Assembly: GCA_016866255.1 (NCBI GenBank)
Contig: VGMY01000005.1
Location: forward strand, 62,001 to 126,000
Length of the DNA stretch: 64,000 nt
Direction: 5' to 3'
Source of the DNA: Bacteroidota bacterium
GTDB lineage: Bacteria; Bacteroidota; Bacteroidia; Flavobacteriales_D; Crocinitomicaceae
Shown here: one piece after another, positions 1 through 64,000 of the stretch
Numbering within the stretch: position 1 is the first letter of the stretch
Layout: each line of letters starts with the position of its first letter
Made by a program: the position numbers and the translations under genes
The notes under the pieces: model-generated
What the model saw: only the letters and a program-made list of their open reading frames with translations
What the model was told of the DNA's origin: nothing
The model's database searches: none

Positions 1-358
1 CTACGCACAATAAAATTGCTCCGCCAAGAATTAAAACAACCGCTACGATTAGGGGTTTTTCGAAAACAGCTTCAATTTTTTCATCGAACAATTTCCCCAA
101 GACCAAGGCCGGAATTACCGAAAGAACTAATAACTTATAAAATGTCCAAGAAGATTGAATAAAAAACCGCTGTCGGTAAACCACCACAACAGCTAAAATA
201 GCCCCGAATTGTATCGAAACCGTAAACATTTTTACGTAATCGGTGGGCGTAATTCCGAGCAAGTGTTCAGCAAACAACAGATGTGCCGTACTGGAGATAG
301 GTAAAAACTCTGTCAAGCCTTCAACCAAAGCGAGGATCAACGCCTCTAAAACCGACAT
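1..358 (-). CDS. uppP: Undecaprenyl-diphosphatase, UppP/BacA family (partial, C-terminus outside window)
   Basis: Reverse-strand translation from ATG at 358 begins MSVLEALILALVEGLTEFLPISSTAHLLFAEHLLG, the characteristic UppP E-G-L-TEFLPISSTAHL motif; runs off the window edge. Confidence 0.93.
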   Translation of the reverse strand, partial: MSVLEALILALVEGLTEFLPISSTAHLLFAEHLLGITPTDYVKMFTVSIQFGAILAVVVVYRQRFFIQSSWTFYKLLVLSVIPALVLGKLFDEKIEAVFEKPLIVAVVLILGGAILLCV

Positions 359-359
359 C

Positions 360-659
360 TTACTTCTGTTTTTGGGACTTTGAACTCTTATCGGCCGCTT
401 CGTCTTTCAATGGCTCGTTTCCAGAGTTTATGCTGGGTCTTTTTATCACCGAATAAAAAATGACCGCATAACCTATTGCTATGAGAAATGGCGCTACCGT
501 AATTCGTACTGGACTAAATAAGGCCTCCTCGTCAAAGGAATTGGGATCATCAGAACCTCCGCCTATCATGAATACAAATCCCAAAACATTAATAAACAAT
601 CCAATAAGGAGTATTCCGTAATTCTTAACATTAAAACCAAAATGGTCTATTTTACGCAT
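360..659 (-). CDS. DUF3098-like small membrane protein
   Basis: About 100 aa with two TM segments and an MGGGSDDPN..F..E.fSP.RIT..P motif, located between ftsX and uppP as commonly seen in Bacteroidetes. The ATG is at 659; the ORF track uses an upstream TTG. Confidence 0.7.
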   Translation of the reverse strand: MRKIDHFGFNVKNYGILLIGLFINVLGFVFMIGGGSDDPNSFDEEALFSPVRITVAPFLIAIGYAVIFYSVIKRPSINSGNEPLKDEAADKSSKSQKQK

Positions 660-661
660 AA

Positions 662-1546
662 TCAATAGAGTTTATCAAGTTTTAACCGCAAATACTTGCT
701 TAAGGCAAACCAAGTAGATGCGAAAGTAATGAAAACCCCCATAAACACCAATGAAGCGGTTAATAATAAAAGATTGAACAAAGAAAAGGTAATTTCTATG
801 GTTTCCAAGGTATTGTTGAGGGCATAAAATACCGTTATTAACAATAGCAAGGCTAGAAAAGCAGATATAATTCCATTGATAACCGACTGTCGAAGGAAGG
901 GATGACGTATAAACGCTCCGGTTGCTCCCACCAATTGCATCGTTTTAATTGTAAACCGCCGAGAATACAATTCCATGCGTATGGTATTGTTAATCATGGC
1001 TACAGCAATGACAATCAACAAGAAAGCAACGGTGAGAAAAACCAGCGCAAACTGTTTGAAACCAAGGTTAATGCGTTCTACCGAAGAACTGTCATAACTT
1101 ACCTCATCTACCATTTCAGGATATTTTTCAAGCAATTTTTTCTGAATCTTCTTTAACCCTGATTTCGTTGCATACGAAGCTGATGGGTTAAAACACAAAG
1201 AAGGTGGAAGGGGATTCTCCTCTTCAAACAATGCTTGAATATCCTTAGACCCCTCGGAGGTGAACTCTTCTATGGCTCTTTCTGCAGAAATAAACCAAAC
1301 CTTATTAATTTCCTTCCAAGGCCTCATTTGGGTTTCTATTTGTTTAATGTCGGCATCTTGAATATCTGATTTAAAAAAGATGTCGCACTGAATGTTTTCT
1401 TTCGCTTGTTTTTGTACTGAATTTAAAGCCATGGACCCGCTTAACACAATTCCTATCAGGAAAAGAACCAAGGAAATTCCGACTATCGTAGACACATAAC
1501 TGTTTCTAATGCCCCTATTGGTATACTTCTCTAATGTTTCCGACAT
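662..1546 (-). CDS. ftsX: Cell-division permease FtsX
   Basis: MSETLEKYTNRGIRNSYVSTIVGISLVLFLIG... FtsX topology (TM, periplasmic domain, three TM) with MQLVGATGAFIRHPFLRQS. Start chosen at the internal ATG (1546). Confidence 0.88.
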   Translation of the reverse strand: MSETLEKYTNRGIRNSYVSTIVGISLVLFLIGIVLSGSMALNSVQKQAKENIQCDIFFKSDIQDADIKQIETQMRPWKEINKVWFISAERAIEEFTSEGSKDIQALFEEENPLPPSLCFNPSASYATKSGLKKIQKKLLEKYPEMVDEVSYDSSSVERINLGFKQFALVFLTVAFLLIVIAVAMINNTIRMELYSRRFTIKTMQLVGATGAFIRHPFLRQSVINGIISAFLALLLLITVFYALNNTLETIEITFSLFNLLLLTASLVFMGVFITFASTWFALSKYLRLKLDKLY

Positions 1547-1625
1547 AATGCGAAAATAATGAAAACCTAAAGATTGAATTGAACGCGACTTAGGATTAAT
1601 CCACGTTGGGTTGTTTATAGCCCTG

Positions 1626-3536
1626 CTACGGGTTGGGCTCAATCCAATCTCCGTGCGATTTTATAAGTTCTATCAATGCATCTACCGCATCCTCCGTATC
1701 GACATTTTTACGAACTACCTCTTTTTCCTTATACAAGGTAATCTTGCCAGGCCCCGAACCCACATATCCATAATCCGCATCTGCCATTTCACCCGGTCCA
1801 TTCACAATACACCCCATAATGCCAATTTTTAAACCTTTAAGATGGCTAGTACGAGACCGTATTTTCGCCGTGGTTTCTTGCAAATCAAAAAGCGTTCGCC
1901 CACAACTTGGACATGAAATATATTCCGTTTTCGAAATTCTTAACCGCGTCGCCTGCAGGACTCCAAATGCCACCTTATTTACCTCTGTTTTGGGTTGATT
2001 GGGCGCCTGAATCCAAATTCCATCTCCTAAGCCATCTACGAAAATAGAACCTGCATACACTCCTATTTCCAACTGAAACCGCTCACGATCTGCAGCTTGA
2101 GAATGTATCTTTAATATTACCGGATTTTGAATTTTTCGTGCGTCTAACAACATAAATGCCCACCGAAATTGCTGAACCCTATTATCGTACGAAGAACTTA
2201 AAACTAACACATCCTTCTTTTTTAGCCTTTTCACATTCGTTGCTAAATCTTCCACGGTAACTTCGCAAAAACAAGGCTGTTCATCTGAAAAATCGTTGCG
2301 ATTTTTTACATCAATAAAGGGATAAAAATTGGGGGGCTGTTGTACCTTGCTTTTCCAAGCGTATTCGTTAACCAAAACGCGCAACGTTCCTGGTAATTCG
2401 AAATCCAATGAATTGTCACCAATGTAAATACAATCTGCTGCGGCATCCTGTAAATTCCATTTATCCAAAACGGTCGAATAATTATATCCGCACGCGTACA
2501 AATTAGCGGGTGAAATCGATGTAAGGTTCGAAAAATCGGCAATCACTACAGGAACCTGTCTGCCTCCTATCGTTCCTAGTGCAAAAGAATCTCTTCGTTC
2601 GAAGGTAAAAGGATCATACGGTAAGTGTTCGGGCAGGTAGGGCAAGTTTGCTGTTGTCGTTTGATGGGTTATTTCAATTAATTTTTGAGCAACAGGAATC
2701 TCATACTCTGGCGCCTCAGTTAAAGAAACGCGTACCGTATCACCTAATCCATCTACCAAGAGGCTGCCGATGCCCACTGCAGATTTTATCCTTCCATCTT
2801 CCCCATCTCCCGCCTCGGTAACCCCCAAATGCAGAGGATAATTTCTACCTCTTTTGAGCATTTCTGCTACCAATAATCGATATGCTTGAACCATCACCAA
2901 GGTGTTGCTGGCTTTCATAGAAATAACCAAATTCAAAAAGTCGTGTTTCTCACAAACTTCAATGAATTCATAAGCTGAAGCGACCATTCCCTCGGGTGTA
3001 TCTCCGTAACGGCTCAAAATTCGATCCGACAAGGAGCCGTGATTCGTACCGATGCGCATCGCTCTTCCCAGCGATTTGCAGAGTAACACCAAAGGGGTAA
3101 ACTTTTCTTCGATCCGAAGCAATTCTGCGCGATAGCTTTCATCTGTGTATTCTATCTCTTCAAATTTCTTTTTATCGGCGTAATTCCCAGGATTTACTCG
3201 AACCTTCTCCACATGTAAAGCGGCAATTTCTGCGGCATTTGGAGTAAAATGAATATCGGCAACTAAGGGTTGATGGTATCCTCTTTCTGATAAGGCTGTT
3301 TTAATAATTTTCAAATGCTCTGCTTCCCTCTTGCTTGGCGCTGTCAAACGAACAATTTCACATCCCGCATCTAACATGCGTACTGACTCTTCAACAGCAT
3401 TGTTAGTATCAAGGGTGTCTGCTGTGGTCATCGATTGAACTCGAATCGGAAAATTGGAACCAATACCCACCGAGCCAACACGAACTTCTACGGTGTCTAA
3501 TCGTTGTTGTTGATACGGATTTTTACAATACCTCAT
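1626..3536 (-). CDS. ispG: 4-hydroxy-3-methylbut-2-en-1-yl diphosphate synthase, long Bacteroidetes-type IspG (GcpE)
   Basis: N-terminal GSNFPIRVQSMTTADTLDT and C-terminal SCPSCGRTLFDLQ...GIMGCIVNGPGEMADADYGYVG Fe-S motifs; large central insertion. Alternative upstream start at 3578. Confidence 0.93.
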   Translation of the reverse strand: MRYCKNPYQQQRLDTVEVRVGSVGIGSNFPIRVQSMTTADTLDTNNAVEESVRMLDAGCEIVRLTAPSKREAEHLKIIKTALSERGYHQPLVADIHFTPNAAEIAALHVEKVRVNPGNYADKKKFEEIEYTDESYRAELLRIEEKFTPLVLLCKSLGRAMRIGTNHGSLSDRILSRYGDTPEGMVASAYEFIEVCEKHDFLNLVISMKASNTLVMVQAYRLLVAEMLKRGRNYPLHLGVTEAGDGEDGRIKSAVGIGSLLVDGLGDTVRVSLTEAPEYEIPVAQKLIEITHQTTTANLPYLPEHLPYDPFTFERRDSFALGTIGGRQVPVVIADFSNLTSISPANLYACGYNYSTVLDKWNLQDAAADCIYIGDNSLDFELPGTLRVLVNEYAWKSKVQQPPNFYPFIDVKNRNDFSDEQPCFCEVTVEDLATNVKRLKKKDVLVLSSSYDNRVQQFRWAFMLLDARKIQNPVILKIHSQAADRERFQLEIGVYAGSIFVDGLGDGIWIQAPNQPKTEVNKVAFGVLQATRLRISKTEYISCPSCGRTLFDLQETTAKIRSRTSHLKGLKIGIMGCIVNGPGEMADADYGYVGSGPGKITLYKEKEVVRKNVDTEDAVDALIELIKSHGDWIEPNP

Positions 3537-3568
3537 GCCCTTAAAAACAACGGTTAATTCATGAATGT

Positions 3569-4210
3569 TTAGGCACAAATGCCCCTTCTTGTGAGTAAAG
3601 CATTGATTTGATCCATCAATTGTAGAAAATCTTTCTCCGCATTCTGATCGTTTTTAAAAATAAAATCTGCGTGATGCTTGTAGGGTTCAATATACCTATG
3701 ATAGCATGGTAAGACGTGATTTTCCCACTGATACAAAATGTCCTGGTGTTTGTACCCGCGGGTAGACTGATCTCTGTAAACACGGCGATCTAATTGAATT
3801 TTCGGATCTACCTCAACAAATATGCTTAAATCAATTAATTTAAAAACGTCTGAATAATAATATAAAAATAACCCTTCCACTAAAATAATATCCGCGGGAT
3901 GAATGGTAAGTAACACATTCTTTTCAGGATATGTATTAAAAAAATATTCTTTTACTTCAATGGTATTTCCTTGATACAATTGGTTTAAATCGCTGGATAA
4001 TTTCAGCTCATCAAGCGCCGTTGGGACATCAAAATTTATCACCCCGTTATCATCAAGAACCTGTGTTTCAATAGGACGGTAATAATTATCCATCGTAAAT
4101 AAAGCGGGGTTTAGGTGTGCAATTTCCTCGTGCAACCGCTTTATTAAGGTTGTTTTTCCAGATCCGCTACCACCACAAACACCGATAACCAAAGGTTTAT
4201 TTTCCATCAT
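3569..4210 (-). CDS. udk: Uridine kinase
   Basis: P-loop IGVCGGSGSGKTTL; TMDNYYRP; DIILVEGLFLYY. Confidence 0.88.
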   Translation of the reverse strand: MMENKPLVIGVCGGSGSGKTTLIKRLHEEIAHLNPALFTMDNYYRPIETQVLDDNGVINFDVPTALDELKLSSDLNQLYQGNTIEVKEYFFNTYPEKNVLLTIHPADIILVEGLFLYYYSDVFKLIDLSIFVEVDPKIQLDRRVYRDQSTRGYKHQDILYQWENHVLPCYHRYIEPYKHHADFIFKNDQNAEKDFLQLMDQINALLTRRGICA

Positions 4211-4300
4211 GAATAAACAAATATAACCATTCGATTTTTCTATTGAAGGATTGCCCAGGTTTTAGTTTTTAACTATTCTTGTAGTAATATATTAACAACG

Positions 4301-4924
4301 ATGAAACAAGTATTTTTTTATGTTTTCTGGCTAAGCTTTTTTACCTGTTTTTCACAACTCAAAATAAAAGACAAAGCCCCATTACAAAACCAATCTCTCA
4401 GGTGCATCGATGAAACCACCCTTTCTCTTTTTGACGGAAAAAAGAAAAATGGAATTGTTGTCATATTCACCTGCAACTCGTGTCCTTTTGTGGTAGGCTC
4501 TGATGATTTCCCAGGATGGGAACAACAATATGATTCATTGTATCTTGCCGCACAAGCCAACGAAATTGGTTTTATTCTCGTCAACTCCAATGAAGGAAAA
4601 AGAAACCAAGCAGATTCCTTTGAAGAAATGAAAAAACGCGCTCTTGAACACAACTATAAAATGCCCTATTTGTTGGATAATCAATCACAATTGGCCGATG
4701 CTTATGGAGCAAAAACAACACCGCATGTTTATTTTTTCGACGAAGATTTAACCCTTATCTATACAGGATCTATTGATAATTCTTGGGATAAGGCACGGCA
4801 AAAAAATATGCCTTACCTTTTCAACGCCATGGTTGCCAAAGGAAATGCAAAAAAAATTAAACCCAACACTACAGAGCCAAAAGGCTGTGGAATAAAACGC
4901 ATAAAAAAACCCGGCAATAAATAA
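4301..4924 (+). CDS. Thioredoxin-fold redoxin (AhpC/TSA-like), secreted
   Basis: Signal peptide, VVIFTCNSCPFV active-site-like region, KTTPHVYFFDEDLTLIYTGSIDN. Confidence 0.8.
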   Translation: MKQVFFYVFWLSFFTCFSQLKIKDKAPLQNQSLRCIDETTLSLFDGKKKNGIVVIFTCNSCPFVVGSDDFPGWEQQYDSLYLAAQANEIGFILVNSNEGKRNQADSFEEMKKRALEHNYKMPYLLDNQSQLADAYGAKTTPHVYFFDEDLTLIYTGSIDNSWDKARQKNMPYLFNAMVAKGNAKKIKPNTTEPKGCGIKRIKKPGNK

Positions 4925-4925
4925 C

Positions 4926-7193
4926 ATGGTTAAACAGCAGGTCTTTTTGTTTACTTTATTGATTGTGTGCCTGCACAGCTTCGCCCAAATACAAGGAAGC
5001 GGCGGAACTGGCAACTATTTTCCCAGTAAAGGTTGGAACAACATTCCGCTTATTCTCTTTCCAACACCTGATATTTCCGCCTTGCGTGAAGAAGATCAAG
5101 TATTGGATTCTTTAGGGGGACAGCCTTGGCGTTTTGGATACAATCACCCCACCTCTATTAATTCGGCCATTCACGGTATTTGGATTAGCACAAAAAATCA
5201 AGGTAAACTTTGGTTAATTCGAATTAAAAGTACAGGTGCACGAACAATTAACCTTGCTTTCGACCACACCCATATTCCCAAAGGAAACGAATTATACCTG
5301 TATAATCCTGAAAAATCGTTCATTTTAGGAAAATTTACTGAAGAACACCTTTGCGAAGAACAATTAGGCAGCGAACTCATACCCGGAGATGAAATCATCC
5401 TGGAATATTATGTTCCCAAAGGAAATCCCGAAGGATATATACAACTTAGTACCGTTACACATGGGTATAGAACGGCCAACGAATTTTACCTCAAAGCTTT
5501 CGGAAGCTCAGGCAATTGCAATGTTAATGTAAACTGTCCTCAGGGTGCGGCATGGCAGCAAGAAAAAAACGGCGTAGTTATGTTGGTTACCAACAATAAC
5601 GGTTTTTGTACGGGATCTTTAATCAACAATACGCTCAACAACGGAAAACCTTATGTGTTAACCGCTAATCATTGTTATAGCAACCCTGCAAATTGGATTT
5701 TTCGTTTTAATTGGCAAAGTCCTGGATGTGGTAATCCAAATGCCGAACCCACCTTTCAATCGCTGAACGGATCTGTATTAAAGGCTCGTGCAAGCGCTTC
5801 GGATTTCTGTTTAGTGGAAATTACAGGAGGGCTTCAAAACGGAACAGTTCCCGCGCTATTTAGCCCATATTTTAACGGATGGGACAACACCAATAATGTT
5901 CCTACTTCAGCTGTCGGCATTCACCACCCTTCGGGCGATATTAAAAAAATATCCATCGAAAATCATCCTTTAATATCGACCTCTTTCGGTGCGAGCCCCG
6001 CCAATTCCCACTGGGGCGTTACCGGTTGGGACCTGGGGGTAACAGAAGGAGGGTCTTCGGGCTCACCTTTGTTCGATCAAAACCATCGAATCGTTGGACA
6101 GCTGCATGGCGGCGCCTCAGCTTGTGGTGCACAGGCTTTATCGGATGAATACGGCAAAATAAGCTATTCTTGGAATCCCCAAAACAGCGATAGCAGCCAA
6201 CAATTGAAATATTGGCTTGATCCTGGCGCCACAAATGCAACTTTTGTCAACGGTTTTGATCCAAGCGGAGGAGCGCCCATTCAAGTTGATCCTTCCCTTT
6301 CAGCAACAAGTGGTGTATCCGGAACCTTTTGCGATAGTAACATTACCCCAACCGTAACCCTTTCTAATGGTGGCGCAATCACCCTCAATTCAGTAACCAT
6401 TAATTATGGCTTCGATGGACAAAACACCTTAAATTACACATGGAACGGTTCGTTAGCGCAATGGCAATCTGTTAACATCGCTCTGCCTCAAGTGGCATTA
6501 ACCTCAGGATTGCATACGTTTAATGCCTCAGTAAATAGCCCAAACACTGGTAATGATGAAAATAATGCAAACAATGTTCAAACAAGTTCTTTTAATGTCA
6601 TACTTAACGGTCAGCCGGTAGTTCTTGATTTGGTGTTGGACTGCTATGGATCGGAAACAAGCTGGGAATTAACCAACGATGTAAATACCGTTTTATTTAG
6701 CGGTAACAATTATGCCGATAATGCAGCTGGTTTGATAAGTGATGTTTGGTGTTTAAATGAAGGATGTTACACCTTTACCATCAACGACTCTTACGGCGAT
6801 GGAATTTACGGATTGCCGTGGTGTCCAAGCAGTGGAAGTGTTATGATCAGTTTGTTGGGGGATTCGCTTACCGGTATTCCAGCCTCTGAATCCGACTTTG
6901 GTAGTCAAGCAGAACTCAATTTCTGCATAGGAGAAACAGGGCTAGAGAACATAAACGAAGCGCAACTTCGTATTTACCCTAACCCCACACGCGACCTTGT
7001 CAATGGGAAAAGTAATTCACCAATAACTGACTTAATGTTGCAAGATTTACAAGGCAAAACTGTGATCCACACCGTACTTGAACCTAGTGCTCATTTTACG
7101 TTGGATATCGCTACCTTAAAACAAGGAACGTACCTGTTGCGCGGTACTTTCCTGAACGGGAAGAGCGTTGTAATTCCACTTATGAAACCTTAA
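4926..7193 (+). CDS. T9SS-sorted trypsin-like serine peptidase (lysyl-endopeptidase-like)
   Basis: Catalytic-triad contexts VLTANHCYS, ASDFCLVEI and EGGSSGSPLFDQNHRIVGQLHGG; C-terminal type-A sorting domain beginning LRIYPNPTRD and ending KQGTYLLRGTF...VIPLMKP. Confidence 0.86.
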   Translation: MVKQQVFLFTLLIVCLHSFAQIQGSGGTGNYFPSKGWNNIPLILFPTPDISALREEDQVLDSLGGQPWRFGYNHPTSINSAIHGIWISTKNQGKLWLIRIKSTGARTINLAFDHTHIPKGNELYLYNPEKSFILGKFTEEHLCEEQLGSELIPGDEIILEYYVPKGNPEGYIQLSTVTHGYRTANEFYLKAFGSSGNCNVNVNCPQGAAWQQEKNGVVMLVTNNNGFCTGSLINNTLNNGKPYVLTANHCYSNPANWIFRFNWQSPGCGNPNAEPTFQSLNGSVLKARASASDFCLVEITGGLQNGTVPALFSPYFNGWDNTNNVPTSAVGIHHPSGDIKKISIENHPLISTSFGASPANSHWGVTGWDLGVTEGGSSGSPLFDQNHRIVGQLHGGASACGAQALSDEYGKISYSWNPQNSDSSQQLKYWLDPGATNATFVNGFDPSGGAPIQVDPSLSATSGVSGTFCDSNITPTVTLSNGGAITLNSVTINYGFDGQNTLNYTWNGSLAQWQSVNIALPQVALTSGLHTFNASVNSPNTGNDENNANNVQTSSFNVILNGQPVVLDLVLDCYGSETSWELTNDVNTVLFSGNNYADNAAGLISDVWCLNEGCYTFTINDSYGDGIYGLPWCPSSGSVMISLLGDSLTGIPASESDFGSQAELNFCIGETGLENINEAQLRIYPNPTRDLVNGKSNSPITDLMLQDLQGKTVIHTVLEPSAHFTLDIATLKQGTYLLRGTFLNGKSVVIPLMKP

Positions 7194-7195
7194 AG

Positions 7196-8296
7196 TTGGC
7201 TGGACTCTACTTTCACATTCCATTTTGTAGAAAAAAATGCAGTTATTGCGACTTTCACTTTTCAACAACATTTGAATCATACCGCAACAAGTTACTCAAC
7301 GCAATGGTTCTTGAGCTTAAAGAACGTATACCATTAATTACACTGCCGTTAACAAGCGTTTACTTTGGGGGAGGCACTCCCAGTTTGCTCACAGAAACTG
7401 AACTTGCTAAATTTTTAAAAAATGTGCCAAGTTTAGACGAAGTTCAAGAAATTACCTTGGAGGTAAACCCTGAAGATCTCACAATAGATAACCTAACAAC
7501 TTGGCAACAATTAGGAATTAACCGGCTTAGCATTGGAATCCAAAGTTTAAATGAAGCTTTACTGAAATGGATGAACCGAAACCATACAGCAAAAGATGCG
7601 ATCCACAATTTACGACATCTCTCGCATTTCTCCTTCAATTGTTCCGTTGATCTTATTTACGGCATACCCGGACAAACCGTAAATGACCTATTAGCCGTGA
7701 AAGAAATTATTGAAAAACCTTACATAAATCACGTTTCCGCTTATGCTTTGTCGGTAGAAAATAAAACCCTCCTAGCCTATTCAGAGGCCAAATCCGGAAG
7801 CCCTTTGCTGGATGAAAATCACCAGAGCCGTCATTATTATGAAGTACAGCAATTATTAGCAAAGTTTAACTACGAACAATACGAAGTTTCGAGTTACGCC
7901 CGCAACAAAACGTATGCAAAGCACAACCAAAATTATTGGAAAAGGGTTCCATATCTTGGAATTGGACCAGGCGCGCATTCTTACGATGGTAAAAAAATAC
8001 GCCGTTGGAATGTGTCCAATAATTTTAGTTACATGCAACAGCAGAATTGGTTTGAAGAAGAAACCTTAACCGATGACAACTTATGGAATGAACTGTGGTT
8101 AACGAGTTTAAGAACATGCAATGGGGTAGATATGGAATTATTAGCTTCTTTCGGAGGTTTGCGCACCAAAGAACATCAATTACTAGAAGAATTAATAAGA
8201 ACGGGAGATTTGGTACAAAACAACCATCACTACCAGCTTACTCGACAAGGACTGCTCAAAGCCGATCGTTTCAGTGCTCTTTTTTTTAGAATTTAA
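7196..8296 (+). CDS. hemW: Radical SAM coproporphyrinogen III oxidase-like protein HemW
   Basis: GLYFHIPFCRKKCSYCDFHFS radical-SAM Cx3Cx2C motif, VYFGGGTPSLL, GIQSL, DLIYGIPGQT. Start is TTG in the ORF track. Confidence 0.9.
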   Translation: MAGLYFHIPFCRKKCSYCDFHFSTTFESYRNKLLNAMVLELKERIPLITLPLTSVYFGGGTPSLLTETELAKFLKNVPSLDEVQEITLEVNPEDLTIDNLTTWQQLGINRLSIGIQSLNEALLKWMNRNHTAKDAIHNLRHLSHFSFNCSVDLIYGIPGQTVNDLLAVKEIIEKPYINHVSAYALSVENKTLLAYSEAKSGSPLLDENHQSRHYYEVQQLLAKFNYEQYEVSSYARNKTYAKHNQNYWKRVPYLGIGPGAHSYDGKKIRRWNVSNNFSYMQQQNWFEEETLTDDNLWNELWLTSLRTCNGVDMELLASFGGLRTKEHQLLEELIRTGDLVQNNHHYQLTRQGLLKADRFSALFFRI

Positions 8297-8724
8297 CGAC
8301 AGGTAATTTTTGCAATTCGAACCGCGTGTCTTCCTCCTTCAAAATCCGTTGTTAAAAACGTTTGTACAATCTCTTGTGCAGTTACCCAATCAATAAACCT
8401 TGCAGGTAAAGCAAGAACATTAGCGTCGTTGTGTTGCCTTGCTAGAGCGGAAATCTCAGATGTCCAACATAACGCACATCGAATTCCCTGGTGTTTATTA
8501 GCTGTCATGCTTATCCCGTTGCCGGATCCACAAATTACAATGCCTAAATCAACCTCTTTCCTTTCTACGCACAAAGCGACAGGATGACCAAAATCCGGGT
8601 AATCAAGGCTTTGATTGCTGTAACAGCCCATATCCATTATTTCGTGTCCTTGGGAAATCAACCACGATATCAGTTGTGTTTTTAACGCATACCCTGCATG
8701 GTCAGACCCAATACTTAACTTCAT
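8293..8724 (-). CDS. rpiB: Ribose 5-phosphate isomerase B
   Basis: MKLSIGSDHAGYALK; VICGSGNGISMTANKHQGIRCALCW. Convergent 4-bp overlap with hemW. Confidence 0.93.
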   Translation of the reverse strand: MKLSIGSDHAGYALKTQLISWLISQGHEIMDMGCYSNQSLDYPDFGHPVALCVERKEVDLGIVICGSGNGISMTANKHQGIRCALCWTSEISALARQHNDANVLALPARFIDWVTAQEIVQTFLTTDFEGGRHAVRIAKITCR

Positions 8725-9181
8725 ATTTTTTTTTGCAACAAAGTTATGGTTTTAATAACTTGTTAGTAAAGGTGTTCAATTGATTTAACAACTCGTGAAA
8801 AATAACTGTTCGTTCAATGAATTATTTTATTAAGCAAAATAGTTTTGAAACCATCGTTATGAAAAAAGGAAAACTTTTATCGTATTTATAAGCAAAATAT
8901 ACACAACAGAAAAAAAATACAACATTTCCGTCAACCTCTGTTAATAGCAATACCCAATGCTCCGCTTACCAACAAATTTTATGTACGGTTTAATGTTAAC
9001 AAATTGTGGAAATTACGTTAGTTACCCTTGAGATAATAGGCTTATAATTCTTTTATCAACAAATGAACACACTTAATAATAGCAGCAATTTTTTTTTAAA
9101 TAAAATAATCTATAAATATTCTTGTTGTTCATAGAATTCTGTTTCGCAAATCTTTCACATTCTTTATTTTTGCTGTAAAAT

Positions 9182-12100
9182 ATGTCTTCGATTCATTCAA
9201 ATATTTCTTACCTGAAACAAGAAATTCAGCGGTTCTTAGATAAATACTATTTAAACCAGGCTATTCGTGGTTTATTATTGTTTTTAGCGATGCTTTTTTT
9301 CTCCTATTTGGTTTTTTCGAGTTTATCTTATTTTTTTGAATTTAACCAAGTTATTCGATTCATTTTTCTTTGTCTGTTCATCTTTTCAAATTTCTTTGTA
9401 TTGGTGCGTTGGTTTTGCTATCCTTTCTTACAGTCGAAAGCGCTTTTAAAAAGGAAAACGGATCTTGAGGCGAGTTATGTTATTGGCCAAATGTTTCCTG
9501 AAATTGCCGATAAACTCACCAACACATTGCAGTTGCACGAAGGAGCCAATTCAGTAGGTGGGGACAAGGATTTATTAGCCGCTTCTATTGGACAAAAAAC
9601 GAAACAATTGAAGGTGTTTGATTTTACGGAAGCGATAGATATTAGGTTAAATAGAAAATACCTCAAATACACCCTTCCTTCTTTTTTGACAGTTCTCTTG
9701 TTATCCCTTTTTATTCCCGTAATCCTGACTCAAGGAGGGTATAAAATGGTCCGTTTCGATAAAGAATTTTTACCGTTTTTATTTAAATTGGAAGCTGGTA
9801 ATACCACAGTAGAGGAAGGATCAGATATACCTGTGCGCGTCTCATTAGTTGGAGAGAGAATTCCTGAAAAGGTCTATTTGGTAACTGATCAGGGAAAATT
9901 TTTAATGAATAGATCGTTGAAAAATACGTTTCATTTTTCCCTGTTAAAAGTTAAATTATCCAGTTCCTTTTATTTTGAGGCAAACGGTTATGAGAGTAAG
10001 TCTTACAAATATCGAGTTACAGGAAAAAACATACTTGGGAAACTGAACGTGTTAGCACAGTACCCCAAATACTTAAATAAAAAAGACGTTTTTATTCAAA
10101 ATCCTGGAGACATAACCATCCCTGAAGGAACCGCGCTTACTTGGAAAGGAAATACCATTAATACACAATCGGTGACGTTGAGTTTTTTACAAAAAGTTAC
10201 CCGTTACTCACAACAAGCGTTTTCATTTCATCACAGCGTAAAAAATGCAGGGGATTTAATGTTGGTAATGGTCAATAAATTCAATAACAGAATCGATTCT
10301 TCGAAATTACACATAGCTGTTATTAAGGACGAATACCCAAACATTTTATTAAATGAAATTTCCGATTCCATTCAAGAAGGGGTTAAATATTTCACAGGTC
10401 AGGTAAGCGATGACTATGGAATCTCTTCCTTGCGATTTACGTATACCATAACACGAAAAGGCAAAAATGTGAAAACGGTAAATTTACCGGTGATGTTCAT
10501 TCCGGGAACGAAGAGTTCGTATTCTTTTGCGGTTGATTTTCGTCGTGAATCGGTTCAATTAGAGGATAACATCGAATACTTTTTTACTGTTTCAGATAAC
10601 GATGGAGTAAATGGTAAAAAATCCACGCGAAGTTGTATGGGACAGTATAGCCTACCTAGCTTGCAAGAATTAAATCAAGAAAGGGAATTAGATCAAGAAA
10701 AAACGGCCAGGGATATTGAAAAAATCATGGAACAAACCAAATCGTTCGAACGTGCTGTTGAGAAATTGAAAAAAGACGTTACTAATACCAAATCCAAAGA
10801 ATGGAACAACAAGCAACAAATTCAACAGCTAAAAGAAGAACAACAACAGCTGAACAATGCATTGGAACGCATAAAAGAAGAACTACAACAATCGACGCAA
10901 GATAAAAACCAACTTTCGGAAATGGACCAAGAAATTCTTGAAAAACAAGAAATGATTCAGAAGTTGTTGGATCAAGTAATGGATGAAGAATTAAAGAAAT
11001 TGTTGGACGAAATAGAGAAAATGTTTAATGAACGAGCTGATGCTGAACTCAAAAAAGAATTAGATAAATTGGATCAATCTTCGGAAAATATGACCAAGCA
11101 ATTAGACAGGACTTTAGAAATGCTTAAAAGATTGCAGGTTAATGAGCGAATAGACGATTTAGAAAAAGAGCTAAAGGAAACAGCCAAAATGCAAGAAGAA
11201 GTAACAAAGCAGGTTGATGAAAAATCAGGCAATAAAGAAGAACTTCTCAAAAAACAACAAGACATTAAGGATCGGTTTGATGCCATTCAAGAAAAACTGG
11301 ATGCGATCAAAAAATTAAACCAAGAATTGATGGATCCCTTAAAATTAGACGATACCCAAGCGCTCGAGAAATCCATTGATAATCAATTAGATAATGCACA
11401 AAAAGAACTAAACGACAATAAAAAAAACAAAGCCAAAGAAGCTCAACAACAAGCCGGAGACCAAATGGAACAGTTGGCCGATCAGTTGGATAGACAACAA
11501 CAAGCAAGCAATCAGCAGCAGGCGGAGGAGGATATGGAAATGTTGCGCCAAATTTTAGAGAGTTTAATGGTGTTGAGTTTTGATCAAGAATCCTTGATTG
11601 AACAATTTAGCCGAGTTAAATTTTCCGATCCTAAATACCGCAAATTGGGGAGAGAACAATTGCGCATTAATAACGAAACAGCAACCGTACGCGACAGTTT
11701 GTTAGCCTTGGCCAAACGCCAACCCAAGGTGGCTAGTTTTATTGATAAAGAATTGAGCGATATTTCGTTTGCACAGTCAGCGTCGATTGAAGCCATTGAC
11801 GACCATCGTTTAGGAGAAATCGTGAACAACGAACAACAAGTGATGACGGCGTATAATAACTTGGCTTTGTTATTAAATGAAGCGCTGCAAGAAATGCAAT
11901 CACAATCGCAAAATAGTATGCCAAGTAGCGGTACCTGCAGTAAACCGGGAAAGGGAAAACCGAAACCGGGCAACATGTCTACCGGCGATATGAAAGAGAT
12001 GTTAAAGAAACAACTTGAGCGCCTTCAAAAAGGACAAAACCCCGGGGGAACCAAACCGGGAGACAAAGAAGGGAACAGTCCAGGAATGAAACCGGGGAAC

Positions 12101-12547
12101 CAAGGCATGAATATGTTGGGTTTGGGCAATAAGGAAATCGCTAAAATGGCGGCTGAACAAACAGCTATTCGCCAAAAATTAGAGCAATTGAAGAATGAAT
12201 TAAATAAGGATGGAAAAGGTGCTGGAAATCAATTAAACCCGCTGCTAAAAGAATTGGAACAACAAGAGAGGGATTTGATTAACCAAAAAATTAATCCAGA
12301 AACAGTTAAACGTCAGCAAAGCATTTTAACCCGCTTACTAGAACACGAAAAAGCTCAAATGGAAAGAGGTTATGAGGATCAAAGAGAATCCAAATCCGGG
12401 AAAGACCAGAATTTTAGTAACCTTATTGAATTAAAAGAGTATAAAAAACAGTCTTTTAAACAGATTGAAATGCTTAATATTGTTGATCCTTCATTCAATA
12501 TCTATTATAAAAGCAAGGCAGAGGGATATTTTAATTTAGTCGATTAA
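9182..12547 (+). CDS. DUF4175 family protein: N-terminal TM segments plus very long Gln/Glu/Lys-rich coiled coil
   Basis: 1121 aa with two N-terminal hydrophobic stretches, long charged helical region, GKGKPKPGN...GMKPGNQGMN low-complexity linker; upstream of RsbW-like/ybeY/mnmG as in many Bacteroidetes. Confidence 0.75.
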   Translation: MSSIHSNISYLKQEIQRFLDKYYLNQAIRGLLLFLAMLFFSYLVFSSLSYFFEFNQVIRFIFLCLFIFSNFFVLVRWFCYPFLQSKALLKRKTDLEASYVIGQMFPEIADKLTNTLQLHEGANSVGGDKDLLAASIGQKTKQLKVFDFTEAIDIRLNRKYLKYTLPSFLTVLLLSLFIPVILTQGGYKMVRFDKEFLPFLFKLEAGNTTVEEGSDIPVRVSLVGERIPEKVYLVTDQGKFLMNRSLKNTFHFSLLKVKLSSSFYFEANGYESKSYKYRVTGKNILGKLNVLAQYPKYLNKKDVFIQNPGDITIPEGTALTWKGNTINTQSVTLSFLQKVTRYSQQAFSFHHSVKNAGDLMLVMVNKFNNRIDSSKLHIAVIKDEYPNILLNEISDSIQEGVKYFTGQVSDDYGISSLRFTYTITRKGKNVKTVNLPVMFIPGTKSSYSFAVDFRRESVQLEDNIEYFFTVSDNDGVNGKKSTRSCMGQYSLPSLQELNQERELDQEKTARDIEKIMEQTKSFERAVEKLKKDVTNTKSKEWNNKQQIQQLKEEQQQLNNALERIKEELQQSTQDKNQLSEMDQEILEKQEMIQKLLDQVMDEELKKLLDEIEKMFNERADAELKKELDKLDQSSENMTKQLDRTLEMLKRLQVNERIDDLEKELKETAKMQEEVTKQVDEKSGNKEELLKKQQDIKDRFDAIQEKLDAIKKLNQELMDPLKLDDTQALEKSIDNQLDNAQKELNDNKKNKAKEAQQQAGDQMEQLADQLDRQQQASNQQQAEEDMEMLRQILESLMVLSFDQESLIEQFSRVKFSDPKYRKLGREQLRINNETATVRDSLLALAKRQPKVASFIDKELSDISFAQSASIEAIDDHRLGEIVNNEQQVMTAYNNLALLLNEALQEMQSQSQNSMPSSGTCSKPGKGKPKPGNMSTGDMKEMLKKQLERLQKGQNPGGTKPGDKEGNSPGMKPGNQGMNMLGLGNKEIAKMAAEQTAIRQKLEQLKNELNKDGKGAGNQLNPLLKELEQQERDLINQKINPETVKRQQSILTRLLEHEKAQMERGYEDQRESKSGKDQNFSNLIELKEYKKQSFKQIEMLNIVDPSFNIYYKSKAEGYFNLVD

Positions 12548-12557
12548 ACGAAGAATT

Positions 12558-12971
12558 ATGGATTTAAAATTAGCTTGCCTCTACGAAATTAAATTGCCAT
12601 CGAATCCGGCCTCTATTGCCGAAGTTGAGAATTTGATTGAAAGAACTTGCTCTGAATTAAAGGTAAACGAAGATTCATTTGGCAATATTTTAATTTCGGT
12701 AACCGAGGGGGTAAATAATGCTATATTACACGGAAACAAAGGGGATTTAGCAACCTTTGTGACTTTAAGTATCTTAAGCAATGATGCTTGGATTTGTTTT
12801 AGGGTACAAGATCAAGGTACGGGTTTTGATCCCGATTCAATACCGGATCCCACTGCACCAGAAAATTTGTTGAAAGAAAACGGAAGGGGTATTTTTTTAA
12901 TGAAGAGTTTATCGGATAATCTTGTTTTTGAAAAAAACGGCGCTTTGGTAAACATCTATTTTCGACGATGA
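12558..12971 (+). CDS. HATPase_c_2 ATP-binding protein (RsbW/SpoIIAB anti-sigma-like)
   Basis: VTEGVNNAILHGNKGD (N-box), FRVQDQGTGFDPDSIPDPT, ENGRGIFLMKSLSDN. Confidence 0.85.
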   Translation: MDLKLACLYEIKLPSNPASIAEVENLIERTCSELKVNEDSFGNILISVTEGVNNAILHGNKGDLATFVTLSILSNDAWICFRVQDQGTGFDPDSIPDPTAPENLLKENGRGIFLMKSLSDNLVFEKNGALVNIYFRR

Positions 12972-13399
12972 TTTCTTTTTCTTTTTATTCGAAGGAATAT
13001 AAAGACCTGCCTTTGGACAATTTGTTAAACGTTTTACCTTCCTTAGTGCATGAAGAGGGTGGAGAAGTGGCAGCATTGTCGATCATCTTTTGTTCAGACG
13101 AAGAAATGTTAGAACTTAATCAACAACACTTAAAACACGATTATTATACAGATATTATCACGTTCGATTATTCTAACAAGGACTATATTTCAGGTGATTT
13201 ATTTGTTTCTATTGATAGGGTTTTGGATAACGCGGTTAGTTGGAAAACCACCTTTGAAGAGGAATTTCATCGGGTTGTTTTTCACGGGGTATTACATTTG
13301 ATGGGTTATCAGGATAAAGAGGATCATGAAATAGCGCTCATGAGGCAAAAAGAAAACTACTACTTAACAAAATTGTTTCACGTGAAACATGGAAGATAG
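12968..13399 (+). CDS. ybeY: rRNA maturation endoribonuclease YbeY
   Basis: HxxxHxxxxxH motif FHGVLHLMGYQDKEDH; C-terminus LFHVKHGR is encoded by a parS site. Confidence 0.92.
   Translation: MISFSFYSKEYKDLPLDNLLNVLPSLVHEEGGEVAALSIIFCSDEEMLELNQQHLKHDYYTDIITFDYSNKDYISGDLFVSIDRVLDNAVSWKTTFEEEFHRVVFHGVLHLMGYQDKEDHEIALMRQKENYYLTKLFHVKHGR
13374..13389. promoter_or_regulatory. ParB-binding parS centromere site, TGTTTCACGTGAAACA
   Basis: Exact 16-bp palindrome matching the well-known parS consensus; lies inside the last codons of ybeY, 10 bp before the mnmG start codon. Confidence 0.88.
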
Positions 13400-15268
13400 A
13401 TGCTGGGTACGTACGACATAATTGTGGTGGGAGCCGGACATGCGGGTTGCGAAGCCGCTTATGCTGCTGGAAAGATGGGCAGTAAAGTTTTGCTGATAAC
13501 CATGAACATGAACACCATCGCTCAAATGAGTTGTAATCCTGCTATGGGAGGCGTTGCGAAAGGGCAAATTGTTCGGGAGATAGACGCCTTAGGGGGGGGG
13601 TCGGGAATGGTTAGTGATAAAAGTGCATTACAATTTAGAATGCTTAATTGTTCTAAAGGTCCAGCGATGTGGTCACCGCGTACCCAAAACGACCGCATGA
13701 TGTTTGCCGCTGAATGGCGTGCCTTGTTGGAACAAAATCCTATGGTGGATTTTTGGCAAGATATGGGTGTTGGTATCATCGTTAAAGGCGGTTTAGCCGT
13801 TGGGGTGAAAACCAGTTTGGGAATTGATATTTACGCGAAAGCCATAGTGCTTACTAACGGTACTTTTTTAAACGGCATCATTCACCTTGGGGAAAAACAA
13901 TTTGGCGGAGGCAGAGCCGCCGAAAGGGCGGCTACGGGAATTACTGAAGATTTAGTAAAATTGGGTTTTGAAGCCGGACGAATGAAAACGGGGACCCCTC
14001 CAAGAGTGGATGGAAGGTCGCTGAATTACACGGTAATGGAGGCGCAACACGGCGATGAAAATCCAAGTAAGTTTAGTTTTTGGAGCACAACAGCGTTATC
14101 ACGGCAATTACCCTGTTATATTACCTACACCAATCCGCAAACCCACGATTTATTACGAAGTGGGTTTGACCGATCTCCCATGTTTAATGGGGCAATTCAA
14201 AGCATCGGTCCAAGATATTGTCCAAGTATCGAGGATAAAGTCAATCGGTTTGCTGAACGGGATCGGCATCAAATATTTGTCGAACCGGAAGGTTGGAATA
14301 CGGTGGAGATATACGTGAACGGGTTTAGTACGTCGTTGCCGGAAGATGTACAAGTAAAAGCAATTAAATCCATCCCTGGGTTTGAAAACGCAAAATTATT
14401 TCGTCCGGGCTATGCGATTGAGTACGATTATTTTCCTCCCACCCAACTTAAGCATACGCTGGAAACAAAAAGGATTGGGGGCTTATATTTTGCTGGGCAA
14501 ATTAATGGGACTACAGGTTATGAAGAGGCAGCCTGTCAAGGCTTAATGGCAGGAATTAATGCCCATTTGAAAATTCGAGAAAAGGAAGCTTTCATTCTTC
14601 AGCGAAGCGAAGCGTATATTGGGGTTTTAATCGACGATTTGGTCACCAAAGGAACCAAAGAACCTTATCGTATGTTCACCAGCAGAGCTGAGTACCGCAT
14701 TTTGTTAAGGCAAGATAATGCAGACCTCAGGTTATCGAAAAAAGGCGCGGAACTGGGTTTATTGAACGACGCGCAACGGCAGATGGTAGAGGCAAAAGAT
14801 GCGCGTATTGTTGAACTTAAAAAAGTACTACGGACCACAGGTATAACACCGAGTGAGATCAATGCGTCTTTGGAAAGGATTGATTCTTCCCCCATTCAAC
14901 AACAAATGAAAGGAGCTTCGCTCATTACACGTCCAGGGGTTAATTTAATTATGTTAGCCGAGTGCAATCGTGAAATTCAGGATTTTTTAACCGTACAAAA
15001 AGTGGAAGATGAGGTAAGGGTTCAAGCCGAAATTCAATTAAAATACGAGGGATATATTGATCGGGAAGAAGAAAATGCCGCTAAAATGTTGCGTCTGGAA
15101 AAAGTTGTGATTCCACAAGATTTGAATTACGGTCAGTTGAAAAGTCTTAGCAGTGAGGCGATTGAAAAACTCACGGAAATAAAACCTGTAACGATCGGAC
15201 AAGCTTCAAGAATTTCCGGGGTGTCTCCGAGCGACATTTCGGTTCTTTTGATCTATTTAGGTAGGTAA
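13400..15268 (+). CDS. mnmG: tRNA uridine-5-carboxymethylaminomethyl modification enzyme MnmG (GidA)
   Basis: [75 protein letters not shown]. Confidence 0.97.
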
Positions 15269-15397
15269 AATCGAAAATAAGTCGATTTAAACGCCTTGGG
15301 GCAGCCGGAAGATAAAAACACCTTAAGTTCATGCATTTCGTTGTTTTAAAGAGACTTATGGAGGTCGAATTTTTGGTATTTTTATACAAATTCAAAC

Positions 15398-16342
15398 ATG
15401 AAGGTTTTTTTTGTAGATAAGGTTCACCCCATTTTACAAGAGCGTTTGTTGAAGCGGGGTTTTGAGTGCATCGATGCTTGTTCGTTAAGTTTAGAACAAT
15501 TCAAAGCGCTAGGACCAGAAGTAAATGGGGTTGTGATCCGCGCAAGGTTTTTATTGAACGAGGATGTTTTGTCCTCTTTTTCCAATTTGAAGTTCATTGC
15601 ACGATCCGGATCCGGTTTAGAAAATATCGATCAAAAATATTGCCTTAAAAGGGGCATTGCTTTGTTTAATTCACCGGAAGGCAATCGAAACGCTGTTGCC
15701 GAACATGCATTAGGATTGCTTCTCGCTGTGATGAACAAATTTCCACAGGCCCAGGAACAAATTCGCGCAGGGCATTGGCGACGGGAAGAAAATCGAGGAG
15801 AGGAGTTAGGGGGAAAAACCGTTGGGATTGTTGGTTACGGTAACAACGGAAGGGCTTTTGCCAAATTGCTTAGAGGGTTTGATGTTAAAGTCCTGGTTTA
15901 CGACAAGTACCTGTCGGGCTTTGGGGACGCTCAGGTTCAAGAAAGTACCATGGAAGCCCTTCACGAACAAGCGGATGTTATTTCCCTTCATATTCCCCAA
16001 AATAAAGAAACCATCAATCTTGTGAACGAGGAGTTTATCCATAGATTTCGCAAACCGTTTTATTTATTGAACCTGTCACGCGGGAAAATTGTCTGCACCC
16101 AAGCGCTTGTGGAAGCTCTTAAAAACGGAAACATTAAGGCAGCCGGGTTGGATGTATTAGAATATGAATCCAAGGATTTTGAAAGCATGAGAAGCCATGA
16201 TTCTTCTGAGGTTTTTGATTATTTGGTGCAATCTAATCGGGTGATTCTTACTCCCCATGTAGGGGGGTGGACCCATGAAAGCTATTTCAAATTAAGTGCG
16301 GTATTAGCGGACAAAATTTTGGATCATTGCGAACCTTATTGA
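15398..16342 (+). CDS. D-isomer-specific 2-hydroxyacid dehydrogenase (phosphoglycerate dehydrogenase-like)
   Basis: ARSGSGLENID, GNRNAVAEHALGLLLAV, GKTVGIVGYGNNGRAFAK, LNLSRGKIV, ILTPHVGGWTHES. Confidence 0.85.
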   Translation: MKVFFVDKVHPILQERLLKRGFECIDACSLSLEQFKALGPEVNGVVIRARFLLNEDVLSSFSNLKFIARSGSGLENIDQKYCLKRGIALFNSPEGNRNAVAEHALGLLLAVMNKFPQAQEQIRAGHWRREENRGEELGGKTVGIVGYGNNGRAFAKLLRGFDVKVLVYDKYLSGFGDAQVQESTMEALHEQADVISLHIPQNKETINLVNEEFIHRFRKPFYLLNLSRGKIVCTQALVEALKNGNIKAAGLDVLEYESKDFESMRSHDSSEVFDYLVQSNRVILTPHVGGWTHESYFKLSAVLADKILDHCEPY

Positions 16343-19290
16343 ACCACTAAACGGAGGTTCAAAATAGCTCCTTCGCCTGAAAGCTGTAACGTATAAAAAC
16401 CTTTTGCTACGTTGATTTCCAAAAGAACGTGGAGTCCCGGCTCTGTCGTAAGAACGAGTTTCCCTTGCGCATCGTAGAGCTTAAGGACAACGGCAAAAGG
16501 AAGGTTTTTTAAATGGATTTGTTGGCCGTTATTGGGATTAGGGTAAACGGTGATTTGCGATAACGGATTGGAGGATTCGGGTAATAAGATGTTCGCTTGG
16601 GAAAGGTATTGTTGTCCGTCGGTGCTTTGCGTTCCCGTTAAGCCCGCTGTGTTGGTTGATTTGACATTTCCGAAATAAACGGTCCCATTAATAGGACTTG
16701 TCAAGTTGTGCGTATAGCTTGTACTTGTACTCATATTCGTCCAATTCAATACAGAAGTATTTCCAACGGAGGTACCAAGGGATAGTTCATAGAAAGATAT
16801 ACCGGAATGTGGATCATTGGACGACCAATTGGTTTTCAAAGCCGCAGTGTAAAAATTATCAACATCGTTGCTTGGGCCATCGTTGCACAAAGAAAAAACC
16901 GGCGCGCTCCAATCCACTTGAACCGGTTGTTCGATGGCGTTGGACCAGTTATCTGAAGAATCCATGGCCGTCATGCGAATGAAACCGGAGGGTTGTTGCT
17001 GATCGCTTTGGTGTTCCATTTCTTTATTGAGACCAATGCTTATCAGTTCTTGATAGGCATGTGTTTTATAGACAAAAATGTTATCAAAATCAACCGTACA
17101 AGCTCCTGAACGAAGGGAAATGGAATTTCCTTGCGCAAGAGGAGAATTATCATGCCAGGTGGCCACTAAGTTGTTGTTCACGTAAACCAGCATATTCCCA
17201 GAACTGTAGGAATACATTACTTTGATGTTATACCATTGGTTGGGCACTAAGGTAAGCGGAGCTTCATATTCCATTGAAAACACGTCGTTGTTCACCTCGT
17301 AAATTTGTACTTTATCCGTTTCCTCGCGGAAGAACACAAAATAGGAGTTTCCCCGGTTGGCAAGGGTTGGGTCGCTGCAAAAGAAATGCATCCCGGCTCT
17401 TTGGTTTGCATTGGTGGAAGTGATCCTTTGCCTCCAAGTATATAAATAGGTTTCTTGTTGATTTTGAGTGAGTTGTGCATAGGCATTGGAGTTGTTTTGG
17501 GAAGCGTCGTTCATGCTAAAAATGCCATTCCCAATTTGAAAATTGCCGGTTTGATTGGTCCATTGAAAAGCGGTTCCGGAAAATTCTTCCCGAAAGAAAC
17601 CATAACTTTTGTTGGAATATTTGGGGTTGTTGGCATTGGATCGAGAGGATACATTATAGAAGGAATACGCAACACCAGAAGCGGGGTCGGTGGAAACAAG
17701 TCCTGCTGTAAAATCCTGCGTATGCCAAGCCAATGGAAGAGAAACGCTACTAAGGGGAGGCGTAACATCGGTTAATTGTGCGTTCGAGGTATAGGAGGCG
17801 GACCAACCGCTTTGGGTAGTTCCGCAATCGGAACGAAATTCAAGGGTTAGTGCAGGACTCGTCGATTGAATTACCGGAGGAAGCGTTGTTCCGCTATAAC
17901 TTCCAATTAAAGGAGCATTGGTGGAATTCCCATCGTAAATCAATACCTTGTCCTTTCCTATCTGTGTATTAAACGCACTAAACGTTAGCTGAACGGACGC
18001 CGCATTGTTGGGTTGAATGACCCATACTTTTCGTTCGTCATTGCTATAATTGCCGTTTGCTCCCCCTGAATCGTACAGGTTTCCTGTAGCTGAAGTTAGT
18101 ACGGTTGGAGTGTAGGTGCTGTTGACAAGTAAGTAGTATTTTGGCCAGTTCCAGTTGATCCCTGGGTCGGTGTGGGTTTGGTTGGCATAATGCTGATGTC
18201 CTTTAATTCTGAGACAGTCTCCCAGAACTTGACCGCTCGAACTGCTAGCTCCGTCGTAGGTTTTTAAAGGATTTATTCCATAACCGCTTTGGGTGATTTC
18301 TTTGACCAAATTTGCTGAAGATTGGTACATGGCGTTGGTGTACCAGGCTGCGTTGGAAACGTATCCTTCGTGTTCGATGCCAACGGTGTAGGGATTGGCC
18401 GTACCAACGTGCCAGGCCTTGTGAGACTCTAGCACCATTTGAGTGACTTGACCATCGGAACTGCGAATTACATAATGGTAAGAAACTTGGGCATTGCAAT
18501 TTAAACCCCAAGAGATGGCTCCGGAATACGATCCTTGTACGGTATGGACGGTTACGGCAGAAATGGAAATTCCATTCCTAGAACTGTAATTGCAGTTGGG
18601 GGCTGGATTCCATAACGCAGGGCCATAATCGGCAGATTTGGTCGAAGCAATGCTGGCATTGTAGATAGCACCGCTTTGAGATTGAACGAGGTTCGGTTGA
18701 AGTTTGATTTGGTATGCAGATAGAACCTTATAATTGTCGTCACCGAAAACAGTTCTAAGGTCGAAATTACGTTGAGGAAAACCGTATTTCGCCGCCATTT
18801 CTTCGTCTTGTAAAAATTGATAAATAGAAAAAACCGAAGATTCAAAAGCGTAAAGGTTACCAGCGTTGGTTTTGGGAATTTCGCTAAGTTGTACCATTAA
18901 CTGATAAATTATTTCACCCTCGGAAAGTCCTTGATCTATGTGATTTTGTACCAGGATATCGCAAGCTTGTGCGAAAGCGGCCAGTTGTTGTTCTTCGGAA
19001 CCTTTCATGGCCTGAAGGCTTATTCCCGAAAGCTGGCTTATTTTCTTAGCATTCTCGATAAAATAGTGATTTCCTACATCGAATAATCCAAGAATCCCGA
19101 AGGCTTGGGGAATGTTGGAGCATGAGGAAGGCTCATCTTTAGCCAACGCTTGCATTCGCGTATGGGTAAATGCATACGCCTCGACGAACCCTTTTGGTAC
19201 GAAGGGATATTGTAAGTAGAGTGACGTGAACGAAGTTTGAGCAGAAAGGGTTGTGGTTATGAGCAGTAATATAAAAAGCGGGAATTTCAT
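16336..19290 (-). CDS. T9SS-sorted multidomain N-acetylmuramoyl-L-alanine amidase (amidase_2 + CUB + concanavalin-like region)
   Basis: SYHYVIRSSDGQVTQMVLESHKAWHVG...YTVGIEHEGY...RIKGHQHYANQTHTDPGINWNWPKYY amidase_2 motifs; NLYDSGGANGNYSNDERKVWVIQP CUB-like domain; C-terminal ITVYPNPNNGQQ...ARGFYTLQL-type sorting domain. Start taken at MKFPLFILLLITTTLSAQ. Confidence 0.86.
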   Translation of the reverse strand: MKFPLFILLLITTTLSAQTSFTSLYLQYPFVPKGFVEAYAFTHTRMQALAKDEPSSCSNIPQAFGILGLFDVGNHYFIENAKKISQLSGISLQAMKGSEEQQLAAFAQACDILVQNHIDQGLSEGEIIYQLMVQLSEIPKTNAGNLYAFESSVFSIYQFLQDEEMAAKYGFPQRNFDLRTVFGDDNYKVLSAYQIKLQPNLVQSQSGAIYNASIASTKSADYGPALWNPAPNCNYSSRNGISISAVTVHTVQGSYSGAISWGLNCNAQVSYHYVIRSSDGQVTQMVLESHKAWHVGTANPYTVGIEHEGYVSNAAWYTNAMYQSSANLVKEITQSGYGINPLKTYDGASSSSGQVLGDCLRIKGHQHYANQTHTDPGINWNWPKYYLLVNSTYTPTVLTSATGNLYDSGGANGNYSNDERKVWVIQPNNAASVQLTFSAFNTQIGKDKVLIYDGNSTNAPLIGSYSGTTLPPVIQSTSPALTLEFRSDCGTTQSGWSASYTSNAQLTDVTPPLSSVSLPLAWHTQDFTAGLVSTDPASGVAYSFYNVSSRSNANNPKYSNKSYGFFREEFSGTAFQWTNQTGNFQIGNGIFSMNDASQNNSNAYAQLTQNQQETYLYTWRQRITSTNANQRAGMHFFCSDPTLANRGNSYFVFFREETDKVQIYEVNNDVFSMEYEAPLTLVPNQWYNIKVMYSYSSGNMLVYVNNNLVATWHDNSPLAQGNSISLRSGACTVDFDNIFVYKTHAYQELISIGLNKEMEHQSDQQQPSGFIRMTAMDSSDNWSNAIEQPVQVDWSAPVFSLCNDGPSNDVDNFYTAALKTNWSSNDPHSGISFYELSLGTSVGNTSVLNWTNMSTSTSYTHNLTSPINGTVYFGNVKSTNTAGLTGTQSTDGQQYLSQANILLPESSNPLSQITVYPNPNNGQQIHLKNLPFAVVLKLYDAQGKLVLTTEPGLHVLLEINVAKGFYTLQLSGEGAILNLRLVVQ

Positions 19291-19374
19291 GGTTGAGTTT
19301 TTCGCTTTTAACGAAATAGACACCACAAAAGTATTTTTTTCATGTTATTTCAACATGAAGCCTAAGGATAAAAG

Positions 19375-21093
19375 TTAAAATTTACACGTAATGCCAGCTA
19401 AAACTTGGATAGGGATTACCGGATAATTATAAAACTGAAGATAACGTTGAGCAGCAAGGTTATTGATTTGTAAGAATCCTGATAAACGCTTGTTGTAGCG
19501 ATATTCAATACCTAAATTGGCATCAATAATGCTCCCTAGCTTAACAAAGTACTGGTTGTTTTCGAAGGATGTCTTAGGGGTGGACGCATCGACTTTTGCG
19601 AATCGATTCATGGCCAGGTTTACCTCTGTTTTAACCAACAGTTTATCGAACAGATTATACGTTCCTCCCAGAATAACCTCAACGTTGGGTAAATTCCATG
19701 CTCTTGCTTCGTGCAACATCTCGTAACTATGGTAGCGAGCAATGAGATTGACGTTGAGTTTGGATCCGGACTGGTAGGTTAATTTTCCTTCTATTTTTGT
19801 ATGATTCAATGAGTCATAAACTAAGGTAAAACGGTTGCCAGAGGACATTAAGGTGTCCGTAACAAAGAATGCGCGGTTGTTGATTTTGATAAAGTTTGCG
19901 CTAATACCTCCATGAAAATTCTTCCCCATTTTTGCGTTAAAACCCAGTTGAATGTCGTAAGGGTTAATTTCATTTTGAATTAAAACGTTAGGGTTGATAT
20001 ACGGATTTAAGGAGTATAAGGAGAACAGTGAAATTTGTTTAACCTGTCCTCCAAGGCTTAAAAATGGAACGAAAGAATTTTGAGCAAACGCATATTGTGC
20101 GTATACGTTTGGAAAAAAATAAAGCTTCGTTGAACCACCCCCATCAATACTAACGTTAAAACCTGCATCGACGAAAAAGTGTTGGTTGAGCAAATAACTT
20201 TTTACTCCCGGTTGAATATCAAAAATCGGGTTTTTACGCAGTAAACCGCTGTCGGAGAGCATTAAAATCGAATCTAAAATACCGTAAGCATATCCGTTAT
20301 ATCTAAGGCCTAATAAGCCATGAAAGGTATTTTTTTCGGTTTTATAATAGCCCAACATGTTCACGTTGAAAGCTTGTTCCCTGGCTTTCCAGTCTTTCAA
20401 ACTGTCGAGATAGGGTGTCCCGGTAGAGGTGTAACGAAAGTTTGCGGTGGCACGAACGTTGAAACGAGCGGTATCTCTGGGATGGGTATCGATGACCAAT
20501 TTTGCATCAACGGTTTGATATCGTTGAGCAAGGGAATCCGCATTAGCGTTTTCTTGGGTTAGGCCGTAATAATGAAATCCGTGGTTGAGGTAGTGCAGTT
20601 GGCCCAACAGCGTAGTTGAACGTTGAAAGGTTTCAAAAGTCCCAAGTAAGGAGGTTTTATCAAATCCTGCAGGGGCATAACGTTGATTTTCCCGGTCTTT
20701 AATCGTTCCCAAAAAGCTCAAGTGTTTCGCGTGAAACCCATAGTAACTGTTGCGAGACCTTGTAGAATTGACGTACAATTCAGCAAAAGGCATTAAAGCC
20801 GAACCCATTCCTGCCTTGAGGTAAAAAGGATAGAATTTATTCAGCATTTGCTCTGTTTCCACCGAGGCAGCTTCGATCGTGTCTTTTTTAATCACAATGC
20901 GCTGGTTCAAATCGAGTAATGGTCTGGTTATTACAGCATTTTGGGGAATATTATCGAGAATTTTAGGATAGGAAGGAATCCTGCTGTTTCGTTCTATATC
21001 GCGATTTCCTTTGCCCTCGGTTTCAAAAATATCGGCCTGTGAAAAGGCAATGGAATTAAATGTTGTGAAAAGCAAAATGAACAATAAACGCAT
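19375..21093 (-). CDS. Outer-membrane beta-barrel (TonB-dependent-receptor-like) protein
   Basis: Signal peptide MRLLFILLFTTFNSIAFSQ; alternating beta-strand pattern; C-terminal strand ending QVLAGITCKF; start ATG 21093 next to the TPR gene stop. Confidence 0.68.
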   Translation of the reverse strand: MRLLFILLFTTFNSIAFSQADIFETEGKGNRDIERNSRIPSYPKILDNIPQNAVITRPLLDLNQRIVIKKDTIEAASVETEQMLNKFYPFYLKAGMGSALMPFAELYVNSTRSRNSYYGFHAKHLSFLGTIKDRENQRYAPAGFDKTSLLGTFETFQRSTTLLGQLHYLNHGFHYYGLTQENANADSLAQRYQTVDAKLVIDTHPRDTARFNVRATANFRYTSTGTPYLDSLKDWKAREQAFNVNMLGYYKTEKNTFHGLLGLRYNGYAYGILDSILMLSDSGLLRKNPIFDIQPGVKSYLLNQHFFVDAGFNVSIDGGGSTKLYFFPNVYAQYAFAQNSFVPFLSLGGQVKQISLFSLYSLNPYINPNVLIQNEINPYDIQLGFNAKMGKNFHGGISANFIKINNRAFFVTDTLMSSGNRFTLVYDSLNHTKIEGKLTYQSGSKLNVNLIARYHSYEMLHEARAWNLPNVEVILGGTYNLFDKLLVKTEVNLAMNRFAKVDASTPKTSFENNQYFVKLGSIIDANLGIEYRYNKRLSGFLQINNLAAQRYLQFYNYPVIPIQVLAGITCKF

Positions 21094-21094
21094 A

Positions 21095-24000
21095 TTACTC
21101 AGGTTTAATTTCAATCGTTTGTGGAGGCTCATCGTTCTCAGGCTTGTCGGGATTCATTAAAGAATTTAAAACCTGTTTAATTTCGTTGGCGGAATCTAAA
21201 ATTCCGTCTTCTTCCTGTGCGGGGTAAAAATCGATAACTGAGGTAATTACTTGATCGGCTTCAAGAAATTTTTCTTGATTGATTAAGGCGCGTGATTGCA
21301 AAATAAGGCCCTTAGCTACCCAATAATTATAGCTGGGTTTCATTTTAATCAGCTCCTTCACGAGGATAATGCAAGAATCCGGGTTATTATTGGTGTACTG
21401 TATATCTGCAAGAGCATATTTGGCTTCAGAGCTTTTGATCGTAGTGGTGTTTTGAACAATCCAACGCAGAGCGGGGGAAGCGTCTTCAAAATTTTTAAGG
21501 TAATAACTGCTCATTCCATAAGCGTATTGTGCTTCTATTTTTATATTTTGAGCAATTCCTAATGCGTTTTTAATCTGTGCAGCGTAGTCTTTTGCTACGG
21601 AATGGTTTTCGAGCAGGAACGAGCACCTCATAACTCCTAGTTTCGCAGCATGGATGTTGACAGGTTTCGCTGCGTATTTTTCCAATAGAAGATAATAGGT
21701 GGTAGCTTTGGTAAAGTCCTTCTTTTCGTAATAATAAGCGGCTAAGCGAAGTGAAACGGGTTCAAAATAATTGGATATCGGCCCCGACAAATAGGTTTCA
21801 TAATGCGCAATGGCTTGTAGTGTGTCGCGCAAGCGCAGGTAGGAATTTGCCGTGTAGAAATGCGCATCATAAGAAAATTTTCCAGTGGGAAATTTAGTTA
21901 AGTATTGGGTGAATTTAACGATAGCATCTTGGTAATTGCTATCAACATAATTTTGCAGTGCCGGATTGTAGTATAAATTTTCTTTTTCATCTGCTGATAA
22001 ACCGGCGCAGGGGTATTCGTTGGCAACTTGTTCGGCCGCTTCTGGTTTTTTTAAAGTTAAATAAACGTCCATTAACCCCTTTGCAGCTACAGCACAGACA
22101 TCGGATTTGTGGGCATATTCCAATAAGATGCTTCGATACGCTTTTTCCGACAATTCATAATTTCCTTGTTTGTAGTATATATCCGCCATTTCTATTCGGC
22201 AATTCACCATTTTGGGGGATTGGGGATATTGAGTAATGTATTGTTCAAAAAAAGAAAAGGCTTTATTAAATTCTGATTGAGACTTAAAACTCATGGCCAA
22301 TTCGTACGTAGCATTTCGCACATACGTTGAACGCGGGTAAGACTTTAATAAGGCTTCAAGCGTATTAATTTTAAGACCAACCTGTTTGTTGTATCCATAG
22401 GATTTCGCCAGATAAAATAAACCACGATCCGTGAGTTCTGAATTTAAAGCAATAATTTTTTTATAGTAAAGGATGGCTTGTTCGTCTTTTCCCTGCTGAT
22501 AGTTTCCGTCGGCTAATTGGAAAAGCGCATCCAAGTTTTTTTCCGAGTTTTTATTGTCGGATTGGCAATAAATTCCAAAATACTCTAAGGCATCGGATAG
22601 CTGATCCAACGAAAGATAAGCGTATCCCATCGTGTAATAGGCATCGTTTTTTTCTTCCAGCAGGTTTACGGAGGGAGAATTGAGAAAACGCTTGAATTCT
22701 TTTATGCATTCTTGGAAGTTCCCTTTTCGGTAAGAAATATCCCCGCGCCAATACCGCGCCTTAGCTATTAATTCCGGTTCTTCTTGATATTTTTCAACAA
22801 GGGCCATGACAGCATAAGCAGAGTCTAGCAGGCCTTTTTGAAATAAATCAACACCCAAGTTAAACGCTACGGTTTGGTAAACCGATTTTAATTGAAGGTC
22901 TTTGTTGGGAATTTTATTTAGGGAAGCAAGGGCCTTTGCGTAATTACTGGTAGAGCTGTAAACGTTGATTAAGTATTGATAAATGTCATTTTTTCGGGGT
23001 GAATTTGGATACTGGGTTAGGTATTTTTCAAAAGCCCTGACCGATTCATCGTAAGGGTTAATATCGATTTTAAAGGAAATCACCGCAAATTGGTACAGGG
23101 CATCCTCTGAAACATCGGGCAAAGACTTCATCATCGATGCTTTTTCAAAGGCATTGCGCGCCGCAAGTAGCCGATCGCTCCTAAGGTAGCAACCGCCAAT
23201 TTCATACATGGCCGTTTGTCCAAGACTGTCGTCAATTCTTGCCGCCCGCTCCAGATAAATTAAGGCAGCGTCTAAAAATCCGGATTTCATGAACGCGTCA
23301 CCCAGTTCGTAGTCTTCTGAACGTGTCGTTTTAGTTTTGTCGTTGTATTGTTTGAGGTAGAAGGCTGCATTTTTGTATTGTTGGGTTTGGTAGTAGGCGT
23401 CCCCAAGAAGGTGAAAGATGTCGTTAACGTTAACCAATTCATTGGAGTCTAAAACGGTCAGGGCATAAGAAATTACGCTGTCATAGTTTTTTTGTTGGTG
23501 ATTTATTTGGACAATATAATAAGGGGAAATTGCGCTAAAAGTGCTTTCATGTTTTAAGCGGTGAAATCCCGATTTTGCAACATCTAATTGCCCAATAAGG
23601 TAGTTTAAATGCGAGTAATAATAAAGGCTTATGCTTCCGTATGGTCCTTTTGAGTCTTTTATGGGATTAAAAGCCGCGATTGCGTCGGAAACCATGTTTT
23701 GTTGATAACAACTATATCCTTTTTTAAAACAATAGGACTCTTGGTCCGCGGAATCCAGGAGATCCCGTTTTGTTTTCAGATAATAGGATGAGGCACTCGC
23801 ATAATCCTCTTTTTGAAAAAAGTAATTGGCAATTTGAAACTGAATGGTGTTTTTGTATAGGTTTTCAGGATAGTCGAGGTTGAAGTTTTCCAGAAGCGCA
23901 ATAGCGTCATCGTTGTACACTTGCAGCGCCGCCATCCCTCGGTAAAAATGCCCATTGATGACCAACGGATCATTTCGATTGATGGGTTGCGATAAAAAAA

Positions 24001-24160
24001 CTTCAAATTCGATTCTGGCGGCAGTAAATTGCTCTTTTTCAAATAACTCAACTCCTCGATAATATGCCGCGTAAGGAGAAAGGGTTTTTTGTGTCTCTTG
24101 TGCGTAATGTACGGTTAGGAGGCTTTGGACAAGCCACAAAAAAAAGATTTTCCGAACCAT
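21095..24160 (-). CDS. Tetratricopeptide repeat protein (1021 aa)
   Basis: Many TPR units, e.g. YYRGVELFEKEQFTAARIEFEVFL, YELGDAFMKSGFLDAALIYLERA, QFQIANYFFQKEDYASASSYY. Confidence 0.85.
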   Translation of the reverse strand: MVRKIFFLWLVQSLLTVHYAQETQKTLSPYAAYYRGVELFEKEQFTAARIEFEVFLSQPINRNDPLVINGHFYRGMAALQVYNDDAIALLENFNLDYPENLYKNTIQFQIANYFFQKEDYASASSYYLKTKRDLLDSADQESYCFKKGYSCYQQNMVSDAIAAFNPIKDSKGPYGSISLYYYSHLNYLIGQLDVAKSGFHRLKHESTFSAISPYYIVQINHQQKNYDSVISYALTVLDSNELVNVNDIFHLLGDAYYQTQQYKNAAFYLKQYNDKTKTTRSEDYELGDAFMKSGFLDAALIYLERAARIDDSLGQTAMYEIGGCYLRSDRLLAARNAFEKASMMKSLPDVSEDALYQFAVISFKIDINPYDESVRAFEKYLTQYPNSPRKNDIYQYLINVYSSTSNYAKALASLNKIPNKDLQLKSVYQTVAFNLGVDLFQKGLLDSAYAVMALVEKYQEEPELIAKARYWRGDISYRKGNFQECIKEFKRFLNSPSVNLLEEKNDAYYTMGYAYLSLDQLSDALEYFGIYCQSDNKNSEKNLDALFQLADGNYQQGKDEQAILYYKKIIALNSELTDRGLFYLAKSYGYNKQVGLKINTLEALLKSYPRSTYVRNATYELAMSFKSQSEFNKAFSFFEQYITQYPQSPKMVNCRIEMADIYYKQGNYELSEKAYRSILLEYAHKSDVCAVAAKGLMDVYLTLKKPEAAEQVANEYPCAGLSADEKENLYYNPALQNYVDSNYQDAIVKFTQYLTKFPTGKFSYDAHFYTANSYLRLRDTLQAIAHYETYLSGPISNYFEPVSLRLAAYYYEKKDFTKATTYYLLLEKYAAKPVNIHAAKLGVMRCSFLLENHSVAKDYAAQIKNALGIAQNIKIEAQYAYGMSSYYLKNFEDASPALRWIVQNTTTIKSSEAKYALADIQYTNNNPDSCIILVKELIKMKPSYNYWVAKGLILQSRALINQEKFLEADQVITSVIDFYPAQEEDGILDSANEIKQVLNSLMNPDKPENDEPPQTIEIKPE

Positions 24161-24293
24161 AGGGCAAAATTATCATTCACCCCTTGCTTGATAAGGGGAA
24201 AAAGGAAAAGTTTTTCACGCAAACGTGTTAAGAGAAATTTTCTCGGCACGACGGTAAGTGTGAATGAGTTGATCATATTTGTAGAAAATTATC

Positions 24294-24956
24294 GTGGAAA
24301 ATATCATTAGCCTTAAAGACGCCAACATCGAACAAGGCACCTCCTCGGTGTTAAGCGACGTCAATTTAAGCATTGACTCAGCCGAGTTTGTTTACCTGAT
24401 CGGTAAAACAGGAAGCGGAAAGAGCACCTTACTTAAAACACTTTACGGGGAATTGCCCTTAACTCAGGGTGAGGGCTCGGTTGCAGGGTATTCGCTAAAT
24501 AATTTAGGCGCAAAAGAAATTCCATTTTTGAGGAGAAAAATGGGCATTGTTTTTCAGGATTTTCAACTGTTGATGGATCGTACCATTCTTCAAAATTTAT
24601 ATTTTGTCCTGATGGCCACAGGGTGGAAAAACAAAGCGGAAATACACAGTCGGGCAATGAGTGTTTTGCAGTTAGTGGGAATCGAACAAAAAGCCGACGA
24701 AATGCCGAACCGTTTATCCGGGGGAGAACAACAACGGGCCTCTATTGCAAGAGCTCTGTTGAACGATCCGAAGATCATTTTGGCCGATGAGCCAACCGGG
24801 AACCTCGACGTAGATACCTCTACTGAAATCATGGAATTATTGGTAGCCTTGACCCGAGAAGAAGGCACCGCTATTTTAATGGCTACTCATGACCTTCAGA
24901 TGGTTCAAAAGTTTCCGGCGCGGATTCTCAGAGTGGAAAACGGGAAGGTGCTTTAG
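24294..24956 (+). CDS. ftsE: Cell-division ABC ATPase FtsE
   Basis: Walker A YLIGKTGSGKSTLL, FQDFQLLMDRTILQN, LSGGEQQRASIARAL, IILADEPTGNLD; GTG start. Confidence 0.88.
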   Translation: MENIISLKDANIEQGTSSVLSDVNLSIDSAEFVYLIGKTGSGKSTLLKTLYGELPLTQGEGSVAGYSLNNLGAKEIPFLRRKMGIVFQDFQLLMDRTILQNLYFVLMATGWKNKAEIHSRAMSVLQLVGIEQKADEMPNRLSGGEQQRASIARALLNDPKIILADEPTGNLDVDTSTEIMELLVALTREEGTAILMATHDLQMVQKFPARILRVENGKVL

Positions 24957-24957
24957 G

Positions 24958-26283
24958 CTAAAGGAGTTCGTTCGCCAGGTTAGCTAATTCAGACCGTTCC
25001 CCTTTTACTAACTTAACGTGCGCAAACAAGGGCTTACCGTTAATTTTTTGAATCAAATAAGCCAAACCATTGCTGTATTCGTCTAAGTAAGGGGTGTCTA
25101 TTTGTTGAACATCGCCGGTAAAAACAATCTTGGTGTTTTCTCCTGCCCGGGTAATAATGGTTTTGATTTCATGTGGGGTAAGATTCTGCGCCTCATCAAT
25201 AATGAACATGATGTTGGAAAAACTTCTTCCGCGTATAAATGCCAGAGGGGTTATAATAATTTTCTTATTCAATTCCATTTCATTAATTGCTTTGTATTTT
25301 TTTTCGTTTTCTCCGTATTGCGATTTAATGAATTTTAAATTGTCCCATAGCGGCTCCATGTAGGGACTTATTTTATCGTTGGCATCTCCGGGTAAAAAAC
25401 CAATTTCTTTATTGGACAACGGAACAACGGGCCGGGCCAGGATAATTTGGTTGAATTTTTTTTCTTGTTCGAGAGCCGCAGCTAAAGCCAATAAAGTTTT
25501 TCCGGTGCCGGCAACACCTTGTACAGCTACTAATTTAATGTTAGGGTTCAATAGCGCATGAAGGGCAAATGCCTGCTCGGCATTTTTAGGTTTGATTCCG
25601 TAAACAAATTCTTTTTCTATGCGCTCCAAGACGTCTTCGGCATCGTTGTAAAAAGCTAAGGAAGAACTCTTACCATTTTTAAGGATATAATAACCGTTCG
25701 GTTTTTTAAGTTCACCAAGAACCCCTTGTTCTTCAGTAACGCCGCGGGTAAATATTTCACGAATTATTTCACTATCTACACCGTCAATAACATTGTTTGC
25801 TTCGATTTTTTCTTTGATTTCATATACCTTCCCCGTTTCGTAATCTTCCGACTTGACTCCGAGAGCCTTTGCTTTGATCCGTAAATTGATGTCTTTAGTA
25901 ACTAAAACAACACTTCGGGAAGGAAATTCTTCCATTAGCATCAAGGCGGCGTTAATGATTTTATGGTCATTTTTTTCAGAGGTATATATTTTCTCAGCAT
26001 TGAGGGTTTTAGGGGGCACATCCATGACCACTTTGAACCTTCCCAACCCTTTATGTATGTGAATCCATTCTCGCAGGTTGTGATTTCCGACTAATTTATC
26101 GATGAATCGAATAACTTCACGCGCCGAAAAATTTTTAGTGTCGTTGCCAATTTTGAACTTATCTAATTCTTCCAAAACGGTTATTGGAACTGCAAGGTCG
26201 TGTTCTTTGAAGTGCGTAATTGCCCGATGGTCATGAATTAATACAGACGTGTCCAGAACAAATATTTTCGATTTATTTTTCAT
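24958..26283 (-). CDS. PhoH family ATPase with N-terminal PIN domain (YlaK-type)
   Basis: KIFVLDTSVLIHDHRAI PIN start; QGVAGTGKTLLALAAALEQ; RGRSFSNIMFIIDEAQNLTPHEIKTIITRAGE. Confidence 0.9.
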   Translation of the reverse strand: MKNKSKIFVLDTSVLIHDHRAITHFKEHDLAVPITVLEELDKFKIGNDTKNFSAREVIRFIDKLVGNHNLREWIHIHKGLGRFKVVMDVPPKTLNAEKIYTSEKNDHKIINAALMLMEEFPSRSVVLVTKDINLRIKAKALGVKSEDYETGKVYEIKEKIEANNVIDGVDSEIIREIFTRGVTEEQGVLGELKKPNGYYILKNGKSSSLAFYNDAEDVLERIEKEFVYGIKPKNAEQAFALHALLNPNIKLVAVQGVAGTGKTLLALAAALEQEKKFNQIILARPVVPLSNKEIGFLPGDANDKISPYMEPLWDNLKFIKSQYGENEKKYKAINEMELNKKIIITPLAFIRGRSFSNIMFIIDEAQNLTPHEIKTIITRAGENTKIVFTGDVQQIDTPYLDEYSNGLAYLIQKINGKPLFAHVKLVKGERSELANLANELL

Positions 26284-26285
26284 AC

Positions 26286-27143
26286 TTAAATAGAGGATAA
26301 ACGGCCGTGTTTTATTTCATAATAATGCGATATTTTTTCATTCGTAACCCGCAGAGATTCCGTCAGCAAACAACTCATTTCCCCGAAAATAAGGCGAAGT
26401 AAAAATACGGGAATGTTGGGCAGGTATATTTTTTTGTTTTCTTTACGGGCAATGGCGAGAGTAAGCTCCTTCATGGTAGCATTTTCGACGGTCACGTGCA
26501 CTAGCCCCAGGGGCGTATCTAATGCCAACCGAAGTATGTGAATCACGTCGTTCAAGTGAATCCAGGGCACCCATTGGCTTCCTGTCCCGGGAACAGCCCC
26601 CAGCCCCCATCTTAAGGGACCTGCAATTTTCACGTATGCTCCACCGCGTGGCGATAAGACCATTCCTAAACGCAGAATGGAAAAAATAGGGAGTTGATTA
26701 AAAGCGCGGTGGGCGTTTTCCCAAGAAAAAACCAATTTTGATAAAAAGTCCGTCCCAAAAGGGTCGTCTTCTTGATGGATTTTCTCATCGTTGAATCCAA
26801 AGGCATTAACTCCTGAGATACCGATGTAACCCTTCAGTTTTGGGCAATTTGTCGACGCTAGAGCGTACAGAAATTCCGTGGTCTTGATGCGCGAAGCGAG
26901 CAATTCTACCTTTCGGGTTTTTGTCCATTTTTTGTCCGCAATTCCGGCACCAGCTAAGTTGATGATGTGGGTAATGTGGTGCAACTTGTTGGTTTCGCAG
27001 GTTTTTTTTTCGGGGCACCAATGCACATGATAAGCTTCTGAGGCGTACCGGGTTAAGACCCATGTATCAATGTTGTGTCGAATAAAATCTTCCCTTAAAG
27101 CTTGACCAATGAACCCTGTGCCCCCAACAATCAGTACCTGCAT
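26286..27143 (-). CDS. TIGR01777-type NAD-dependent epimerase
   Basis: VLIVGGTGFIGQALREDF, HIINLAGAGIADKKWTKTRK, SWVPWIHLNDVI. Confidence 0.85.
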   Translation of the reverse strand: MQVLIVGGTGFIGQALREDFIRHNIDTWVLTRYASEAYHVHWCPEKKTCETNKLHHITHIINLAGAGIADKKWTKTRKVELLASRIKTTEFLYALASTNCPKLKGYIGISGVNAFGFNDEKIHQEDDPFGTDFLSKLVFSWENAHRAFNQLPIFSILRLGMVLSPRGGAYVKIAGPLRWGLGAVPGTGSQWVPWIHLNDVIHILRLALDTPLGLVHVTVENATMKELTLAIARKENKKIYLPNIPVFLLRLIFGEMSCLLTESLRVTNEKISHYYEIKHGRLSSI

Positions 27144-27272
27144 TAACTCAATTTTTCGCCGAAATTACTTAATTTAGGTTCATCTGGGTCTTTTAGGTAT
27201 AAAATTTATTTGGCCTATCCATTCAGGGCATAAAAATCAGTAAATCCTTTATTTAGAGGGCACTCAAAAGGG

Positions 27273-27719
27273 TTGAGCGATCGTGATATTAAGCAGCAGC
27301 TTGCAACGAACAGGATTTGTTCACTTATTCGATAGGACCTTAAATTGATGTAAGGGGTAAGTAGGGCCGCTATAACGCATCATCAACCTCTTACACCTGG
27401 TTCTTCGAGTTAAAAGTTAATGCCTACAAAGCTGTGGGAATGTTGGATCATGTTTTGGCCTCTAAGAATGGAACCTCCATCGGGGCCGAATCTCGAACAG
27501 ACATTGAAAGCCTTTGCTTACTGGAAGGTCTGTTTTTTTTACTATCCAAAAAACCTACAAGATTCGCCTGTCGCTCCTAAACGCGTAACTGATAGCAGCA
27601 ATTTTCGCGAAACAACCAACCGCAAAATCATGAGGGGATGTGCGCCAATAAAAGCAAGAGAATAAAAGGAAATTAAAGCAACGACAACCTTACAGGCTCA
27701 GCGAAAATTTATAGGCATA
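27273..27719 (+). pseudogene. Decayed/remnant coding region (low confidence)
   Basis: Largest non-annotated gap in the window (27144-27761). It contains short protein-like open stretches in the + direction broken by stops: LSDRDIKQQLATNRICSLIR*, GRYNASSTSYTWFFELKVNAYKAVGMLDHVLASKNGTSIGAESRTDIESLCLLEGLFF.., EIKATTTLQAQRKFIGIK*. Confidence 0.25.
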
Positions 27720-27761
27720 AAATAGCGATAAGAGTGCTGGCTTTTGTAATTTTGTAACAGC

Positions 27762-29207
27762 ATGAGGTACGGGCTTTGGATGGTTTTTTTGTTACATGCG
27801 AATTTGGCTAAAAGTCAGTGTTGCCCTTTTGTGTTTCGTTTTTTAACCAATCCCGTTAACGAAAAGGTGTGTTTTTCTTCCTTGTTGGAAGACGCCAAGG
27901 AACTTTATGAAAAAATCCAGGAAGTACACCCCGATTTGTACAGAAATGCCACGAAAGAAGCCCTTGATTCCTCGTATTTAAGGCTCATAAATACCTGCAC
28001 GGAAGATTTGACCTTGCTGTCTTTTGTGGCGGCCGTCAATGCCTTTTTGCAAACCATTAAAGACTCGCACACGTTTATAAATTTGCGAGATTTATTGCAT
28101 TATAAGGCGCTCTCACGCTATTATTTACCCTTGCAATTAACCGAGTCGGAGGGGAAATTATGGGTGGTTAAATCAGGTGTAAAGGCAATTCCTGCGGGAG
28201 TAAATCTGTTGAGCGTAAATGCCGTTCCTGTGAAAATGTATCAAGAACAGGCTCTTGTATTAACCCCCAAGGAGTCGCTGGCGGATAGCGCGTTTAGGTT
28301 AATGCAATTGCATGTTGTAAGCGCGTTAATGAACCTTAATCATTCGAACCGAATGAATACATATCAGTGGGTTGACGGAAAAGATACAGTGAAGGCACAG
28401 GTTAAGATTCCCAGGTTTATTAAAGCGCAACATAAAGAAGCATTCAAATGGGGGTCAAATGACATAACCTTTAAAGCGACAGAGGGTTCTGGAATTTTAA
28501 AAATAGCTAGTTTCTCGCCAACAAATATTAAAGGATTCAAAAAGAAATTAGACCAAATTTTCCAAGAAATTTCAGTAAGGCCCATTGATAAGTTGATATT
28601 GGACCTGCGTTTTAATACAGGTGGATACATTCTGCTCCAAGAGTATTTGATGAGTTTTTTAGCCCCCAAAAACACAGCGTACACGGCGGATTATGTTTAC
28701 AAGAGGAGCGCCTACGATCGGTTTTCTCAATTATCTAGATTCCAGCGAAAAAGATTTATTAGGGCCGCTAAACATGTTTATCCGAACGGAGCGCTATCCA
28801 AGGAATGGGATTTTTACAATAGGCCCTACGGCAGTGTTGAAACAGTCACGAATAATCCTATATTGAAAAACAATCTCGGATTGGAATATTCTGGATCTTG
28901 TACGTTGTTGGTAAATGAACTTTCGATGTCGGCTGCAGCCAACTTTACGGCTTGGTTTATCAAGGGTCAACGAGGAGAGGTAATAGGATCACCTGTAAGT
29001 GGCACTAACGCAGGAACTTTTGCCAATCCGGCAACGCTTTTTTTGACCAACACGGGATTGCCAATTTCCATTTCCACCATGAAAATTAATTTGCTCTCAG
29101 AAGGGGAAATAGAAAGGTCGCTAAGGCCAAACCATGAAATAAGACCCACCCTTCAAGAATTAAAACAGGGGGTCGACGCAATGTTGCATTTTGCATTAAA
29201 ACATTAA
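27762..29207 (+). CDS. S41-family (C-terminal-processing-like) peptidase
   Basis: KLILDLRFNTGGYILLQEYLMSFL; LLVNELSMSAAANFTAWFIKGQRGEVIGSPVSGTNAGTF; catalytic Ser context SMSAA. Confidence 0.8.
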   Translation: MRYGLWMVFLLHANLAKSQCCPFVFRFLTNPVNEKVCFSSLLEDAKELYEKIQEVHPDLYRNATKEALDSSYLRLINTCTEDLTLLSFVAAVNAFLQTIKDSHTFINLRDLLHYKALSRYYLPLQLTESEGKLWVVKSGVKAIPAGVNLLSVNAVPVKMYQEQALVLTPKESLADSAFRLMQLHVVSALMNLNHSNRMNTYQWVDGKDTVKAQVKIPRFIKAQHKEAFKWGSNDITFKATEGSGILKIASFSPTNIKGFKKKLDQIFQEISVRPIDKLILDLRFNTGGYILLQEYLMSFLAPKNTAYTADYVYKRSAYDRFSQLSRFQRKRFIRAAKHVYPNGALSKEWDFYNRPYGSVETVTNNPILKNNLGLEYSGSCTLLVNELSMSAAANFTAWFIKGQRGEVIGSPVSGTNAGTFANPATLFLTNTGLPISISTMKINLLSEGEIERSLRPNHEIRPTLQELKQGVDAMLHFALKH

Positions 29208-29211
29208 CGGC

Positions 29212-30336
29212 ATGAGTATTACCAAAGGCTTAGGACCTAGTATTTTCTCGCAAATGACGCAATTGGCCGAAGAGGTTGGCGCCATTAATTTAGCGCAAGG
29301 GTTTCCCAACATGCCCATCGATCAGAAGTTGAAAGATTGCATTGCTGTTGCGGCGCAATCCGAACAACATCAGTACAGCCCTTTCCAGGGTATCCCCGAA
29401 TTACGTCAGCAAATTTCAGATTTAATTTTTCGAAGTTGTGGCGTTCGGGTAAGTTCCAGCGAAATACTGGTAACCACCGGAGCTACTCAAGCCATTTTTA
29501 CCACCGTTCAAGCAATGGTTAAATCGGGCGATGAGGTTATTTTACTGGATCCTTGCTATGATTGTTATGAATTGCCCGCCATACTGGTGGGCGCTAAGCC
29601 AGTTTATGCACCTTTGAACGAGGACTATTTACCCAATTGGGATCTAATTGAGGATTTAATGACCCCTCGTACCAGGTTGATCATGATCAATTCGCCTCAT
29701 AATCCAAGCGGTCGTGTGTGGCAGGAAAAAGAATATAGAGCACTGGAACACCTTTTAATAAAGTATCCGGAAGTGGTGTTGTTATCGGATGAGGTTTACG
29801 AATATTTAGCCTTTGACCACCCCCATTATTCGGTAAGGCAATCTCCAATATTGAAAGAGCGCTCAGTTGTTGTTGCTTCTTTTGGAAAATCGCTTCAGGC
29901 AACAGGTTGGAAAATAGGTTATTTGAGCGCGCCCGAACGGTTGTTGAGGAACATTTTACAGGTGCATCAATTTTTGGTGTTTTCGGTGAATTCCTTTCTG
30001 CAAAAAGGCATTGCAAATTACCTGGAAGAATTTAACCCCAGAAACGTTAATGACGATTGTAGAATGAGAAGGGATTTTTTCACATCGGCCTTGCAATCTT
30101 CAAAATTGATTCTTTTACCTTGTGAGGGAACGTATTTTCAAACAGTAGATTATTCGATGGTCAGCAGCGCTAAAGATGTGGATTTCGCTAGGCAGTTGGC
30201 AAGGGATGTAGGAGTTGCTTCCATACCAATTTCCGTATTTAATCATGATTTCCGGGATCTTAAACATCTTCGTTTTTGTTTCGCAAAAACAGAGGAAACC
30301 CTTTCGGAAGCAACTCAAAGATTATGCACGCTTTAG
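29212..30336 (+). CDS. Class I aminotransferase (methionine/KAT-like, YbdL family)
   Basis: INLAQGFPNMPIDQKLKD, QYSPFQGIPELRQQI, MINSPHNPSGRVW, LSDEVYEYLAFD, SFGKSLQATGWKIGY. Confidence 0.9.
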   Translation: MSITKGLGPSIFSQMTQLAEEVGAINLAQGFPNMPIDQKLKDCIAVAAQSEQHQYSPFQGIPELRQQISDLIFRSCGVRVSSSEILVTTGATQAIFTTVQAMVKSGDEVILLDPCYDCYELPAILVGAKPVYAPLNEDYLPNWDLIEDLMTPRTRLIMINSPHNPSGRVWQEKEYRALEHLLIKYPEVVLLSDEVYEYLAFDHPHYSVRQSPILKERSVVVASFGKSLQATGWKIGYLSAPERLLRNILQVHQFLVFSVNSFLQKGIANYLEEFNPRNVNDDCRMRRDFFTSALQSSKLILLPCEGTYFQTVDYSMVSSAKDVDFARQLARDVGVASIPISVFNHDFRDLKHLRFCFAKTEETLSEATQRLCTL

Positions 30337-31088
30337 CTATTTCGTTACTACAATTCGACCAAATTTGGGAAGATAAACTTGCCAATCGAAGGAAAATCAT
30401 GGAATTAACCCAAGGATTAACGACGGATATTTTAATGATTCCTGAAATGATGGACACGGGGTTTTCCATGAACACAAGCTTAGCCGAGGAGTGGTCGGAT
30501 TCCAACTCGTCCTTGATGTTTCTTCGAGGCCTTTCAAAGAGCATTCAGGGAGCGGTATACACTTCTGTAATGACTAAAACAGATTTTGGTAACCTCAATC
30601 GAGGAGTCTTTGTTACCCCAGATGGAACGGTTGAGGTATATGACAAACGAAAAACGTTCACCATGGCCGGAGAACACCACCATTATCTTCGCGGAAATGA
30701 AGAACGGATTGTTGCTTTCAGAGGTTGGAACATCAACCTGCAGATTTGTTTCGATTTGAGGTTTCCTGAATTAGTACGTAACAGCCTTGTTCATGGAAAA
30801 CCGAAGTATGATCTACTACTGTATGTTGCGAACTGGCCAGAAAAACGAATGGCTCATTGGGATGCGCTTTTGCAGGCAAGAGCCATAGAAAACCAGTGTT
30901 ATGTCGCGGGCGCGAACCGTGTCGGTGTCGACGGAAACGGCCTGCCTTATTCCGGAAACTCATGTGTTGTGGCGATGGATGGAAGCTATAGTTTTGGGCC
31001 GTGTAATCACGAAGAAGGAATATTTTCTTGCTCTCTTGAGTTCGACCAATTAATTAATTATCGGGAAAAACTTTCTTTTCTCGAATGA
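30324..31088 (+). CDS. Nitrilase-superfamily amidohydrolase (omega-amidase/YafV-like)
   Basis: Glu-Lys-Cys triad contexts ILMIPEMMDTGF, YDKRKTFTMAGEH, INLQICFDLRFPEL; ATG at 30324, 13 bp overlap with the aminotransferase gene. Confidence 0.88.
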   Translation: MHALAISLLQFDQIWEDKLANRRKIMELTQGLTTDILMIPEMMDTGFSMNTSLAEEWSDSNSSLMFLRGLSKSIQGAVYTSVMTKTDFGNLNRGVFVTPDGTVEVYDKRKTFTMAGEHHHYLRGNEERIVAFRGWNINLQICFDLRFPELVRNSLVHGKPKYDLLLYVANWPEKRMAHWDALLQARAIENQCYVAGANRVGVDGNGLPYSGNSCVVAMDGSYSFGPCNHEEGIFSCSLEFDQLINYREKLSFLE

Positions 31089-31140
31089 CATTTGGACGAC
31101 ACATTAAATAACCTTAATTTAGACCTTCTAAAAATTAATT

Positions 31141-32961
31141 ATGAAAAGAATAGTACCAGTTGTTTTAATGTTATCTGCCACGATTGCCTTCGGACAGAAA
31201 CTCTTACGCGTTATGCCGTCTTCCACCTTGGCCCCATTTGTGAACGCCCACTCTCAAAAACCTGAACCCAACACCAAATCGTTAGGAGTTACTCTTTGGT
31301 CGGATAATTTTGATAATGCAGCGAATTGGACCATCGATAACGACGGACAAGCCGGAATTGAATTTGGTTGGAACATCAACAACGTTTCTGACGGATGGTG
31401 GAGCGCCAATGGAATCAGCTCAACGGGCGGAGGAAATTATGCTGAGTTGGTTAACGGAGACCCAACTGTAACACCCGGAACACAAGCGACAGGAATAACC
31501 TACACTTTAACGACAGTGAATCCCATTAACATCGCCGCCTTGGGCGGAACCAATCATATTTGTTTAGAGTTTGAACAATTTGGCGCGCGTTTCAATGATT
31601 TACAAGAAATTCAAATCAGCACCAATGGCAATACTTGGACAACGGTAGGGAACAATTTGGATAAACCGGTCCTTTCTCAGGCAGGGGGTTCTGCCTACGC
31701 TAATCCGGATTTAAAATCCATCAATTTAGCTCCCATTTTACCAGCAAATCCCGGCAACCTTTGGGTTCGTTTTAGCTGGACAACCAACTTTCCTTCACAA
31801 GCCGCCAACGCCAACGTTTGGATTACCTACGGTTGGTACATCGATAATGTGAAAATTAAAACCAATCCAACCAACGACTTAAGTGTTACTTCCAAATATT
31901 GGGGAACTGCGGGATTGAATTATTACCAAATTCCTGTGACCCAAACTGCGGAGATTGATTTTGAAATTGATGTGTTTAACGGAGGAATCAACGCGCAGCC
32001 GGGAGTTGATTACAACATCAGTGTAAACGCAGGGGTATTTACTGCATCAAGTTCAACGGTAAATGTTCCTTCATTAGATACGGTAACCTTAACCGTGATC
32101 AATCCATTCACGCCTTCAGGTCTTGGAAACTATTCGGTCGTTCACACCTTGGGCGCGGACTCAACCGACGACGTTCCTGCGAATAACAGCATTGCCAACA
32201 CCAACTTCACGGTAACCAATTATATTTATGCTCGTGATAATGGAACAGCGGTTGGATCAACCTCCAATGGACCGGATGGATTTGAATCTGGCAACCTCTA
32301 CGATATTTGGAATGAGCAAGAATTAAAGGGAATCAATGTTCGCATGTTAGGAGGGGCCAACGGAACCTCAGTTGGTACGGAAGTTTTCGTAAAACTTTAT
32401 TCTTTAGATGTCAACACCGGAGATTTCGTTTTCGAGTCGGAATCAGATCCGCTGATTGTGTCGGCATCGGACCTTAATGTAAATAAAATGATGGCTTTGA
32501 ACGTTCCGGTTACCCTTCAGTCGAATACGACGTACTTAGCGGTTATTGGATCTGCTGGTACGGGACTGCGCGTTTCGAATGCGGGCACTTCTACCCCGCA
32601 AACTTCGTTTTTCTTTGATTATGCTGATCAGACTTGGTATTATCAAACATCAACGCCTTGGGTTCGTTTGAATTTTGACCCGATCATTGGCCTCAATGAA
32701 AACGCATCCAGCATTGGGGCGGTTGTCTACCCGAATCCCGCAAACGATGTGTTGAATATCAAGGCAGATTTCAAAGGCGCAGCATCTGTACAAGGAGCTA
32801 TTTATAACCATTTAGGAGCGGTGGTTGCTGAATTGAATTTCACATCAAGCAGCGCCGTTCAATCGCAACAAGTGGCCATTGGTAATTTGGCTCCCGGAAT
32901 GTATGTCGTGAAACTTCAATCAGAGGAAGGAGTAGCAACAAAGCATTTTGTAAAGAAGTAA
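31141..32961 (+). CDS. Secreted protein with T9SS type-A sorting domain
   Basis: Signal peptide MKRIVPVVLMLSATIAFGQ; C-terminal VVYPNPANDVLNIKADF...LAPGMYVVKLQSEEGVATKHFVKK. Confidence 0.8.
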   Translation: MKRIVPVVLMLSATIAFGQKLLRVMPSSTLAPFVNAHSQKPEPNTKSLGVTLWSDNFDNAANWTIDNDGQAGIEFGWNINNVSDGWWSANGISSTGGGNYAELVNGDPTVTPGTQATGITYTLTTVNPINIAALGGTNHICLEFEQFGARFNDLQEIQISTNGNTWTTVGNNLDKPVLSQAGGSAYANPDLKSINLAPILPANPGNLWVRFSWTTNFPSQAANANVWITYGWYIDNVKIKTNPTNDLSVTSKYWGTAGLNYYQIPVTQTAEIDFEIDVFNGGINAQPGVDYNISVNAGVFTASSSTVNVPSLDTVTLTVINPFTPSGLGNYSVVHTLGADSTDDVPANNSIANTNFTVTNYIYARDNGTAVGSTSNGPDGFESGNLYDIWNEQELKGINVRMLGGANGTSVGTEVFVKLYSLDVNTGDFVFESESDPLIVSASDLNVNKMMALNVPVTLQSNTTYLAVIGSAGTGLRVSNAGTSTPQTSFFFDYADQTWYYQTSTPWVRLNFDPIIGLNENASSIGAVVYPNPANDVLNIKADFKGAASVQGAIYNHLGAVVAELNFTSSSAVQSQQVAIGNLAPGMYVVKLQSEEGVATKHFVKK

Positions 32962-32981
32962 GCCAATAATTTTTTTGAAAT

Positions 32982-33005
32982 AGGCCGGTTGTCCGGCCTT
33001 TTTTT
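32982..33005 (+). terminator. Rho-independent terminator: AGGCCGG-TTGT-CCGGCCT followed by T7
   Basis: Perfect 7-bp GC-rich stem with 4-nt loop and uninterrupted U-tract, 20 nt after the stop codon of the upstream gene. Confidence 0.88.
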
Positions 33006-33437
33006 ATGCAGTGGATTGATTGGGGATATCTTGGATTGTTTGTGGCGTCCTTTTTAGCGGCCACCGTAATTCCCTTGTCTTCAGAAGCCTTGTTTGTGGT
33101 CATGTTGTTTCATTTTGACCCATGGATTTGTCTCACGGTGGCTACGTTGGGTAATTCGTTGGGCGGATGCTTGAATTATGGTTTGGGTTACCTTGGTAAT
33201 CCCGAATGGTTAGCAAGAATACGGGTAAAACCCGCACAAATCAATCGTTGGAAGGATCAAGTAAACACTTATGGGGCTTGGTTGGCCTTATTCTCATGGG
33301 CGCCCTATGTGGGAGATATTATGGCGGTTGCTTTAGGTTTTTTTCGAGTGGATTGGAAAAAAAGTTTTTCCTTCATTTTTTTGGGAAAATTCTTGCGTTA
33401 TTTGCTGATTTTAGTGTTTTATTTATATGTCCAATAA
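33006..33437 (+). CDS. YqaA-family (DedA/SNARE-associated-like) membrane protein
   Basis: WGYLGLFVASFLAATVIPLSSEALFVVM, GNSLGGCLNYGLGY, APYVGDIMAVALGFFRVDW. Confidence 0.82.
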   Translation: MQWIDWGYLGLFVASFLAATVIPLSSEALFVVMLFHFDPWICLTVATLGNSLGGCLNYGLGYLGNPEWLARIRVKPAQINRWKDQVNTYGAWLALFSWAPYVGDIMAVALGFFRVDWKKSFSFIFLGKFLRYLLILVFYLYVQ

Positions 33438-35148
33438 ACGGTGGGGGTTTCTTTTAAAATGGATGCCATGGGCTATTCTTTCCATGAGTATGGCCGGGTA
33501 TTTTCTGGGAAAAGAACCTTATCCAACCGGGGATGGCATCGAGTATATTCTGACTACTGAAGCATGGAAAAATCACGCTTCACCGGACATTCGTCATTCG
33601 GATTACCAATCGTTTAAATCCGATTTTCTCCAACACCAATCCTGGGAGTCGAATTATAAACGAAGGGCTTTTGACGAAGTGGAGACTTTTCTGAGCGGTA
33701 AAGAGCCAAAACGCCAAGATTACGGGGGGTTTTACAGAAATAGTCATCTGCACGTTTACGGGTATCATTTTGTGTTTTATTCCTTAGTGAATGTTCCCGC
33801 TCGGTTGCTTACGGTTGTTTTAGGAATTCATCCCATTAAAGCGTTTGTAATTACGCATGTATTCATATGGTCGCTGTTTTTTGCGTGGCTTTTATCGTGG
33901 AAGGACCAAGAAAGGAAATCAGCACTGGTCTTAGGGGGCTTAGTTTTTTTCAGCGCCTCATTTTATTATACCATTTGGACCCATCCTGAAACGCTCACCG
34001 TAGTGTTGGTATTCACCAGCATGCTTTGCCTCAACCGTCAACAATTTCATTTTGCGTTGCTGTTTTGCGGTTTAGCAACCCTTCAAAATCAACCGTTAAG
34101 CCTACTATTACTTTGGATGTATTTGGTGGTGTGGGGACATTATCGATTCCAATGGAAACCGATGTTGTTTTACCTGGGTTATGGGATGTTGGTATTCCTT
34201 CCCTCGGCTTATTTTTACGGCTTATTCGGAACTACCAGTTTAATTAACGATGCAGGGTTTTTATCTTTAGACAACGTAACAACAGAACGGGTGATTGGTT
34301 TTTTCGTCGACCTAAATCAGGGGATGTTGCTAGGCATTGGCTTTTTTATGTTTTTATATTTCGCCTTGTTGTTGTTCAGGTTAGTTAAAATCATTAAATC
34401 CCGTAAAGCGGGTCTCTGGGATCTCATGCCCTTCGTCATTCTCTCGATGACCCTTTTGGTTTCTTGCATGAACAATTGGAACCACGGTATGGCCGTGGTG
34501 AACCGCTACGCCGTTTGGATGACGGTTCCTTTAATGATCCATGGTTATATTATGTTGAAAGAGTTCGGATTTATGTGGAAGATTTCCCTCGTATCAATAG
34601 GGGCGTTGAGCCAAATGGTTTTGTTATATATCCACCTCCCTTACCGTCAATTTGATTGGTCCAATTTACAACACATGCCACTAGCGAAATGGGCTTTTTC
34701 TCATTTTCCGGCCTACTACAACCCCGACCCGCAGATTTTCATTGCACGAACCCACCAAGTGTTTGATTTTTCCAAGGAGGCTTCACCGGTTTTATATTTT
34801 AATGAGAAAAACCAGGTGCGCAAAATAGCAGTGCACGAAAAAAATATAGACACCTTAAAGCATTTTGGCTATTCGCCTAGACCCTTGAGCGAGTATTGCT
34901 GCGTTCGAAGCGGAAAAGAACGTTGGTATTACATCGATGATTTTGAAAAACAATCCAGTAAATCCAGCGCTGAAGTTCTCCAAATGGTGCAGCGCTCGGA
35001 AATGGATAGAATACTTTTTGAAATGAAGGGGAACCCTCAATGGATGAAATCCCTTGAGCAAAAAGCCCGTTCAGCCGAAATTTCTTTAGAAATACAGATG
35101 GAAAAAGACGCGGAGTTCATCTTTTATGAGCGCCATCCGAAGCGCTGA
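33427..35148 (+). CDS. Multi-TM membrane protein, possible GT-C-type glycosyltransferase
   Basis: About 10 hydrophobic segments followed by a soluble C-terminal domain; overall architecture resembles GT-C dolichyl/polyprenyl-P-sugar transferases; no precise family recognised. Confidence 0.55.
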   Translation: MSNKRWGFLLKWMPWAILSMSMAGYFLGKEPYPTGDGIEYILTTEAWKNHASPDIRHSDYQSFKSDFLQHQSWESNYKRRAFDEVETFLSGKEPKRQDYGGFYRNSHLHVYGYHFVFYSLVNVPARLLTVVLGIHPIKAFVITHVFIWSLFFAWLLSWKDQERKSALVLGGLVFFSASFYYTIWTHPETLTVVLVFTSMLCLNRQQFHFALLFCGLATLQNQPLSLLLLWMYLVVWGHYRFQWKPMLFYLGYGMLVFLPSAYFYGLFGTTSLINDAGFLSLDNVTTERVIGFFVDLNQGMLLGIGFFMFLYFALLLFRLVKIIKSRKAGLWDLMPFVILSMTLLVSCMNNWNHGMAVVNRYAVWMTVPLMIHGYIMLKEFGFMWKISLVSIGALSQMVLLYIHLPYRQFDWSNLQHMPLAKWAFSHFPAYYNPDPQIFIARTHQVFDFSKEASPVLYFNEKNQVRKIAVHEKNIDTLKHFGYSPRPLSEYCCVRSGKERWYYIDDFEKQSSKSSAEVLQMVQRSEMDRILFEMKGNPQWMKSLEQKARSAEISLEIQMEKDAEFIFYERHPKR

Positions 35149-35755
35149 CAGGAACGACGACCCCTTTTTTAACAACAAAACCTTTACCCGCGATTTGCAG
35201 TAGCCTCAAATCATCCAGATTATCGGAATATGCCTCGCGTATGGGTGTGGACGGAAAACGCACCTTAATGCGCCTCAATTTTTCATCCCCTCGGCAGTTT
35301 TTCTCAAGGGAATAACGGCCGTTAATAAAGGTAAGTTCAGTTCCAACGACTTCATCGACTCCCAAGATGTTACAGGCGGGTAAAATAAACAGGTCAGGAG
35401 AGGCAGAGGCCACAACGGTAAAGCAATGGGTTGCTTGACAACGCCTCAAGGATTCTACCACTTTGTAATTAAAGGCACGAGGGAGACTCCAAAAATTTTC
35501 CGCCATTCGCCCAACTTCATGCTTGGAGTCGTTGCCCAGAAAGGTTAGGAATCGGTGTTTGAATTCCGAGGTGTTGAGTCGCCCGCATTTCCAACCAACC
35601 AACGCAGAAATTTGCAGGGCAATCCGCCAAAGACGCAGCGGTTTTTTTTGATAATAATACCGGCAAAAATCCAAAAGGCTGTCCCTTGAATAAAGGGTAC
35701 CGTCAAAGTCAAAAACAGCGATTTCTGTGGGTTCAGAACGCATAAATAATCGCAA
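35117..35755 (-). CDS. HAD-IB family phosphatase (SerB-like)
   Basis: AVFDFDGTLYSRDSLLDFCRYYY; VVASASPDLFILP; AYSDNLDDLRLLQIAG. Confidence 0.85.
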   Translation of the reverse strand: MRLFMRSEPTEIAVFDFDGTLYSRDSLLDFCRYYYQKKPLRLWRIALQISALVGWKCGRLNTSEFKHRFLTFLGNDSKHEVGRMAENFWSLPRAFNYKVVESLRRCQATHCFTVVASASPDLFILPACNILGVDEVVGTELTFINGRYSLEKNCRGDEKLRRIKVRFPSTPIREAYSDNLDDLRLLQIAGKGFVVKKGVVVPVSASDGAHKR

Positions 35756-36638
35756 TTAAATAACCCATCCAAGTTACCACGGTTCCCAACAATATAGGGT
35801 CTTTGAATAACAAGGTCGTTGGATCTCCTTCGCCTTCGTGCAGCCGCATTTCGCTAATTTGAATAAGGCGAATAATTCCTAAGAAAACCAGTAGGGAGCT
35901 ATAAATCAAGTATTCAGACTCCAAATTCTGCATAACTTTTGGATCAATCGAATACAACAAATAGGCGGTGATGGTAATCGTGGCAGCCATATACACCAAG
36001 GTGTTCAAAAAAGAAACGCTGTAGGCAGCGAGCACCGCTCGGTGATCTTTTGCCTTGGAATCCAATTGTAGGATTTCCGCTTTACGCTTGACTACTACCA
36101 TGAGGAAGGAAAGAAAAAAGGTTACCACTAAAATCCAATGCGAAGGTGTAACGGCTAAGATGGCACAGCCGGCTAATACCCGAAGGACAAAATTCATGGC
36201 GACGACAAACAGTTCTAACAGAGCAACGTTTTTGAGCCAATACACATACATTAGATTGGTAACTAAATAGCTAAGAATTAACCACAAAAATAAAGTGGAG
36301 AGATGGGTAAAGTAGAGGATTGAAAGGGACAATAAAAGGACAACGCACGCTGTGGTAAAAGCATTTTTTCTAGAAATTTTGCCTGAGGCAATAGGTCTTT
36401 TTTGTTTTCTAGGATGAAGTTGGTCTTGTTGAGAATCTTTAAGATCGTTGAGGATGTAGATAAAAGATCCAGCAAAACAAAAGATTACCACCCCCCAAAA
36501 AAGACCGAACATAAGGGATTTATTCAAAAGATTGAGCGAAAAAACGGCAGGCAAGAAGAGAAATCCATTCTTTATCCAACTTTTTATTCGCAACAGCTGT
36601 AGGTAGGTTTTCATGGGTTTTGCAAGGTCATTTTCCAT
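35733..36638 (-). CDS. UbiA-family prenyltransferase, decaprenyl-phosphate phosphoribosyltransferase-like
   Basis: LLRIKSWIKNGFLFLPAVFS, YILNDLKDSQQDQLHPRKQKRPIASGKIS; overlaps the HAD gene by 23 bp. Confidence 0.82.
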   Translation of the reverse strand: MENDLAKPMKTYLQLLRIKSWIKNGFLFLPAVFSLNLLNKSLMFGLFWGVVIFCFAGSFIYILNDLKDSQQDQLHPRKQKRPIASGKISRKNAFTTACVVLLLSLSILYFTHLSTLFLWLILSYLVTNLMYVYWLKNVALLELFVVAMNFVLRVLAGCAILAVTPSHWILVVTFFLSFLMVVVKRKAEILQLDSKAKDHRAVLAAYSVSFLNTLVYMAATITITAYLLYSIDPKVMQNLESEYLIYSSLLVFLGIIRLIQISEMRLHEGEGDPTTLLFKDPILLGTVVTWMGYLIAIIYAF

Positions 36639-38248
36639 CCGGTAAACGAGTCTTCCGGATAGTTTTGATAAAGGGTTTCTGGAGAAAAACCATAATCTGG
36701 AGTTATATTATAACGAATTAGTTTTAGTTCAAACGATTTCATCCATCCACGCTGAATTTTAACCGTTTTACCTGCCTGAGATTCAAGAGCATATTTCAAT
36801 TTCGATGATTTGGTGCTTACCCATAACCAATTTTGATAGATTGCCAGGTAACTATTCACCAAAAATAATAGCATAAAGGCAATGGAGGTTAAACGAACCC
36901 AAGGTTTTACATCCAAGATCAGGGCCAAACAAACTAAACCTATAAGCAATAGGGTTTGGGGGGCGTAACGCAAATTCCAAAATTCTGGTTGAATCAACAG
37001 TGAAACAATGATGCTCGAGAGCATTAACCACCACTTCCAAGAAGGTTTTCGCCAAAGAAAAATCAAAACTAAAGGGATAAAAAACAACCATAATTCAGCC
37101 TCTAAAGGGCCGAAAGGACTTATGGTTACGGGCTGATGATTTCGATAGTATGGCATGCACGATTTTAGGACAGAGCGGGTGAAAAGAGGTTTTTTGATGG
37201 ATGGATGCTCATGGTCTGTGTAGATTGGAAGGGATCCGTGGGCTCGCCATGCTTTTTGAAATCGATTGATGCCAAAGAAGTCTTTGGGATACTGAACCTC
37301 TGCAACGGCCTTGCCCTCGTTATTTTTTCCCATAATAGGATAAAAGATGTGCCCTTTTTCAAGGGTATTTCGAACATATGTTGGGTACCCAATAAAAAGC
37401 ACCCCAACAAGCAGCATGAGACCAGCGTGTAAAATAAGTTTTCGCGGAATGGCAGAATCAACGAGGCCCTTAAAAAGAATTCCAAATGCGCAAAAAATAA
37501 GCGCGTACACTAAACCAGTGAATTTGAGGTTAATGAGAAAAAGAAAGCTTAGAAAAACCCACAAAAAAAAAGGTTTTTCCGAAATTAAACACTCAACCCA
37601 AAGAAGTAAAAAAATGCCCAAAAAGGAAAAGAGAATGCCATCGACATAAAAACTAAAAAGTTGCCCGAGGGTTATGGTAGATGAGCAGATTAATAAGGTA
37701 AAAAGTAACGTGTTTAGGGTACTTATCGAAAAATGGCGCTTTAAAAAAGAATAAAGGAGGCAAGCGAAAGACAAGTTGCTGATTGGATGAAGAGCCTTTC
37801 CAAGTTCAATATCGTTAGTAAAATCCAACACTCCCGCTTGAAAAATCCAAGCAGCTTTAGGATAACAATTAACCCAATTTGCGTTCAGTCCTGATGCCTG
37901 AGCATCTTGTATCGGTTCATTCCAAAAAGGATTCCAGCCCTTGGTTAGAAAAATAATAGCATCTTGGTGGTACCACTGTCCATCGAAAGAAACATCAAAA
38001 AAGACGTGCGAAACAATAAAAGAAAGCATCAAAAAAAAGGAGATAAGTACGATTGTGGAGTAAGACAAGCGTTCTTCAAGACTAAAATAGTTAACGGCAA
38101 TAAAAGCCCCCAAAGCAGAGGGGATTAGCAACCATCCTTGAAGGGAATAACCGAATGCGAAGAAAAAAGAAGAGAGGATTAAAAATAAAACGGGAAAAAG
38201 AAACAAAACTATTCCACAAGCGTATATCTGTTGATGCCCTAACTTCAT
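36611..38248 (-). CDS. Multi-TM membrane protein, possible GT-C-type glycosyltransferase
   Basis: 545 aa with about 12 TM segments, periplasmic loop FDVSFDGQWYHQDAIIFLTKGWNPFW after the first TM block. Confidence 0.55.
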   Translation of the reverse strand: MKLGHQQIYACGIVLFLFPVLFLILSSFFFAFGYSLQGWLLIPSALGAFIAVNYFSLEERLSYSTIVLISFFLMLSFIVSHVFFDVSFDGQWYHQDAIIFLTKGWNPFWNEPIQDAQASGLNANWVNCYPKAAWIFQAGVLDFTNDIELGKALHPISNLSFACLLYSFLKRHFSISTLNTLLFTLLICSSTITLGQLFSFYVDGILFSFLGIFLLLWVECLISEKPFFLWVFLSFLFLINLKFTGLVYALIFCAFGILFKGLVDSAIPRKLILHAGLMLLVGVLFIGYPTYVRNTLEKGHIFYPIMGKNNEGKAVAEVQYPKDFFGINRFQKAWRAHGSLPIYTDHEHPSIKKPLFTRSVLKSCMPYYRNHQPVTISPFGPLEAELWLFFIPLVLIFLWRKPSWKWWLMLSSIIVSLLIQPEFWNLRYAPQTLLLIGLVCLALILDVKPWVRLTSIAFMLLFLVNSYLAIYQNWLWVSTKSSKLKYALESQAGKTVKIQRGWMKSFELKLIRYNITPDYGFSPETLYQNYPEDSFTGWKMTLQNP

Positions 38249-38336
38249 GCAGTCGAAGTTAAGTGCTTTCGTTGGGTTTTTAATGGAAATTGAGGGAATA
38301 AGTTTTGACGTTGTACGTAAAATGAAGTAATTTTAA

Positions 38337-40673
38337 GTGTTTTATATGTGGAACAGAGCCATTTTAGCGTGTTTTCTAGCAGTTTCGCTGTTGGGATGGG
38401 GTCAAATTGAGACAGGAACATGGCGCATGCATACGGCAACTATGCGGGCGCTCGATATCACGACGGATAATACTACTGTTTTTGTGGCCTACGAAAACGG
38501 ATTGCTTCGCTATCACCTTGATACTAAGGAAAAAACCCTTCTTAATAAGTTAAATGGATTATCCGACATTCTGTTGTCGTGTTTGTATTATGACAGCCTA
38601 GGTAAAGCTTTGTATATTGGCTATAAAAACGGCAACATTGATCAAATTGTTGGAGATAAAGTGCACAACATTCCGGCCATTCGCTTGGCCTCGTTTTCAG
38701 GTAGCAAAAAGATAAACCGATTTTTTAGAACAAATGAGGGAATTTATGTGTGCACCGATTTTGGGATTGTTGTGCTGAATCCCGATAAGATGGAAGTAAA
38801 AGATACCTATTATCCAACTAACGGAGAGGAGCCGGTTGTTGACATTACACTGAACAACAATACCCTTTATGCCTTAACACCAACGCGCCTATTTACGGGA
38901 ATGGAAAACAATCCCCTTTTACCCTCACCGCAGGGGTGGATTCACGATACCCGTTTGCAGGAATGGTCCTACGGTTCTTACGCGGCAATAGAAAAAGTAA
39001 ACGAAGATGTTTTTGTGTTGGCGAAATCAACGGTTTTTGCTAACGACACGGTTTTGAAGTTATTGCCCACCGAATTTGAAAACTTCGAATATTACTCCAC
39101 CTCTTTGGAGATCGCAAATTTGAGCCAACACAACAATCGGCTGGATATATTGGCAGACGGGACCTTACTTTCTTTTGACCAACAGGGCCTTTTACAAGAA
39201 AGCGTACTAAGTTTTTACCTCGGCATTTATTTTCGTCCCAATCAGATGGTGGTTGTGCCTAACGGGGATAAGTGGATTGCCGATGAATTGTCGGGTCCAA
39301 TTCGGGTAGTTGGTGAATACTCCTATGAAAGGGTATCCTATCCGGGGCCACCTCGAAACGATTTCTATTCGATGGATTGGCATAAGGGTAAATTAGCCAT
39401 AGCAAGTGGCAGGTTAGAATTTAAAAGCCCGGGATTTTTACGCCACGGTTATTACCTTTTTGAGAAGGAGGAGTGGTCTTATAACGATAATTTTACCCTG
39501 CCGGAATGGCAAGGGATCGATATACATGATTTTATCGATATATCGGTGAACCCTAAAAATCCGGATGAAATTGCTGTTTCGACGTATTCGCGCTATCCGC
39601 TTTCGGTTGTAAACACGAAAACGAATACCTGCAATGTGTATGATAATGCCAACAGCCCTATTGAATTAAGTATAGCAGGCAATGGTTGGGCCCTCGTTTC
39701 GGATGTTGTGTACGATACCCGGGGAAATTTATGGGTTTTAAACGGTTGGTCTGAACAACCTTTACTCGTTAAAGACGGCAATGAAAGTTGGTGGTCGTAC
39801 GATTGTGGGGCGGATGCCCGAAATAAATACACCACTAAAATGGTTTTGGATTACAACGATAACGTTTGGTTTGCCACCGAGACGAACGGAGTTTTCGGGT
39901 TTAATTATTCGAAAACATTGGATAACATTGGGGACGATCAACGGATTAATATCACAAGCGGAGATTATTCAGGTGCCCTGCCTTCCGAAAACATAACAGC
40001 ATTAGCTGTAGACCTTGATGGGGAACTCTGGATTGGCACGGATGCGGGTTTCGCTGTATTATACAATCCCTCAGGAGCGTTTAACGCTGCATTCGGCGAT
40101 TACAATGCACAAAGAATAAAGGTCCGCTTTGAAGGAAACGTTGAATATATGTTGGGATCAACATATATAACGGATATTGAAGTTGATGGAGGAAACAGAA
40201 AATGGATGGCAACATCCGGGGCGGGGTTGGTCTTGCTTTCGCCCGACGGCTCTGAGATTATACGCCAGTTCACCAAGGAAAATTCGGCATTAATTTCGAA
40301 CAATATTTACGACATTAAAATCAACCAAGAAACGGGAGAACTGTTCATTATTACCGATCTTGGATTGGTTTCCTTCCGTTCGGATGCGTCGCAAGATGAT
40401 GCCGATTATTCTTCCACGAAAGTATTCCCTAACCCCGTTAGACCGGGATATGAGGGATTAATAACCATTCAAGGCATACGCTACGATTCCGATGTTAAAG
40501 TTACTGATGTGGCAGGAAATCTTATTTTCAAAACCACTTCAAATGGGGGTACAGCCACCTGGGATGGCAAACGCGTTGATGGTTCCAGGGCAGAGAGCGG
40601 AGTTTATTTAATTTGGACCGCAACCAACGAAGGAACCTCGAAAAAGGTTGGAAAAGTTGTGTTGGTAAGATAA
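38337..40673 (+). CDS. porZ: T9SS surface component PorZ-like protein (two beta-propellers + C-terminal sorting-like domain)
   Basis: TGTWRMHTATMRALDIT...LYYDSLGKALYIGYKNGNID, FFRTNEGIYVCTDFGIVVLNPDK, AVDLDGELWIGTDAGFAVLYNP, VFPNPVRPGYEGLITIQGI. Confidence 0.8.
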   Translation: MFYMWNRAILACFLAVSLLGWGQIETGTWRMHTATMRALDITTDNTTVFVAYENGLLRYHLDTKEKTLLNKLNGLSDILLSCLYYDSLGKALYIGYKNGNIDQIVGDKVHNIPAIRLASFSGSKKINRFFRTNEGIYVCTDFGIVVLNPDKMEVKDTYYPTNGEEPVVDITLNNNTLYALTPTRLFTGMENNPLLPSPQGWIHDTRLQEWSYGSYAAIEKVNEDVFVLAKSTVFANDTVLKLLPTEFENFEYYSTSLEIANLSQHNNRLDILADGTLLSFDQQGLLQESVLSFYLGIYFRPNQMVVVPNGDKWIADELSGPIRVVGEYSYERVSYPGPPRNDFYSMDWHKGKLAIASGRLEFKSPGFLRHGYYLFEKEEWSYNDNFTLPEWQGIDIHDFIDISVNPKNPDEIAVSTYSRYPLSVVNTKTNTCNVYDNANSPIELSIAGNGWALVSDVVYDTRGNLWVLNGWSEQPLLVKDGNESWWSYDCGADARNKYTTKMVLDYNDNVWFATETNGVFGFNYSKTLDNIGDDQRINITSGDYSGALPSENITALAVDLDGELWIGTDAGFAVLYNPSGAFNAAFGDYNAQRIKVRFEGNVEYMLGSTYITDIEVDGGNRKWMATSGAGLVLLSPDGSEIIRQFTKENSALISNNIYDIKINQETGELFIITDLGLVSFRSDASQDDADYSSTKVFPNPVRPGYEGLITIQGIRYDSDVKVTDVAGNLIFKTTSNGGTATWDGKRVDGSRAESGVYLIWTATNEGTSKKVGKVVLVR

Positions 40674-40692
40674 ATCGTGCTTCATTTCGTGT

Positions 40693-40700
40693 TACCTTTG
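40693..40700 (+). promoter_or_regulatory. Putative Bacteroidetes -7 promoter element TACCTTTG
   Basis: Exact match to the TAnnTTTG sigma-ABfr consensus 14 nt upstream of the ATG at 40715; no clear -33 TTG found. Confidence 0.45.
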
Positions 40701-40714
40701 TACAAAACCATTAT

Positions 40715-41131
40715 ATGTACCCATTAGAAATTGTACAACCCATGAAAAACGATTTAATATCGGTTGGGTTTGAAGAATTATTAAGTTCGGAAGCCGTTGA
40801 TCAAGCCCTTAACGCATCAACAGAAACGCTTTTGTTAGTAGTAAATTCTGTATGTGGGTGTGCTGCGGGAAATATGCGCCCGGGAGTAAAGATGTCGTTA
40901 AATCATGGTAGAAAACCCGTAAAACTGTGTACGGTGTTTGCGGGCTATGACACAGAGGCCACACAACAGGCGAGGAAGTATTTTTTACCCTATCCGCCAT
41001 CGTCGCCTTCTATTGCTCTGTTTCATAAAGGAGCGTTAGTGCATTTTATTGAGCGACATCATATTGAAGGGGTAAGCGCAGCTTTAATCGCAGAGAATTT
41101 GCAGGCAGCCTACGACGAATATTGCTCGTGA
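40715..41131 (+). CDS. Bacilliredoxin BrxA/BrxB family (YphP/YqiW)
   Basis: VVNSVCGCAAGNMRPGVKMSL (CGC motif), KLCTVFAGYDTEATQQARKYF, PYPPSSPSIALFHKGALVHFIERHHIEG. Start at ATG 40715. Confidence 0.9.
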   Translation: MYPLEIVQPMKNDLISVGFEELLSSEAVDQALNASTETLLLVVNSVCGCAAGNMRPGVKMSLNHGRKPVKLCTVFAGYDTEATQQARKYFLPYPPSSPSIALFHKGALVHFIERHHIEGVSAALIAENLQAAYDEYCS

Positions 41132-41478
41132 AAAAGGGCTTTTTTCTAAGTTCGTGTTCCACCTGCAATAGAATCATACAGGAAGTTACCTTTCCTTTGG
41201 ATTTGGAATGGATTGATATTAAGGGGCACCCAATTGGTTCAGAAGATTTAGAGGAAATTTGCAAAAAAGCAGGGTCTTATGAGGCAATTTTTTCAAAAAA
41301 AGCCATGAAGTATGCATCCATAAAAACCTCATTAGTCAACGAAAAAAGTTATCGGGATTGGCTATTAAAAGAATATACGTTTTTGAAAAGACCGGTGATT
41401 ATTTACGACGATTTTATATCGGTCGGCAACGGTAAAAAAGAGATTATTCGATTGAAAGCTACGTTTGGGAGCGTTTAA
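41122..41478 (+). CDS. ArsC/Spx-family thioredoxin-fold protein
   Basis: FFLSSCSTCNRIIQEV CxxC motif; RDWLLKEYTFLKRPVIIYDDFISVGN. Confidence 0.82.
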   Translation: MLVKKGFFLSSCSTCNRIIQEVTFPLDLEWIDIKGHPIGSEDLEEICKKAGSYEAIFSKKAMKYASIKTSLVNEKSYRDWLLKEYTFLKRPVIIYDDFISVGNGKKEIIRLKATFGSV

Positions 41479-42946
41479 TTCGAAAAAGGGCTTTTTCGTT
41501 TCGGTAAATCAAATAGACATATCCCGAAACTAAACAATTGCCAAAAACTAAAAGCCCCACATTCAATTCTTTCAAAGAAAGATTGAATCCTGTTCGAAAT
41601 AAGCTGAAAAGACAATATATACCAATAGCGCTCAAGATATATAGAAAAAATTTGCGCGTGTCGTAAGGGATTGGGTAATATTTTTGTCCCCAATAGTACG
41701 ATAAGATCATTTGCGTCAAATAGGCGAGCAAGGTTGCCCAAGCACTTGCCATATAGCCATACATAGGGATAAACAATAAATTAATTAGGACGGTTATGGC
41801 AGCACCGATAAGAGCGATATATGCTCCAAATTTAGTGCGATTTGAAAGTTTGTACCAAACACTTTGGTTATAATATATTCCCAAACAAACATTCGCAAAG
41901 AGAAGGATTGGAACTACTTTTAAACCAACATAATAAGCTTCTTTTCGAATGAAAAATTTTAACAGCCCAATATTTATAGAAACCGTTAAAAAAGCAAAAC
42001 ACACAACCGCTATAAATAGATTCATGACCTTTGCAAATACGGCATCTCTGTCCTGGTTTTTAAGTTGTCCAAAGAAAAACGGTTCTGCGGCATAGCGATA
42101 AGCTTGTAGAAGAATTGTGACCAACATGGCTAATTTATAACACGCGCTGTAAATGCCCACTTGCGCTGTAGCCTGTTCAAGCGAATTGGGAATATTAGGA
42201 TCATAAAGCAATTGTTTTAGTAGAACGCGGTCAAGGGTTTCGTTGATAATTCCGGCAAAACCTGCAACAATTAACGGCCAAGAGTAAAGGAGCATTTGTT
42301 TGATAAGATTCCAATCGTTGGCAAAGCGAATTTTGGCAATAATATCGTAGACCAAAACGACCTTTAATCCAGAGGCCAATAAATTGGCAATAAGGATGAA
42401 CAGAATTCCTTCCTCGGGCCTTTGTGGATTAAAGAAAAGTAACAGAGCAATCAAATTCAGCGCAATATTGACCATAATAGAACTCAGCTGAATGCTTACA
42501 AAGCGTTTCGATTGATTTTCTGCTCGAAGGCGCGCTAAGGGAAGTGCAGCAATGGCATCTACGCACACAATGGAGCCAATTAGGAGAATGTATTCTGTGT
42601 GTTCTTTGTAAAGCATCCACTTGGCAATCCACGGGTTCGTGAAATATAGTGTAAGAAAAACGGCAGAGTTGACTATAAGTACCGGAACAAAAGCATTATT
42701 AAATACGGTATCTGGTTCTTTATCTTCTTGGATGAAACGGAAATATGCGGTTTCCATCCCGATGGGTAATAAAACCATAAGAAAGGCAACATAGGCGTAT
42801 AAATCGGATAAAACCCCGTAGTCCGCAGGTTTCGCAAAGACGGCGGTATATAAAGGTACGAGAAGGTAATTTAGGAGTCGCCCAACAATGCTTGGTAGTC
42901 CGTAAAGGGCGGTTTGACTGAATAATTTTACAATAGGAGACGTCAT
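41459..42946 (-). CDS. Oligosaccharide flippase / polysaccharide export membrane protein (MATE/Wzx-like)
   Basis: About 14 TM; FSQTALYGLPSIVGRLLNYLLVPLYTAVFAKPADYGVLSDLYAYVAFLMVLLPIGMETAYFRF. Confidence 0.87.
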   Translation of the reverse strand: MTSPIVKLFSQTALYGLPSIVGRLLNYLLVPLYTAVFAKPADYGVLSDLYAYVAFLMVLLPIGMETAYFRFIQEDKEPDTVFNNAFVPVLIVNSAVFLTLYFTNPWIAKWMLYKEHTEYILLIGSIVCVDAIAALPLARLRAENQSKRFVSIQLSSIMVNIALNLIALLLFFNPQRPEEGILFILIANLLASGLKVVLVYDIIAKIRFANDWNLIKQMLLYSWPLIVAGFAGIINETLDRVLLKQLLYDPNIPNSLEQATAQVGIYSACYKLAMLVTILLQAYRYAAEPFFFGQLKNQDRDAVFAKVMNLFIAVVCFAFLTVSINIGLLKFFIRKEAYYVGLKVVPILLFANVCLGIYYNQSVWYKLSNRTKFGAYIALIGAAITVLINLLFIPMYGYMASAWATLLAYLTQMILSYYWGQKYYPIPYDTRKFFLYILSAIGIYCLFSLFRTGFNLSLKELNVGLLVFGNCLVSGYVYLIYRNEKALFRIKRSQT

Positions 42947-43722
42947 TATCCCCTGAAGTTGGCTTTTTCTTTGTTCAGAAAAGCTTGAGTGCCCTTAATA
43001 AATTCTTGCGTTCCAAAGCAAGAGGCGAAAGAGCGAATTTCCGTCTCATAGCCGTCTATGGAGCAATCGAATCCTGCGTTTACTGATTGAATTGCTTTAG
43101 CAAGGGCATTAGGGGAATTTTTCAGAATTTTTGACGCCAGGGAAAGCACTTCTTGTTTAAGACAGGAGGGCTCCACGACTTCATTGACTAAACCCCACTC
43201 CTTCGCCCGTTCGGCATTGACCATTTCTCCGGTAAAAATAAGCTGATTCGCTCTTCCTCGGCCAATAAGTTGCGGCAATCTCTGGGTGCCTCCGTAGCCG
43301 GGGATAACACCCAAAGAGACTTCAGGAAGCCCCATTCGGGCATTTGAAGACGCGATACGAATGTGGCACGCCATGGCAAGCTCTAGGCCTCCTCCGAGTG
43401 CAAAACCATTAATTGCGGCGATAACGGGTTTATTCATTGTTTCTATAAAATCGAAAAGTAGCCGTTGACCATTCTGTGCCAAAGCCCCGCCTTCTGAAAC
43501 AGAGAAATCCGCAAATTCTTTGATATCAGCTCCGGCAACAAAGGCCTTTTCTCCAATACCACTGATACAAACAACTCCAATTGCAGGGTTTTCCTGGTAA
43601 GCAATAAGCGCGGTGTTTAATTCAGCAATTGTCGCTTGGTTTAGCGCGTTCAGTTGTTCTGGACGGTTGATGTAAATCCAACCAATGTGTTGATTTTGTT
43701 CTAAAATAATATTTTCTACCAT
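42946..43722 (-). CDS. Enoyl-CoA hydratase/isomerase (crotonase)
   Basis: FVAGADIKEFADFS, AAINGFALGGGLELAMACHIRIAS, LGVIPGYGGTQRLPQLIGRGRA. Confidence 0.93.
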   Translation of the reverse strand: MVENIILEQNQHIGWIYINRPEQLNALNQATIAELNTALIAYQENPAIGVVCISGIGEKAFVAGADIKEFADFSVSEGGALAQNGQRLLFDFIETMNKPVIAAINGFALGGGLELAMACHIRIASSNARMGLPEVSLGVIPGYGGTQRLPQLIGRGRANQLIFTGEMVNAERAKEWGLVNEVVEPSCLKQEVLSLASKILKNSPNALAKAIQSVNAGFDCSIDGYETEIRSFASCFGTQEFIKGTQAFLNKEKANFRG

Positions 43723-43777
43723 TCGAGAATTTTCCATAAAAATAAAGGTTTTTGTTGGACAATGTTATGTTAAAAAG

Positions 43778-43832
43778 CGACTTATCCGACATTAAACGAA
43801 TAACAGTCGAACAAAAACGAATAAAAACCGAA
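43778..43832. repeat. Phased CGAA/CGAC motif array (6 copies)
   Basis: CGAC/CGAC/CGAA/CGAA/CGAA/CGAA start at 43778, 43787, 43797, 43808, 43818 and 43829 (spacings 9, 10, 11, 10, 11 bp), with interleaved A-tracts; upstream of the ssb cluster. Confidence 0.45.
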
Positions 43833-43916
43833 TCTTTTACGTTATCGCACCAATCTTTGCAAAGAAAACGAGGGAAACCTCATAAATCGATGTTTAATAA
43901 TTAATAATAACAAACA

Positions 43917-44267
43917 ATGAATCATTTAAAAAATAAAGTAACTCTAATGGGGAGATTAGGAAATGCTCCCGAAGTAACAACCTTTGACTCGGGTAAGAAA
44001 TTGGTCAGGTTTTCATTAGCTACCAATGAGCGATACAAGGATAAAAATGGCGAATGGCAGGAAGAAGTGCAATGGCACGCCGTAAATATTTGGGGAAAGA
44101 TGGCCGATCGGGCTGAAAACCTGGATAAAGGCCAAGAAATGTTGTTGGAAGGAAAGATTGCCTACCAATCTTATGAAAATGCCAAGGGGGAGAAAAAATA
44201 CAGCACCGTTATTGAGGTAAGCGATTTCTTGATCTTGCATAAAGCAGTAGCAGAAGTTGGGCAATGA
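43917..44267 (+). CDS. ssb: Single-stranded DNA-binding protein (short, no acidic C-terminal tail)
   Basis: KVTLMGRLGNAPEVTTFDSGKKLVRFSLATNERYKDKNGEWQEEVQWHAVNIWGKMAD; ends KAVAEVGQ. Confidence 0.93.
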   Translation: MNHLKNKVTLMGRLGNAPEVTTFDSGKKLVRFSLATNERYKDKNGEWQEEVQWHAVNIWGKMADRAENLDKGQEMLLEGKIAYQSYENAKGEKKYSTVIEVSDFLILHKAVAEVGQ

Positions 44268-44575
44268 ATCACGTTTCTTTGATCGGTAAAATGGAAAGCC
44301 CTCCTGTAATTGGGGAATTAAAGGGCGGGATATGTTGTTCGCGCTTCAAATTGATCACCCAAACAAAAATGATTGATGCCGAGGGAATCCCAAGAGAAGT
44401 TAAGCAAAAACATGATGTATATGCTTGGGGAAAATGGCGACACATTTTGAACCAAGTAGGCCAAGCAGATTTGCAAATGGCTGTTGAGGGAAGGCTCATA
44501 AACCGGTATGTTCGGTGGAATGGGAAGACGATAAAAATTACCGAAATTGAAGTAAACGATGTGGTGCTGATGTAA
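44264..44575 (+). CDS. SSB-like OB-fold paralog (second of three)
   Basis: MNHVSLIGKMESPPVIGELKGGICCSRFKLITQTK...HDVYAWGKWRHIL...AVEGRLINRY...TEIEVNDVVLM; ATGA-type overlap with the upstream ssb. Confidence 0.82.
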   Translation: MNHVSLIGKMESPPVIGELKGGICCSRFKLITQTKMIDAEGIPREVKQKHDVYAWGKWRHILNQVGQADLQMAVEGRLINRYVRWNGKTIKITEIEVNDVVLM

Positions 44576-44639
44576 AGTTCACGTGGGATGACGGGATGCG
44601 CAACATGATCTGCCCCAAATCCCCTCTATTATAGATTAA

Positions 44640-44957
44640 ATGAATAATTATGTAACGTTCGTGGGAAGCATCTCACGTCGTCCTTCAGTAATTCAATTTG
44701 AGGACGGAAGTAAAGTTGCTAGGTTTTTGGTAACAACGCCGAAGATCTACCGAAAGAATGATGGAAAATACGTTTCCCGTTTAGATTGGCACAGAATATT
44801 TGCCTGGGGAAATATGGCTTCTTTTATCGAGAGTAATGCGGAAATAGGAAAAAAAGTGGCTATACACGGCCGCGTTGTGAATAGAACATTCTTAGATAAG
44901 AAAGGCAAGCAACAACATTCAACCGAAGTGGAGCTAAGGCAAATCATAGGACTGTAA
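44640..44957 (+). CDS. SSB-like OB-fold paralog (third of three)
   Basis: MNNYVTFVGSISRRPSVIQFEDGSKVARFLVTTPKIYRKNDGKYVSRLDWHRIFAWGNMASFI...VAIHGRVVNRTF...TEVELRQIIGL. Confidence 0.88.
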   Translation: MNNYVTFVGSISRRPSVIQFEDGSKVARFLVTTPKIYRKNDGKYVSRLDWHRIFAWGNMASFIESNAEIGKKVAIHGRVVNRTFLDKKGKQQHSTEVELRQIIGL

Positions 44958-44972
44958 CTTTATAATTAAGAA

Positions 44973-44996
44973 AGCCCGGGAAACCGGGCTTTTTTT
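44973..44996. terminator. Bidirectional rho-independent terminator AAGCCCGG-GAAA-CCGGGCTT
   Basis: 8-bp stem with GAAA tetraloop and flanking A/T tracts between convergent ssb-3 and the OMP gene. Confidence 0.9.
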
Positions 44997-44997
44997 A

Positions 44998-46389
44998 TTA
45001 GAAACGGTAGTCATTAAATATGGGAGATCTTATGCCAAGAAAGGGCGCAATCGTAGTAAAGGCGTTGGTTGCATCCCAAAAATGAAGAACTAGTAATTCA
45101 CAAAAAATTTCAGAAAAAAAGACTTGTTTGCAAGTATACGAAAGAGCTATTCGCGTCTTTAGAAAAGATGTATTTTTTCCTTGTAAAAGCGAAACACCAT
45201 AATCATTGGGGCGGTTTGTATACGGCATAAAGAGGTTGCTCCCGAAATTCATTAAAGAGGAATCTAATCCTTGGGCTCCTGTTGCAAGTTCTCCCCAAAA
45301 GGCCCATGAATTTTGGCAGGCTTTGAATTGGGTGAAAATTTCCCAAAAATTCGCTCCTAAGGGATGCGCTAGCACTTGTGAGCCGTGTGCATAATTTAAG
45401 GAAGCACCGAGATGAGCATAGGTATAAGGGCGAACGGCATTTGCTTCGATTTTAAAATGGTACTTTATATCCTTTGCTTCAAAACGACATTTCCATCCCA
45501 ATTGACCGCCAAATTTATTTCCCCAATATTTGCTTTTGTTTAGGAAAGCACTTACGAGGAAGTCATCGATTACGAATTGTCCATAAAGTTTACTTTTGGA
45601 ACTTGTTTTAACCGATGCACCGAAGCCAAGAAGGCCGTTATCTCCCGATCCTGAAGCATATTCTTGAGGCCGCAAGGCTATAAAAGGGTTTAAATATGCT
45701 GGGTCAAAGGACCGATTGGAAAGGCTATCGCCGCTGTTGAAAATTACCGCCTCAAAAAGTTGAACGTCTATTTTTTTTCCTATCGAACCATGCAGGAAAT
45801 GGGTTATTTTGAATTTTTTTTGAGGTGAATGGTCGGATAAATAGGAAAGCATGGTTTGATAACTTATTGGACCAACGTTAAACCGGGTTGAAACAAAAGG
45901 ATAAGGTTTTCCGAAGTCTGAAAGAAACAACGATCGCACCCCTTCGCCATAAAAATTTCGATCGAAGCCAATCTGAGCATTAAAATATTTTGTTGGTTTT
46001 ACACCCAAACGAATGCTAGGGTCCCATTGTAGAACGCGAGTGGTTAGTAAATCTAATCCGTTAGCGTTAAGCGGGGAGTTGCTGGAATAAAGTCCGAAAA
46101 AACCATTCGCTCGAAGGAAAAAAAAGGATTTTTCAAGGTCTAAATGGCATCCCCCTCGAAGTTTGCCGGAGAGAGGGAACCCGCCCTGTCCAGCCACATC
46201 AACTAGTGGAAGTAAGCGCTTAAAAGTGCCGTTAATCGGCTCAGTACGCACCGAGGGAAAAACGGGGAATCGTTCCATATGGGCCGCGCTATCAAAGGGA
46301 TTGTGTTGATTTAAGAACCCGAGTGATTGTGACCAGCAGGTAGGCATAAAAAAGATTAAAACAACAACAACACGGGTTTTAATAGGCAT
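44998..46389 (-). CDS. Outer-membrane beta-barrel protein, RemB/Wzi-like (paralog of next gene)
   Basis: Signal peptide; IGFDRNFYGEGVRSLFLSDFGKPYPFVSTRF motif. Confidence 0.6.
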   Translation of the reverse strand: MPIKTRVVVVLIFFMPTCWSQSLGFLNQHNPFDSAAHMERFPVFPSVRTEPINGTFKRLLPLVDVAGQGGFPLSGKLRGGCHLDLEKSFFFLRANGFFGLYSSNSPLNANGLDLLTTRVLQWDPSIRLGVKPTKYFNAQIGFDRNFYGEGVRSLFLSDFGKPYPFVSTRFNVGPISYQTMLSYLSDHSPQKKFKITHFLHGSIGKKIDVQLFEAVIFNSGDSLSNRSFDPAYLNPFIALRPQEYASGSGDNGLLGFGASVKTSSKSKLYGQFVIDDFLVSAFLNKSKYWGNKFGGQLGWKCRFEAKDIKYHFKIEANAVRPYTYAHLGASLNYAHGSQVLAHPLGANFWEIFTQFKACQNSWAFWGELATGAQGLDSSLMNFGSNLFMPYTNRPNDYGVSLLQGKNTSFLKTRIALSYTCKQVFFSEIFCELLVLHFWDATNAFTTIAPFLGIRSPIFNDYRF

Positions 46390-47839
46390 AATGATTTTGA
46401 AAAAGGGCGGTTTTTATTCCTGAGGAAACAAAAAGCGTTTTTGGAAAGGAAGTAGTTCCAATTCGGTAATCCAAGCAGGTAAAAATTACCGTTTGAGTAA
46501 TGTAATTTATGAATACCCCCACTTCTCCCACGCCGTGAATTACACGGTTTTCTGGTAGATAGCTTTCCCTGAAAAGAATGTTTTGCCCGGATTTAGTCGT
46601 ATAGTATTGCATTAATAAGTTCATGTAGAGGCGTTTGTATGCGAATTTTCCTGAGATTAACAACTCACGGGTACCATTGCCCATTAGCGAACCTAAAGGC
46701 AGGTTATTGCTTGAAAAACTAAGGGAGTAATTGTCTCCGTAAAAGGTTTTTCCAACAGAAATATAGGATATGTTAAGGCTAGCCGAAGCCGATTGGCTTA
46801 AAACCGGTTGAAACTTAACTCCTAGCTGATAGCTTAAGGTTTTGTTGGATAGGCCGCGAAAAAATCCTTCGCCGTAAACGGTGATGATTTTATTGGGAGA
46901 ATATCTTCCCATAAGCCCCACTTGCGGTAGGGAAGCCCGCTCTTTAGCCAGCATATCGAATCCCGGAAAAGGAGCCCAGTACCAAGAGGAAAAAGGGCGT
47001 TCTTTAAGGCTATCTCCGCCCTCCCAAACGGTTTGATAAATCGCGCCAACATGTATTTTGTTATGGGTATAGGTTAGCGCGTTCATCGAATATCCCTTTT
47101 TGTAATAAGGGCTTTCGACACCTGCGTATAGGGGTTTTCGGATTAAATCTTGAAGTTTTCCTTTGGAGAAAACAAACTGAAAGTGGCGTCCTAGACGAAT
47201 TTTAGCCCCGATTAGGGCAACTTGATTGTGAGCAGACCAGAATAAAGACCGAATTCCTTCTCCGAATTGAAGAGCGCAATTTCCACCAAAAATTGAAATC
47301 CGTTGGAAGAGGTCCCACTGCATGCCACCTTGAGAATAAGCATAGTCAAAACCGGTACTTTTGAAAGCTTTGGTTCTCCCCGCCCCAGGTATCATGGCAT
47401 TTTGTTGGTTGTAAGCGTTGCCTACCGGATAATACTCCCCGTGAGTTTCGACGAAATATTTTTGATACGCTGGGAAAATGGCTTGATTTTCAACAATCAT
47501 TGCGAAGCAAGAAAAATTGCGATAACCACCTGTTAAAAGAAGCCCCCGAGAATTTTGATACTTTAATTCAGCTTGTCCGTTTTCTTTACCTAGCCATAAA
47601 GAGAGAATGGGTGTTGCACATATTGTTGCGCCGAGGCTGTCGGTATGGGAAAGTAAATAGAGGGAATCGTACTTAAAAATGCCCTTTTTAGGGGCAGGAA
47701 CATTCCAGCGACTTAGCCCTAAACTCATCCACGTTTCAAGGTCTTTGGCGTCTGTGTTTTGTTGATAAACAAGCGTCTGACTAAATAAGTTAATCACCAG
47801 GACACAAGTAAAAACGCACAAATAATGTTTGATCTTCAC
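46379..47839 (-). CDS. Outer-membrane beta-barrel protein, RemB/Wzi-like (paralog of previous gene)
   Basis: Signal peptide MKIKHYLCVFTCVLVINLFSQ; FGGNCALQFGEGIRSLFWSAHNQVALIGAKIRL, parallel to the G-EG-RSLF-S motif of the neighbour. Confidence 0.6.
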   Translation of the reverse strand: MKIKHYLCVFTCVLVINLFSQTLVYQQNTDAKDLETWMSLGLSRWNVPAPKKGIFKYDSLYLLSHTDSLGATICATPILSLWLGKENGQAELKYQNSRGLLLTGGYRNFSCFAMIVENQAIFPAYQKYFVETHGEYYPVGNAYNQQNAMIPGAGRTKAFKSTGFDYAYSQGGMQWDLFQRISIFGGNCALQFGEGIRSLFWSAHNQVALIGAKIRLGRHFQFVFSKGKLQDLIRKPLYAGVESPYYKKGYSMNALTYTHNKIHVGAIYQTVWEGGDSLKERPFSSWYWAPFPGFDMLAKERASLPQVGLMGRYSPNKIITVYGEGFFRGLSNKTLSYQLGVKFQPVLSQSASASLNISYISVGKTFYGDNYSLSFSSNNLPLGSLMGNGTRELLISGKFAYKRLYMNLLMQYYTTKSGQNILFRESYLPENRVIHGVGEVGVFINYITQTVIFTCLDYRIGTTSFPKTLFVSSGIKTALFQNHYAY

Positions 47840-47847
47840 GGGTAATA

Positions 47848-48504
47848 TTAGAACACCATTTCAGGCACTGATTGGGGGACATGCAGCGTTCCGGCTGTTT
47901 TAGCAACGATTTCTTCTACCGAAACTCCGGGGGCTCTTTCCAATAAATGAAAAGCCCCGTTTTTAATTTCGAGAACAGCGAGTTCGGTAACAATTTTTTT
48001 TACGCAGGCGACACCCGTTAGCGGCAGCGTGCAGGTTTTAAGCAGTTTAGATTCCCCGTCTTTATTGCTGTGCATCATCGCCACTATTATGTTTTCGGCA
48101 GACGCCACCAGGTCCATGGCTCCCCCCATCCCTTTAACCATTTTCCCCGGGATTTTCCAGTTTGCAATGTCGCCATTTTCCGAGACTTCCATGGCCCCTA
48201 ATACCGTTAATTGAACGTGTTTTCCTCGAATCATGGCAAACGAGGTAGCAGAATCGAAAAAAGCCGCTCCGGGCTTGACGGTAATGGTTTGTTTACCAGC
48301 ATTGATTAAATCCGCATCTTCGGTTCCCGCTAAAGGAAAGGGGCCCATTCCCAAGACACCGTTTTCCGATTGAAATTCAACAGTAAGCCCTTCAGGAACG
48401 TAATTCGCCACAAGAGTCGGAATTCCAATGCCCAAATTCACATACCAACCATCTCGGAGTTCTTGAGCGATTCGTTGTGCAATACCAATTTTATCCAGCG
48501 CCAT
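47848..48504 (-). CDS. scoB: 3-oxoacid CoA-transferase subunit B
   Basis: [46 protein letters not shown]. Confidence 0.94.
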
Positions 48505-48507
48505 AAG

Positions 48508-49203
48508 TTATTGAGTTCTCACGGTTCGTTGTTCAATGCGTTTTTCAAAGATTTCTCCTTGAAAAATCCGCTGCACAAAAATTCCCGGGGTGTGAACGAA
48601 GTTTGGATCTAAAGAACCGGCAGGAACGAGTTCCTCCACTTCTGCGATCGTTATTTTTCCCGCCATGGCCATCATGGGATTAAAATTCATAGCGGTAGCA
48701 TTGTAGATTAAATTTCCTTCGGTGTCTCCTTTCCAAGCTTTAACAATGGCAAAATCAGCAGTAAGCGCTTGTTCAAGAATATGGGGTTTATTATTAAATA
48801 CTCGAATTTCTTTCCCTTTTGCGACCTCTGTTCCGTAACCCGCCGGGGTAAAAAAAGCGGGTATTCCTGCCCCCCCAGCACGACAACGTTCGGCTAAGGA
48901 ACCCTGAGGGATCAAATCAACCTCCAGTTCTCCAGAAAGCATCTGTCGCTCAAATTCGTCGTTTTCCCCCACATAGGAACTTATCATTTTCTTTATTTGT
49001 TTTGCTTGAAGCAGCAATCCTAGCCCATAATCATCAACGCCCGCGTTGTTGGAAATACAGGTTAAATTTCGAACACCCATTTTAACCAGTTCTTTTATGG
49101 AGTTTTCCGGTATGCCACAAAGACCAAACCCACCAATCATGAGCGTCATCCCGCTTTCAATGCCCTCGAGGGCTTTCGCTACATGGGGATGTACTTTGTT
49201 CAT
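48508..49203 (-). CDS. scoA: 3-oxoacid CoA-transferase subunit A
   Basis: GMTLMIGGFGLCGIPENSI, CISNNAGVDDYGLGLLL, TPAGYGTEVAKGKE. Confidence 0.94.
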   Translation of the reverse strand: MNKVHPHVAKALEGIESGMTLMIGGFGLCGIPENSIKELVKMGVRNLTCISNNAGVDDYGLGLLLQAKQIKKMISSYVGENDEFERQMLSGELEVDLIPQGSLAERCRAGGAGIPAFFTPAGYGTEVAKGKEIRVFNNKPHILEQALTADFAIVKAWKGDTEGNLIYNATAMNFNPMMAMAGKITIAEVEELVPAGSLDPNFVHTPGIFVQRIFQGEIFEKRIEQRTVRTQ

Positions 49204-49216
49204 TTAGCAATGCTGG

Positions 49217-51676
49217 TTAAAATAATACATCGGTTTCATCCGCTGCTTCAGGGTTTGGGGCATCAGAACAGTCGTAAGCTTTAGGATCGTAGTTAGGAGG
49301 CTCGTCAAAATCTCGGGTTGACAGAGAAAGTATGGGGTCTTTGTAAGCTTGCTGCATGTAATATCCATAAATAGGCAGGGCCATGCGCGCTCCTTGTCCA
49401 AAAGCCATCGATTTAAATCTTACTGTTCGGTCTTCTGCGCCCACCCATACCCCGGTTACCAGATCTGGAGTAATTCCAACGAACCATCCATCGGAATTAT
49501 TTTGGGTTGTTCCTGTTTTACCAGCGGTTGGAGGAATGGGCCCGTATTTACCGCTTCGTAAGCTGCCTCCGGTTCCTTGGTTTATTACCCCCTTCATCAT
49601 TTTTAATATTTCATAGGCTACGGTAGCATTTAGTGCTTCGTCGGTGTATGGTGTACTTTCGTAAATGATTTTTCCGTTGCGATCCTCAATTCGCTCTATG
49701 GTGGTGGGACGATTGTATTCACCGTTATTGGCAAAAATACATTGTGCACCAACCAACTTAATGAGCGAAAGATCCATGCTTCCTAAACACATAGAGGGAA
49801 CTACATCATTGGGATTGAGGGTTATCTCAACTTTGCGCAATAGTTTTTCAATTTCAAAAGGACCGCCGGATTTATTGGCAGAATTGAATTTGCCCATTCG
49901 CGCCATAACCGCCACAGTGGTTGGATTTGACGAAAGGGCAATTCCCATTTTAACGTTTCGTGCCACTTCTCCTCTTGGACAATATCTGCCCACCACGTTG
50001 TTGTTATTATCCACTAAGTCAACGCAATATTCGCCTGGACTGAAGGTAGTACATGGGTTTACGACGTTAAGCGAAAGAGCAGCGGCGTAAACAAAGGGTT
50101 TGATGGTTGATCCAACTTGACGGGTGCCCTGACGAACATGATCGTAGGAAAAGTGTTTGAAATTCACCCCTCCAACCCATGCTCGAACGAATCCCGTCTG
50201 AGGCTCGATGCTAACGAGCCCCGCGTGTAAAAAGGCTTTGTAGTACCGAATCGAATCGTTTGGACTCATCACCGTATCAATTTCACCTTTCCACGAAAAA
50301 ACACGCATTTGAGTCGGAGTATCAAAGGATGCAACAGCCTCTTGTTCGCTCATTCCTGCATTTATGAGCGTCTTATACCGGCCTGAATTTTTTCGCGCAC
50401 TATTCATGAGTGTTTGTACAACTTCGCTGGAAATTTGATTGGAAAAAGGATAGTTTTTAAGCCCTCGGTTGTTGTTGTTAAATGCCGGCTGTAAGTATTC
50501 TTTAATGTGTTTTTCAACGGCTAATTCAGCGGCTTTTTGAAGGCGCGTATTGAGGGTGGTATATATTTTTAAGCCATCCCGATAAATGTCATAGGCTTGA
50601 CCGTCTTCTCGAACGTATTTCAGGGTACCGTCCTCTTTTTTCTTTAACAAGATATCCGTGATTTCTTGTCGTAAAACTTCTCGAAAGTACGGGGCCATAC
50701 CTTCTTTATGATCGACGGATTGGTAATTGATGGTCACCGGAACTTTTATTAGGTGATCGTATTCTTCACGGGTTAATTTGTACGACAAAGAGGCGTTTCC
50801 TTTTTCGCTATTTCTCAACCATTGATACAATACTTGATTTCGACGATTCACGGATCTTAAAGAGTCTTTGGTTTTTGCCTCTTGCATGTCTACATAGCGC
50901 ACGTTTTCTGGGGCAATCCCTAGACGGCGGCTTATGAGTTTGCGGTAATTTTTAATTTGATAGGTGTAGGGATTGTACAACGCGGGGTTTTTACACATCC
51001 CCACAAGCATGGCGGCCTCCTCTTTTTTCAAATGTTTAGGGCGCTTATTAAAATATACTTTAGCAGCATTTTCGATGCCCACAGCATTGTAAAGAAAATC
51101 GAATTGATTGAGGTACATGGTTATAATTTCTTCTTTGGTATACCTCGATTCGAGACGTGTTGCAATGATATTCTCTCGTGCTTTTTCGTTGAGTCGTCTA
51201 AATTTACCTATCAGTCCTCCTCGCTGCGATAAAAGGGTTTCACCGTTAGCCCTCGCAATTTCTTCCCGCTGTCGCTGTTGCAGCGTGAATAATAACTTGG
51301 CTAATTGTTGGGAGATAGTAGAAGCACCGCCCGCTCTTCCCAAAGAACCGAAAGATCGGACAATCGACTTAAAATCTACGCCAGAATGTTCTTTAAAGCG
51401 TTCGTCTTCTGTGGAAATCAGGGCATCGAAAACGAAGGGGGAAATGTTTTTAAATTCTGCGCTGGTGCGATTAACCATCCAATAGCGCCCCAGGGTATCT
51501 CCCTCCTCTCCGAGGATTAAGGATGCCTGTAATTCCGGAGGGTTGTCCAACATTGAAATGGGAGGTAAATCGTCTTCCGATTGCAACACTAATAATCCTA
51601 GAACAAACATGAAGGGGAATAACGAAACGACCCAAAAAATGCGCGTATACCTTTTTCGGAGGCTTTCAGTGAGCAT
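49217..51676 (-). CDS. Penicillin-binding protein 1A (bifunctional transglycosylase/transpeptidase)
   Basis: STEDERFKEHSGVDFKSI, ASTISQQLAKLLF, RQVGSTIKPFVYAAAL, AGKTGTTQNNSDGWFVGITPD. Confidence 0.95.
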   Translation of the reverse strand: MLTESLRKRYTRIFWVVSLFPFMFVLGLLVLQSEDDLPPISMLDNPPELQASLILGEEGDTLGRYWMVNRTSAEFKNISPFVFDALISTEDERFKEHSGVDFKSIVRSFGSLGRAGGASTISQQLAKLLFTLQQRQREEIARANGETLLSQRGGLIGKFRRLNEKARENIIATRLESRYTKEEIITMYLNQFDFLYNAVGIENAAKVYFNKRPKHLKKEEAAMLVGMCKNPALYNPYTYQIKNYRKLISRRLGIAPENVRYVDMQEAKTKDSLRSVNRRNQVLYQWLRNSEKGNASLSYKLTREEYDHLIKVPVTINYQSVDHKEGMAPYFREVLRQEITDILLKKKEDGTLKYVREDGQAYDIYRDGLKIYTTLNTRLQKAAELAVEKHIKEYLQPAFNNNNRGLKNYPFSNQISSEVVQTLMNSARKNSGRYKTLINAGMSEQEAVASFDTPTQMRVFSWKGEIDTVMSPNDSIRYYKAFLHAGLVSIEPQTGFVRAWVGGVNFKHFSYDHVRQGTRQVGSTIKPFVYAAALSLNVVNPCTTFSPGEYCVDLVDNNNNVVGRYCPRGEVARNVKMGIALSSNPTTVAVMARMGKFNSANKSGGPFEIEKLLRKVEITLNPNDVVPSMCLGSMDLSLIKLVGAQCIFANNGEYNRPTTIERIEDRNGKIIYESTPYTDEALNATVAYEILKMMKGVINQGTGGSLRSGKYGPIPPTAGKTGTTQNNSDGWFVGITPDLVTGVWVGAEDRTVRFKSMAFGQGARMALPIYGYYMQQAYKDPILSLSTRDFDEPPNYDPKAYDCSDAPNPEAADETDVLF

Positions 51677-51705
51677 AATGCAATGATTTAGTTCAAAAAT
51701 ACAAT

Positions 51706-53097
51706 TTATCTAAGAACATCCTTGCGTTGACTGTCGAGTTTTAGGAGAATAAACACCATGGTTGTAAAAGACAGAATGGAGGATCCGCCGTAACTCATCA
51801 ACGGCAATGGAATGCCAATTACTGGCGCAAGACCAATGTTCATTCCCAAATTAATGGCAACGTGGTAAAAGAAAATCATTCCTACGCAATAGGCATAAAT
51901 CCTAAAAAAAACGGATCGCTGCCTTTCGGCAATATAAAAGATACGCAGGATGATGAACATATAAAGGCAAAGCAATAAAAACGTTCCTATAAAACCCCAC
52001 TCCTCTGAAAACGGGCAAAATATAAAATCGGTTTCACTTTCAGGAACATGGTTGGATCTCACGCTTGAAACAGACGCCTGCAAAAAGCCTTTGCCGTAAA
52101 GTCCTCCTGAACCAACGGCAGCCATTGCGCGATTTCTGTTGTAGTCAGCACCATTTGGATCTTCTTTCAGTCCTAATACGAGTTCAATCCTATTTTTTTG
52201 ATGTTCCTTGGCAAGATTATTAAAAATAAAAGAGATGCTGTTGACTAAAATAATGGCAAAAACATAAGTGCTTAAAAGCACAAAAAGGTTGTTTTTTCGA
52301 TATCTCGTATAACCTAAGCGATAAATTAAAACAAAGAAAATTACGGCGAGAATCGTTATGATACTGCACAACAACTGCCCTCCGGATAAAGAACCTCCTA
52401 AAAACGGATAGGTGGAACCGGATAAATAGAGGCTTAACAAACTAATTATCAATACAAAGAAGAGAAAAGGAATAAAATGGGCGCCTAGCCATGTCGTTTT
52501 AAAACGAACGACCCGAAAACTATTTATAAAGTTTAAGAAGAGGGGATCAAAAGACACCCCCTCCCGATAAAATACAAATAAGAAGGAGCTGAAAACCAAC
52601 AAGGTTCCCGCATCAGGTTGTAGCGCAACGAGAACACTGGGAATAAAGACGATGATGAGCAGACTGAAAATTGTTCGGGCATTTTGCAGTTTAAGATTTA
52701 TTTGATCTATTGTTTTAGCAAGGAATAAAGCGGTGGAAATTTTGGCGAATTCTGCCGGTTGAACGCCCAACCCTCCAATTCCCAACCAAGCTCTTGCCCC
52801 ATTTATGGGGGGCATGAACAGGACAACGATAAGCAAAAGGAGAGATATAAGATAAATAATTTCAGCAAACTTTCGGTAGATGTCCGCGTCAATTAACAGC
52901 AATAATAAACCGATAAACAAGGAAGCGCTGATCCAAATTAATTGTTTACCATATTTTTCACCAAAGGAGAAAATTGATGGGGAATTAGGGTTATAAGTGA
53001 CCGAGTAAACAGTGGCCATTCCAATAACAATGAGCAACAATACAGCAACTAATAAGGGGATATCGAGGTTGGCAAAAAGTCGTTCTTTTGTTCGCAT
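51706..53097 (-). CDS. rodA: Rod shape-determining protein RodA
   Basis: SEDS-family TM pattern, LGIGGLGVQPAEFAKI, LMSYGGSSILSFTTM; start ATG overlaps the mrdA stop (TAATG). Confidence 0.94.
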   Translation of the reverse strand: MRTKERLFANLDIPLLVAVLLLIVIGMATVYSVTYNPNSPSIFSFGEKYGKQLIWISASLFIGLLLLLIDADIYRKFAEIIYLISLLLLIVVLFMPPINGARAWLGIGGLGVQPAEFAKISTALFLAKTIDQINLKLQNARTIFSLLIIVFIPSVLVALQPDAGTLLVFSSFLFVFYREGVSFDPLFLNFINSFRVVRFKTTWLGAHFIPFLFFVLIISLLSLYLSGSTYPFLGGSLSGGQLLCSIITILAVIFFVLIYRLGYTRYRKNNLFVLLSTYVFAIILVNSISFIFNNLAKEHQKNRIELVLGLKEDPNGADYNRNRAMAAVGSGGLYGKGFLQASVSSVRSNHVPESETDFIFCPFSEEWGFIGTFLLLCLYMFIILRIFYIAERQRSVFFRIYAYCVGMIFFYHVAINLGMNIGLAPVIGIPLPLMSYGGSSILSFTTMVFILLKLDSQRKDVLR

Positions 53098-54968
53098 TAA
53101 TGGGTTCCAACTAATGAGGTGTTCTTGATATAGTCTTCTGTTTCCAGATTTGAAATCGACTTTTTTAGGTATTTTTCCAGCATTAAGCCAGCGATTGGAG
53201 CGGCCCACACCCCTCCTGCGCCAGCATTTTCAACGAATACCGCTAAGGCAATTTTTGGATCATCTTTCGGGGCAAAAGCAATAAATACGGAGTGGTTTTT
53301 TTTATTCTTGCCATTTTGAACGGTCCCTGTTTTTCCGCAAACAATGAACGCATCATTTCTTGCCTGCTTCCCCGTTCCTCCTGCCTCATATACAACCTTT
53401 CGCATGCCTTCAATAACCACTTCAAAATGTTCTTGGTTAACCGATACCTTATGTTTTTTAAGGTATTCCTTTCGGGGTCCGGATTTGCCTACCGATTTTA
53501 CAAAATGAGGGGTAATAAACCACCCTCTGTTTGCAATCATGGCCGCAATGTTGGCCATTTGAAGGGGGGTTAATTTTATTTCCCCCTGACCAATAGCTAT
53601 GGAACAAATGGTGGCAAAAGCCCAATTTCCTTTACCTAAATAGCGGTTATAGTAGTTGGAATTAGGAATTAAGCCTCCTCGCTGAGCAGAAAAATCGACA
53701 TCAACATTGAGTTTTTTACCAAGACCAAAAGACGACATATAACTATGCCAAGTATCTAAACCGATAGCGGCATCTTGCGCGTTGTTTTCCGTTTTATTGG
53801 GTTGTATTACCTTTCGAACCGCTGCATAGAAATAAGGATTGCACGAGTATTGAATGGCTTTTGGTACTGAAGTTGCAGTAGGATGATCGTGACAACCTAC
53901 GACCGATTTATTACAAGAGAAAGAACTGTTGGGGCGGATTTTTCCTTCTTGTAAGCAAATCAACGATTGCAACAATTTAAAAATTGAACCCGGAGGGTAT
54001 TCTGCCTGGAGAGGACGGGCAAAAAGTGGAAGATGTAGGTTATTATTTAAAGTAGGGTAGTTTTTACGGATGTTTTTCCTCCCAGAAAGCAGGTTTGGAT
54101 CATAACTGGGCGCTGAAACCATGGTCAGAATTTCCCCGCTTTTAGGTTCAATGGCAACGATACATCCTTTTTTGTTTTTCATTAAGGATTCTCCGTATGC
54201 CTGAAGCTCTATATCTAATCCCAACTTTAAGTAGGGAGAGGGCTTGGCTAGGGTATCATATTTTTTATTTGCATACGGTTTGATTTCGTGGGCTGTGGCA
54301 TCGGTAACAACAAATTTTACGCCCTTGGTTCCGCGGAGTACGTCCTCGTAAGAGCGCTCGATTCCGGACCGACCAATGTTCATTCCCGGCCTGTAAAAAG
54401 CATCTCTTTCGACCTCATCTCGGGTTACCTCGCTCATATATCCGAAAATATTTGCGGCATTCGGATAGGGATAAAACCGCGTTCCTACAGGTTCCTCATA
54501 GATTCCGCCGTTATAATCTCCCAAATGCGGTGCGATTTGTGTAATTTCTTCAAGGGATAAATCTTTAATGAAGGGATAAGGGCGATCTTTTCTGAAATTA
54601 GATTCCCGTTTTCCTGAGGCGGGATTTAAGTAATAGCCTTCATTTTCTTTAATTTCCATTAGCCGTCGAGCCACCTCGGATTCATTCCAACCAATAAGTT
54701 TGGCGAACGATAAGGTATCAAAATCGTGCAATTTGGATTCTACCACCATTAAGTTATACGAGATTTGATTGATCACAATTTTTTTCCAATTGCGGTCATA
54801 TATTGTTCCCCTTGGAGGGACAATTTCGCGTCGTTTTTCGGCAATTTGAGCGGCTCTTCTTGTCCATGAATCGTCAATTAATTGCATGTAAGCGATACGG
54901 GAAGTAAATAAAATAGCGGTAAAAAGCACAAGACCGAGGAGCAAGTATTTTCTGTTTTCTAAACTCAT
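53097..54968 (-). CDS. mrdA: Penicillin-binding protein 2
   Basis: PPRGTIYDRN, YPPGSIFKLLQSLI, SCNP, VCGKTGTVQNGKNKKNHSVFIAFAP. Confidence 0.94.
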   Translation of the reverse strand: MSLENRKYLLLGLVLFTAILFTSRIAYMQLIDDSWTRRAAQIAEKRREIVPPRGTIYDRNWKKIVINQISYNLMVVESKLHDFDTLSFAKLIGWNESEVARRLMEIKENEGYYLNPASGKRESNFRKDRPYPFIKDLSLEEITQIAPHLGDYNGGIYEEPVGTRFYPYPNAANIFGYMSEVTRDEVERDAFYRPGMNIGRSGIERSYEDVLRGTKGVKFVVTDATAHEIKPYANKKYDTLAKPSPYLKLGLDIELQAYGESLMKNKKGCIVAIEPKSGEILTMVSAPSYDPNLLSGRKNIRKNYPTLNNNLHLPLFARPLQAEYPPGSIFKLLQSLICLQEGKIRPNSSFSCNKSVVGCHDHPTATSVPKAIQYSCNPYFYAAVRKVIQPNKTENNAQDAAIGLDTWHSYMSSFGLGKKLNVDVDFSAQRGGLIPNSNYYNRYLGKGNWAFATICSIAIGQGEIKLTPLQMANIAAMIANRGWFITPHFVKSVGKSGPRKEYLKKHKVSVNQEHFEVVIEGMRKVVYEAGGTGKQARNDAFIVCGKTGTVQNGKNKKNHSVFIAFAPKDDPKIALAVFVENAGAGGVWAAPIAGLMLEKYLKKSISNLETEDYIKNTSLVGTH

Positions 54969-55477
54969 GAAAGGCTTTGCTTGGGGAAGAAAAGTTGCAC
55001 GATTAATGCTATGATAAAACTAAAAAATAAACTAAAAAGGCCATTCCTTAAAATTAAAAACCATTCGCTTAACCGAAAAATTTCTATGAAAAAAAACCAA
55101 AAGATGTAGATAAAAAGCAGTGCCCCATAACTGAAAATAAACCACGTCCAACCCATATCGAACAGAATGGGGGTTTTTAATATATCGTATCCTTCTTTGG
55201 GGGTGAAAGTACGGAATATCAGGGGGCGGAGGTAAGCGAAAAGAACTAAAGAAGAAGCATTCAGTCCATAACTGTTCATAAGGCTATCCGCAAGAAGCCC
55301 CAAGATAAAACCAAGGGCCATAAGCGTAAAAACATTGGTTTGAAAGGGCAAGAGCATAATAAACAAAGGCAAAAGAAAGAGTTGTATACCAAAGCCGAGA
55401 TCTACTTTTCGAGCAAGAAAAACTTGAAGAAATAAAAAAATACAGAATAAAAAGACATATCGGATATATGTTTTCAT
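54965..55477 (-). CDS. mreD: Rod shape-determining protein MreD
   Basis: 170-aa multi-TM protein between mreC and mrdA. Confidence 0.85.
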   Translation of the reverse strand: MKTYIRYVFLFCIFLFLQVFLARKVDLGFGIQLFLLPLFIMLLPFQTNVFTLMALGFILGLLADSLMNSYGLNASSLVLFAYLRPLIFRTFTPKEGYDILKTPILFDMGWTWFIFSYGALLFIYIFWFFFIEIFRLSEWFLILRNGLFSLFFSFIIALIVQLFFPKQSLS

Positions 55478-55480
55478 GGG

Positions 55481-56320
55481 CTATTCTAAGTTATCTTTTG
55501 GCACAGACTGTTGTAATTGCTCAAGTTCATCTATTATCAGAGAATTAACGATATATACGCAGTGAACGTTTTTTAAGTCTTCCTTGAAAAGAAGTCGGAT
55601 GTCCCATAGGGATTGATTTTCAATTCTTTCTTTAGCTTGAACTTTTCCAAGAAGCAATCCTTTGGGAAAAATCCCTGTGGATCCCTGGGTTCTGACTTCG
55701 CTCCATTTAGGGATATTAACATCCGTAGAAACACCGGTTATGCTTCCGATCCTTGGATTCATACCATTCCATTTTAAAATGCCCCGGATTTCTTTTTTAC
55801 CAATTATTACATCAATGTTGATGTCGGATGTAAGTACCGATTTAATTAAACTATAATTTTCGCCCACTTTAAAAACTACCCCGACAATTCCGTTATCCGA
55901 AATGACACCCATTCCCTTTTTTATACCATGAATATTACCCGCATTAATGGTGAAATAGTTATTTCTTCGATCGACAGGCGCACTAATTACTTTTGCAGGA
56001 ATAAAACGAAAACTTTGTTGATACAGCGTGTCATTTTTTTCTATTGTTGGCCGCTGAAGTTGATAATAATTATCGAAACTTACGCCCCTAAGTTGTGCAT
56101 TTTCTTGCTGCAGCGCTTCGTTGATTGCTGAAAGTTGGAAGTAATTGTAGAGATCATTTTCCCAGGAAAGAAATTGGCCGGTGATTTTTGCCGCACCCGT
56201 AAAAAAAACACTTCTGGGGTAGGTGACAAATTGGAAATAAAGCAGAAAGCTGAGGGTTTGTAGTACAAGAAAACCTAAAAAAACACGAAAACGAATTAAA
56301 AAAGCAAACAGGTTCTGCAT
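55481..56320 (-). CDS. mreC: Rod shape-determining protein MreC
   Basis: NYFTINAGNIHGIKKGMGVISDNGIVGVVFKVGENYS. Confidence 0.92.
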   Translation of the reverse strand: MQNLFAFLIRFRVFLGFLVLQTLSFLLYFQFVTYPRSVFFTGAAKITGQFLSWENDLYNYFQLSAINEALQQENAQLRGVSFDNYYQLQRPTIEKNDTLYQQSFRFIPAKVISAPVDRRNNYFTINAGNIHGIKKGMGVISDNGIVGVVFKVGENYSLIKSVLTSDINIDVIIGKKEIRGILKWNGMNPRIGSITGVSTDVNIPKWSEVRTQGSTGIFPKGLLLGKVQAKERIENQSLWDIRLLFKEDLKNVHCVYIVNSLIIDELEQLQQSVPKDNLE

Positions 56321-56355
56321 TTTGCAAAATTAAAAAAGGAGAAGATAATATAGCA

Positions 56356-57399
56356 CTAATCCTTGATTAGGAATTGATATCGACCAATATTTTTCAAGGC
56401 GATACTGGTTCCTAGGGCAACGGCGCGCAAAGGGTTATCCGCAACGTGCACAGGTAGTTTTGTTTTTTCTTGAATTCTCAAGTTCAACCCCCTTAACATG
56501 GATCCCCCTCCGGCAAGATATATTCCCGTTTTGTAGATATCCGCGCTCAATTCGGGTGGCGTAGAAGCAAGAGCGCTGAGTATGGCTTCCTCAATTTTGG
56601 CAATGGTTTTGTCCAGCGCAACGGCAACCTCATCATGGGTAATAAGAATTTCTTTAGGAATTCCCGATAAGAGGTCTCTTCCACGTACGGCAAAGGGCGG
56701 TGGAGGGTCTTCAAGAACCGGAATAGCTGCGCCCGCTTCAATTTTGATCTGTTCCGCCGTGCGTTCCCCGATGAGAATGTTATGTTGTCTGCGCATGTAT
56801 TCCTCAATATCGTTCGTAAAGTCGTCTCCGGCGATTCGAATGCTTTTATCCGAGACAATGCCCCCAAGGGCAATTACGGCAATTTCTGAGGTTCCCCCTC
56901 CGATGTCAATAATCATGTTTCCGGTTGGCTCCTCGACATCGATACCGATGCCAATGGCCGCAGCCATTGGTTCATGAATGAGATAGACCTCTTTAGCTCC
57001 GGCATGTTCAGCTGAGTCGCGAACTGCCCTTTTTTCCACCTCGGTAATGCCTGAAGGTATGCAAATCACCATTCTTAGTGTCGGTTTAAACAAGGTGTTA
57101 CCGGAGTTGATCATCTTGATCATACCCCGTATCATTTGTTCGGCACTGTTGAAATCGGCAATAACACCGTCTTTTAACGGACGGATGGTCTCAATGAGTT
57201 TGTGCGTTTTACCATGCATCTGTTGGGCTTTCCTTCCGATAGCGACAATTTTACCGGATTGAATGTCTTTGGCAACAATAGAGGGCTCATCAACAACAAC
57301 TTTATCGTTCCAGATAATTAAGGTGTTAGCTGTCCCTAAATCAATAGCAATTTCTTGCGTTAAAAAACTAAATAAACCCATGGATAACGCTAGCGTCAA
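56356..57399 (-). CDS. mreB: Rod shape-determining actin homolog MreB
   Basis: AIDLGTANTLIIWNDKVVVDEPSIVA, NMIIDIGGGTSEIAVIALGGIV, GIYLAGGGSMLRGL. Confidence 0.97.
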   Translation of the reverse strand: MTLALSMGLFSFLTQEIAIDLGTANTLIIWNDKVVVDEPSIVAKDIQSGKIVAIGRKAQQMHGKTHKLIETIRPLKDGVIADFNSAEQMIRGMIKMINSGNTLFKPTLRMVICIPSGITEVEKRAVRDSAEHAGAKEVYLIHEPMAAAIGIGIDVEEPTGNMIIDIGGGTSEIAVIALGGIVSDKSIRIAGDDFTNDIEEYMRRQHNILIGERTAEQIKIEAGAAIPVLEDPPPPFAVRGRDLLSGIPKEILITHDEVAVALDKTIAKIEEAILSALASTPPELSADIYKTGIYLAGGGSMLRGLNLRIQEKTKLPVHVADNPLRAVALGTSIALKNIGRYQFLIKD

Positions 57400-57440
57400 A
57401 AATTCTCTTCGAAGTTATGGAAAAAGATTGAAAAGAAAAA

Positions 57441-58946
57441 TTAATGTTTAAAATGGCGATAGCCCGTGAAAACCATAGATATCTTGAGGCGGTCACACGC
57501 TTCGATGGATAAATGATCCTTGATTGAGCCTCCCGGTTGAATAATGGCTTTTATTCCCTCTTTAGCCGCAATTTCTACACAATCGGGAAAGGGAAAAAAA
57601 GCGTCGCTGGCCATTACGGCACCGCTCAAATCAAATCCGAACTTTTTAGATTTTTCAACGGCTTGTTCGAGAGCATCCACGCGAGATGTTTGTCCTGTAC
57701 CACAAGCAAGTAATCGACCGTTTTTGACCAATGCAATCGCATTGGACTTCGTGTGTTTTACAACAGTGTTCGCCACGATTAAATCGGCTTGCTCTTGGGA
57801 ACTTGTGGGGCGTTGGCTTTTCAAGATTAAGGAGTCTTTCCCCACAATAACGCTGTCTGAATCCTGAATTAAGGTTCCGTTCAGAATCGACCGGATTTGC
57901 TGTTGAGGCCATTCCACGGGCTTTATTTTGAGCATGATACGATTTGGTTTTTCTTGAAGCAAGGCATAGGCCTCTGGGTGGAAATCGGGCGCCATTAGAA
58001 TTTCAAAGAACAGCGAGTTTAATGATTGAGCGCTTGGCATGTTGATGGGTCGATTGGCTATTAAAACCCCTCCAAAAGCGCTTACTGGGTCGGATTCAAG
58101 GGCCCAAGCATAAGCTTGTTCTAAGGTCTTTGCAAGCGCTAGCCCACAAGGATTGTTGTGTTTAATAATAGCAAAAAACGGGACCTCATCGGAAAAATCT
58201 TTCATCAATCGCCATGCGGCGTCGATGTCTAAAAGGTTATTATACGATAATTCTTTTCCGCTGAGTTGATCAAAAAGCAAATTTAGGTCTCCGTCAAAAG
58301 TTGCTTTTTGGTGAGGGTTTTCGCCATAGCGAAGGGTTGTAGAGTGCGGCGATTCTTTTTGAAAATAGTGTTGTATGGCTCGATCGTAGGCTTGTGTTCT
58401 TGCAAAGGCCTCCCCGGCCCACTGTTTTCGGTTTTCCCGTTCTGTGCTTCCGCACGAGGCGGAAAGTTGTTGGATTAAGGCGGGATATTGTTCGATAGAG
58501 GAAATTACGGCCACATCCGTGAAATTTTTTGCCGCTGCTCGAAGAAGCGACACCCCGCCAATATCTATTTTTTCTATGATATCCGTTTCGTCTTGGGTTG
58601 ATTTTACAGTTTCCTCAAAGGGGTAAAGGTCCACTATTACAAGATCAATATTGGGAATTTGGTGTTTTACTAAAGTCGATTGGTCTTCTTTTTCATCTTT
58701 TCTATTGAGTATTCCACCAAAAATTTTAGGATGCAGCGTCTTGACACGCCCCCCCAGTATTTCCGGAAATGCTGTAATTTCCTCTATTGGAGTTGCTGGA
58801 ATTCCGAGCTGACGGATAAACGTAAAGGTTCCACCCGTTGAATAAATGAGTATTTCCAGGCTGTGAAGCAATTTCACCAACGGAGCAAGACCGTCTTTAT
58901 GGTAAACCGATATTAAAGCCGATTTTATCCGGATGCAATTAGCCAT
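57441..58946 (-). CDS. purH: Bifunctional AICAR formyltransferase/IMP cyclohydrolase
   Basis: SALISVYHKDGLAPLVK, GGRVKTLHPKIFGGIL, LRYGENPHQKATF, KHNNPCGLA, ASDAFFPFPDCVEIA. Confidence 0.97.
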   Translation of the reverse strand: MANCIRIKSALISVYHKDGLAPLVKLLHSLEILIYSTGGTFTFIRQLGIPATPIEEITAFPEILGGRVKTLHPKIFGGILNRKDEKEDQSTLVKHQIPNIDLVIVDLYPFEETVKSTQDETDIIEKIDIGGVSLLRAAAKNFTDVAVISSIEQYPALIQQLSASCGSTERENRKQWAGEAFARTQAYDRAIQHYFQKESPHSTTLRYGENPHQKATFDGDLNLLFDQLSGKELSYNNLLDIDAAWRLMKDFSDEVPFFAIIKHNNPCGLALAKTLEQAYAWALESDPVSAFGGVLIANRPINMPSAQSLNSLFFEILMAPDFHPEAYALLQEKPNRIMLKIKPVEWPQQQIRSILNGTLIQDSDSVIVGKDSLILKSQRPTSSQEQADLIVANTVVKHTKSNAIALVKNGRLLACGTGQTSRVDALEQAVEKSKKFGFDLSGAVMASDAFFPFPDCVEIAAKEGIKAIIQPGGSIKDHLSIEACDRLKISMVFTGYRHFKH

Positions 58947-58964
58947 GATTTCAGATTTCTGTAC

Positions 58965-61322
58965 TTAGCCAGAACACATATCGCAGCTGTCGGAATTTTG
59001 TAAGGAACAGGCTACTTGCGCTTGTTGGTCTTCTTCGGTTGGTTGAGGCTCCTCTATAACCCGCTTATCAATGGTAAACTTAATGGCATCAGTGGCTGCT
59101 TTGGTTCTTAAATAATACATCCCTGTTTTTAAGCCCTTTTCCCAGCCGTAGAAATGCATGGAAGTTAATTTTCCAAAATTGGCATTTTCCATAAAAATAT
59201 TTAAGGATTGGCTTTGACAAATGTATGCGCCCCTGTCCGCTGCTTGATCTAAAATCGCTTTTTGTGAAATTTCCCAAGCGGTTTTGTACAAGTCTTTGAT
59301 GTGCTCAGGGATCTCAGCAATATGTTGAACGGAACCATTTGCGGCCATAATTTTTTGGCGCATTTCAGGATTCCAGAGTTCTGCTTTTACCAAATCTTTG
59401 AGCAGGTGTTTGTTAACAATAATAAATTCCCCCGACAGCACTCTTCGCGTGTAAATGTTGGAGGTGTAGGGTTCAAAACATTCGTTGTTACCTAAAATTT
59501 GAGCCGTGGAAGCTGTTGGCATTGGTGCGAGCAATAGGGAATTTCGAACCCCGTGTTTTTTAACTGCCGCTTTTAAAGCAGCCCAATCCCATCTTTTTGT
59601 GGGGACTACACCCCAATGATCAAATTGGAAGATGCCCTTAGATACAGGAGAACCTTTGAATGTTGAGTATGGACCGTCTTGGACGGCAAGATCCTTCGAT
59701 GCAGTCATTGAAGCAAAATAAATGGTCTCAAAAAGCTCTCGATTCAGAGTACGCGCTTCTTCTGATTCGAAGGGATGACCCATTAAAATGTAGGTGTCTG
59801 CCAACCCTTGTACCCCAATTCCTATGGGGCGATGTCGGAGGTTAGAATTCTTCGATGCCTCAACTGGGTAATAATTTTCATCGATCACCTTGTTTAAATT
59901 GAGGGTTATCTGATAGGTGACTTCGAATAATTTATCGTGGTCGAAGTTCCCGTTTTCCGTAATGAATTTTGGAAGCGCTATTGAGGCGAGGTTACACACC
60001 GCGATTTCGTCAGGAGCGGTATATTCAATTATTTCCGTACAGAGGTTAGAGGATTTGATGGTTCCTAAATTCTGTTGGTTGGATTTGGCATTTGCCGCAT
60101 CTTTATACAACATGTAGGGCGTACCGGTTTCAATTTGAGATTCCAAAATTTTGAACCATAAATCTTGCGCATTGATGGTTTTCCTCCCCCGCCCTTCTTG
60201 TTCATAACGCTCATACAATTCTTCAAAGGCCTCACTATGGGTATCCGACAATCCCGGGCACTCTTTGGGACACATTAAGGTCCATGTACCATTGGCCTTA
60301 ACCCGCTTCATAAACAGATCGGGAATCCAAAGGGCATAGAATAAATCTCGCGCCCGCTGTTCTTCTTTTCCGTGATTTTTCTTTAAGTCAAGAAAATCAA
60401 AGATATCGGCATGCCAGGGCTCTATGTATATGGCGAATGAGCCTTTTCGTTTGCCCCCGCCTTGGTCTACGTATCGCGCAGTATCATTGTAAACCCGTAA
60501 CATAGGAATGATGCCATTGGAAGTTCCGTTTGTGCCTTTAATGTAGGACCCCGTAGCTCTAATATCATGAATAGACAAACCAATACCTCCCGCAGATTGT
60601 GAAATTTGAGCGCAAGAAGTTAAGGTATCGTAAATTCCTACAATGCTGTCTTCTTTCATGGTGAGAAGAAAGCATGAAGACATCTGAGGCTTTGGCGTTC
60701 CTGCGTTGAAAAGGGTTGGTGTTGCATGGGTGAACCACCCCTCGGACATTAAATTATACGTTTTGATGGCCGACGCGATGTCGTTTTTGTGAATTCCCAG
60801 GGAAACGCGCATCAGCATGTGCTGAGGACGTTCCGCAATTTTTCCATCGAGTTTTAACAGGTAGGAACGCGTCAGCGTTTTAAACCCAAAATAATCGTAG
60901 CGAAAATCACGATCATAAATAATGCTAGAGTCAAGGGCTTCTTTATTTTCCTGGATCGTTTGATAAACGTCCTCTGCTAAAAGCGCGGCGTTTTGTCCTG
61001 TTTTTGAGTCGGTGTAATGGTAAAGGTCAGACATGACTTCCGAAAAGGATTTTTTCGTCTCGCGATGTAGATTTGAAACAGCTATTCTTGAGGCAAGCAA
61101 CGCATAATCAGGGTGCTCCGTCGTTTTAGCAGCGGCAACTTCTGCAGCTAAATTATCCAAATCGGTGGTCAACACCCCGTCGTATAGCCCTTCGATGACT
61201 TTGATGGCAACCGATTCCGGAGAAACGATAGGATCTAGTCCGTAACACATTTTCACTACGCGAGCTGTGATTTTATCAAATTTTACGGCTTCTTTACGTC
61301 CGTTACGTTTCAAAACATACAT
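58965..61322 (-). CDS. nrdA: Class I ribonucleoside-diphosphate reductase, alpha subunit
   Basis: ATP-cone N-terminus [45 protein letters not shown]-terminal CDMCSG redox cysteines. Confidence 0.96.
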
Positions 61323-61342
61323 TTTCTTCGCTGTTTGTAGAG

Positions 61343-62305
61343 TTAAAATTCTTCGTTTAAACTGAACCGGTTTAATTCTTTTTCCCCTAAGACATTTGCT
61401 TTTTGGTATTCACCAACTCGCCGTTCGAAAAAGTTTGATTTTCCCTGTATTGAAATCATTTCCATGAAATCGAAAGGGCAGGAAACATTATAGATGCGCT
61501 TATTCCCCAGTTCAACCAAAAGACGATCAGCCACAAATTCAATGTACTGGCTCATTAAGTCGCTATTCATCCCAATCAATTTAACAGGAAGTGCTTCGGT
61601 AATAAATTCTTTTTCGATGGCTACAGCGTCTCGGATAATTTCCTCAACTTGCGATTTGTCCAATTTGTTCACCAGGTGATGGGAATATAAAAGGCAAGCA
61701 AAGTCGCAGTGAAGGCCTTCGTCTCGAGAAATTAATTCGTTTGAAAAGCACAGACCGGGCATAAGGCCTCGTTTTTTCAACCAGAAAATGGAGCAAAAAG
61801 ATCCCGAAAAAAAGATCCCTTCAACCGCCGCAAAAGCCACTAAACGCTCCGCAAAAGATCCTTTTTCAATCCACCGGAGAGCCCATTCGGCTTTTTTCTT
61901 AACGCAGTCCAAGGTGTCGATAGCGTTAAACAGGGTTGCCTTTTCTTTTGAATCCTTAATATAGGTGTCAATCAATAAAGAATAGGTCTCGGAATGGATG
62001 TTTTCAATGGCAACTTGAAATCCATAAAAAAACTTGGCTTCCGTGTATTGAACCTCTGATAAAAAGTTCTCTGCCAAATTTTCGTTCACGATGCCGTCAG
62101 ATGCCGCGAAAAATGCTAAAACGTGTTTGATAAAGTGTCGTTCATCGTCGTTCAATTGGCCCCAGTCCGTTAAGTCTTGCGATAAATCAATTTCTTCTGC
62201 CGTCCAAAAACTTGCTTCAGCTTTCTTGTAGAAACTCCAAATATCATTGTGCTCTATCGGAAATAACACAAAACGGTTTTTATTTTCCCTTAAAATCGGC
62301 TCCAT
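61343..62305 (-). CDS. nrdB: Class I ribonucleoside-diphosphate reductase, beta subunit
   Basis: [50 protein letters not shown] di-iron ligands. Confidence 0.96.
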
Positions 62306-62373
62306 ATTATGTTTAAATTATTTACAATTATTTAATAAATTTTTACTCTCGCGTTGAGTAAAACAACACCTAG

Positions 62374-62388
62374 CCTCAAACGTTGAGG
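62374..62388. promoter_or_regulatory. Inverted repeat CCTCAA-ACG-TTGAGG upstream of nrdB
   Basis: 6-bp perfect arms with 3-nt centre, 69 bp 5' of the nrdB start codon, within a 463-bp divergent intergenic/leader interval. Confidence 0.4.
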
Positions 62389-62768
62389 TTTTGGGATAGC
62401 TATAAAAATTACTTAACCTTTCGAGTTCTACACCAGCAATTTAGTCGCACAAAATCCGTTCTTGAAAGGTGTACAAAGGTTCGAAAAAAAATCGATCTTT
62501 TAACAGCCTCTTAATGTTAAATTTTGACCCTAAAATTACATGGTGCCCTCACAATTCATACTACGCCTATGTTTAACGATTTTATCAACAATCAAAAAAG
62601 TTATTAGACCTTTTAAACATAGGCAAGTCCCCAACGCAACCTCTTCACTAACCATTGCCTTCGAGGGTAAATTTCCAAAATAAAAAAAGGAGATTTCAAG
62701 AAAGGGAAGGTTCCTTTTTAACACGTTATTGTTCACTTGTCAAAATTCCTTTATTCTATCGTTATTTT

Positions 62769-63434
62769 ATGAGAAAATATTTTTTTAATCGGCTCCTTCA
62801 TGTTTTTTTTCCATCACGATGTTGGCATTGCACGGAGGAATTAATAGCCGAAGAAAAATTCTTGTGTTGCTATTGTGACCAAGAGCTTGAGCGCGTTTAT
62901 TACGGCCCTATTAACGTGCATCTTCTAGAGGAAATAGATTGTTATGGTCTCTATTTTTATGAGGAAAAATCGTTAGTTCAAAAATTGATTCATGGATTGA
63001 AGTATGGCCATATTAAACAACTGGGATTCGAATTGGGATTTCGTTTAGCAGCCACCTTGCCTAAGTCTTGTTTGCCTCAATTAATCCTACCCGTTCCCAT
63101 TACGCCACGTAAATGTTTGGAACGGGGGTATAATCAGAGTGAATGGATAAGTAAAGGATTTCAAGCCTGTACCGGAGTTAGGATGAACGTAAAATTATTG
63201 AAACGAATCAAAAATACTCCGAGCCAAACGCAACTTAGCAAGCGCGAACGTCAGAAAAATGTGGATGGGGCATTTAAATTGGCCCAGCCTCTCCCCCCAG
63301 GCATAAACCACGTAGGCATAATTGATGACGTTTTAACTACGGGAGCAACCCTCCAACAGGTAGTTAAGGTTTTAAACGCAGCTTATCCTCATCTTCGTAT
63401 CACTATCTTTGTAGCATCAATTGCAAGAGGATAA
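62769..63434 (+). CDS. ComF family protein / amidophosphoribosyltransferase-like
   Basis: RLLHVFFPSRCWHC...FLCCYCDQEL zinc-finger-like; PVPITPRKCLERGYNQSEWI; VGIIDDVLTTGATL PRPP motif. Start at ATG 62769. Confidence 0.9.
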   Translation: MRKYFFNRLLHVFFPSRCWHCTEELIAEEKFLCCYCDQELERVYYGPINVHLLEEIDCYGLYFYEEKSLVQKLIHGLKYGHIKQLGFELGFRLAATLPKSCLPQLILPVPITPRKCLERGYNQSEWISKGFQACTGVRMNVKLLKRIKNTPSQTQLSKRERQKNVDGAFKLAQPLPPGINHVGIIDDVLTTGATLQQVVKVLNAAYPHLRITIFVASIARG

Positions 63435-63435
63435 A

Positions 63436-64000
63436 ATGAATCGCGTACTGATTGTCGGCGGAGGAGTTGCTGGAATTTCTTTGGCACATGCATTTACCAG
63501 AAAAGGAGTGGATATTAGGTTAATGGATGACGGAAAAAACGCCTGTTCATCGGTGGCTGCAGGAATTGTTAATCCTTTTTCATTTCGCAGAACGCTATTG
63601 ACCTGGAACGCTTGTCCCTATTACCAGGAGGCCTATGATTTTTACACGGAAATGGAGCGGAGGCTCCAAATTCAAATTTGTTTTCCGATCGAAATCAGGA
63701 GAATTTTCAGCTCCCAAGAGGAAGCATCTGTTTGGAACCAACGATTTAGCGATCCTAGTTTCAATTCTTTTATGATCCCGATTGATGACAAGGATGAGCA
63801 GTATTTGCCTTTTGGTTCCGGTAAGATAAAGGGTTTTTGGGTGGATGCCGCATTTTTTGTGAAGATTAACCAAGGGTATTTTGATCAGCAGGGAAAGTTG
63901 ATTCCGGAATCTTTTTGTTCCGATCTTTTTTTTCCGGAGGAACGTCGATACAGGGGAGAAACGTACAGTAAAGTCATTTTTGCCCTCGGATATAGAAATA
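63436..64000 (+). CDS. FAD-dependent oxidoreductase (DAO family), partial at window end
   Basis: Translation from ATG 63436: MNRVLIVGGGVAGISLAHAFTRKGVDIRLMDDGKNACSSVAAGIVNPFSFRRTLLTWNACPYYQEAYDFY, a GxGxxG FAD-binding motif. Confidence 0.85.
   Translation, partial: MNRVLIVGGGVAGISLAHAFTRKGVDIRLMDDGKNACSSVAAGIVNPFSFRRTLLTWNACPYYQEAYDFYTEMERRLQIQICFPIEIRRIFSSQEEASVWNQRFSDPSFNSFMIPIDDKDEQYLPFGSGKIKGFWVDAAFFVKINQGYFDQQGKLIPESFCSDLFFPEERRYRGETYSKVIFALGYRN

Follow-up and report, generated by a model that had tools for sequence, protein, structure and literature searches.

Why should a perfect 16-bp palindrome lie at the very end of the gene for an rRNA maturation RNase, and is it kept there for the protein or for the chromosome? 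The palindrome, TGTTTCACGTGAAACA, occupies positions 13374 to 13389 (no strand assigned) of the window, that is, the entire 64,000-nucleotide stretch of a Bacteroidota genome that was analyzed, and it is an exact match to the chromosomal parS consensus TGTTNCACGTGAAACA. It is located in the 3' end of ybeY (positions 12968 to 13399, plus strand), which encodes the RNase, a protein of 143 amino acids (PF02130, E 1.5e-26; TIGR00043 over the cut-off), and the mnmG gene, also called gidA (13400 to 15268, plus strand; TIGR00136, 843.5 bits), starts on the base after the ybeY stop codon. The original prediction described an exact parS in this position, and the sequence agrees with it. We estimate a probability of about 95% that the palindrome serves as a functional chromosomal parS, the centromere of a ParABS segregation system. 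In such systems, CTP-bound ParB loads at parS and extends along kilobases of DNA, and the resulting complex is segregated by ParA. This reading is drawn from an exact and unique site, the presence of ParA and ParB, proximity to the origin and a conservation that is positional and independent of reading frame.

The exact 16-mer occurs only once in the 2.34 Mb draft genome, where base composition predicts about 0.001 copies by chance, and the draft consists of 50 contigs at 94% completeness, so that additional parS copies could be missing from it. The proposed search for variants shows no enrichment: sequences with up to two mismatches number three genome-wide versus four for a reversed control pattern. 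One near-match with two mismatches, at 20723 to 20738, is attributed to chance: 0.46 matches with up to three mismatches are expected in the window, and the two-mismatch class is at control level genome-wide. The expectation that parS sites would cluster was not upheld, as this genome has a single recognizable site and no cluster; most of its congeners have two, about 35–50 bp apart. A role as a hairpin or terminator was also rejected, with an RNA fold z-score of -1.58 and no terminator-like site.

A genome lacking parB, which the original prediction had named as an outcome that would count against it, is not what was found. A chromosomal-type ParB of 282 amino acids is encoded (profile search with TIGR00180, E 8.5e-56, over the cut-off); its motifs include GERRFRA and ENIQR, and a gene for a ParA-like ATPase is directly upstream of parB. 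The parAB pair is on a different contig from parS. In Caulobacter ParB, the residues that contact parS are Q162, K171, S172, R173, N178, G201 and R204, and R173 together with G201 distinguishes parS-binding ParB from Noc (PMC7383237). We placed the equivalent residues by alignment to solved ParB structures and by residue spacing. The helix-turn-helix of the ParB encoded here has K-S-R, an N five residues after the R, and G-H-A-R, spaced like the Caulobacter contacts, with R at position 173 and G at position 201, i.e., the parS type and not the Noc type; elsewhere, A replaces G at 170, H is at 179 and K is at 184. Noc acting at an NBS site was considered and rejected, as Noc needs Q173/R201-type residues, the protein has R/G and the site is of the parS type. 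The protein also scores 236.5 with the Noc profile TIGR04285, below the cut-off of 315.

SMC-ScpA is one usual downstream partner of ParB-parS. In this 94% complete genome, a search for SMC with TIGR02168 gave only weak matches below the cut-off, and a search for ScpA with PF02616 gave none. The best matches to PF02463 (SMC_N) are proteins of 547 and 380 amino acids, the former of which reads as RecN. Hence the combination of SMC and ScpA that SMC-ScpAB loading calls for was not detected in the 94% of the genome represented. This agrees with a report that describes no known condensin in two gut Bacteroidetes (PMC10197239).

Is the site near the replication origin? GC skew was measured on the contig that carries parS and, for four relatives, on sampled stretches of 20 kb. 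The cumulative skew of the full 126.5 kb contig (the window plus the remainder) is V-shaped, with its minimum at window position 9394 (C5:71394; no strand assigned), a likely origin neighborhood that is 4.0 kb from parS. Adjoining this minimum is an AT-rich intergenic stretch between rpiB and a DUF4175-like gene (8725 to 9181, no strand assigned; GC 25.8%), which is a candidate oriC only. It has three one-mismatch DnaA-box-like nonamers, and no exact DnaA box (TTWTNCACA) was found near the skew minimum; therefore, we do not claim an oriC. Among the relatives, G057, which belongs to the same class and has a main contig of 3.47 Mb, shows a skew that changes sign from the 20-kb sample beginning at 2.53 Mb to the one beginning at 2.55 Mb; its parS is at 2.567 Mb. 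The sampled change in the congener G409 is placed to within about 100 kb, the change in G309 is broad and the skew of G210 is weak overall. We conclude that some 4 kb separate parS from the likely origin of replication, in keeping with the suggestion that the window is origin-proximal. The outcome named in the original prediction as speaking against it, a motif not enriched near the skew minimum, did not hold.

This location brings up another explanation. In the Bradyrhizobiaceae, TGTTTCACGTGAAACA is beside gidA at a GC-disparity switch, where an Ori-Finder study reads it as paired DnaA boxes (PMC2275245). The palindrome in the window is likewise origin-proximal and beside mnmG, and it might by analogy be a pair of DnaA boxes or a piece of oriC. 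However, the same palindrome is the ParB consensus in characterized bacteria (PMC7022226), a ParB is present, and the skew minimum, close to the AT-rich stretch, is at a distance of 4 kb. We give this explanation hardly any credence.

The parS reading gains further weight from related genomes. The exact 16-mer is present in 202 of 393 genomes across the phylum versus two of 393 for the reversed control. In addition, 80 Bacteroidota mnmG loci were gathered by MnmG similarity alone, blind to parS, and scored for the parS core, TTYCACGTGRAA. Of the 77 usable loci, 65 have the core in the 250 bp upstream of mnmG; in the 250 bp downstream of the gene, it is present in 43 of the 80, against a background of 0.0056 per 250 bp elsewhere in these loci; many of the compared sequences are kin, and so these counts are of non-independent events. 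Where a site exists, ybeY adjoins mnmG in 62 of 67 loci, and in the 13 loci without a site on either side, no ybeY was detectable next to mnmG (some of these loci are truncated by the contig end). Nine of the 11 genomes tested from these site-less loci have parS-like sites elsewhere. For example, one Saprospiraceae genome has a parS pair directly behind ybeY in a stretch from which mnmG is absent. That the site tracks the presence of ybeY beside mnmG, together with the Saprospiraceae case, indicates that it belongs to the ybeY-mnmG junction, and that parS can remain with ybeY once this junction is broken.

A CACGTG-centered palindrome directly before mnmG, with ybeY and mnmG adjacent, could also be the operator of a local transcription factor that controls mnmG. 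We regard this as very improbable, in view of the 43 loci with a site just downstream of mnmG, the multi-site arrays at two loci (L026 and L092), the Saprospiraceae pair that stays behind ybeY without mnmG, and a sequence that equals the parS consensus in a genome with a parS-type ParB.

Two other patterns were observed. In Chryseobacterium and many Flavobacteriaceae, mnmG is flanked by parS copies, one preceding the gene and the other immediately following it (among others at L011, L016, L018, L022, L029, L031, L032 and L034–L036). A genome of Saprospiraceae origin (locus L204, positions 1503 to 1610) carries three sites with changed cores, TTCCATGTGGAA/TTCCACATGGAA, spaced 47–49 bp apart, and no normal parS; a change in parS specificity is possible.

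We now return to the protein. Since parS overlaps the end of ybeY, its letters are translated into the YbeY tail. The in-frame reading is (T)TG TTT CAC GTG AAA CA(T), or L-F-H-V-K-H, followed by G-R-stop, and so the FHVKH translation given in the original prediction is correct. FHVKH comprises residues 137–141, directly past the YbeY domain, because the PF02130 match covers residues 29–136 and reaches the end of the profile.

Is the peptide or the DNA conserved? Most genomes in the genus of the window have two parS copies 35–50 bp apart, which are mostly perfect, and the flanking and intervening bases diverge. The first copy usually gives YbeY a terminal VSRET or VPRET, and the second is intergenic. 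Instead, a single copy that is read as FHVKH is found in the genome of the window and in one congener (L128). In a comparison with congeners, the window is shorter by one base between the lysine codon and the parS that follows it, and the frame is shifted as a result. Plain recombination of two ancestral parS copies was considered and does not by itself produce this frame; the alignment points to a one-base difference at the edge of parS as its source. Many Flavobacteriaceae have TGTTCCACGTGGAACA, translated as FHVEQ or FHVEH. In one genus (L166–L169), the third frame is used: the tail is KSFT-stop, and a TGA within the palindrome is the ybeY stop codon. Thus, all three ybeY frames are used by parS among the relatives, and in still other genomes, parS is outside ybeY. 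A genus of the family to which the window belongs (L154–L161) has a parS copy further inside ybeY, in a conserved portion of the gene, and a second one about 136 bp beyond it; the inner copy reads NVSRETEL in two translations.

The codons tell the same story. Tails of the FHV[KE] or V[SP]RE type use palindrome-preserving codons in 58 of 58 cases among all loci, a set in which many were retrieved for their parS, and in 23 of 23 cases among loci that were not chosen by parS. From the codon usage of the window, the probability of such codons would be about 0.07 or 0.009 per tail. The sole variant tail, VSCET (L117), comes from a locus where the first copy has decayed and the second is near consensus. 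Of the two things expected from a comparison of YbeY C-termini, the codons of FHV[KE] are indeed always palindrome-preserving, but the FHVKH peptide is not conserved across the Bacteroidota. Synonymous divergence of the FHVKH codons, which would have spoken against parS, was not seen, the palindrome codons being kept without exception.

One could argue that YbeY makes functional use of FHVKH as its C-terminal tail and that the palindrome is a coincidence of codons, as FHV[EK][HQ] tails are common in the Flavobacteriaceae and in one genus from the family of the window. However, many relatives have the same DNA in the two other frames (VSRET/VPRET and SFT-stop) or outside ybeY, the tail is past the end of the YbeY domain, and all such tails use palindrome codons although codon usage permits others. 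A functional tail is thus very unlikely. The same DNA read in different frames implies that it is the DNA that selection maintains, not the peptide, and so the YbeY tail is best read as a probable by-product of the centromere. In this, the idea in the original prediction that the centromere may shape the end of the protein is supported.

Taking the palindrome as parS, we infer from the sequence that ParB would bind, spread and promote segregation from this site. A ParB dimer would bind the palindrome and close as a CTP-dependent clamp, which would slide off and allow further ParB to be loaded across the ybeY-mnmG-origin region; ParA would then separate the ParB-coated origins of the new chromosomes. 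A ParB domain over the ybeY-mnmG operon is plausible, and ParB may affect the transcription of these two genes. Translation of the parS that crosses the 3' end of ybeY would give YbeY a short tail beyond its folded domain, the sequence of which would be fixed by whichever frame reads parS and which is probably useless to YbeY. More broadly, we lean toward the view that the ybeY-mnmG junction is an old centromere locus of the entire Bacteroidota, independent of SMC-ScpAB at least here, and that selection on it has repeatedly rewritten YbeY C-termini in all three frames, leaving translated centromere as protein tails throughout the phylum.

Several consequences follow. In fragmented Bacteroidota genomes, the ybeY-mnmG parS would be useful for marking the origin, as dnaA is an unsafe guide there (PMC10197239). 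The locus also illustrates how an enzyme may owe its terminal residues to a DNA element, whatever peptide results. Finally, with apparently one parS and no SMC-ScpA detected, this genome offers a small system for asking what ParB-parS does without condensin loading.

Some of these features are already known: origin-proximal parS sites, parS sites within genes (PMC4368675) and the palindrome beside gidA in the Bradyrhizobiaceae (PMC2275245). The additions made here are the phylum-wide ybeY-parS-mnmG locus, the use of three frames and the lack of a detectable SMC-ScpA in the genome. The locus across the Bacteroidota and its three-frame use were not found in the openly searchable literature, and we do not claim priority.

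The chromosomal parS sites of Bacillus, Caulobacter, Pseudomonas and Hyphomonas are likewise origin-proximal and accompanied by ParA and ParB. The 16-mer in the window matches the Hyphomonas neptunium parS letter for letter and conforms to the consensus of the others (PMC7022226). Unlike those systems, this genome has one site found, parAB on another contig and no SMC-ScpA detected; a single oriC-proximal parS can nevertheless suffice for segregation (PMC4368675; PMC7022226). The Bradyrhizobiaceae have the same palindrome by gidA, but they are Alphaproteobacteria, and the accessible text mentions no overlap with ybeY (PMC2275245). Bacteroides caecimuris shares with the window a Bacteroidota host and an origin-domain parS, which was detected there by consensus in a Hi-C study that reports no known condensin; the genes around those sites are not discussed in the accessible text (PMC10197239). 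In Pseudomonas aeruginosa, nine of the 10 parS sites are in coding sequence (PMC4368675); the intragenic site described here differs from these in that it is tied to the 3' end of ybeY, where the frame that reads it varies from one relative to another.
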